Positions 1 to 32,538 of a stretch of 32,538 nucleotides of DNA are shown piece by piece. This stretch comes from Verrucomicrobiota bacterium. GTDB taxonomy: Bacteria > Verrucomicrobiota > Verrucomicrobiia > Limisphaerales > AV2. The stretch lies in contig QHNT01000057.1 in assembly GCA_003218515.1 (NCBI GenBank), forward strand, positions 1 through 32,538. The letters run 5' to 3'. Below the pieces are notes generated by a model that ran no database searches, was not told where the DNA came from, and was given only the letters and a program-made list of their open reading frames with translations. The stretch's first letter is position 1. The number at the start of each line of letters is the position of its first letter. A program made the translations under genes and the position numbers.

Positions 1-203
1 TGGCGGCGATTGAGAAGAAAGACTACGATGGAGCCATGGCCGGGCTGCTAAAGATCAAGCAAACCGTTACCACGGAGGAGCAGCAGATGCAATACATGGT
101 TCTCTGCCGCGAGGCGAGAGATAAATTGAACGAAGCAGCCGCGACCGACGCCAAAGCCGCTGAAGCGGTCGACGCTCTGCGCGCGATGACCAGAGGCCGC
201 TAA
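1..203 (+). CDS. C-terminal end of an unknown protein (partial)
   Basis: The window opens inside a + strand reading frame whose codons begin at position 3 and which ends with TAA at 201-203, leaving 66 visible residues. The peptide is charged and alanine-rich, with a predicted helical look (KKDYDGAMAGLLKIKQ near its start and a run of Ala, Asp and Lys later). No membrane segment or catalytic motif is visible. It is followed by a good intrinsic terminator, so it is probably the last gene of its transcript. I do not recognise the family; the upstream part would be needed. Confidence 0.6.
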   Translation, partial: AAIEKKDYDGAMAGLLKIKQTVTTEEQQMQYMVLCREARDKLNEAAATDAKAAEAVDALRAMTRGR

Positions 204-229
204 CCGGACAGTTAGCAATCATTTTCCTC

Positions 230-259
230 AAACGCCCGCTGACCAGCGAGCGTTTTTTT
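230..259 (+). terminator. Rho-independent terminator
   Basis: An 11-bp stem with one mismatch (AAACGCCCGCT at 230-240 and AGCGAGCGTTT at 245-255) closes a four-base GACC loop and runs into a T tract ending at 259. It lies 27 bases after the stop codon at 201-203, as expected for the end of that transcript. Confidence 0.8.
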
Positions 260-318
260 GTTTGGAAGTTGTGTCGGGACGCACCGGACGCCGATCTGAG
301 ATTCTTTAGTTAGAGTGA

Positions 319-417
319 TTGCCAAAAGAAATTTCCGAAATGGTGGGCGACGACCTGGGGGGTCGTCGCGGCAAACCGGCAGGTTTGCCCCACCATTTCG
401 GAAATTTCTTTTGGCAA
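319..417. repeat. Long palindrome forming a three-way junction
   Basis: Two perfectly complementary 29-base arms (319-347 and 389-417) enclose two further perfect hairpins. The first has an 8-bp stem (CGACGACC 348-355 with GGTCGTCG 361-368, loop TGGGG). The second has a 7-bp stem (GCAAACC 371-377 with GGTTTGC 382-388). Folded as DNA or RNA this is a Y-shaped three-way junction. It sits between the terminator of the partial gene and the 3' end of the leftward octahaem gene, so it could mark the 3' end of that transcript. No T tract follows on the minus strand, so simple intrinsic termination is not obvious. Confidence 0.85.
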
Positions 418-428
418 CCTGTATAGGT

Positions 429-2594
429 CTATTCTCTCAGTCGCACCGGTCTCGGATCCCGCTGGCGGACCAAGCGTTGAAACCCCTCCTGCATCGCGGT
501 GGTGTCATTCAAGCGAACCAGCGTTTGCGCCGGCAGGACCTCGTCACGCGCGGATGACATTTCTCTGCTCCACCGTTCCAAAACCGAGGCTTGAACCGAT
601 GGACGTGAATCAGGGGACACAGTGTAGTCGTAGCCACCCGGCAGGAGAGTCGGCGCTATCTGCTTCACAGACCGTTCCGCCACGCACCGAACAGCCGCGT
701 AAGGATCGTCCAAAAGCTGGGCCAGGACCGGTGGAACCCATGACCTTCCCGAAACCTGCAACGCCGGCTCCCAACTCAGGTGCCATGCCACGAGAACGCG
801 CTGCCCGGCGTCGCCGGCGAGCGCCAGCCGGACCGCATCCGCCACCGCGGTTTGGTCTTCGGACAGGTCGGGAATCGAATGGCCGTACCATCGCCCGAGT
901 TGATTGGCCGTCCAGGCGAGCGGCTTGTCCAAATGGCAGAGGTTGCAGGCATTCGGCCGACCGGTCGCAAGTTGGACTGCGACCCTGGGACTGCTCACCT
1001 GATGGCTGCGGATGGCCTTGAGCACGCCGTAAGTCGTGAACGGCATGTGGCAGTTGTAGCACAGGCTTCCCGACGAGCCGGCCTGGTGCCGCGTGTGGGC
1101 GGTCAATTGCGCCTCCTCGCGAAAGCTCCCATGACATTGAGTGCAGGCCCGGTTGTCTGTCCGGTTGCGCGCCAACTGATCGTCGGGATCGCTTGAATGC
1201 AGCGAGTGGCAAGAGAGACAGGAAAATTTCCCGCCTTTGTAACAAGGGGATTCCAGCAGCCCGTTGTATTCGCGGCCACTGACGCGGATCATCCCGTCCG
1301 ACCAGAAGAAGTCGTCGAGGAGGTCCGGACTGCGGGCAAGGTAATCCGCGAGTCCAGGTATCGTCTCGACTCGGGAAGGTCGGATGATCGGCGTGGTCCC
1401 CTCCAGATCATCGCCAGGTCGGTAGCGAAACCCCGTTTGACGCCACCTTTCCGACTTGTCGATCCATTTCATGGAATGGCAAAAACCGCAGATTTGGGCT
1501 GCCCGGACTGGCTCGATCTTTTTCGGATGAACGATCTCGCTCCGGAGGACTCGCGCGTCGGGTGTCGTGGCTTGGTTCCACTCGGCCTTGCGGGCGAGGA
1601 CGTGGTGTTGTCCCGGCCCGTGGCACGCCTCACAGGCGATGCCCAACTCGCCGGCCCGCGTTTCCATCGTGCGTCTTTCGGTGTCCACGCGCGGTTCAAT
1701 CCCCGTCGCGTGACACCGGCTGCAGACAACATTCCAGACTTCCGATCGGTGCGGGACGTCCGGCGGGCGCACAAACGTTGAGTTGCGCGGCACCCAGCGC
1801 TTTTCGGGGATCAACCAGGTGAATGGAAAACCAATCTGCATGTTGCCTGCGTCCCCCGGCACCCAAAAGACCTGCATGTGATGTGAACCGGTCACCAAAC
1901 CGACGCGAACATCGAGCGCTTCCTGGGTGTCCTCCTTTGGCTGTTGCGCATTCATTGGATCGATGACCCGGCCCCTCACCCGGCCTTCAGCCACCCTCTC
2001 CCCCTCCGAGGGGGAGAGGGACGGGGTGAGGGGCGGTTCATGGGCAGCTGGCTGTTCCTTGGGCCCCTGCTCCCGGACCTTGAAGCGCTCCTCACCTGCT
2101 CCTTTTCCTGCCCTCTCCCCGCCTTGCGGGTAGAGGGTAGCCGAAGGCCGAGAGAGCGGTAGCGCCTCTCCCTGCGCCGTAGAGGCCAGGCGCTCCACGC
2201 GCACCCAGAATTCGTTGTTCGTCCGGCTCAAGACAAATCGAACGCCTTCGTTCGTGAGCGTCACCTTGTGGAACTCAGCGCGGATCGTATCGGCAGCCGC
2301 AATTTGCGTCATCGTCCGGTGATAGCTCCGGTGCCAGCTCTCGAATTGATCCTCGTGACAGGAACGGCAGGTCTCTGAGCCGACATAACCGGCCGGTCCG
2401 CCGACGTGGGGCAGAGTGGCGGCGAAAGCTGCGCTCGTGACAGACTCCCGCGCCGCGGCGGAGGTTGAGTCATCCACTTTGGCCGGAGCGGATTCCTTTC
2501 GAGAACAGCCCAGAGCCAGCAACAACCAGCCGGTTGCCGCCAGCACACCAGGCGTGGCTGGCACTCGTCTTCGCACAAATCCGGTCAAAGGCAT
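429..2594 (-). CDS. Octahaem c-type cytochrome lipoprotein
   Basis: This 721-residue protein begins with a lipoprotein signal (lipobox LALGC, Cys30), so it should be exported and anchored by lipid. It carries eight CXXCH haem-binding motifs, starting at residues 76, 291, 321, 369, 459, 484, 512 and 550. This resembles multihaem proteins of the cytochrome c554/doubled-CXXCH type, which carry electrons in the periplasm or at the outer surface. The last 160 residues contain no haem motif and look HEAT-like. It starts 12 bases after the stop of the upstream PHM-like gene and is the last gene of a three-gene operon. Residues of about 147-210 (codons at 1967-2156) are encoded by two palindromic repeat units that keep the frame open, so this low-complexity stretch between haems 1 and 2 is probably not ancestral. 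The electron donor and acceptor are unknown; a reductase function is possible but not shown. Confidence 0.88.
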   Translation of the reverse strand: MPLTGFVRRRVPATPGVLAATGWLLLALGCSRKESAPAKVDDSTSAAARESVTSAAFAATLPHVGGPAGYVGSETCRSCHEDQFESWHRSYHRTMTQIAAADTIRAEFHKVTLTNEGVRFVLSRTNNEFWVRVERLASTAQGEALPLSRPSATLYPQGGERAGKGAGEERFKVREQGPKEQPAAHEPPLTPSLSPSEGERVAEGRVRGRVIDPMNAQQPKEDTQEALDVRVGLVTGSHHMQVFWVPGDAGNMQIGFPFTWLIPEKRWVPRNSTFVRPPDVPHRSEVWNVVCSRCHATGIEPRVDTERRTMETRAGELGIACEACHGPGQHHVLARKAEWNQATTPDARVLRSEIVHPKKIEPVRAAQICGFCHSMKWIDKSERWRQTGFRYRPGDDLEGTTPIIRPSRVETIPGLADYLARSPDLLDDFFWSDGMIRVSGREYNGLLESPCYKGGKFSCLSCHSLHSSDPDDQLARNRTDNRACTQCHGSFREEAQLTAHTRHQAGSSGSLCYNCHMPFTTYGVLKAIRSHQVSSPRVAVQLATGRPNACNLCHLDKPLAWTANQLGRWYGHSIPDLSEDQTAVADAVRLALAGDAGQRVLVAWHLSWEPALQVSGRSWVPPVLAQLLDDPYAAVRCVAERSVKQIAPTLLPGGYDYTVSPDSRPSVQASVLERWSREMSSARDEVLPAQTLVRLNDTTAMQEGFQRLVRQRDPRPVRLRE
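1967..2156. repeat. Inverted pair of palindromic repeats inside the octahaem gene
   Basis: Unit 1 (1972-2033) has a 10-bp outer stem (CCCCTCACCC with GGGTGAGGGG) and a perfect 13-bp inner stem (1994-2006 with 2008-2020). Unit 2 (2111-2137) has a 12-bp stem with one mismatch around a CTT loop. The two units are inverted copies of each other: bases 1981-2003 match the reverse complement of 2128-2150 at about 19 of 22 positions. The arrangement resembles a paired REP element (BIME). The whole segment lies in the coding region without stop codon or frame change. A degenerate relative of unit 1 is at 31304-31359. Confidence 0.8.
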
Positions 2595-2606
2595 AAAGAC
2601 CGGGGA

Positions 2607-4328
2607 TTAGGGCTTGGACTCGGCTTTCGCTTTGACAATTCGAGCCAGCATCTCGCGCACGCCGGGGTCCTTCGGGTTCTTGTTCAGCGCGGCCTTCAAG
2701 TGCACCTCAGCCTGATCGAGATTCTGTTCTTCGATGCTGACCGAACCGAGTCCAACGTCGGCTTTATAAAAACCCGGATTGACGCGCAACTCGCGTTCGA
2801 ATTCCGCACGCGCTTCCGGGAATTGTTGTTCGTCGAAAAGGATCAGGCCGAGATAGTAGTGGGCCTCGGACTGACCGGGATTGAGTTCCAAAGCGGTCCG
2901 AAAATGGAGCGCGGCGGCGGCCGTTTGCCCGAGCGGGCCCAACACCTTCCCCAGCGCCACGTGAGAAGGGGCATCGTCCGGGTGCGCCCGGAGGAAATTC
3001 TCGTAAAACCCGGCGGTCTCGCGTGAATCCATGAGCCTCTTTTCGCGTTGCAGAATCGCCAGATCGTTCGCGTGGTCTGGCAAAAGCTGGAACCACAGTT
3101 CTCCCATTTCGTCTGTGCTTTGCGGTCCGAAGATGACACGCCGCGGCGGGTGGTTCGGATTGCGAATGTTGGCGGCCGAATTGTCGTAGCTGATCGAGCA
3201 CTCCAACCGGGCGCCCCGCGGCAGGTGGACCGGCTGTTGGTAGCGATACTCCTCCTGCCAGTTGAAGTCCCAGCGCGGAATCCACAGCAACGAGCGGGAC
3301 GCGCCGTCAGGAAACGTTGCGTTGAACCGTACTTCGCGCGCCAGATAATGGGCGTGGGGCATGACCGCCAACAGTTCCACGTTCGATGGCAATTCAAAGC
3401 TCCGTGTCACGGTATAATTCGTCGCGCCGGCGGGAATGTCGATGAGCTGGGCAGTCAAACCCATCAGAAACGGGGTTTTACTCGGACGGACATCCGTGAA
3501 GTAAAAACCGACCTCGGGTTGGATTGATTCTCGTTTGCCTGTGCGCTGCATGTGCATCTGGAGCACCAGATCGCTGCCTGCCTCAAGTACCCAGGTCAAT
3601 TCGGGCGGATTCCGCCGCGGCTGCCGGCCTGGCACCCAGCCCAGGAGATGACCGGGCGGGTGCCTGGCTGGAACGTTCATCCCGCTGAAGCCGGGCTCCG
3701 GGTCCCGTTCATCCAGTTGGCGGCATTGCCCGGTGCGGTCAAACAGAATGCGAACGTGGTGGACGCTCTGGCTGCCAGGTCGAAACTCGAACGCCTGCAC
3801 GAAACGGTTTGAGGCAAGCGGCAAGGGCACGACAAAGTTGCGATAAAGGTCCGGGCCGTCCGGGCCGAGTTCATACGGCTCAGACATCCGCACGACGAGG
3901 TCCGGCTGGCCCAGTTGCCAACCCGCAGGGAAAGTCGGGCACGGCGGCAAATCGACGGTGTTGCCTTCCAAAGCGCCGCCGGCGAGCCAGCCTTGAAAAA
4001 GTTGGACTTCCCCATCGCTCATCCGCCGCGAGTCCATCAACTCCCCATGCCCGGGCGCGGGCAGCCAGGGCGGCATGATACGCTGGGCCGTGACCTCCGC
4101 CAATTCTTTACCGCGTTTGCGGGCATCGGCGTAACGCAGGAGGGAAAATGGGCCGACCCCGCCCGGACGATGACACGGGGCACAGTGACTGAAGACGACT
4201 GGCGCCAGATCGCGACTAAAGGTGATTTCACCGGCGCCGGCGGATTTCGCGGTGCCGGTCTCTGCAGCGATTGCCGTCGCAGTCCCAACGGCCGCAACCA
4301 TGGAAGCCACAAGATTAGATAACCGCAT
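2607..4328 (-). CDS. Cytochrome c / PHM-like copper monooxygenase / TPR protein
   Basis: I place the start at 4328 because translation from there gives a clean signal peptide (MRLSNLVASMVAAV); a longer frame from 4379 would overlap the upstream gene and put 17 unlikely residues in front. The 573-residue product has a single haem site (CAPCH, residues 49-53) in a cytochrome c domain. Next comes a region like copper type II ascorbate-dependent monooxygenases (PHM), with candidate copper ligands His190-His191, His259 in QMHMQ, and His325/His327 in MPHAHY. Three or so TPR repeats occupy about residues 450-573. It is probably an exported oxidase or monooxygenase with its own electron-carrying haem. 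Its substrate cannot be read from the sequence. It lies between the CRTAC1 gene and the octahaem gene in one operon. Confidence 0.82.
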   Translation of the reverse strand: MRLSNLVASMVAAVGTATAIAAETGTAKSAGAGEITFSRDLAPVVFSHCAPCHRPGGVGPFSLLRYADARKRGKELAEVTAQRIMPPWLPAPGHGELMDSRRMSDGEVQLFQGWLAGGALEGNTVDLPPCPTFPAGWQLGQPDLVVRMSEPYELGPDGPDLYRNFVVPLPLASNRFVQAFEFRPGSQSVHHVRILFDRTGQCRQLDERDPEPGFSGMNVPARHPPGHLLGWVPGRQPRRNPPELTWVLEAGSDLVLQMHMQRTGKRESIQPEVGFYFTDVRPSKTPFLMGLTAQLIDIPAGATNYTVTRSFELPSNVELLAVMPHAHYLAREVRFNATFPDGASRSLLWIPRWDFNWQEEYRYQQPVHLPRGARLECSISYDNSAANIRNPNHPPRRVIFGPQSTDEMGELWFQLLPDHANDLAILQREKRLMDSRETAGFYENFLRAHPDDAPSHVALGKVLGPLGQTAAAALHFRTALELNPGQSEAHYYLGLILFDEQQFPEARAEFERELRVNPGFYKADVGLGSVSIEEQNLDQAEVHLKAALNKNPKDPGVREMLARIVKAKAESKP

Positions 4329-4362
4329 GGCACTCGGACAATAGCTCCACTTGTCCTGTGTG

Positions 4363-6711
4363 TCACCGCTGAATCCCATTCTCCGCCGGAGCGAGAATGT
4401 TGTGATAGCGATTCACTGCCGCTTCGCGAAGGGTCAACGTCTGACCATTCGGCCATCGTATCTCGACGCTGTCCACCCGCTTCGCTTTGCCCAAGCCAAA
4501 ATGCACTGTGTCGCCGTGTTGCGATCGGTAGGAATCTCCGGTCACGATTTGCTGCGCCGTGGTTCTGCCGGAATAACGCAAAATAACCCGCGCGCCGACA
4601 GGCGATAGGCCGTTGCCCTGCTCACGAAATCGGAAGCCGATCCAGTTGCCGGGTTCTTCCAATGTATTCTTGAATATACGCAAGGTTTGTTTCAGTTCCG
4701 GCCATTCTTCGAACGTGGTAAGGAGCAGGTCCACGCGGCCATCGCCATCAAGATCGTCGGCCACGACGTCGCGCGAGTCTGCTTCGAGCGCCACTCCCAT
4801 GAGATGACCCACCTCGAGAAACGACGCACCCTGTCGGTTGAGATAGAGGCGGTTCTTTTCGTACCCGCCAAACGAGTATCCGCGTCCGCGGGTTCGCGAC
4901 ATTTTTGCGCTGAAGTACGCAGCCAGGACCAAATCCTCTTTTGAAGAACCGACGTACGCGTCGTGCAACCAGACCTCGGTTTCGTAGTCGCGGACGGATT
5001 GTTTTGTCTCGTGGCCGTTGGCAATGTAAACGTCGGGAAAACCATCGTTGTCGAAATCGAACGCACTGCAGCCCCAGGACCAACCGGAGCGCGCGATGGA
5101 ATCGTTGAGCGTCGTTTGCTCGAACCCCCCATCGGGCCGCGCGAGGTAGAGCCGGTTCCCGAATGCCACGCGCGAACGCATCGTGTGGTCTTCGAGAATC
5201 CCCGGCCGCCACAAATCGAGATGTTCCAAACGGTCCGCGACGGGCGAATTCATTCCAATCATCAGAATGTCAAGTCGTCCGTCCGCGTTGAAGTCCGTCA
5301 ACGCGTGTGCCATGCCGAACGCATGAGGCTCGGCGACCCACTCGCGAGTGACGTCGCTGAAATGACCGCGACCGTCGTTCCGGTAAAGATCAACGCCCGC
5401 AAAATCGCTGACGACCAGTAAATCCAGGTTCCCGTCGTCGTTCAGATCGACGAACGAGGCGCTGTAAGTGCGCCGCCTGCGTTTCTTCTCCAACCCCGCA
5501 GCCGGGGTCGCGTCCGTGAAATTGCCATGCCCGTCGTTCAGCAACAGGTACGCAGGATTGCCATCGTTGGCGTCATAATACGGCGTCGGCATCTGGCCGC
5601 GCATGTAGGGGACCTTGTATTGGCCGATGAACACATCGAGGTCGCCGTCGCCGTCGATGTCGCCGCACGTCAGCGCTTGTGCATATTTCAAATGGGGGTT
5701 GACTGACCAGACCCGGCGGCCCGGCTCGTCAAAGGTCCCTTTGGACGAGCCTTTGAACAGGACCAGCCCATCGAACGTCGCGCAAAGGAAATCGGCGACG
5801 CCGTCTCCGTCGAAGTCCGCAACGGCGCCGGTGAAAATCAATCCGGGCGGGTATTTGCACAGCGACTGTGGTTCGTAGCGATCTTCACCACGCCGGTGAT
5901 AAACCAGGTTCTTTGCCGCGAGGATGATTTCCGAGAGACCATCGCCGTCCAGGTCGTAAAGGATCAGCGGGTCGATGAAGTAGGACTTGTCGGGGGGCGT
6001 GATTTGCGCGGCCAGAATCTGCCGGAAGGCCGGTTCGCCGCGCCGCGTCTTGACGGTCAGGTGACTGGCGTCAATTCGTTTGATGGCAGTCGGCTCTTCA
6101 TCCGACTGCTTCGGCGCCCAATCCACAACGAGGTCCCCCTCCAGAACTGCGCGTTCCGCGCGCGCCTCGTTGGTCAGCTGCGCTGAAAAATAAAAATGGC
6201 TTTGCCGGGCCCTCCCGGCTTCGTCCGTGTCGAATCGGTTGTGCCGAAATTCGATGTGCGCGAGTTCCCAGCCGGCGCGTTGTGATTGCTCAAGGAACCG
6301 GTCCCACTGCGGCTCAGACCATTGGGGGCCGACGCCGGTCGGCTCGCGCAGTTCGATGCCGTTCGCGAGCTTTTGCGGTGGACTGAAATTGCCGGGGACA
6401 AGTTCGCCGAGCTGAAAAGACTGGAGGACGCTGAATTTGTTGGTCGCGGCGTTAAGCGAATCCCAGAGCGACTCGAAGACGCGTGCGCATTCCTCGGCGA
6501 GAATCTCCTTCGCCCAAACAGTTTTATTCAACTCGTTTTCTTTTGCTTCGAGCGCCGTGAATTGATTGACGAGTTGCTGACTGACCGGGCCGGCAATATT
6601 GGTGGAACTGTCGGCGGACGGAGCCGCGCGCCTGCGCGCGATCACGAGCGTCGCGCAGAAGAGCAGGAGAATGAACACGCCGGCGAGGAATTTGTGAAAG
6701 GAGCGGCTCAT
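4363..6711 (-). CDS. CRTAC1-family FG-GAP/VCBS beta-propeller protein with ASPIC/UnbV domain
   Basis: The 782-residue product has an N-terminal hydrophobic signal or anchor (about residues 8-25), then an unassigned 200-residue region, then at least seven calcium-binding FG-GAP/VCBS loops of the D-x-D-x-D-G type (for example DLDGDGLSE, DIDGDGDLD, DFDNDGFPD, DLDGDGRVD). It ends with an ASPIC/UnbV domain (GARVILRYSG, then a QHGDTVHFGLG motif). Such proteins are exported beta-propellers often met in Verrucomicrobia, Planctomycetes and Acidobacteria, usually of unknown role and thought to bind partners or surfaces. It is the first gene of the leftward operon, 34 bases before the PHM-like gene, which suggests a shared extracytoplasmic function with the two haem proteins. 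Confidence 0.88.
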   Translation of the reverse strand: MSRSFHKFLAGVFILLLFCATLVIARRRAAPSADSSTNIAGPVSQQLVNQFTALEAKENELNKTVWAKEILAEECARVFESLWDSLNAATNKFSVLQSFQLGELVPGNFSPPQKLANGIELREPTGVGPQWSEPQWDRFLEQSQRAGWELAHIEFRHNRFDTDEAGRARQSHFYFSAQLTNEARAERAVLEGDLVVDWAPKQSDEEPTAIKRIDASHLTVKTRRGEPAFRQILAAQITPPDKSYFIDPLILYDLDGDGLSEIILAAKNLVYHRRGEDRYEPQSLCKYPPGLIFTGAVADFDGDGVADFLCATFDGLVLFKGSSKGTFDEPGRRVWSVNPHLKYAQALTCGDIDGDGDLDVFIGQYKVPYMRGQMPTPYYDANDGNPAYLLLNDGHGNFTDATPAAGLEKKRRRRTYSASFVDLNDDGNLDLLVVSDFAGVDLYRNDGRGHFSDVTREWVAEPHAFGMAHALTDFNADGRLDILMIGMNSPVADRLEHLDLWRPGILEDHTMRSRVAFGNRLYLARPDGGFEQTTLNDSIARSGWSWGCSAFDFDNDGFPDVYIANGHETKQSVRDYETEVWLHDAYVGSSKEDLVLAAYFSAKMSRTRGRGYSFGGYEKNRLYLNRQGASFLEVGHLMGVALEADSRDVVADDLDGDGRVDLLLTTFEEWPELKQTLRIFKNTLEEPGNWIGFRFREQGNGLSPVGARVILRYSGRTTAQQIVTGDSYRSQHGDTVHFGLGKAKRVDSVEIRWPNGQTLTLREAAVNRYHNILAPAENGIQR

Positions 6712-7096
6712 GCGGCGAAAGATTAGCGCGGCGCCGTTCGGGTGTCATCTGGCGAATCCCGTGTCCGGCTAGGATCGAGAGTGCGGGGAGGTCCTGGATA
6801 ATGACGAAACCCGAATGACGAATGCCAAAAGAATACCGAAATCCAAATGGCCAACGGCGCGCGGCGGCTCCTGAGTCGCTGCTTCGGATTTCGATTCGGG
6901 TTTCATTCGCCATTCGCGATTCCAATTTTAATGCTGAATTTCTTACGGGTGTGCGCGCAGACGCACAGTTTTCAACGGCTTGGTTTCCCGGTTAACCTCC
7001 CGGTGTGACACGGGTTCCGGCAATCCGCCCGAGGGGAATAACCGATTGCATTTGGGCCTCGGATTCGTAACCTGTGACGCTTAATTAACCGTTGAA
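6712..7096. other. Divergent intergenic region with a relic inverted repeat
   Basis: This 385-base stretch separates the leftward redox operon from the rightward envelope run and should hold both promoters. I see no convincing -35/-10 pair. Bases 6801-6925 are a degraded inverted repeat built of GAA-rich units: GAAACCCGAAT at 6806-6816 is complementary to ATTCGGGTTTC at 6894-6904, with further looser GAATG and GAAATCC words on both sides. The segment carries short open frames that I regard as chance. Confidence 0.5.
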
Positions 7097-8239
7097 ATGC
7101 GACAGTTTTTGACCATTGCGAGCAACGCGTTCATGGAATTGGTCCGGCAGCCGGTTTTTTTGCTGTTGATGACGTGCTCGGCCGTGTTCAATGTTTTTCT
7201 GGCCACGGTCCCTTACTTCGGCTTCGGTGACGACCCCAAACTGGTCAAGGACAGCACGCTGGCTGTGATGTTGCTGTCCGGGTTGTTTGGGGCGGTGTTG
7301 AACGCGTCGGCGTCCGTGGCGCACGAGATACGGTCCGGCACGGCGCTGGCGGTGCTGGCGAAACCGGTCGGGCGCGCCCAATTTCTGCTGGCCAAATATG
7401 TGGGCCTGGCCGCGGCGCTGGCCGTGCTGACTTATGTGAACGCGCTCAGCGCGCTGCTCGCCAGCCGGATGGCCTACGACGCTTACGGCGACGCGGACAC
7501 GCGGGCTTTCGGAATTTTCTGTGGAGCCCTGGCGCTCGGCCATGTCGCGGCCGGATTCATCAACTATTTTTTGCGGCGCCCGTTTGTTGCGAACGCGGTG
7601 CTGGCCGTGGTCATCATGGCCACGCTGGCATTCGTGGTGATCGTGAACTTCACCAAAACCACCAACCGGTTTGGCTATTCTCCAAACGAGGTGGACTGGC
7701 GGCTGGTGCCGGCGGCGATTCTGATTCTGTTCGCGTTGCTGGTGCTGGCCGGCCTGGCGCTGGCCTGCTCCACGCGATTTGAAATGATCCCGACCCTGGC
7801 CATCTGCACCGGCATCTTCCTGCTCGGATTGATGTCCGACTACTTGTTTGGCCGGCTCGCCGAGCCGGTCTGGATGGCGAGCCTGCCGGCGGAACTGAAC
7901 AACCCGCTGTTGGAAGGAGATCAGAAAAAGTTATTGAATGAAATCGTGGAAAAATACGACAAGGACAAGGACGGTCGGCTCGATCTGGTCGAGCAGAAAG
8001 CGCTAAAACCGGAGGACAAACAGCGGTTAAGTCAGGCTGGCATGGGAGGCCGCTGGTGGGCTTCCCTGCTTTACACCGTCGTGCCGAATTGGCAGCTTTT
8101 CTGGCTCGCCGATGCCCTCGAGGGGAAGAATAAAATTCCGTGGAGTTACGTGGGCCGGGCGTTTGGATACGTCATCGGTTACCTCGGGGCTTCGCTGGCG
8201 TTGGGACTGGTGCTGTTTGAAGAGCGGGAACTGAGCTGA
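7097..8239 (+). CDS. ABC-2 type permease with an EF-hand loop
   Basis: The 380-residue protein has about eight hydrophobic segments: near residues 20-42, 54-78, 95-124, 137-158, 162-184, 203-226, 231-253 and 350-375. Its N-terminal arrangement (MRQFLTIASNAFMELVRQP) is typical of ABC-2 permeases. Between the last two segments is a perfect 12-residue EF-hand loop, DKDKDGRLDLVE (residues 288-299), with Asp at positions 1, 3, 5 and 9, Gly at 6 and Glu at 12. This is unusual in a permease and suggests calcium binding. No ATPase gene is adjacent; the ATPase at 14265 in the same run is the natural partner. Its stop is two bases before the next start, implying co-translation. Confidence 0.82.
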   Translation: MRQFLTIASNAFMELVRQPVFLLLMTCSAVFNVFLATVPYFGFGDDPKLVKDSTLAVMLLSGLFGAVLNASASVAHEIRSGTALAVLAKPVGRAQFLLAKYVGLAAALAVLTYVNALSALLASRMAYDAYGDADTRAFGIFCGALALGHVAAGFINYFLRRPFVANAVLAVVIMATLAFVVIVNFTKTTNRFGYSPNEVDWRLVPAAILILFALLVLAGLALACSTRFEMIPTLAICTGIFLLGLMSDYLFGRLAEPVWMASLPAELNNPLLEGDQKKLLNEIVEKYDKDKDGRLDLVEQKALKPEDKQRLSQAGMGGRWWASLLYTVVPNWQLFWLADALEGKNKIPWSYVGRAFGYVIGYLGASLALGLVLFEERELS

Positions 8240-8241
8240 AC

Positions 8242-10167
8242 ATGGAACGAAGCATTCAAAAAATCGGAGTCATAAACTGGATCATTCTCCTGTGGGTCGG
8301 CACCGGCAGCGCCCTGGTCGGCCGCTACGCCGCCACCGCGACCGGCACGGTGGGCGCCTCTTTCGTCGGCATCGGTTTTCTGGTCGCGGTCGTCAGCTTT
8401 TTCCAGATGCGCCTCGAGGAACGGGAGCGGTTGGAAAAGCTGGAGTACGAGGAGCTGAGAAAGGCCAGGAGCAGCGCCACGTTGTTTCCGCAGACCGAAG
8501 CGGACACGTTTCCGGCGCGCCGCTCGCGCGAGCAATTTGAGAAGTATCTCCTGCCGCTGTTCACGGCGCTGTTGTTTCTGCTGCAAGGCGGCGCGGTCTG
8601 GTGGCTCTGGAAATGGCTCGGCAAAGCTGCGCCTCCAAGACTCGACCACGCGCCCATTGCCATGGCGTTGTACGCTCTGTTCGCGCTGATTTTGTTCCTG
8701 CTCGGCAAATACTCCTCCGGTCTTTCCCGGCTCGATGGCCAGCGGCTGTTACGGCCCGGCGCCGGGTACCTGATCCTGGGCGCGTGTATTTGTTTCCTTG
8801 TGGCGGGGACCGAGGCGGCGGCCTTCTTTGGTTTCCCGAAGGTTGATTTGTTTGTGGCTTATGGATTGTGCGTTGTCCTCGGGCTGACGGCCGTCGAAAC
8901 GCTCATTGGTCTGGTGTTGGAAATCTATCGTCCGCGCGTCAAAGGCCAGGCAGCACGGCTGCTTTACGAGAGCCGGCTCATCGGACTGCTCGGCCAGCCC
9001 GGCGGGCTGATCACCACGGCGGCGCAGGCGCTCGACTACCAGTTTGGTTTCAAAGTCTCCGAGACCTGGGTTTTCAAGTTTCTCAAAGAGGCGATGCTTT
9101 TGATCATTCTGCTGCAACTCGGCGCGCTGTTTCTCTCGACGATGTTCGTCATCATCGAGCCGAACGAGCAAGGGCTGCTGGAACATTTCGGCAGGCCCGC
9201 AGGCGCCCACGCCGTGCTGGAACCAGGATTTCATTTCAAATGGCCCTGGCCCATTGACATCGTTTATCGCTATCAGACGCGCCAGATCCAAAGTTTCATC
9301 GTTGGGGAGGTTCCGGATCCCGATCTTGATAAAGACCGGACCGTGCTCTGGACGAGGCCGCACTTCAAGAGCAAGGAAGGCGAAGGCTCCGAGATGCCGG
9401 GGATGCTCGTGGCCAGTCGCGGCCAGATCGCCCGCGCCGACACCAACGAAAAAGCGGTTCCTGCGAACCTCCTTACTGTCAGCATTCCGTTTCAGTATCA
9501 GATCACCAACCTCCTGGACTGGGCCTACAATCACGCGACCTCCGATGAATTGCTCCAGGAGTTGGCCAACCGCGAAGTCGTCCGCTACCTGGTGAACGTC
9601 GATATGGAAAACATCATGTCGAGCGGGCGACTTGGTGCGGCGGAGGAAATCCGCCGGCGCGTGCAGGCGCGGGCCAATGAAGCCAAACTTGGAGTGAACA
9701 TTATCTTCGCCGGGCTGCAGGACATCCACCCGCCGCTCGGAAACAAACGGACGCCCGTGGCGGCGGCCTTCGAGCAGGTCGTCAGCGCCGTGCAGCAGAA
9801 GCAAACGAACCACCTCTATGCGCTGGCGTACGCGGCGGAAAAAATTCCCGCCGCGCAGGCGGAGGCGACGAACACTCTCGCGCAGGCGCGCAACGCGGCG
9901 GTGACGAAGGTGGCGCTGGCGGAGGCGGAAGCGGCGCGATTCACAAATCAGATCACGGCTTATGAGGCGTCGCCGTCCGTTTATACTCAGCGGTTGCGGC
10001 TCGACACGCTGGCGCGCTCCTTGGAACCCGTCCGCAAGTATGTCTTAACGGCCACGAACACACAGGACATCCTCATCCTGAACCTGGAGGAAAAAATCCG
10101 GCCGGATTTGTTGGGCGGCGTGATCCTGCCGCCCGAGGCCGCCAAATCGGCCACGCCGAACAAATGA
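8242..10167 (+). CDS. Polytopic SPFH/band 7 protein (HflK-like)
   Basis: The first 300 of 641 residues contain about seven hydrophobic helices (near 9-30, 37-55, 108-130, 137-160, 173-196, 202-229 and 280-303) with a charged coiled linker around residues 55-100. The SPFH domain begins at Glu306 (EPNEQGLLEHFG) and is followed by a long Ala/Glu-rich coiled coil (about 530-570) and a C-terminal tail. Ordinary HflK has one N-terminal helix, so this is an extended form. SPFH proteins assemble into membrane scaffolds and often modulate FtsH-type proteases; no FtsH gene is seen here. The start codon lies two bases after the permease stop. The specific role is unknown. Confidence 0.83.
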   Translation: MERSIQKIGVINWIILLWVGTGSALVGRYAATATGTVGASFVGIGFLVAVVSFFQMRLEERERLEKLEYEELRKARSSATLFPQTEADTFPARRSREQFEKYLLPLFTALLFLLQGGAVWWLWKWLGKAAPPRLDHAPIAMALYALFALILFLLGKYSSGLSRLDGQRLLRPGAGYLILGACICFLVAGTEAAAFFGFPKVDLFVAYGLCVVLGLTAVETLIGLVLEIYRPRVKGQAARLLYESRLIGLLGQPGGLITTAAQALDYQFGFKVSETWVFKFLKEAMLLIILLQLGALFLSTMFVIIEPNEQGLLEHFGRPAGAHAVLEPGFHFKWPWPIDIVYRYQTRQIQSFIVGEVPDPDLDKDRTVLWTRPHFKSKEGEGSEMPGMLVASRGQIARADTNEKAVPANLLTVSIPFQYQITNLLDWAYNHATSDELLQELANREVVRYLVNVDMENIMSSGRLGAAEEIRRRVQARANEAKLGVNIIFAGLQDIHPPLGNKRTPVAAAFEQVVSAVQQKQTNHLYALAYAAEKIPAAQAEATNTLAQARNAAVTKVALAEAEAARFTNQITAYEASPSVYTQRLRLDTLARSLEPVRKYVLTATNTQDILILNLEEKIRPDLLGGVILPPEAAKSATPNK

Positions 10168-10183
10168 CTCTGAACTTGCGCTT

Positions 10184-11089
10184 ATGAAACGAAATCTGAT
10201 CACGCTGATCACCGCGGCGGTGCTGCTGGTGATTTTCGTCTGCATGTTGTTCACTTTCCAGGTCCGCCAGACCGAAGTGGCGGTCGTCACCACCTTCGGC
10301 GAATACTCCCGCAGCATCACCGAACCCGGCTTGAAAGGCCGGCTCCCCTGGCCCATCCAGAAGGTCTATGAGTTCGACAACCGGTTGCAAACCTTAGAGC
10401 GCAAGTTCGACGAGACCATCACCAAAGACCAGAAAAACCTGGTGATCGCCGTTTACGCGGGCTGGCGCGTCGCGGATCCAAGGGTTTTCCTGGAAAGCTT
10501 TAACGGGGATATGGCGAAAGCCGAACAAAAGCTGGAAGAGATCATCCGGAATGCCAAGAGTATCATTGGTCGATACAACTTCAGCGATCTGATTTCCACA
10601 AACCTTGCCGAGTTGAAGTTCGACCAGATCGAGAAGGAGATGCTCGACGTCGTTCAGGCGCAGGTCAAAGGGACCTATGGCATCGCGGTTGACACGATGG
10701 GCATCAAGCAGCTTGGCCTGCCGGAGAGCATCACCAGCATCGTGTTCGAGCGCATGCGGGCCGAGCGCCAGCAACTGATCGCCACCTACCAAAGCGAAGG
10801 TGACCGCGACGCGAAAAACATCCGCGCGGACGCGGACGCGCAGGCGAACAAAATCCTGGCCGAGGCTTCGGGAGAGGCGAAGAAGGTTCTCGGCGAGGCC
10901 GACGCGAAAGCCTCCGAATACTACGAGGCCTTCAGGAAGAAGCCCGAGCTGGCCATTTTCCTGATGCAGCTCAACGCGATCGAGCAGTCCTTGAAAGACC
11001 GCGCTTATCTCATCCTTGGGCCGCAGACACCGCCGTTCAATCTGTTAAATGGCGCGGCAGGCGACAGCGGCAGCTCATTGAAGAAGTAG
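10184..11089 (+). CDS. hflC: SPFH/band 7 protein, HflC-like protease modulator
   Basis: This 301-residue protein has one N-terminal membrane helix (about residues 5-24) and then a full SPFH domain (QTEVAVVTTFGEY, PGLKGRLPWPIQKVYEFDNR). A C-terminal helix is rich in Ala, Glu and Lys (EGDRDAKNIRADADAQANK), followed by a short tail. The order and length match the HflC type. In E. coli HflC pairs with HflK around FtsH at the cytoplasmic membrane. Here it stands between two HflK-like genes, 16 bases after the first and 9 before the second, so it probably co-assembles with one or both. The assignment to HflC rather than another SPFH paralogue is by overall resemblance. Confidence 0.85.
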   Translation: MKRNLITLITAAVLLVIFVCMLFTFQVRQTEVAVVTTFGEYSRSITEPGLKGRLPWPIQKVYEFDNRLQTLERKFDETITKDQKNLVIAVYAGWRVADPRVFLESFNGDMAKAEQKLEEIIRNAKSIIGRYNFSDLISTNLAELKFDQIEKEMLDVVQAQVKGTYGIAVDTMGIKQLGLPESITSIVFERMRAERQQLIATYQSEGDRDAKNIRADADAQANKILAEASGEAKKVLGEADAKASEYYEAFRKKPELAIFLMQLNAIEQSLKDRAYLILGPQTPPFNLLNGAAGDSGSSLKK

Positions 11090-11098
11090 GAGCCGGCG

Positions 11099-12223
11099 AT
11101 GGATAACGACCCGTCAAAGCCCGAACACGAACACGGAGCGGCAAGGCCGAAACCCGCGCCAGACCCTGCGCACGGCGTCGAAGATGTCAGCGCCGGGGCG
11201 TTGTCCGAAGCGTTGCGGAGCAGTTTCAACGTCGTCAAACTGCTGATGGGTGCGCTCGTCCTGGCCTTCGTTCTGTCCGGTGTTTTCACCGTCAAACCGA
11301 ATCAGGTCGCCATCAAGTTGCGCTTCGGCAAGCCCGTCGGCGTCGGCGACGGCCAACTGCTCAAGCCCGGACTTCACTGGAAGTTTCCTTATCCGATTGA
11401 CGATGTGGTTTATGTCCCGGTCGGCGAGACCCACACCGTCACTTCCACGGCTGGCTGGTACTATCAGACGCCGGAGGAGGCCGCAGCCGGCCAGAAACCC
11501 CAGCCGCAGGGGATGCTTCGCGCCGGCGTGGACGGCTATACGTTGAGCGGCGACGGCGACATCATTCATGCCCGCGCCACGCTCAGCTATCGCATTAAAG
11601 ATCCGGTCAGTTATGTGTTCAGCTTCCGCAATGCGACGAACCTGCTGCAGCACGTTCTCGACAACGCGCTGTTTTACGCTTCGGCCCGCTTCACCGCCGA
11701 TGACGCGCTTTATCGAAACAAGCTGGCCTTCCAGGAATCGGTTCAGGCCCGTGTGGGGCAGTTGGTTGATCATTTGAAACTCGGAGTGAAGATCGAGTCA
11801 GGCGAAGTCCGCACCGACACGCAAGCGCCCGTTGATGTGGTCGAAGCCTTCAACAATGTCGTGAAAGCCGAGAATCAGGGAAACATCAAGGTTCAGGAAG
11901 CCGAAACCTATGCGCGCGGCGCAACGAACAAGGCCGCGGGCGACGCCACAGTCATCCTGCGCGGCGCGACGACCGCCAGCAACTACCTCGTGACCACCAT
12001 CGCCGCCGAAGCGGACCGATTCGAAAAACTGCTGCCGCGCTATGAGGCCAACCCCGAGTTGTTCATACAACGACTGCTGTCGGAGAAAATGGGACAGATT
12101 CTGACCAACGCCCAGTACAAGGTTTTCCTGCCCGAGCGTCCCGATGGCAAACCGTGGGAACTGCGGTTACAGTTGAGTAAAGAACCGGACGTGCCGAAAA
12201 AAGAAACGCCAAAACCGGAGTAA
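11099..12223 (+). CDS. hflK: SPFH/band 7 protein, HflK-like protease modulator
   Basis: The 374-residue protein has a polar, charged N-terminus, one membrane helix (about residues 44-63), and an SPFH domain (KPNQVAIKLRFGKPVG, LKPGLHWKFPYPID). A C-terminal Ala/Glu-rich helix follows (about 255-310), then a Lys/Pro-rich tail. This is the normal HflK layout. A GGAG motif seven bases before the ATG is one of the few ribosome binding sites in the run. It directly follows the HflC-like gene and is six bases before the metal ATPase gene, which suggests that the SPFH complex acts with that transporter. Confidence 0.85.
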   Translation: MDNDPSKPEHEHGAARPKPAPDPAHGVEDVSAGALSEALRSSFNVVKLLMGALVLAFVLSGVFTVKPNQVAIKLRFGKPVGVGDGQLLKPGLHWKFPYPIDDVVYVPVGETHTVTSTAGWYYQTPEEAAAGQKPQPQGMLRAGVDGYTLSGDGDIIHARATLSYRIKDPVSYVFSFRNATNLLQHVLDNALFYASARFTADDALYRNKLAFQESVQARVGQLVDHLKLGVKIESGEVRTDTQAPVDVVEAFNNVVKAENQGNIKVQEAETYARGATNKAAGDATVILRGATTASNYLVTTIAAEADRFEKLLPRYEANPELFIQRLLSEKMGQILTNAQYKVFLPERPDGKPWELRLQLSKEPDVPKKETPKPE

Positions 12224-12229
12224 CGTCGT

Positions 12230-14254
12230 ATGCAAATCACATCCTTGATGAGCCGCGAGGAGCACGATCCTCACGACCACGCGCACGATCACAACCACGA
12301 GCACATTCCAGTCCGGTTGTGGCAGATGGTCGTGGGCGTGATCTTCATCGCCAACTCCTTCCTGGTGGAATGGGCGTTTGAGAAAGGGAGCATGGTGGCC
12401 GGGCTAAGCGCGATGGTGGGCGCGATCATCCTTGGCTGGCCGATTGTCGCCACGGCGGTTACGGACATCAAACGCGGCATCCTCAGCATCAACGAACTGG
12501 TGGCCATCGCCGTTCTGGCCGCGTTCGCCTCGGGCGAATCGCAAATCGGCGGCTACCAGACCGCGGGGATCATCGCCTTCTTCATGCTGCTGGGCGAACT
12601 GATCGAAACGCGCACCGCCGCCGGCGCGCGCGCGTCCATTGAATCACTCATCAAACTCACGCCAACCAAAGCGCGCCGCATCACCGCCAAAGGTGACGAA
12701 GAGGAAGTCGCGGCGAAAGACCTGGCTGTGGGCGACATGATCCGCATCCGCCCCGGCGACAACGTCGCGGCCGACGGCGTCATCGTCAGCGGGCAGGGGT
12801 CGTTCAACCAGGCCAACATCACCGGCGAATCGCTGCCGGTGGACAAAAAGCCCGGCGACGACGTTTTTGCCGGAACGCAGAACCTGACCGGCGTTTTGGA
12901 AGTGCGTGTGACTCGCGCCGGCGAGGACACGACGTTGGGCCGTGTGCGCGAACTGATCCTGGCGGCGGAGAAGACCAAACTCCCGATCATGCGCATCATT
13001 GACCAATACATGGTCTATTACACGCCGCTGGTGCTGGTGCTGGGCGCGATGGTTTGGGCTTTCACGAAAGACCTCGACCGCGTCATTACCGTGCTGGTCA
13101 TCGCCTGTCCCTGCGCTTTCATCCTGGCCTCACCCTCAGCGATGGTCGCCGCGCTGTCGGCCGCGGCCCGCCTCGGCATCCTGATCAAGAACGTCGGAGA
13201 CATCGAACTCGCGGCGCGCATCAACGCGTTTGTGTTCGACAAAACCGGCACGCTTACGACCGGCAAACTGGCGGTCAGCCGCCTGGCGCCGCTGGGTGAA
13301 ACGAAGCCGGCGGAACTTCTGCACATCGCCGCCTCGGCTGAGAAGTACAGCAATCACCCGACCGCGAAGGCGCTGGCGCAACTCGCCGATGAGGCAGGTG
13401 TGCCGCTGACCGAGCCCAAGGACTTCGCGGAAGCCGCCGGTCGCGGCATCAAGGCGAAGGTGGACGGCGCGGAAGTCATCATCGGCCGGGCGCAATGGCT
13501 CAAGGACAATGGACTCAAAGACGATTTTGTGAAATCGGTGGACTTGAACGAGACCGAGGGGTTCAGCCTGATTTTTGTCGCGCGCGACGGCCGGTGCATC
13601 GGCTGGGTCGGCCTTCAGGATCAGACGCGCTCCGAAGCCCGGCCGGCGCTCGCCGCGCTGAAGGAGAACCGGGTGCGCCGCATCGCGATGGTGTCCGGCG
13701 ATCGCCAGCCGGTCGCGACCCGGGTGGCGCGCGAGATCGGGTGCGAAGAAGTCGTTGCCGAGTGCCTCCCGCAAAACAAAGTGCAGTTTGTCCGCGAAAT
13801 GAAAAGCCGCGGCTATCGCGTCGCCGTGGTGGGAGACGGCGTCAACGACGCGCCGGCGCTGGCCGCGGGCGACATGGGCATCGCGATGGGCGCGGCGGGC
13901 AGCGAAGTGGCCATCCATAGCGCGACCATTGCGCTCATGAACAATGATCTGCGCCGGCTGCCGTTCCTCGTGAAGCTGTCGCGCCAGACGAGGGCCGTCA
14001 TCAATCAGAATTTCCTGTTCGGCGTTTGCTTTATCATCGGCGGCTGGACGGCCGGCGCCTTCGGCTACTTGAACCCGATCATCGCGGCGATTCTGCACAA
14101 CGCCGGCTCCTTGATCGTGGTGTTCAACAGCGCCCGCCTCGTGCGGCTGGGCGAAGAACTGGAGCCGTTCCAGGCCGTCTCGGCGGAACCGACTGGCAAA
14201 GGCACAGGTCCTGAAGCTGAATCGGTGCCGGAACTGGCGCCGAGGGCGGCTTAG
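12230..14254 (+). CDS. P1B-type heavy-metal-translocating ATPase
   Basis: All P-type ATPase landmarks are present in 674 residues: TGES (198-201), the CPC metal-site motif in a membrane helix (293-295), the phosphorylation site DKTGT (Asp337), the HP dipeptide of P1B enzymes (376-377) and GDGVNDAP (from 535). There is no N-terminal CXXC metal-binding (HMA) domain; instead the first 25 residues carry seven histidines alternating with acids (HDHAHDHNHEH). The last helices (LHNAGSLIVVFNSARL) resemble the zinc/cadmium/cobalt branch more than the copper branch, which fits the His tail, but the ion is not proven. It would export metal across the cytoplasmic membrane using ATP. Neighbours are an HflK-like gene upstream and an ABC ATPase 10 bases downstream. 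Confidence 0.92.
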   Translation: MQITSLMSREEHDPHDHAHDHNHEHIPVRLWQMVVGVIFIANSFLVEWAFEKGSMVAGLSAMVGAIILGWPIVATAVTDIKRGILSINELVAIAVLAAFASGESQIGGYQTAGIIAFFMLLGELIETRTAAGARASIESLIKLTPTKARRITAKGDEEEVAAKDLAVGDMIRIRPGDNVAADGVIVSGQGSFNQANITGESLPVDKKPGDDVFAGTQNLTGVLEVRVTRAGEDTTLGRVRELILAAEKTKLPIMRIIDQYMVYYTPLVLVLGAMVWAFTKDLDRVITVLVIACPCAFILASPSAMVAALSAAARLGILIKNVGDIELAARINAFVFDKTGTLTTGKLAVSRLAPLGETKPAELLHIAASAEKYSNHPTAKALAQLADEAGVPLTEPKDFAEAAGRGIKAKVDGAEVIIGRAQWLKDNGLKDDFVKSVDLNETEGFSLIFVARDGRCIGWVGLQDQTRSEARPALAALKENRVRRIAMVSGDRQPVATRVAREIGCEEVVAECLPQNKVQFVREMKSRGYRVAVVGDGVNDAPALAAGDMGIAMGAAGSEVAIHSATIALMNNDLRRLPFLVKLSRQTRAVINQNFLFGVCFIIGGWTAGAFGYLNPIIAAILHNAGSLIVVFNSARLVRLGEELEPFQAVSAEPTGKGTGPEAESVPELAPRAA

Positions 14255-14264
14255 CCGTTGAATT

Positions 14265-15455
14265 ATGACCGCCGTTGACAACCCGCAATCTGCCACCCGC
14301 AACACACAACCCGCGGAAACCATTGTCGCCGTCCGCGGTCTGACGAAAATCTTCAAAGACTTCTGGGGCCGTCCCAAGGCGAAGGCGGTGGACAACGTCG
14401 ATTTCGAAGTCCGACGCGGCGAAGTCTTCGGCTTGCTGGGACCGAACGGCTCAGGCAAATCCACGACGGTCAAAATGCTGCTGGGCCTGTTGTATCCGAC
14501 GAAAGGACACATCGAAGTGTTCGGTCACTCCCCGCGGCACGTCGCGATCAAGTCGCGCATCGGTTACCTGCCGGAGGAATCGTATCTCTACCGCTACCTC
14601 GATTCCAACGAGACCCTCGACTTCTTCGGCAGCCTGTTCGATTTGCCGAACAAAGAACGGCGGCGTCGCGCCGAGCAACTGCTCGAGATGGTGGGGTTGA
14701 ACCAGGTGCGCCGCCGGATGGTGGGCGAGTTTTCCAAAGGCATGCAGCGCCGCATCGGGCTGGCTCAGGCGCTGATCAACGACCCTGACCTCGTGATTCT
14801 GGACGAACCCACTTCCGGTCTGGACCCGATCGGTTGCCGCGAAGTGAAAGACCTGATTCTCGCGCTCGCCCGCCGCGGCAAGACCATCATCCTGAGCAGC
14901 CATCTGTTGGCCGACGTGGAAGACGTTTGCGACCGCGTGGTGATTTATTACGGCGGAAGGGTCCAGGCCATGGGCACGCTGCGGGAACTGCTCGCCGAAG
15001 CGGATTCGATCCGCATCACCGCGCCGGTGCTGCCGCGCGAAACGTTGCAACGCGTGCTGGAACTCATCCGGCAGGACGTGGCGGAGGACAGGGTCCGAAT
15101 CGACACGCCGACGCAAAATCTGGAGAGTTACTTTCTTGGCGTAGTGCGGAAGGCGCGCGAGAGCGAGGCGGAAACGTCCGGCGCGACTTCGGGCAGCAAA
15201 GTGGCTGCGTACCTGCGCGGTGATGCCGAAGCCCCGTCGCAAGCCGAGAGAATTCTCGACCGTTTGACCCAGCCGGCCGCCGCCGCCGAACCTGAAGTCG
15301 CGCCGCCGAAAGCGAAAGAAACCGTTGATCTCAAAAAACTGGAGGAGCTGGCCAGACCCAAAGAGACGGCGTCGGTTGAGGATAAGCCGGCTGAAGCCGC
15401 CAGGCTGGAACAGGCGAACGAAAAGCTGTCCTCGCTGCTCGGCAAGCCAAAGTGA
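14265..15455 (+). CDS. ABC transporter ATPase with long C-terminal extension
   Basis: The nucleotide-binding domain shows Walker A (GPNGSGKS, residues 59-66), a variant signature FSKGM (156-160) in place of LSGGQ, and Walker B ending in LDEPTSG (Asp180-Glu181). This places it with ATPases that drive ABC-2 permeases. After about residue 290 comes a 100-residue extension rich in Ala, Pro, Glu and Lys that is not part of the domain and might contact a partner. It is followed 46 bases later by an ABC-2 permease. Because the first permease of the run (7097) has no ATPase of its own, this protein may energise both. The transported substrate is unknown. Confidence 0.9.
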   Translation: MTAVDNPQSATRNTQPAETIVAVRGLTKIFKDFWGRPKAKAVDNVDFEVRRGEVFGLLGPNGSGKSTTVKMLLGLLYPTKGHIEVFGHSPRHVAIKSRIGYLPEESYLYRYLDSNETLDFFGSLFDLPNKERRRRAEQLLEMVGLNQVRRRMVGEFSKGMQRRIGLAQALINDPDLVILDEPTSGLDPIGCREVKDLILALARRGKTIILSSHLLADVEDVCDRVVIYYGGRVQAMGTLRELLAEADSIRITAPVLPRETLQRVLELIRQDVAEDRVRIDTPTQNLESYFLGVVRKARESEAETSGATSGSKVAAYLRGDAEAPSQAERILDRLTQPAAAAEPEVAPPKAKETVDLKKLEELARPKETASVEDKPAEAARLEQANEKLSSLLGKPK

Positions 15456-15463
15456 TCCTGCGT

Positions 15464-15488
15464 GATTTGAAATTTGCGATTTCAAATC
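15464..15488. repeat. Small AT-rich palindrome in an operon spacer
   Basis: A perfect 10-bp stem (GATTTGAAAT 15464-15473 with ATTTCAAATC 15479-15488) encloses the loop TTGCG, and a partial further copy of the word (CTGAAATTC) follows. It fills most of the 46-base gap between the ABC ATPase stop and the permease start and leaves no recognisable Shine-Dalgarno sequence. It may be an inserted repeat fragment or a structure that tunes expression of the downstream gene. Confidence 0.65.
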
Positions 15489-15501
15489 TGAAATTCTTCT
15501 G

Positions 15502-16887
15502 ATGCAACGCCTGTTCGCCATTGCCAAGCTGACTTTGAAGGCCGCCTTGCGGTATCGGCTGGTGCAGGTCCTGACGGTGTTGCTGCTCGGCGCGGTCATC
15601 GGTCTGCCGGTGATCATCAAGCACGACGGCACGGCACAAGGCTTCACGCAGATTCTGTTGACCTACACGCTCGGCTCAATCACCACGCTGCTCGGATTCG
15701 CGACGCTCTGGCTGGCGTGCGGCACGCTGGCGCGCGACGTCGAGGAGTGCCAGATGCAGATGGTGGCTGTGAAGCCGATCGCGCGCTGGGAAATCTGGCT
15801 GGGCAAATGGACCGGCATCATGCTCATGAACCTTCTGCTGCTGGCGGTCTCCGGCGCCGCCGTGTATTTCCTGATGCAATGGCGCGCCCGGCAGTTGCCG
15901 CCGGAAGCGCAGGAGAACTTGCGCAACGAGGTGCTGGTCGCGCGCGGCTCGCTCAGGCCGTCGGTCAACAACGCGGCGATTGAAGCGGAGGTCGAAGGAC
16001 AACTGCAGGAGCGACTCAAAGACAGCACGGTGGCGGCCATGGACCGTGACTTCGTGCGCAAACAGATTCGCGAGCGGGTCAAGGCTCAGTTCCAGGTCGT
16101 GCCGCCGGGCGCCCCGCATCGTTGGATCATCAGCGCGGGCCTGTTCAAGGCCCGCTTGCGGGACAAGCCGCTCCAATTGCGCATCAAATTCTTTGTGGCG
16201 CAGTCCGCGGCTTCCGGGACCTATTTTGGCGCCTGGGAGATCGGCCCGCCCAACGGCCGGCGCTACGCGGTCAATCAGCCCAGTCTGGCCGCCGACACCT
16301 TCCACGAGTTCTCTGTCCCGCCGGATTTGTTGGACGAAGACGGCGACCTCGTGGTCGATTTCCTGAATTATAACGAAACGGCGCTTTTCTTTTCGTTGGA
16401 GGAAGGGGTCGAGGTGCTCTACCCCGAAAGCGGGTTTGGCCTCAATTTTATCCGCGGACTGGGCATTATCTGCTGTTGGCTGTCGCTGCTGGCGGCGATT
16501 GGCCTTTCAGCGGCGAGTTTCCTCTCGTTTCCTGTCGCCGCGTTTGTTTCGTTGGGTGTGCTGATCGTTGGTCTTTCCAGCGGGACCGTGAAACAGGTGG
16601 TGGAAGAGGGCGGAATCGCCGCGGTCAATCACGAGACCGGTCGAGTGGATAATCCGTCCGTAGTCGATCTCGTCGCGCTGCCGATTTTCAAGGGCCTGCT
16701 GAGCGTTATCAACCTGGTACACGGGTTTTCTCCCATTGATTCATTAAGCACTGGGCGGAGCGTGAGCTGGGGAGAACTCGCCCGGGCCGTCGCGCAAATC
16801 GTTTTGCTGATGGCCGGCGCGTTTGCCGCGATCGGCATTATCAGTTTCACGCGGCGCGAGCTGGCGACCGCCCAGGGGACGCAATGA
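15502..16887 (+). CDS. ABC-2 type permease with large extracytoplasmic domain
   Basis: The 461-residue protein has hydrophobic segments near residues 15-35, 50-75 and 100-125. A soluble domain of about 180 residues follows (roughly 130-310) that includes charged helices and beta-rich sequence. A second membrane block occupies about 315-365 and the extreme C-terminus (about 420-450). The N-terminal half (CGTLARDVEECQMQMVAVKPI) is typical of ABC-2 permeases. The inserted domain probably lies outside the membrane and could bind substrate or a partner. It follows its presumed ATPase and ends one base before the next start, so translation is likely coupled. Confidence 0.8.
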   Translation: MQRLFAIAKLTLKAALRYRLVQVLTVLLLGAVIGLPVIIKHDGTAQGFTQILLTYTLGSITTLLGFATLWLACGTLARDVEECQMQMVAVKPIARWEIWLGKWTGIMLMNLLLLAVSGAAVYFLMQWRARQLPPEAQENLRNEVLVARGSLRPSVNNAAIEAEVEGQLQERLKDSTVAAMDRDFVRKQIRERVKAQFQVVPPGAPHRWIISAGLFKARLRDKPLQLRIKFFVAQSAASGTYFGAWEIGPPNGRRYAVNQPSLAADTFHEFSVPPDLLDEDGDLVVDFLNYNETALFFSLEEGVEVLYPESGFGLNFIRGLGIICCWLSLLAAIGLSAASFLSFPVAAFVSLGVLIVGLSSGTVKQVVEEGGIAAVNHETGRVDNPSVVDLVALPIFKGLLSVINLVHGFSPIDSLSTGRSVSWGELARAVAQIVLLMAGAFAAIGIISFTRRELATAQGTQ

Positions 16888-16888
16888 G

Positions 16889-18409
16889 ATGAGTTCGTCC
16901 CGCTCCAGACTTTACAAGCCCGCGCTGGTCGCCGCGATCATTCCGCTGCTCGCGCTGTCGGGCATGATGCAACGGCGGTTGAACCACGACCGAATCGGCA
17001 TGGGCATTACGCGTGGGGAGCCTTTGGGCAACACCGCGCCGCCGGTGCTGGTGTTCACGACGGTGGCGCTGGGCGGCTTCCGCGGATTGATCGCCAACGC
17101 GCTGTGGGTGCGGGCGGCGGATTTGCAGGAGCAGGACAAGTATTTCGAGAAAGTCCAACTGGCCGATTGGATCACCAAGTTGCAGCCGCATTTCACTACC
17201 GTCTGGGTTCATCAGGCCTGGGATATGGCCTATAACATTTCCATCAAGTTCAGCGACCCGCGCGACCGCTGGCAATGGGTGCAACGCGGCATCGAACTTC
17301 TGCGGGACGAGGCGCTGAAATACAACCCGGATGAGCCGCTGATCTACCGCGAATTGGGCTGGATTTTTCAACACAAGATCGGCCAGGACCTCGATGATGC
17401 CCACAAGTATTTCAAATCGGAGTGGGCGCGCGAAATGGACCAGGTGATGGCCGGGACCAATTACCAGACGTTGATCCATCCCCAAACCGAGGACGAAAAG
17501 GAACGCGCTCGAATCCTCCGCGAAAGATACAAGCTCAATCCCGTCCACATGAAGGAGGTGGACGACGAGTATGGCCCGCTGGAATGGCGGTTGCCGGAGT
17601 CGCACGCCATTTACTGGGCGACGCTCGGGTTGAAACGGGCGAAGAAGGAGCAGCAGATCACGCTGCGCCGGGAGATTTACCAGCCGTTGCAAGTGGCGTT
17701 TCAACGCGGCCGATTGATAGAGATCAACGTCGGCACCAACAGGCAATATCAGGTCGGGCCCAATCTCGCAATGATTCCCAAAGCCAACAAGGCTTATGAG
17801 AAATCGATGGAGGAAGACGCCGAATTCCGCGACCACATCGCCAATGCGCACAAGAATTTTCTCAAAGACGCGGTCTATTTCCTCTACACGCATAATCGTC
17901 GTTCCGAGGCCGAGCAGTGGATGAGGTACCTGGTCAAAAAATATCCTGACGCGACGGTTTACGATGTTCGTAATCCCTCGAAGCCGCCGCAGAAAATCGG
18001 CGACCTGACGGTGGACGATTACTGCGTGGCCAAAGTGACGGAAGACATCAGCGAAACTTCGCGGACCAGGGTGCAGCAGGCCGTCGAGGGTTTTCTGCTC
18101 AATTCGTACTTCGATCTGGCGGTTGGCGAGGATGATTCCGCGACCGGCTACGCCTTGCTGGCGGAAAAAATCTGGGCCCGTTACCAGAATGAAATCAGCC
18201 GGGTAAAGCAGAGTCAGCGCATTGCACTGCCCGGCTATGGTGAAATGAAGAAAGAGGCGCTGGATCTCTTCGATCAAAATTATGATCCCACTCTGGTCGC
18301 CCGACTGCACACCAAGCTCGGTCTACCGGCGCCGACGAACGCGCCGCCGGCGGGGCCAACCAATGCCCCGACCTCCAGGCCGCCGCCGGGTTCTCAGCCG
18401 AACCCATAA
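16889..18409 (+). CDS. Membrane-anchored TPR-like protein of unknown function
   Basis: I choose the ATG at 16889, one base after the permease stop, because translation then begins with a normal basic signal anchor (YKPALVAAIIPLLALSG). An upstream in-frame start at 16823 would overlap the permease by 65 bases. The 506-residue product has a single N-terminal helix followed by a mostly helical soluble part with TPR-like segments (GIELLRDEALKYNPDEPLIY) and a low-complexity Pro/Thr/Asn C-terminus. It should sit on the outer face of the cytoplasmic membrane. I do not recognise a named family. Its tight coupling to the ABC-2 permease suggests it is an accessory subunit. Confidence 0.72.
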   Translation: MSSSRSRLYKPALVAAIIPLLALSGMMQRRLNHDRIGMGITRGEPLGNTAPPVLVFTTVALGGFRGLIANALWVRAADLQEQDKYFEKVQLADWITKLQPHFTTVWVHQAWDMAYNISIKFSDPRDRWQWVQRGIELLRDEALKYNPDEPLIYRELGWIFQHKIGQDLDDAHKYFKSEWAREMDQVMAGTNYQTLIHPQTEDEKERARILRERYKLNPVHMKEVDDEYGPLEWRLPESHAIYWATLGLKRAKKEQQITLRREIYQPLQVAFQRGRLIEINVGTNRQYQVGPNLAMIPKANKAYEKSMEEDAEFRDHIANAHKNFLKDAVYFLYTHNRRSEAEQWMRYLVKKYPDATVYDVRNPSKPPQKIGDLTVDDYCVAKVTEDISETSRTRVQQAVEGFLLNSYFDLAVGEDDSATGYALLAEKIWARYQNEISRVKQSQRIALPGYGEMKKEALDLFDQNYDPTLVARLHTKLGLPAPTNAPPAGPTNAPTSRPPPGSQPNP

Positions 18410-18496
18410 GTCGTTGCCAGGGCGGGCGCGGACTGGACCTTTGCCGCGTGTCAACCGGCCATTGCGCTGCGTTGGCAGTTCGTTTAGGTTCGCCGC

Positions 18497-19297
18497 ATGA
18501 GTCGGTTGATCTTCGTCTGGCTCGCGGCCATTTTTGTTTTGTTGTGCCTCGGATGGAGCGGCTGTTCTCCCTCGGGCGAAAGCGGGTTGGATGAGGAGAA
18601 AGAGTCGAATTATCTGGTGGGCAGGAGCCGCAAGTCTGCTCAGAATTACACGGGCGCCATCGAGGCGTTTGAGCAGGCACTCGAAGCGAACCCGCGTTCC
18701 GCAGCGGCGCACCTCGAACTCGGCCTGATTTATTACCAAAACGTCACCACGCACTGGGCGCGGGCGATCTACCATTTCGAAAAATATCTCGAGCTGCGGC
18801 CAAAAGCGAACAACGCGGACCTGATCCGGCAGAACATTGGCTACTGCAAACTCGCACTGGCCAAGGAAGTGCCGTACACCCCGAACAACGACCTGATCAG
18901 AAAGGAGGTCGAACGCATGGGACGCGAAAATATGGACTTGCGCCGGCAGGTCGAGCAATTGAAGGCGCAACTGTCGCTGCGACCGGTGAGCGCGGCGAAC
19001 GGAGCGGCAGCCTTCAAATCACTCAATGGCTCCACCTTAAAACCGCTTGTCCAGGTCCCGTCAAACCCGGCTCTCCGGTACGCCCAGCCCGGCGAGCGCC
19101 AGCCAGAGCCCCCTCCGGCCGATGAAACAGCGCGACCCATGGCGGCCTCAAAGACCCACGTTGTCAAGTCGGGCGACACGCCTTATGCCATCGCGCGCAT
19201 TTACGGAGTGAAGCTGGCCAGTTTGCTGGGCGCAAATCCCGGCCTGGATCCGCGGCGGCTCCGGCCCGGCCAGACCGTCGTCATTCCCTGGCAGTAA
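18497..19297 (+). CDS. TPR and LysM domain lipoprotein
   Basis: The 266-residue product has a lipoprotein signal ending in LGWSGC, then TPR repeats (AIEAFEQALEANPRSAAAHL and a second repeat around YHFEKYLEL). A short coiled coil follows (about residues 135-160), then a Pro-rich linker and a C-terminal LysM domain (about 214-265: VVKSGDTPYAIARIYGV, ending GQTVVIPW). LysM domains bind peptidoglycan, so the protein probably links an envelope membrane to the cell wall while its TPRs hold a partner. It follows an 87-base spacer, the longest in this run, so a secondary promoter is possible though I see none. Confidence 0.85.
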   Translation: MSRLIFVWLAAIFVLLCLGWSGCSPSGESGLDEEKESNYLVGRSRKSAQNYTGAIEAFEQALEANPRSAAAHLELGLIYYQNVTTHWARAIYHFEKYLELRPKANNADLIRQNIGYCKLALAKEVPYTPNNDLIRKEVERMGRENMDLRRQVEQLKAQLSLRPVSAANGAAAFKSLNGSTLKPLVQVPSNPALRYAQPGERQPEPPPADETARPMAASKTHVVKSGDTPYAIARIYGVKLASLLGANPGLDPRRLRPGQTVVIPWQ

Positions 19298-19302
19298 TCC
19301 TC

Positions 19303-20112
19303 ATGTTCAACCGGTTTTATTTTCCCCTCATCGCGTTGTTCTGGATCGTCATGAACGTGCTGCTCTGGCGCGCTGAGTTCGGCGGCGGCAGGGAGTTCGG
19401 CAGCGCGGTCTCGACGGAAGTCGTCTGGCAAAAAATTCTTACCGCGCCCGACGATTCCACGCTCGAAATCAGTTTGAATGGAAAGAAAATCGGCTACTGC
19501 CGCTGGGGCGCAAACGCGGGCGAGGAACTGGCCAGGGGCAAAATCTCCCGCGAAGATTATTTGCCGGATGGGATGGTCAAACAATTAGGCAATTACACGA
19601 TTGATCTCGAAGGCAACGTTCTGCCCGGCCAGCCCGCCAGGCGCGTCCGGTTCAACTTGCACCTCGAGTTTGCGACGAACCACGCCTGGCGCGAGCTCTC
19701 CGTGCGCGTCGCAACGCGTCCCAGCGTGTGGACCGTCCACGCCGTGACGGCGGACGAAACGCTGGACCTGGAATACGAAGACGACAGCGGGAAGTGGTCG
19801 CGCACGTTTGCTTTTGATGAGCTCCGCGATCCCCGCAAGTTGCTCGAGGAATTTGCCGGCTCGCTGCCGCTGGCTTTGCTGGGGCCAGTCCCCGGATTGG
19901 AGCAGCAGAAGAATCTTTCCCTGGGGTTGAGATGGGAGGCGCGCAACGACTGGCTGAAGATCGGCCACTCGCAAGTGCGCGTCTATCGTCTGCACACGCG
20001 CTTGCTGGACCGTTACCAGGCGGTCGTTGTCGTCAGCCGGGTGGGCGAAATCCTGCGCGTCGAACTGCCAAACGGATTGCTGTTGGTGAACGAGGCTTTA
20101 ACGAACCTGTAA
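19303..20112 (+). CDS. Membrane-anchored protein of unknown function
   Basis: This 269-residue protein starts with a single hydrophobic segment (about residues 5-21). The rest appears to be a mixed, beta-rich soluble domain (for example DSTLEISLNGKKIGYCRW and NYTIDLEGNVLPG). No catalytic motif is evident and I do not recognise the family. The start lies five bases after the LysM lipoprotein stop and the end 12 bases before an ABC ATPase, so it is probably a periplasm-facing accessory protein of the second ABC exporter. Confidence 0.7.
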   Translation: MFNRFYFPLIALFWIVMNVLLWRAEFGGGREFGSAVSTEVVWQKILTAPDDSTLEISLNGKKIGYCRWGANAGEELARGKISREDYLPDGMVKQLGNYTIDLEGNVLPGQPARRVRFNLHLEFATNHAWRELSVRVATRPSVWTVHAVTADETLDLEYEDDSGKWSRTFAFDELRDPRKLLEEFAGSLPLALLGPVPGLEQQKNLSLGLRWEARNDWLKIGHSQVRVYRLHTRLLDRYQAVVVVSRVGEILRVELPNGLLLVNEALTNL

Positions 20113-20124
20113 GCGGCGTCGAGC

Positions 20125-20880
20125 ATGATTGAATTGGTCCATCTGGTGAAACGGTTCGGTGAGCTCGTGGCGGTCAACGACCTCAGCCTGACGGTCCCGC
20201 GCGGCGAATTTTTCGCCGTGCTGGGCCCGAACGCCGCCGGCAAAACCACCACCCTCCGCATCCTCGCCGGCCTCATCAAGCCGTCTTCCGGCTCCGCGCG
20301 TGTGGCCGGCTTTGACGTGCAGACTCAACCTGTGGAAGCCCGCCGTCGGCTGGCCTACGTTCCCGATTTTCCGTTCCTTTACGACAAGTTGACGCCGTGG
20401 GAGTTTTTTCGCTTCACCGGCCAGCTCTTTCAAATGGAGGACGCGCGCATCCGATCCGTCGCGAACGAACTGGTCGCGCGGTTCAACCTCGAACCGTACC
20501 TTGGAAAACAAATCGAGGGACTGTCGCACGGCACGCGCCAGCGCGTCGCGATCGCCTCCGCGCTGCTGCACGCCCCGGAAGTGGTCGTGCTCGACGAACC
20601 GATGGTCGGACTCGATCCGCATCACGCGCGCGTGCTCAAGGACGTCCTCAAGGAAAAGTCGCGGCAGGGCATGACCATCTTTATCTCGTCACATCAGTTG
20701 AGCGTTGCCGAGGAGATGGCCGACCGCATCGGCATCATTCATCAGGGGCGGTTGGTCGCCGTTGGGACGCGCGAAGAGTTGCGCCGGCAAAGCGGCCAGG
20801 ACGGCGCGCTGGAACAAAGCTTCCTGGCGCTCACGGCGCAGGAAGCCAACTTTACCGAGGAGAAAGTTGCTGCGCATTGA
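20125..20880 (+). CDS. ABC transporter ATPase (second cassette)
   Basis: A compact 251-residue ATPase with Walker A GPNAAGKT (residues 34-41), signature LSHGT (133-137), and Walker B VVVLDEPMVGLDP (Asp157-Glu158). The switch histidine follows in ISSHQLSVAEEM. It belongs with ATPases of ABC-2 exporters. Its TGA stop overlaps the ATG of the next gene by one base (TGATG at 20878-20882), which implies translational coupling with its permease. The substrate is unknown. Confidence 0.92.
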   Translation: MIELVHLVKRFGELVAVNDLSLTVPRGEFFAVLGPNAAGKTTTLRILAGLIKPSSGSARVAGFDVQTQPVEARRRLAYVPDFPFLYDKLTPWEFFRFTGQLFQMEDARIRSVANELVARFNLEPYLGKQIEGLSHGTRQRVAIASALLHAPEVVVLDEPMVGLDPHHARVLKDVLKEKSRQGMTIFISSHQLSVAEEMADRIGIIHQGRLVAVGTREELRRQSGQDGALEQSFLALTAQEANFTEEKVAAH

Positions 20881-22664
20881 TGGTCATGCCGACTTCCGTC
20901 CAGCTTTTATCCGCAGCGCGCGAGCCGGCCGTGAACGCGAAATTTCCCTCGCCGCTCGGCCTGCTGGTACGCGTTAACGCGCTACAGGCGTGGCGCCGCG
21001 TGAAAGCCATTCGCGAACAATCACACCTTCTCTCCGCGCTGATCGTCCTTTTCATCGTCGGCTACGCCGTGCTGGCCTTCTGGTTGTTTCGCCAGGGATT
21101 GAGATTCGTTGCGAATTTCCCTGGACTCGGCACGCTGTTGATTGAACGACTGATGTTTCTTCTGTTCGCTTTTTTGTTCGTGCTCCTCTTGTTCAGCAAT
21201 CTGGTCATCAACTATACCAACCTCTTCCAGAACCGTGAAACGACTTTTCTGCTGTCGCTGCCCCTGCCGCCGCAAATTGTTTTTCGCTGGAAATTGATGG
21301 AATCGGCGCTGCTGGCGTCGTGGGCATTCCTCTTCCTGATCGCGCCGCTGCTGGCCGCTTACGGTCTGACGAACCATGTGCCGTGGCATTTCTATCCGGC
21401 CACGGTGGTATTGATCGCGCTTTTCATCGTCCTGCCGGCGGTCGCGGGCGCGTGGCTGGCCGTGAACGTGGCGCGTTATCTGGACCGCCGCGCCTTTCAA
21501 GTGGCTGCGGTTGCCCTGGCGATACTCATGCTCGTCGTTGCCGCGTGGTGGTTGAAAGCCGAGCCGATTTCCGACGAAATGCTCGAGACGCGCGTGCTGG
21601 CCGTGTTGGACCGTCTCCTGATGAAAACGCACTTCGCGCAATTCGCGCTGCTCCCCAGCTACTGGCTGTCCGCCGGCGTGTTGCAGTGGTCGGAAGGAGC
21701 GTGGAGCGGGGCGGCATTTTTCGCGCTGGTCCTGCTGAGTCACTCGCTCTTCTTCGGCTGCCTCGCCTTCACGCGCATGGGCGGCCCGTTCTACGATGCC
21801 GCTTCGACCGTGCAGAGCCGTGGCAGCGTGTTCTGGCAATGGACCTGGTTCCGCCTCTGGCAGGAACGACAGCGCAACTTTGATTACCACTGCGGCATTG
21901 TCGAACGCGCCGTCAACGTTTTGCCCGGCGTGCCGGTGGACATCCGCGCGCTGCTGGTCAAAGACATTCGCGTCTTCTGGCGGGACACGAGCCAGTGGGG
22001 CCAGACGCTCGTGCTGTTCGGGCTGCTCGGCGCATATATCATCAACTTGCGCCATTTTTCACAGCAACTGACCAACCCCTTCTGGGTGCACCTGGTCTCC
22101 TATCTGAACCTGGGGGCTTGCTCGCTCAATCTCGCCACCTTGACGACGCGTTTCGTTTATCCGCAATTTTCCCTGGAAGGCAAACGGCTCTGGATTGTCG
22201 GGCTGGCGCCGCCGGGACTGATGCGTGTGGTCAAGACGAAATACTGGCTGGCCAACATCGCTTCGCTCGGCGTCACGCTCGGATTGATCTGGCTGTCCTG
22301 TCACATGCTCAAATTGCCGATGGAGCGCACGTTTTATTTCATGGCTGCCGTCACCGTCATGACCTTTACGCTGAACGGACTGGCCGTCGGATTGGGCGCG
22401 CTTTACCCGAATTTCAAAGAGGACAATCCCAGCAAAATCGTCAGCGGCTTCGGCGGCACATTTTGTCTGGTGCTGAGTTTTCTTTACATTGTCGCCTCGG
22501 TGACTTTGCTGGCCGTTGGTTCGCCGTGGTCCTGGGCGCGGTTGGGGGAGCCTTCCGTCGGCTGGTTGATTGGCAGTTGGGTTGCCTTCGCCTTGCTGTC
22601 ACTTTGGCTTGGCTGGCTGCCGTTAAGACTCGGATTGCGGAAGGTGGCGTTGTTCGAGCTGTGA
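20880..22664 (+). CDS. Large ABC-2 type permease (second cassette)
   Basis: I take the ATG at 20880 (MVMPTSVQ), which overlaps the ATPase stop; the same frame is open further upstream but only as a shadow of the ATPase gene. The 594-residue product contains roughly ten to twelve hydrophobic helices, the first group being LLSALIVLFIVGYAVLAFWL and LMFLLFAFLFVLLLF. A central cytoplasmic part follows near FWQWTWFRLWQERQRN, then a second membrane half. This is a two-half ABC-2 permease that would work with the ATPase at 20125. It appears to be the last gene of the main run, since a 233-base gap with no visible structure follows. Confidence 0.85.
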   Translation: MVMPTSVQLLSAAREPAVNAKFPSPLGLLVRVNALQAWRRVKAIREQSHLLSALIVLFIVGYAVLAFWLFRQGLRFVANFPGLGTLLIERLMFLLFAFLFVLLLFSNLVINYTNLFQNRETTFLLSLPLPPQIVFRWKLMESALLASWAFLFLIAPLLAAYGLTNHVPWHFYPATVVLIALFIVLPAVAGAWLAVNVARYLDRRAFQVAAVALAILMLVVAAWWLKAEPISDEMLETRVLAVLDRLLMKTHFAQFALLPSYWLSAGVLQWSEGAWSGAAFFALVLLSHSLFFGCLAFTRMGGPFYDAASTVQSRGSVFWQWTWFRLWQERQRNFDYHCGIVERAVNVLPGVPVDIRALLVKDIRVFWRDTSQWGQTLVLFGLLGAYIINLRHFSQQLTNPFWVHLVSYLNLGACSLNLATLTTRFVYPQFSLEGKRLWIVGLAPPGLMRVVKTKYWLANIASLGVTLGLIWLSCHMLKLPMERTFYFMAAVTVMTFTLNGLAVGLGALYPNFKEDNPSKIVSGFGGTFCLVLSFLYIVASVTLLAVGSPWSWARLGEPSVGWLIGSWVAFALLSLWLGWLPLRLGLRKVALFEL

Positions 22665-22897
22665 CGCGTCTTCCGCTGGTGCGTTTGGACTGAATACGAT
22701 CACGGATAGCCTGGACCATCGGGAAACTTATTTGCTGGGTCGGACGAAAAGGGAGGAAGATTGCCGGGCCCGACGCCGCGGCGCGGACCGCGCCCGGGTC
22801 GATCTGGAAAGACCCGTGGCCGATCGCCCAAAGGCTGCCGGGCCGCGGTGAACATCCTCTCCTTTACACGTCTCGTATCGGCGATTAGAGTCGCGCC

Positions 22898-23572
22898 ATG
22901 GCTTCGGAATTTGATGAGACAGATTTTGTGGATGGCGATTTTCGTGCCGCGCAGAAGTCGTCTTTCGCCGCCTCCTCGGCCGGCGGGGCGGGCCGTCCGC
23001 CCACGCGCGAGGAGCTTGACTCCCGCGTCACGGAAACCCAGCAGCGGCTGATGGAACTCAAGCGCGCCCAGGAAGAGCTGGAACGGGAGCGGGCGGCGTT
23101 GGAGGAAGCGCGGCGGCGGCGCACCGAATTCCAAACCGGCCGCGAAGAGATGCTGCAAAGTCTGACCCGCGGTGTGGGCTTACTGGAGGAAGCCGAATTC
23201 ACCGCGCGCCGCGACGCCGAACAAATGGCCAGGACGCTGGGCGAACTGCGCGAAGCGCTCACCAAGGTCCAGAGCGTCCACGAGGAGACCTGGACGCAGG
23301 AAAATTACAGCGTGGAACTGACGCGCGCGCTGACGGTCATCGACAACGCCCGGATGGAATGGAACGCCGCCCGGCTGAAATGGCCGTTGCTCAGCGGCCC
23401 GCAAACGACGGAGGACGCTCCTCCTCCCGCTGAGAAATCCGCCGGCCTTTCGCTCGAATCACTTGGCTTTTTTCAGCTCTGCAAGCTAGGCCTGGCCTTC
23501 ACGTGGCCGTTGGTCCTCGTGACGCTGGCCGCGTTGGGCTTTTTAATTTTCATTTTGATCGGGCATAAATAA
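22898..23572 (+). CDS. Coiled-coil protein with C-terminal membrane anchor
   Basis: The 224-residue protein has a long coiled coil (about residues 37-160: TQQRLMELKRAQEELERERA and following). One hydrophobic segment lies near the end (about 198-221), and only a few charged residues follow. This tail-anchored shape would place the coiled coil in the cytoplasm. I do not recognise a family. It is followed nine bases later by a gene of the same architecture, so the two products probably work together. It is separated from the ABC permease by 233 bases in which I see no other feature. Confidence 0.7.
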   Translation: MASEFDETDFVDGDFRAAQKSSFAASSAGGAGRPPTREELDSRVTETQQRLMELKRAQEELERERAALEEARRRRTEFQTGREEMLQSLTRGVGLLEEAEFTARRDAEQMARTLGELREALTKVQSVHEETWTQENYSVELTRALTVIDNARMEWNAARLKWPLLSGPQTTEDAPPPAEKSAGLSLESLGFFQLCKLGLAFTWPLVLVTLAALGFLIFILIGHK

Positions 23573-23580
23573 GCGTTGGT

Positions 23581-24087
23581 ATGGGCCTCTTCAAAAAGAA
23601 AGCCGACCCTTTGTCCGAACGCGCGCGCGCGCTGAGCTCCGAAATCGCCGCGCTCGAAGCGCAGATCAAACAGCTCGACACTCTGCTCCAGCAGCCGCAG
23701 GCGCGACCGCGTCTCCGCTCCACGGCCAGACCGCGCGGTCCGGCTGTCCCCGCCGCGCCCGCCCTGCCCCGCGAACCGGTGTTCGAGCAGGTGGACCACG
23801 ACCTGGTGAAATCGCAAACCGAATCCGAGGCGACCAAGGCTCACTTCAACGAACTCGACGTCCGGAAGTTCGAGCTGGCAGGCGCGTGGCGGCGGCTGAA
23901 AAATCATTTTCAAGGGCCGCCGGCCAACAATCCGAAACTTGTGAACTACCTGGCCGCCGGCAGCATCCAGGGCCTGCGCCCGATGCGCTACGAAAAACGT
24001 GTGGCGCGCAATCGCGTGCTTGCTCTCACGCTCTTTCTGGTCATCTTGTTAGGGGGAATTGCGGCGTTTCTTTTCAAACACCGGTGA
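23581..24087 (+). CDS. Short coiled-coil protein with C-terminal membrane anchor
   Basis: This 168-residue protein starts with a basic segment (MGLFKKKADPL) and a coiled coil (ALSSEIAALEAQIKQLDTLL). A Pro/Arg-rich linker leads to a soluble helical part and one C-terminal membrane helix (about residues 144-164). It resembles its upstream neighbour in layout rather than sequence. The function is unknown. The pair may form a membrane-tethered hetero-oligomer. Confidence 0.7.
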   Translation: MGLFKKKADPLSERARALSSEIAALEAQIKQLDTLLQQPQARPRLRSTARPRGPAVPAAPALPREPVFEQVDHDLVKSQTESEATKAHFNELDVRKFELAGAWRRLKNHFQGPPANNPKLVNYLAAGSIQGLRPMRYEKRVARNRVLALTLFLVILLGGIAAFLFKHR

Positions 24088-24171
24088 CGTCGTTGCTCTC
24101 GTTGCAGGTCGCACACCCGGACCTGCCTTCGCTTCGGGCTAGAGCGTTTTCATGAATTGTGCAGCCGCTAT

Positions 24172-24242
24172 TAGCCGCAAAAGAACGCAAAGATCGCAAA
24201 GATGTCCGTGTCCCTTGTGTTCTTTGCGTTCTTTTGCGGCTA
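24172..24242. repeat. Palindrome between convergent genes
   Basis: Two perfect 22-base complementary arms (24172-24193, beginning TAGCCGCAAAAGAACG, and 24221-24242) are extended inward by about six more pairs to a short loop. The element lies between the 3' end of the coiled-coil gene (24087) and the 3' end of the LOG gene (24262). It could therefore act as a two-way transcription barrier, although no strong T tract follows. Confidence 0.85.
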
Positions 24243-24261
24243 CAGTTTTATTCAATTTGCT

Positions 24262-25293
24262 CTAAAACCCGTTCAACACGTCAATCATCTCCCGCAACCG
24301 GCCGTAATCGCGCCGGTTGAAACCGAACGCCACTCGCGGCAGTTCCACCGCGTCGTGGTCTTCACGTTCCTCGGGCGTGGCTTCGACCGCGTGGATTCTT
24401 TCTCCCGACACGATGTCGGCAAAATCCTCGTTCAACCCGTCAAACCCCGACTGCGATGGAGCGTGGTTCAAGCGGATGACCAGCAGCTCTTTGACGAAGC
24501 GCATGGAATGATAGTTGCGATAGAACCGTGTGATGCATTTGACCGCCTGGTCCGTGTCGTCCGTGATCTGGTAAAGGTGCAAGTCGTCTTCGGCGATCAA
24601 CTGGTTTCGCAGCAGATGTTCACGGATGTTTTTGTCCCACGTCTTCCAGTGGGTGCCTCCGGGGCGGTCAATGAGCACCAGCGGCATCAACCGGCTCTTT
24701 CCGGTCTGCATCAGGGTCAACGCTTCATAACCTTCATCCATCGTGCCAAAGCCGCCCGGGAACAACACAATGGCATCCGAGTGCCGCAAGAAGATTAATT
24801 TGCGGGTAAAGAAATACTTGAAGGTGATGAGCTTCTTGTTGTGCTGGATGATCGGGTTGGCGGCCTGTTCCCAAGGCAGACGAATGTTCGCGCCGAAACT
24901 TTTTTCCGGCCCGGCGCCTTCGTGCCCGGCCTGCATGATGCCCGGCCCCGCGCCGGTGATGACCATGAAGCCCGCGTCCGCAATTTTCCGCGCGAATTCG
25001 ACCGCTTGCTTGTATTCGGTCCTGCTCGGCTGCGTGCGCGCGGAGCCGAAAATCGTCACTTTGCGAGTGTTGGCGTAAGGCGCAAAAAGCTTGAACGCAT
25101 AGCGCAATTCACGAATCGCCGTTTGAATGACGCGCACGTCGCCGCGGTCTTCGACATCGTGCAGCAGCTTGAGCGCGTTCTCAACCACGTCCTCGACCAG
25201 GTCGGGGTTGTGTCCGCCGCCCTTGTAGGCAATCAGCTCCTCTATGCGGCGCTTGAGTTCGGCGTCAACAGGTGGTTTGTCCCGCTTTTCCAT
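24262..25293 (-). CDS. LOG-family (lysine decarboxylase-like) nucleotide-binding protein
   Basis: The 343-residue protein has the Rossmann-type LOG motifs: GSAR (83-86), TGAGPGIM (113-120) and the active-site signature PGGFGTMDE (179-187). Proven members of the family cleave nucleoside monophosphates to a base and ribose phosphate (cytokinin-activating phosphoribohydrolase). The long N-terminal and C-terminal parts make it larger than the classical 190-residue LOG, as is seen in one bacterial subgroup whose substrate is unclear. It is cytoplasmic, stands alone, and converges on the coiled-coil pair. Confidence 0.87.
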   Translation of the reverse strand: MEKRDKPPVDAELKRRIEELIAYKGGGHNPDLVEDVVENALKLLHDVEDRGDVRVIQTAIRELRYAFKLFAPYANTRKVTIFGSARTQPSRTEYKQAVEFARKIADAGFMVITGAGPGIMQAGHEGAGPEKSFGANIRLPWEQAANPIIQHNKKLITFKYFFTRKLIFLRHSDAIVLFPGGFGTMDEGYEALTLMQTGKSRLMPLVLIDRPGGTHWKTWDKNIREHLLRNQLIAEDDLHLYQITDDTDQAVKCITRFYRNYHSMRFVKELLVIRLNHAPSQSGFDGLNEDFADIVSGERIHAVEATPEEREDHDAVELPRVAFGFNRRDYGRLREMIDVLNGF

Positions 25294-25349
25294 GCGCGCG
25301 AAGTTAACGGTTTAATGGCCAAATGCAACTCGCGAGCCGGCGCGTCAGT

Positions 25350-25422
25350 GGTGGGGCGAGACTCTGTCGAGCCCTAACTTCTATCCATTGGAGTTCAGGG
25401 CTCGACAGAGTCCCGCCCCACC
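25350..25422. repeat. Long palindrome with GGTGGGGCG ends
   Basis: Two 26-base arms (25350-25375 and 25397-25422) are complementary except at one position and enclose a 21-base centre, in which AACT and AGTT can pair further. It is the first of three palindromic elements that fill the 513-base gap between the LOG gene and ileS. No coding region is supported in that gap. Confidence 0.85.
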
Positions 25423-25476
25423 GTTCATGGTTCCGATGCGCGCCAAAAATGGCGTCGAGGCTACCCCCAAATGCGG

Positions 25477-25562
25477 CAGTGTCTTAGTTTGGTTGTAGTG
25501 TCGAGCCTCTGGCTCGATGAATCGGCGCACAACGCCGACGCTACACGCAAATCAGGACACTA
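25477..25562. mobile_element. MITE-like element, copy 1, with flanking direct repeat
   Basis: The outer arms GTGTCTTAGTTTG (25479-25491) and CAAATCAGGACAC (25548-25560) are imperfectly complementary. They enclose a closing stem TGTAG/CTACA and two perfect hairpins (TCGAGCC/GGCTCGA at 25501-25517 and TCGGCG/CGCCGA at 25522-25538). The same ends recur at 28635-28722 around a different core. The element is flanked by CCCCAAATGCGG (25465-25476) and CCCCAAAGGCGG (25563-25574), a 12-base direct repeat with one mismatch, which looks like a target duplication. No transposase lies within it. Confidence 0.72.
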
Positions 25563-25594
25563 CCCCAAAGGCGGGTAGTGGTACATTTTGCGAT

Positions 25595-25721
25595 GGTAGG
25601 GACGCCGCGCTGCGGCGTCACCGGCCGCGTCCAGCGGACGGAATCTCGTTATCCATTGCTTTGCTTCCATTCCGTTGCGCCGCTGAACGCGGCGCGGTCA
25701 TCGCAGCGCGATGACCCTACC
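25595..25721. repeat. Multi-hairpin cloverleaf repeat upstream of ileS
   Basis: A 6-bp closing stem (GGTAGG 25595-25600 with CCTACC 25716-25721) encloses five hairpins. They are GACGCCGC/GCGGCGTC (25601-25619), CCGC/GCGG (25625-25637), CGGAAT/ATTCCG (25639-25674), GCGCCGC/GCGGCGC (25677-25695) and GTCATCGC/GCGATGAC (25697-25715). It lies about 85 bases before the ileS start, so it may be transcribed as leader. I see no T-box features (no specifier loop or T-box sequence). Confidence 0.75.
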
Positions 25722-25806
25722 TTGAAATTGCAAACTGTAACACCACCCCAAAGGCCGCTCCGTTGACACTCTTCAACACCGCTGATACCGTGCGCCTTCC
25801 TTGAGA

Positions 25807-28559
25807 ATGGCAATGGACTACAAAGACACCTTGAACCTGCCGCGGACGGACTTCCCGATGAAGGCCGACCTTGTCACCCGCGAACCACAGCAGATCGAGA
25901 AGTGGCAGAAGGAAAAACTCTACGAGAAAATCCAGGTCGCACGCGACGGTGCCGAAAAATTTGTCCTGCACGATGGCCCGCCCTTCGCCAATGGCGACGT
26001 CCACATCGGCAACGCGCTTAACAAGATTCTCAAAGACATCGTCGTCAAATACAAGTCCCTGCGCGGTTACAGCGCGCCGTATGTGCCGGGCTGGGATTGC
26101 CACGGCCTGCCCATCGAATTCAAGGTTTCCCAGGAAATGCGCAAACCGGGCGGGGCAGGAGTCTCGCCTGTGGATGTGGACGCCGCCACAGTTCGCAAGG
26201 CCTGCGACGCCTACGCCCGCAAATACATCGACATTCAACGCGAGCAGTTCAAGCGCCTCGGCGTGTTTGGCGATTGGGAGAATCCCTACCTCACGCTGAA
26301 CAAGGAATACGAGGCGGACGAACTTCGATTGTTCGCCGACATCGTCGAGAAAGGATTTGTCTATCGCGGGAAGAAACCGGTTTACTGGAGCATTCCGTGC
26401 CGCACCGCGCTCGCAGAGGCCGAGGTGGAATACAAAGACCACGTCAGCCAGAGCATCTACGTGAGATTTCCGGTCATCGGCCAGCCCGGCACCTCGATCC
26501 TCATCTGGACGACAACACCCTGGACGCTTCCGGCCAACCTGGCAGTTGCTTACAACTCAACTTTCAGCTATGCGCAAGCCCGCGTCGGCGGAGAAACGTT
26601 CCTCGTTTCCACCTTGCTCCTGCCGACGGTCGCGGAGAAATGCCGCTGGGACAGCTACGAAATCGTCCGCAGCCTGAACGCCGATAACCTCCGGCAAATC
26701 GAGTTTCAACACCCGTTCTGCGCGCGCACCGGAAAATTGTTTGCCGGCGACAGCTTCGTGGAAAACACCACCGGCACCGGATTCGTGCATGTCGCGCCAG
26801 GGCACGGTTTGGAGGACTACCAACTCGGCCTGCAAAACGGCCTTCCGATTTATTCGCCGGTGGACGACGACGGCCGCTTCGCCTACTCGAACGAATTGCC
26901 GCTCGAACAGCAGATGCCGAAGGAACTGATCGGCAAGGCGATTCTGGAAAAGCACGGCAGGAGCGAAGCCAACGAAGCGGTGCTGCAACTCCTGCGTGAA
27001 CGCAAGGCGCTGGTGCATCGGGAGGATTACACCCACAGCTATCCGCATTGTTGGCGCAGCAAGACGCCGATCATTTTCCGCCCGCGGTCAAGACACGGCC
27101 CGACTGGTGCATTTCGCGCCAGCGCACGTGGGGCGTGCCCATCCCGTTCTTCTACGACGCGCAGAGCCATCCTTTGCCTGATCCAACCAAGGATTCAAGG
27201 GTGGCGGCGCGAATCGTCCGCAATACAGCCGACCTCGTTGAAAAGCACGGGTCGAACGTCTGGTTCGAGAAGTCGTGCGCCGAGTTGTGGGCTTCCGTGA
27301 AGCCAGTGGATTGGAACGGCACGGAACCCGTCGCCAAGTCAAACGACACCCTGGATGTCTGGATTGATTCCGGTTCGTCGTCGCGCTCGGTGCTCATGCG
27401 TCGTCCGGATCTTTTTCATCAACCATCAACCATCAACCATCAACCGGCCAATTGGCAGGCCGATATGTATCTGGAAGGAAGCGACCAGCACCGCGGCTGG
27501 TTTCAGTCCTCACTGCTGATCTCGCTCGCCGGAAACGGCGCCGCGCCTTACAAGACCGTGCTCACGCACGGTTTCATGGTGGACGCCGATCGCGAAAAGA
27601 TTTCCAAGAGCAAACAGGGCCAGGGTGTTTACGAGAAACCGCAGACGGCTGACGCTTACGTGAAGAAATGGGGCGCGGACATTGTGCGACTGTGGGTCGC
27701 TTCGCAGGACTTCCGCAACGACATCATCGTGAGCCAGGAACGGATCAACAAAGTCGCCGAGACCTATCGCGTCATCCGCAACGCCCTGCGTTACCAGCTC
27801 TCGAACCTTTACGACTTCGATCCAGCGACGCACAGCGTGCCGGACGAAAAGCTCACTGGCCTCGACCGCTGGATTCTTGGCGAGTACTCCAAACTCGAAG
27901 CCGAAGTCATCAAGGCTTACGACGCTTACGAATTTCATGTCGTTTACCAACAAGTCAGCCAGTTTGCGGCAGTGGAGCTTTCGGCGATCTACCATGACGT
28001 GATCAAGGATCGACTCTACACCGATCCGGCTAACTCGCATCGCCGCCGCTCAACGCAAACAGCGTTGCACAGGCTGGTGTCCGGACTTTGCCAGATGCTC
28101 GCGCCGATTCTTTCGTTCACGGCGGATGAAGCGTGGGAGTTGATTCCCGATAAACCGACGCAGTCCGTGCATGAAACGACGTGGCTGCGTTACTCTCTGG
28201 TTCTACCTGAAGGCGAATTGCTGGCGTGGCAGCAAATGCTGGCGATCCGCGATGGAGCTTTGGCCGAGTTGGAGAAAGCTCGCCAGAGCAAACTCATCGG
28301 CAAAGCACTTGAAGCAAGAACTGAATTGATTGGTGGCATGATTGGAGTGCTTGTCAGTCAAAAGGACTTTGAGTCACTGAGGGAACTATTGAACGTTTCA
28401 CAGATCTCAGCGCAGCCCAGCGACGAGTCCTTGAAAGTCCGCGTTGCCAAAGCGGACGGTCAGAAATGCGCACGCTGCTGGCATTGGGAAACGGACGTCG
28501 GCTCGCACAAGGAGCATCCGACAATCTGCGGCCGTTGCGTGGCGGCGGTTTCTTCGTAG
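25807..28559 (+). pseudogene. ileS: Isoleucyl-tRNA synthetase, disrupted by deletion and frameshift
   Basis: Class I isoleucyl-tRNA synthetase charges tRNA(Ile). The first part reads in one frame from ATG 25807 ([12 protein letters not shown]) with the HIGH-type motif HIGN (66-69), up to KTPIIFR near 27081. From about 27085 the rest reads in the -1 frame: [27 protein letters not shown], the signature loop KISKSKQ (codons from 27597), the anticodon-binding part, and a C-terminal zinc site (CARC...CGRC). About 40-45 residues that normally lie between IIFR and RPDWCISR are missing. The frame change fits loss of 3n+1 bases. IleRS is essential, so either the assembly is wrong here or another ileS exists. 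A 13-residue insertion made of heptamer repeats (27417-27444) is also present. The stop codon lies inside a palindrome arm. Confidence 0.9.
27417..27444 (+). repeat. Four tandem CATCAAC heptamers inside ileS
   Basis: Four exact copies of CATCAAC run head to tail and are translated as part of FHQPSTINHQPAN. In other IleRS proteins the sequence goes almost directly from the RPEL-like segment to the conserved ADLYLEGSDQHRGW motif, so this is a small family-atypical insertion in the catalytic domain. Confidence 0.85.
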
Positions 28560-28757
28560 CGCAGGCATCCTGCCTGTCAGTTGCGAGGCTTCCGAGCCTC
28601 GCTTTTCATTTCGCGGCAAGGATGCCGCGCAACCGGTAGTGTCCTAGTTTGGTGGCGGCGGTGCTGCGGCACCGCCTTGCGCCGCGGCAGCGGCGCACCC
28701 ACCTGAAGCAAATCAGGACACTGCCGCGCAACCTGCACGCTGGAAGCGTGCGCTACG
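28555..28757. repeat. Composite palindromic repeat beginning at the ileS stop codon
   Basis: Arms CGTAGCGCA (28555-28563) and TGCGCTACG (28749-28757) are fully complementary and enclose perfect hairpins CAGGCA/TGCCTG (28562-28576), GCGAGGCT/AGCCTCGC (28583-28602) and GCGGCA/TGCCGC (28613-28628). The ileS stop TAG is bases 28557-28559 of the left arm. A second element (28635-28722) is nested within it. This accounts for the 222-base gap before the DUF2182 gene, in which I see no gene. Confidence 0.75.
28635..28722. mobile_element. MITE-like element, copy 2, with 11-base flanking direct repeat
   Basis: The ends GGTAGTGTCCTAGTTTGGT (28635-28653) and GCAAATCAGGACACT (28708-28722) are nearly identical to those of copy 1. 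The core differs: GGTGG/CCACC closes hairpins GGCGGTGC/GCACCGCC (28657-28676) and GCGCCGC/GCGGCGC (28679-28696). The exact 11-mer GCCGCGCAACC stands on both sides (28624-28634 and 28723-28733), as expected for a target-site duplication. It interrupts the older composite palindrome 28555-28757. No open frame is present. Confidence 0.8.
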
Positions 28758-28781
28758 CAAGGCAGCGCTCGTCGTCTCAGG

Positions 28782-29582
28782 TTAATGAATGCCGTTGATG
28801 AACATCCATCCACCCCAGACTGCGAAGGCAAGCCCTACTGCTCGTCCCACGTGCAGTCCTTTCGGCGCGACTTTTTCCAACAACACGAGAATCGAAATCG
28901 CTGCCACCCACCAGATGTTCATCACGCCGGCCACGAACAGCAGCGCCATCAAGAACCAGCAGCAGCCGGTGCAGTAAGCGCCGTGCTTCAGGCCCATGAC
29001 AAACGCGCCGCGCCGGCCCTCGCGCCAGTCGATCATCAGAAAACTCAGCGGCGAACGGCAGTGCGTGAGGCAGGCGTTCTTGAGCGGCGTCCATTGAAAA
29101 ACGCCGGCCGCGATCAACAAAACTCCGCCGAGCAACGGGCTCGTGCTGACCATCATCGGCGACAGCAGCGCTCTGGAGTGCAAAATCCATTGCGCAACTG
29201 CGGCAATCGCGCTGAACAAAGTCCAGACAACGAGATAGCCAAGCAGAAAAATTCCGGTCGGCACAAACGGCTGCTCCCGCTCGAGTCGTTTTCGGTTCAC
29301 CGCGGCGAAGGTCAGAATCATCGGCGCGGCGGAGGGCGTCATCATCGCCACCATCATTTCCGTCCACATGAGAAACAGCGGCACGAGCGTTGTGGCCGAC
29401 CAGGATTGTGTGTCCGGCCCGGATATTTTCATGCCGGCGCATTGGCAGACGCCGGTGTGGACCATCGCGCGCGCTTCGTGGACCATGTAACCCCACGCCA
29501 GCGCCGAGATGGCGACCAGTCCGGCGAGCACCACGGTGCGATCGCGCTTCAGCACGGATTCGATTGAAATGCCTTGATTCAT
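28782..29582 (-). CDS. DUF2182 polytopic membrane protein
   Basis: I place the start at 29582 (MNQGISIESVLKRD), since the longer frame from 29654 adds 24 residues read from repeat-like sequence. The 266-residue product has about six hydrophobic segments and the conserved DUF2182 features: MWTEMMVAMMTPSAAPM near the middle, LTHCRSPLSF, and the glycine/cysteine motif GLKHGAYCTGCCW. The family is regarded as a predicted metal-binding membrane protein. It often lies beside or is fused to DUF1326, as in this cluster. Methionine-, histidine- and cysteine-rich segments fit a metal role; the exact function is unknown. Confidence 0.88.
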   Translation of the reverse strand: MNQGISIESVLKRDRTVVLAGLVAISALAWGYMVHEARAMVHTGVCQCAGMKISGPDTQSWSATTLVPLFLMWTEMMVAMMTPSAAPMILTFAAVNRKRLEREQPFVPTGIFLLGYLVVWTLFSAIAAVAQWILHSRALLSPMMVSTSPLLGGVLLIAAGVFQWTPLKNACLTHCRSPLSFLMIDWREGRRGAFVMGLKHGAYCTGCCWFLMALLFVAGVMNIWWVAAISILVLLEKVAPKGLHVGRAVGLAFAVWGGWMFINGIH

Positions 29583-29657
29583 TACCGCCCGTTCAGGGAT
29601 AGAGTCACATACTATTCGGCAAGTAGTTTGATTGGAGCGGAGTAGCGCTTCCATTCT

Positions 29658-29765
29658 CCCTCTCCTCCCAAAAAAAGGAGGAGAGGGGCCGGGGAGAGGA
29701 GGCTGTTTTTCATGTTTCCCCTCTCTCCAGTCTCTCTCCCCGCTCGTTCCTCGCGGGGAGAGAGA
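29658..29765. repeat. Pyrimidine/purine-rich double hairpin repeat
   Basis: The first hairpin has 11-bp arms CCCTCTCCTCC (29658-29668) and GGAGGAGAGGG (29677-29687) around an A-rich loop. The second has 13-bp arms TCTCTCTCCCCGC (29731-29743) and its exact complement (29753-29765). Word content (CCCTCTCC, GGGGAGAG) matches the elements inside the octahaem gene. It separates DUF2182 from the truncated DUF1326 gene. Confidence 0.8.
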
Positions 29766-29767
29766 GA

Positions 29768-29788
29768 AAAAACGCCCTCAGCGTTTTT
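29768..29788 (-). terminator. Possible terminator at the end of the truncated DUF1326
   Basis: An 8-bp stem (AAAAACGC with GCGTTTTT) has a five-base loop that includes the stop codon of the truncated gene. On the minus strand the stem runs into a T-rich stretch. The AT-rich stem makes this weak. Confidence 0.35.
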
Positions 29789-30059
29789 CATGCCGAACAC
29801 TATCGGAGGGCGACTCGTCCACGCACAGGAGAGACGTGATATTGCCCAGGTGGATGGGTCCGGGCGCGTGGCCGAACCAGCCGAAAATCAGTCCCGCGAG
29901 CGAAACGCCATCGCATCGGCCTTTCTGGACGTGCCAGACGTAACCGCCCTCGCAGAACCCGTAAGAGGGAGCGACTTCAAAATTGCACGGGCAACCCCAG
30001 TCGCAGTTGCACGCGCCCAACAGGACGCCTTTCAAGTGATAGGATAATTTTTTGGTCAT
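29778..30059 (-). pseudogene. Truncated DUF1326 protein
   Basis: From the ATG at 30059 (MTKKLSYHLKG) the product is 93 residues; a longer frame to 30173 overlaps the upstream gene and lacks family similarity. It carries the DUF1326 hallmark CNCDWGCPC and continues like the full-length neighbour at 30457 (FGHAPGPIHLGN aligns with VAHWPGALHEGN). It then ends after CVDES with a short unrelated tail. The full-length relative has about 115 further residues. The break lies just before the repeat at 29658-29765, so the 3' part was probably lost with that element. It may still be translated as a short Cys-rich domain. Confidence 0.75.
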
Positions 30060-30150
30060 GGAATTCCCTTTTCGTCGGCAGACGCCATGACTGACTGTTC
30101 GCTCTGCTTCGCGAACCGAGGCGGACAAGTCCGGCGCCCCACCACCGCGA

Positions 30151-30423
30151 TCATTCGGCCGTCGTCGGGTCAATCACCGTTTTGACCTCGGAAATGCGAT
30201 TGGCCGGGAACCCGCCCTGTTGCGCGTGCTCCCGGATCAGTCGCTCGTTCGGCGCGATATAGACGCAATAAACTTTGTCGCCGGTGACGTAGCTCTGGAC
30301 CCATTGGATTTGGGGCCCAAGCTTGTTCAAGACGCTGCAGGATTTCTGAGAGATGGCCTTCAACTCCGGCGCCGACAACTTCCCGGCGCCGGGGATTTCA
30401 CGTTCGATGATGTATTTGGGCAT
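30151..30423 (-). CDS. DUF4242 protein (SCO4226-like, possible nickel binding)
   Basis: The 90-residue product matches the small DUF4242 type: it starts MPKYIIEREIPGAG, has WVQSYVTGDKVYCVYIAPNE in the middle, and ends with EHAQQGGFPANRISEV and a TVIDPTTAE tail. One studied member of this family, SCO4226, binds nickel; whether this one does is inference. It lies 33 bases after the full-length DUF1326 gene and 91 bases before the truncated one, which supports a shared metal-related role. Confidence 0.82.
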   Translation of the reverse strand: MPKYIIEREIPGAGKLSAPELKAISQKSCSVLNKLGPQIQWVQSYVTGDKVYCVYIAPNERLIREHAQQGGFPANRISEVKTVIDPTTAE

Positions 30424-30456
30424 AGGCGTAATTTGAGTTGAGGGTTGAGCAGCGCG

Positions 30457-31077
30457 TCAGTTCCCGTATTTCACCTTCGTCACAAATCCCGCCTTGTTCG
30501 GATAGTTGAAATTCAATTCTCCAATCCTGGCGCGACCTTCCTTGGCGGAAACCACGTGCGCCCACTTGAACAAAAAACCGCTCGCGTGCTCGACACGAAT
30601 GGCCTCGGGATCACCGCTGACCGGGTTTTTGATGGGCTCGAAGGCGAGCGAGACGTTGTCGCCCAGGCGCACACTGCTGTTCTTGTCTTTGATTTTGAAA
30701 TCAAACGTGACGTATTGGGTATCGAGGAGCTTGGAAATGGTTTTGGCAATGATCTCGAAAGGCATTCCGCCTTCCTGGCCGGTCGCAATTTTCATCAGCG
30801 CTTCGCGCTGCTTTGGGTTGGCTTTTTGTTCGATGAACAGAGCGAGCGTTCCGTTGCCCTCGTGCAGCGCGCCGGGCCAATGCGCGACGAAGCCGAGCGC
30901 CAGACCGTCCAGTGACAGCTTGCCGTAACGGCCTCGATTGATCCGCCAGGCGCCCATCCCATCGCAGAAGCCTTGCGTAGGACGCGCCTCGAATTCACAG
31001 GGACATCCATAGTCGCAGTTGCAGGCCTGCAGATAATCCGCTTCCAACGACCATTTCACTTTTTTGCCGTTGCTCAT
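30457..31077 (-). CDS. DUF1326 protein
   Basis: This full-length (206-residue) member carries the family motif CNCDYGCPCEF (from about residue 19) and a further Cys in TQGFCDGMGAW. It continues through PGALHEGN to a beta-rich C-terminal half. No signal peptide is seen, so it should be cytoplasmic. The clustered cysteines suggest binding of metal or an iron-sulfur centre, but the biochemical role of DUF1326 is not established. It is the first gene of the leftward DUF1326-DUF4242-DUF1326-DUF2182 cluster. Confidence 0.88.
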   Translation of the reverse strand: MSNGKKVKWSLEADYLQACNCDYGCPCEFEARPTQGFCDGMGAWRINRGRYGKLSLDGLALGFVAHWPGALHEGNGTLALFIEQKANPKQREALMKIATGQEGGMPFEIIAKTISKLLDTQYVTFDFKIKDKNSSVRLGDNVSLAFEPIKNPVSGDPEAIRVEHASGFLFKWAHVVSAKEGRARIGELNFNYPNKAGFVTKVKYGN

Positions 31078-31479
31078 GTTCCGCTCCTTTCTTTCGACGG
31101 TTCAGGTGATGAAGGTTGCATCAGGTAATTTGGGATTCGCCCCGGCGAAAACGATCTCAGACTCTGACGCCGGGCCGCTTCCTGGTGTGCGGGAGACTAG
31201 CAAACCCGAGACGCACTGGCAACAGGATAAAGGCCCCGGCTGCAGAACGGGCGGACCTTGGCACTACCACCCTATCGAGTCCGCTCTGCAAGATTTCCGA
31301 AGACCCCTCACCCTGTCCCTGCTCCCCATCCGACGGTGGCCTTCAGGCCGGGTGAGGGGAATACGTGGGTCACAGGACTCGTAGCCGCCGACGTAAGGAG
31401 CGGGTCCGACCGCGGCTGCCGACACTCCGCCTACTTACGTCGGCGGCTACAACCAAGCTCCGCGCCGTGGCAGACGCGG
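31078..31479. other. Intergenic region with two palindromic repeats
   Basis: No gene is supported. Bases 31304-31359 hold a degenerate element with outer arms CCCCTCACCC and GGGTGAGGGG, the same arms as in the octahaem gene insertion. Bases 31381-31450 form a palindrome with perfect 17-base arms (31381-31397, GTAGCCGCCGACGTAAG, and 31434-31450). The part nearest the DUF1326 start (31078-31300) should hold its promoter, but I see no clear boxes. Confidence 0.7.
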
Positions 31480-32271
31480 TCAGTGGACCGACTCGCACCC
31501 GGTGAAAACAATTTCCGTGTCGCGCGCGCCCTTGCATTTGCCGCGGAAGAGAATCGTCTGCCCCGCCTGCAGCAAGGTGACCTCTTTGTTCTCGGCGGGT
31601 TTTCCGACAAGCGTCTGCCCGCGGTGCGTGGTGAAAACGGTCTTGTAATCGTTCGGGTAGTCAAAGACCGCAATGACCCGAGCGAACCGGTCCGAGGATT
31701 CCAGGAGGACATCGTATTTGCGGACGAACATCCTAGGCTCGAACCGTTCGATCACGCCTTTGACGTGGAAGTTTTTTTTGTCATAGCGCCGATCGGCGGC
31801 GGTCGGATCGTTTTTGAATTGTTGCACCAACTCGGCGGCATCCACAATATCGTCCGGCTTCAACGGCGGCAGCTCGACAACTGACCTTCCACGTTCTTCA
31901 CCGGTGGTGCGCCGCGCGCTGAGGCCTCCTGACTTTTCGGCTTGCGGCTGCTTCCCGGCTTCGGGCTGTCCATTGTCCTCTTTCAATCTGGCGGCTTCAG
32001 CTTCCGCGCGCGCCAGGTCCCGCTTCAGCTTCTGGATTTCCTCCTCTTTCCGTTTTCGCGCTTCGGCCTGGAAACGCTTTCGAGTCGCCGTTGGCAGATC
32101 TTTCCAGTCAATCCAGTTCGTTCCACGGTCATGTTTGACAACGAGCCCGGCCGGCTCGAACCTGATGACCTCCGCGTTCTTGAAAACCTTACCCTCAGTC
32201 GTCGTGATGTCTTCAGCTGTGGCGAAGGTGGCGCCGGCGACCAGAAGAACAGAAAGGATGACATGGCGCAT
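31480..32271 (-). CDS. Exported protein with coiled coil and tRNA_anti-like OB-fold
   Basis: The 263-residue product begins with a signal peptide (MRHVILSVLLVAGATFATA). A small beta-rich segment follows (TTEGKVFKNAEVIRFEPAGL), then a charged coiled coil (about residues 68-98) and a variable linker. The C-terminal part (about 143-262) resembles the tRNA_anti-like OB-fold: AAELVQQFKNDPTAADRRYD, KGVIERFE, and a final GQTILFRGKCKG strand. Despite the name, such exported OB-folds are not known to bind tRNA, and the ligand is unknown. It is apparently monocistronic and lies between palindromic repeats. Confidence 0.78.
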   Translation of the reverse strand: MRHVILSVLLVAGATFATAEDITTTEGKVFKNAEVIRFEPAGLVVKHDRGTNWIDWKDLPTATRKRFQAEARKRKEEEIQKLKRDLARAEAEAARLKEDNGQPEAGKQPQAEKSGGLSARRTTGEERGRSVVELPPLKPDDIVDAAELVQQFKNDPTAADRRYDKKNFHVKGVIERFEPRMFVRKYDVLLESSDRFARVIAVFDYPNDYKTVFTTHRGQTLVGKPAENKEVTLLQAGQTILFRGKCKGARDTEIVFTGCESVH

Positions 32272-32307
32272 AAAAACGGCGGTGGTGTCTTAATCTCAAG
32301 TCTAAAC

Positions 32308-32360
32308 TGTAGCGGCGCTTCTATGAGCGCCGTTTTCGGCGGTCACAGACCGCCGCTACA
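32308..32360. repeat. Two-hairpin cloverleaf repeat (TGTAG...CTACA)
   Basis: The closing stem TGTAG (32308-32312)/CTACA (32356-32360) encloses two perfect 7-bp hairpins: CGGCGCT/AGCGCCG (32313-32332) and CGGCGGT/ACCGCCG (32337-32355), joined by TTTT. The layout is the same as the core of the element at 25477-25562 although the hairpin sequences differ. It lies just upstream of the exported OB-fold gene. The remaining 178 bases to the window end show no supported gene. Confidence 0.82.
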
Positions 32361-32538
32361 GCCAAATTAATTCACTGCCAAAACGGCTGGCTGCTTGACA
32401 GTAGGTGAACTTCGCCTACCGAGTTGAGCCTTGTTTGGCCCTCAGCGTCAAGCGCTCAGCAGCGTGCGGGGTGGCGCAGTTCTCTCTCCATGAACCTTGG
32501 ATGGTCCCAATGCATGCGAAAAACGAAAGGGGGCTTTC

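Follow-up and report, generated by a model that had tools for sequence, protein, structure and literature searches.

An in-frame insertion of palindromic repeat DNA in an octahaem cytochrome gene of a Verrucomicrobiota bacterium

MITEs are repeats of 70–300 bp that have inverted ends, carry no gene of their own and occur in many copies. Rickettsia palindromic elements (RPEs) are described, in the parts of two papers used here, as lying in frame within numerous unrelated protein genes, where they are read as extra peptide (PMC10969869, PMC3733652). As far as the sections of the second paper considered here go, furthermore, REP monomers, dimers and clusters are reported inside coding regions of Opitutus terrae, Thauera and others (Di Nocera 2013, PMC3733652); the GTAG-type intragenic REPs are most numerous in a verrucomicrobium, the clusters in Thauera and R. 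conorii encode 43–82 residues, and the terminal inverted repeats (TIRs) around TIRYT genes carry a GGGGWSAS motif.

In this study, we examined the first 32,538 nucleotides of contig QHNT01000057.1 (assembly GCA_003218515.1) of a Verrucomicrobiota bacterium; this whole stretch is called the window. The explanation that we hold to be very probable is that a non-autonomous palindromic element of ~82 bp multiplied in the genus and inserted in frame in an octahaem cytochrome gene. By analogy, the element behaves like RPEs and intragenic REPs, a kind already published, including in a verrucomicrobium. The likeness to RPEs, namely in-frame insertion in unrelated genes, is one of behaviour; the element differs from RPEs in belonging to another phylum, in its size (~82 bp in arrays versus ~150 bp for RPEs) and in lying mostly outside genes. 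Among the open-licence papers listed for the core sequence itself, REPs in Verrucomicrobia, intragenic palindromes, Pedosphaeraceae repeats or MITEs and Rickettsia/Wolbachia elements, which are a body of weak scope for this purpose, we found no description of this element family.

The palindromic element and its possible mover

When copies from the source genome were aligned, the element appeared as a palindromic unit of ~82 bp with sharp ends, CCATGAACC and GGTTCATGG; these 9-bp ends are followed by CCCCTCACCC arms, a GCCCTTCGGGC mini-hairpin and the CCCTCTCCCC...GGGGAGAGGG core hairpin. The core pattern CCCTCTCCCC-N4-20-GGGGAGAGGG was found at 256 places in the 5.89-Mb source genome and the reversed-pattern control at none, so that the palindrome is a repeat and not a product of chance. 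A profile search of 61 stretches (810 kb), most of them chosen because they contain repeats, gave 144 places, which include both units in the cytochrome gene and a third, degenerate copy at 31299–31374 on the minus strand (E 4.2e-8), where no gene is assigned; the preliminary description had rightly noticed this last copy but placed it at 31304–31359. Copies occur either singly or as arrays joined by a semi-conserved spacer: of the 85 neighbouring pairs, 35 are no more than 300 bp apart, 25 of them at a spacing of 110–139 bp. Six more inverted repeats were seen in the window (296–440, 24172–24242, 25350–25422, 28555–28757, 31381–31450 and 25595–25721), each of which recurs at 5–17 places in the 810-kb sample of the source genome; several repeat families thus coexist in this genome.

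The element had been labelled REP-like, which holds in that it is a palindromic repeat but not in its ends; in 103 aligned copies, the conserved ends are CCATGAACC and GGTTCATGG, neither GTAG nor CGTC. Also, REPs including the intragenic ones are stem–loops of 20–40 bp with a GTAG or CGTC tag, whereas the present unit is ~82 bp long and has nested arms. A search of the window at the Rfam gathering level matched no family. In its size, its terminal inverted repeats, its many copies and its lack of any coding capacity of its own, the element resembles a MITE; it departs from MITEs in that no clear target-site duplication was seen at the empty ham1 site of the related genome G002, the other sites being too diverged, and in that a search restricted to Y1_Tnp found no parent transposon. 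With a single close empty site that shows no target-site duplication, classical transposition is at most a candidate mechanism.

As for the mover, genes with a Y1_Tnp domain are present in all five genomes of the genus that were compared (the source, G001, G002, G003 and G004), with 11 matches in the source genome, and the core GGGGAGAG fits the GGGGWSAS motif given for the TIRs around TIRYT genes in the part of PMC3733652 considered here. Both observations would suit a REP of the classical type whose mover is a tyrosine transposase, RAYT or TIRYT, of the source genome itself, but a copy of the element lies within about 1.5 kb at only one of 30 Y1_Tnp loci (83 kb, five genomes), which is not the arrangement of a REPtron, where copies flank the RAYT gene. 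The 29 loci with no copy nearby speak against a RAYT link of the element; at the 19 loci that were inspected, the core palindrome was absent and any inverted repeats were of other kinds. Considering also that the ends carry neither GTAG nor CGTC, we regard the classical REP as a doubtful explanation. The TIRs of TIRYT genes share with the element a self-complementary GGGGWSAS-type motif and its occurrence as dimers and clusters and differ in that no neighbouring tyrosine transposase gene was found for the element family; the fit of the core keeps a trans-acting enzyme of the TIRYT kind among the possibilities. A non-autonomous element would most likely be moved by a transposase acting in trans, for which an enzyme of the HUH/Y1 type is a possible candidate, with chances clearly below even.

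The core palindrome is patchily distributed in the order (49 of 116 genomes; control, none). The exact CATGAACC-CCCCTCACCC end form is much narrower in its distribution: it has 37 + 40 copies in the source genome, 25 + 27 in G002, 13 + 15 in G001, 4 + 6 in G003 and none in G004. Among 12 other chosen genomes of the order that hold the palindrome, two have this form (G055 once, G084 three times), and across the phylum it gave a single match in one of 287 other genomes. As G004 has no exact-end form and, as described below, an empty cytochrome site, the burst of the element seems, from these sequences, to postdate the split from G004. In G083, a genome of the same order, several contigs hold CCCTCTCCCCTCAACGGGGAGAGGG-type core palindromes that are paired repeatedly 155 bp apart; these pairs represent a dimer family that is distinct from the present one and belongs to another genus.

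The insert in the octahaem cytochrome gene

The host gene (429–2594, minus strand) encodes a protein of 721 residues, which is an octahaem c-type cytochrome as indicated by its eight CXXCH motifs and by the multihaem cytochrome domains Cytochrome_C7, Paired_CXXCH_1 and Cytochrome_C554. Its nearest solved relative is the outer cell-wall cytochrome OcwA (6i5b), the top fold match for the host-protein model (E 3e-11) and also the top sequence match in the PDB; identity is 14% and TM 0.39–0.57, and the host protein is unlike OcwA in combining eight CXXCH motifs with the insert. The neighbouring genes encode a TPR protein (2607–4379) and an FG-GAP / ASPIC-UnbV protein (4363–6711).

Between haem motif 1 (CRSCH with C76, 2355–2369, minus strand) and haem motif 2, the inverted palindromic pair noted in the preliminary description is indeed present, with arms at 1972–2020 and 2111–2159 (49 nt, 76% complementary). 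The strand folds far more stably than shuffled sequence, both as DNA (z −4.5) and as RNA (z −4.2), with none of 200 shuffles reaching its value. Unit 1 (1949–2049, plus strand; profile match E 1e-24) contains a perfect 13-bp hairpin (1994–2006/2008–2020) nested in perfect 11-bp arms (1971–1981/2024–2034); its right end GGTTCATGG is intact and its left end is degenerate (CGATGACCC). Unit 2 (2076–2160, minus strand; E 3.1e-10) has the opposite orientation. The spacer between them (2045–2090) is related, though in diverged form, to the one linking units elsewhere, as an alignment with other composite places in the genome shows. A second copy of the spacer follows unit 1 in the direction of the gene (1930–1966), where it encodes (D)PMNAQQPKED; because the plus strand from ~1930 matches the unit-linking spacer of the genome, this peptide is also repeat-derived and the insert starts near 1930. 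The entire repeat-derived insertion thus spans about 1930 to about 2165 (approximate ends; residues about 144–222, including a stretch around PPLTPSLSPSEGER), and the span of 1967–2156 proposed before was correct as to its repeat origin but too short. Similarly, the addition had been put at ~64 codons, whereas the measured net gain is 78 residues: the source protein has 160 residues between C76 and G236, i.e., from haem motif 1 to the HHMQVFW block, versus a mode of 82. The frame is open throughout the insert, and one CXXCH motif precedes the insert and seven follow it, as had been described.

We collected 73 orthologous loci, mostly labelled Verrucomicrobia or Planctomycetota with one Myxococcota and a few mislabelled or uncultured; the motif search could measure the interval from haem motif 1 to the HHMQVFW block in 69 of them and could not read the other four. 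The stretch is missing in 67 of the 69, which have 71–92 residues there, and the only long loci (160 and 109 residues) are presumably the records of G002 and G003. A segment of equal length but non-repetitive, which would have spoken against an insertion, was found here in none of the 69. Within the genus, G002 (93% identical DNA) has the same two-unit insert as the source, G003 (82%) has a shortened insert, made up of unit 1 with its adjacent spacer, and the site is empty in G004 (74%); no cytochrome orthologue was found in the incomplete assembly of G001. Since the orthologues and G004 lack the stretch, the segment is, on this comparison, an insertion of repeat DNA. The source assembly is fragmented and repeat-rich (490 contigs, 86.8% complete), from which one might suppose that the assembler or the binning stitched repeat DNA into the gene, but the separately assembled and 7% divergent G002 carries this insert too, at the corresponding site, with ends that agree and without indels, making such an artefact extremely improbable.

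Translation of the insert is suggested by its open frame, by the lack of any indel relative to G002, and by the differences between source and G002, which over 79 aligned insert codons number 4, 4 and 15 at codon positions 1, 2 and 3; simulated frame-neutral change reaches the observed count of silent changes with P 0.0115, a value that rests on 23 differences. Repeat DNA has therefore probably become protein sequence in this gene, as had been proposed. In the AlphaFold model, residues 139–222 have pLDDT below 50 and lie between the strands 128–135 and 226–230, most of the remainder being above 70. The insert is accordingly modelled as what is probably a disordered loop; few aligned sequences cover it, so that a low pLDDT would be expected anyway and is weak evidence alone.

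It might further be supposed that the insert has been recruited for a function, with selection maintaining the palindromic stretch at the level of the protein or of an mRNA hairpin. In the part retained by G003, 5 of 90 aligned bases differ from the source, with 29 of 29 aligned bases identical in the second spacer copy (1930–1966), while the flanks differ by 14% and 22%; the dN/dS of the insert between source and G002 is 0.30; and the RNA fold is stable relative to shuffles (z −4.2). The adjacent non-repeat segment 1825–1916 is, however, as conserved in G003 as the insert part, so that a recombination tract between the lineages could explain both; selection on the insert and such a tract are both possible causes of its low divergence. 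A dN/dS of 0.30 is nothing special next to 0.44 before and 0.17 after the insert, and G003 has lost one unit and has its reading frame broken further downstream. We thus consider recruitment very unlikely and prefer an insert that is simply tolerated.

Two further observations concern this gene in G003. Identity to the source is unusually high over 1825–2024 (two places with 4 differences per 80 columns; median, 12). Also, the gene (L049, G003:C148) is split into frames of 508 and 173 residues, and a stretch is missing around residues 512–529 of the source protein.

Copies in other genes of the genus

For the search of further in-gene copies, 60 stretches of the source genome (each ≤20 kb) were sampled from about 74 contigs with repeat matches, and a copy was scored as in-gene when the frame was open and coding sequence lay on both sides according to a codon model trained on long ORFs. 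Eight of the 144 copies were too close to a contig end; 19 of the 136 testable ones (~0.8 Mb sampled) are in frame in 17 genes including the cytochrome gene, and, since the stretches were chosen for known repeats, this proportion is biased and neither the density nor the in-gene rate can be scaled to the genome. Of 1000 random places, 444 were scored as in-gene by this test, and hence the copies are depleted from genes. Of the 16 other insert-bearing genes, 15 have a Pfam match (the exception being L227), and in seven the match spans or brackets the element: MnmE, Ham1/ITPase, an alcohol dehydrogenase, the N-terminal part of anthranilate synthase, an MFS transporter, a radical SAM protein and DUF7133. 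A gene for a subunit of NADH-quinone oxidoreductase also belongs to the series.

As with RPEs, then, the element is found in frame in several unrelated genes (17 by the codon model) with homologues that lack the insert; empty sites in relatives were found for the cytochrome, ham1 and mnmE genes. The ham1 insert is shared by the source and G001, and the site is empty in G002 and G004, while G003 has only a fragment. In mnmE, the source and G002 share one insert, G001 has a different copy in the same loop, the site is empty in G004, and G003 has a short extension that is unrelated to the element. The ham1 gene of G002 (L244), compared with L197 (G000) and L247 (G001), is a mosaic relative to the source, with 78% identity before the insertion site and 93% after it; about 15 residues are absent from it upstream.

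For the left core arm, the phase could be read in 17 in-gene copies and was unreadable in two: 13 are in one phase, two in the other open phase and two in the third. This count is mildly biased because some stretches were chosen through a protein search in the frame of the cytochrome; without the two same-phase copies from that search (L232 and L235), the numbers are 11, 2 and 2. There is no support for a shaping of the element against stop codons, since a copy has 3.59 open frames on average versus 3.48 for random segments of the same stretches.

A broader reading would be that a lineage-specific burst of the palindrome decorates the core proteome of the genus with an LSPSEGER-type peptide and that some inserts are selected. 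The element being palindromic, one and the same tolerated peptide would result from either orientation, and individual loops would be hit repeatedly, as in mnmE (one copy in the source and G002, another in G001). If true, the element would be in effect a protein-compatible selfish DNA, with the cytochrome insert among those now selected; we consider this reading unlikely.

A probable course from repeat DNA to protein

With a non-autonomous element as the preferred explanation, the course of events may be pictured as follows. The element would have multiplied in the genus after the lineage of G004 separated, and a two-unit array would have inserted itself into the octahaem gene where a linker, whose sequence is variable in all relatives, joins two beta strands. 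Because the net length is divisible by three and no stop occurs in the frame of the gene, ribosomes would read through the insert, adding about 78 hydrophilic and probably disordered residues to what we infer to be a surface loop; the eight haem sites would stay, and the insert is likely to be harmless. Most copies falling into genes were presumably removed by selection, and those that survive within genes would be in frame, mostly in one frame, yielding an LSPSEGER-type peptide in either orientation.

The present findings document the passage of selfish palindromic DNA into protein, at the strength given above, outside Rickettsia, with the empty, shortened and full states of one site within a genus. 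The insert-bearing genes, namely those of MnmE, Ham1/ITPase, the NADH-quinone oxidoreductase subunit, anthranilate synthase and the cytochrome, would furthermore offer a natural series for the tolerance of loops in core enzymes. Caution is also advisable in the annotation of such genomes, in that LSPSEGER-type peptides in predicted proteins may be derived from repeats.

Follow-up and report, generated by a model that had tools for sequence, protein, structure and literature searches.

How can repeats keep one architecture while their sequences differ? This question is raised by the window analyzed here, the whole 32,538-nucleotide stretch of DNA from a Verrucomicrobiota bacterium, in which five elements—among them our focus at 32308–32360—each fold into a closing stem around hairpins of dissimilar sequence. 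An earlier note had taken them for one structural family whose fold, rather than sequence, is what is recognized. Our analysis argues instead that they are very probably composite miniature transposons, in which IS1-type (families A and B) or TA-type (family C) terminal repeats surround REP dimers, and that families A and B were inserted in trans by a DDE transposase. The fixed architecture goes together with variable sequence because several independent REP families, with a few loops shared among them, sit inside a few types of terminal repeat. The host genome (5.89 Mb, 490 contigs, 87% complete) contains the window as its contig C486.

The fold itself was confirmed for all five elements, in an excess far above chance. 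In our fold check, a closing stem enclosing two GC-rich hairpins was recovered at 319–417, 25494–25545, 28651–28703, and 32308–32360, while 25595–25721 adopts a more complex, multi-stem version. The hairpins, previously described as perfect, are not all so: the second hairpin of 25494–25545 is weak, and the first one of 32308–32360 has a loop of 6 nt. For four of the five elements, the coordinates in the earlier note comprise only the inner core. Longer inverted repeats bound the full units (311–425, 25475–25564, 25573–25747, 28635–28725, and 32281–32379), 8-bp target duplications bound four of these five units, and GTAG or GTGG tags lie on both sides of every core. The elements are built of two layers, a REP-dimer core and the terminal inverted repeats of a miniature transposon (MITE), and belong with the REP class of mobile DNA hairpins. 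What had been read as a single structural family resolves into three terminal-repeat types around at least four REP cores, with the following features in the window:

32281..32379, + strand: focus element, a 99-bp non-autonomous IS1-type MITE (family A) whose REP-dimer core is GTAG-tagged, with terminal inverted repeats (GGTGGTGTCTTAATCT left, GGCAGTGAATTAATTTG right, the latter read inward) and target duplication; its core type recurs between similar repeats in other loci and genomes
32273..32280, + strand: left 8-bp target duplication of the focus element, AAAACGGC
32380..32387, + strand: right 8-bp target duplication of the focus element, AAAACGGC, identical to the left one
32309..32359, + strand: focus REP dimer, a GTAG-hairpin (loop region TCTATG) followed by an inverted hairpin-CTAC (loop TGT, − strand)
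28635..28725, + strand: 91-bp family-A MITE with a GTGG REP-dimer core (loops TGCG and TGCC)
28627–28634 and 28726–28733: perfect 8-bp target duplication of the preceding MITE, GCGCAACC
28556..28756, + strand: older bare REP dimer of the TCC-loop class, GTAGCGCAGGCATCC...GGAAGCGTGCGCTAC, split by the MITE at 28635–28725
25475..25564, + strand: 90-bp family-A MITE with a GTAG REP-dimer core (TCGAGCC-TCT and TCGGCG stems)
25467–25474 and 25565–25572: target duplication of the preceding MITE, CCAAATGC and CCAAAGGC, with one mismatch
25573..25747, + strand: MITE of about 174 bp with family-B ends (GGTRGTGKTACAKTTTGC) and a GTAG core of GCT-loop hairpins
25565–25572 and 25748–25755: perfect 8-bp target duplication of the preceding MITE, CCAAAGGC
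311..425, + strand: 115-bp family-C MITE with a GTGG REP-dimer core; ends TAGAGTGATTGCCAAAAG... and TATACAGGTTGCCAAAAG..., with TA at each terminus
343..393, + strand: REP-dimer core of the family-C MITE (fold and tag pairing)

The family-B MITE at 25573–25747 inserted at the target duplication of the 25475–25564 element. Together with its target duplication, the focus MITE (32273–32379) lies on the upstream side of a minus-strand gene (31480–32271), starting only 2 bp from its start codon, and the leader or ribosome-binding region of this gene has therefore probably been replaced or displaced. Two further observations concern the neighboring sequence. An isoleucyl-tRNA synthetase-like gene (25801–28559) is split into overlapping open reading frames (25801–27300 and 27048–28559), which suggests a frameshift or an assembly error near 27.0–27.3 kb. 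Positions 25350–25422 hold another inverted repeat, assigned to none of families A–C: GGTGGGGCGAGACTCTGTCGAGCCCT, with almost perfect 26-bp arms and a loop that itself contains a small hairpin.

The outer layer points to how the units were inserted. Family-A MITEs carry the terminal inverted repeat GGYAGTGTCYTRATTTG at both ends, the ends of family B are related, and the repeats bounding the units that we ascribe to an IS1-type transposase read GGYAGTGTCCTRATTTG. IS1-family transposons generate target duplications of 8–9 bp. Among 26 family-A copies with a GTGG core, collected from the host genome and its relatives, the flanks matched at 8/8 positions in 11 and at ≥7/8 in 19. Copies with an identical core in named records (isolates AV2 and AV4) gave 8/8 in 11/23 and ≥7/8 in 19/23, against a mode of 2/8 for shuffled flank pairs of these same 23 copies; the two sets may overlap, as some records possibly come from a genome already counted among the relatives. 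For the insertion at 28635, the rejoined flanks aligned with an uninterrupted paralogue (L045:11754–11854), which thus constitutes a paralogous empty site. Target duplications and empty site together argue that the units move by a DDE-type reaction. On the window copies, the combination of 8-bp duplications and IS1-type terminal repeats is the signature of a DDE transposase rather than of a RAYT.

Candidate partner elements were found in related genera, where three longer elements (L241, 2154 bp; L245, 3187 bp; L246, 3277 bp) have family-A ends, matching or near-matching 8-bp flanks, and proteins of ~280 aa. The proteins of L241 and L245 matched PF03400 (DDE_Tnp_IS1) above cut-off; against the NCBIfam IS1 model NF033558 they gave E-values of 4e-20 (L241) and 2e-19 (L245) and fell short of the equivalog cut-off. 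Within the same genus, L285 encodes an IS1-family transposase between GGTAGTGCCTTAATTT ends with a perfect target duplication, an end variant also present on two focus-type MITEs (L310 and L329). The closest IS1-type element in the host genome itself is L287 (terminal repeats 18/18, target duplication 8/8), whose ends are identical to those of family A at about 14/17 positions; none with the exact window terminal repeats was found in this 87% complete assembly of 490 contigs. IS1595, suggested as a partner by the 8-bp duplication, was rejected: the order's IS1595 loci have 8-bp duplications but other ends, and PF12762 had no match in the host genome. The same IS1-type ends, with matching or partly matching flanks, also enclose a DNA methyltransferase (PF01555) and neighbors without a transposase in L242 (G076:C447) and L243 (G080:C2), and L245 (G091:C206) carries a GmrSD-type restriction gene beside its IS1-type transposase; the contents of these three loci are apparent defense-gene cargo.

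To what extent do the two layers depend on each other? An order-wide search in which the core was not required returned nine family-A MITEs with exact ends, eight of them with a GT[AG]G head-to-head core as read by eye; one of the nine, L304, represents the focus-type core in another genome. Cores between family-A ends vary by genus and include GGAG-tagged (L255, L256, L259) and non-REP ones (L257, L260). The layers are thus not obligately linked, since MITEs with the same ends may hold non-REP cores (L257 and L260 and, for family C, L163–L165). One further locus (L062:18402–18452 plus flanks) is a hybrid MITE: around a GTGG core, its left end resembles family B (GGTAGTGGTACAGTTTG) and its right end is that of family A.

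Family C, to which the unit at 311–425 belongs, comprises 15 near-identical paired copies in the genome, nearly all with TA at both ends. On the strength of these TA...TA ends, its mobilizer is probably an IS630/mariner-like transposase. The family-C arm had no match in a scan of viral contigs. Ends of this family also surround other cores, some of them longer palindromes of the CCCTCTCCCC type and some with several hairpins of a different kind. In the window, a CCCTCACCC/CCCTCTCCCC palindromic repeat at 1972–2159 lies in frame within a cytochrome-like open reading frame (429–2594), where it is read as ...TPSLSPSEGERVA..., and a palindrome resembling it forms the core of other family-C-ended MITEs (L163–L165, L169).

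For the inner layer, we sampled 671 kb of the genome without regard to the elements and ranked the tetranucleotides 5′ of the 1,004 maximal perfect hairpins found there. GTAG came out on top (38 occurrences vs. 4.0 expected, 9.5-fold), and GTGG was likewise raised (25 vs. 12.7 expected), so that the excess of such hairpins over expectation, on which the earlier claim depended, was borne out and chance excluded. Pairs of tagged hairpins were almost uniformly oriented: across 963 kb, a set that includes 20 stretches picked for carrying family A, tags lay outside in 37 pairs (a few of them overlapping readings of one place), with a single tail-to-tail and a single same-orientation pair. This tags-outside arrangement is the head-to-head dimer architecture of REPs (REPIN/BIME). 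In the unbiased sample, REP dimers divide about equally between bare ones and those within such MITEs or what remains of them. The focus-type core follows the pattern GTAGCGGCG-NTCTRTGAN-CGCCG; it recurs between similar terminal repeats at five loci (L013, L069, L304, L310, L329), and as single REPs without recognizable terminal repeats at two (L044, L072). Exact copies of the 28651-type core are present in Verrucomicrobia bacterium MAGs.

The earlier note had stated that no RAYT/IS200-like (TnpA) enzyme is encoded in the window, and this holds: of 11 Y1 (RAYT/IS200) transposase matches in the genome, none falls on the window contig. Similar elements lie beside such genes, with GTAG- or GGAG-tagged hairpins in the flanks of several Y1 loci. 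A further locus, L284 from the same genus, scored above the cut-off of NCBIfam NF047646 as a REP-associated tyrosine transposase, and its protein contains the motifs D-H-V-H and Y-V-W-R-N-P. The REPs in its flanks, GTAGTGTCGAGCC-TGC-GGCTCGA and ATCGGCGCATAGCGCCGACGCTAC, are those of the window core 25495–25544, which is thus directly tied to a RAYT. For the focus core, our search turned up no RAYT with this core's REP variant in its flanks, the match at L284 being to the sister core at 25495 and to the loop class; the focus core has the TRT loop class in common with L284 and with a RAYT-like gene of the host genome (L008). Another Y1/RAYT-like gene, L010 (G000:C217), has GGAG-tagged CGCGGACA hairpins in both flanks, a variant of the GTAG tag. 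The earlier interpretation is thus right about the REP class and the Y1 genes elsewhere in the genome, but the window copies themselves bear DDE-type duplications and IS1-type ends.

Which features of the hairpins stay constant? When we fixed the tag GT[AG]G and the loop TC[CT] without selecting for pairing, 14/199 23-mers paired at 7–8 of 8 positions (0.1 expected) and represented nine distinct stems, compared with zero or one paired 23-mer for each of seven control combinations with one tag or loop changed. Relative to untagged hairpins, tagged ones concentrate on a few loops (TCC/TCT, GCT, TGCG/TGCC, and GTCA), each with several stems. Alignments further showed that families A and C share the loops of their GTGG cores, TGCG in one hairpin and TGCC (other strand) in its partner, with unrelated stems and unrelated terminal repeats; the window copy of family C has a loop one base longer than this pattern. 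The notion that fold rather than sequence is recognized is hence incomplete: pairing is kept only between families, and the letters of tag and loop are fixed while stems vary. From this constancy we infer that a RAYT-type enzyme may read tag, loop, and pairing and tolerate the letters of the stem, in agreement with a report that tag and loop both matter for RAYT activity (PMC8266576). As stems drift within families while tag, loop, and pairing persist across them, RAYT-like hairpin recognition is partly supported.

The same data bear on other readings of the locus. Were the elements one structural family, with the fold alone selected and stems evolving through compensatory substitution, one would point to the many different, fully paired stems that share a tag and loop between families, and to the single Y1/RAYT loci L276 and L277, whose flanking REPs differ in their stems. 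Within families, however, double changes that keep pairing—the hallmark implied by the earlier claim—amounted to 0/39 pairs in family C and 1/38 in family A, not above shuffles, with family A's one double-changed pair located in the outer repeat; the refuting outcome named in the earlier note, drift of the arms with no compensatory change, thus holds within families. No series of one-sided stem changes repaired by the partner was seen, and the terminal repeats sort into three groups, of which two or more are unrelated; we consider this reading unlikely. By their substitutions, family copies drift after insertion like neutral copies, and this also weighs against RNA elements whose fold is under selection, be they terminators, regulatory hairpins, or hairpins for mRNA stability. 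The mostly intergenic location, the presence of G-U pairs, the fact that the hairpins would form in RNA too, and the published hypothesis that REPs act on transcripts (PMC3733652) would all suit such a function. Yet the window had no Rfam match at the gathering threshold, compensatory change within families was lacking, and target duplications identify the copies as products of transposition, making an RNA element the most improbable of the explanations.

Plain REPINs, moved by a RAYT only and landing in target palindromes that were already there and now serve as outer stems, would fit the RAYT loci with cognate REPs and the bare dimers devoid of outer stems in the same genome (L060, L045, L071, L097). 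Against this stand the 8-bp duplications, which lie outside the outer stem, and the transposase-bearing elements sharing the ends, which already contradict the idea for families A and B. Moreover, an empty outer palindrome, with 0–30 nt between exact-ended repeats, occurred in none of 320 genomes. We therefore regard plain REPINs as very unlikely.

The composite miniature transposon that we favor would have arisen through two activities. In the outer layer, units of families A and B (GGYAGTGTCYTRATTTG and GGTRGTGKTACAKTTTGC ends) would be inserted in trans by a DDE transposase of the IS1 family, giving rise to the 8-bp duplications; an IS1-type enzyme would thus have mobilized the window copies. 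In the inner layer, the two inverted GTAG/GTGG-tagged hairpins are of the kind that RAYT enzymes recognize in single-stranded form, and a RAYT may originally have placed or made the REP dimer. As the likeliest history, REP dimers would have come to lie between IS1-type ends through capture or insertion, after which the IS1-type enzyme would have spread the composite. More speculatively, these 90–175-bp units could represent a recurrent dual-system class with DDE (IS1-type) ends adjoining RAYT hairpins, assembled repeatedly with different REP families, in which the RAYT reads tag and loop and tolerates almost any paired stem—a generalization that we put forward tentatively, holding it to be possible rather than probable.

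If so composed, the elements link two transposition systems that are usually studied apart, and offer a concrete reason for the REP dimers within longer palindromes noted in Anabaena and Halothiobacillus in 2013. They also provide a natural series, with constant tag and loop and many stems, for probing how RAYTs read hairpins. Finally, they call for caution, as the structural likeness of repeats need not equal selection on the fold: here, independent mobile families follow one plan.

Relative to the IS1 family, the similarities are the 8-bp duplication, GGT-type ends, and a transposase matching PF03400 and NF033558; unlike IS1, the partner transposase is longer (~280 aa), and the window units lack a transposase and span 90–175 bp. 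REP/REPIN systems with their RAYT/TnpA-REP enzymes are known for GTAG-tagged head-to-head dimers (Nunvar 2010, PMC2817692; Bertels and Rainey 2011, PMC3116915; Di Nocera 2013, PMC3733652); the last of these papers describes GTAG and GTGG tags in the verrucomicrobium Opitutus terrae, whose genome has several REP families. Our elements resemble these systems in their GTAG/GTGG tag, stems of 6–9 bp with short loops, head-to-head pairing, the presence of several families in one genome, and a RAYT flanked by the same REPs, but differ in that the window dimers are enclosed by DDE-type terminal repeats and target duplications. Among bacterial MITEs, NEMIS, RUP, Nezha, ERIC, and MITEAba12 (PMC3733652, PMC6382973) are likewise short, non-coding, and structured with terminal repeats; in contrast to them, the core here is a recognizable REP dimer, interchangeable among same-ended units. 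REP dimers in IS1-type MITEs are thus an uncommon combination of two known kinds, of which we found no description in the open literature, incompletely covered as it was. REP dimers nested in palindromes nevertheless have a precedent from 2013, reported without a mechanism in the sections considered (PMC3733652): the GTAG-15 dimers of Anabaena variabilis lie in long palindromes, and the CGTC-1 dimers of Halothiobacillus neapolitanus in 41-bp ones. As in our elements, the REP dimer is central in a longer palindrome that, in this account, was never found empty; a terminal-repeat transposon, target duplication, and transposase are described here, but not in that account for those palindromes.
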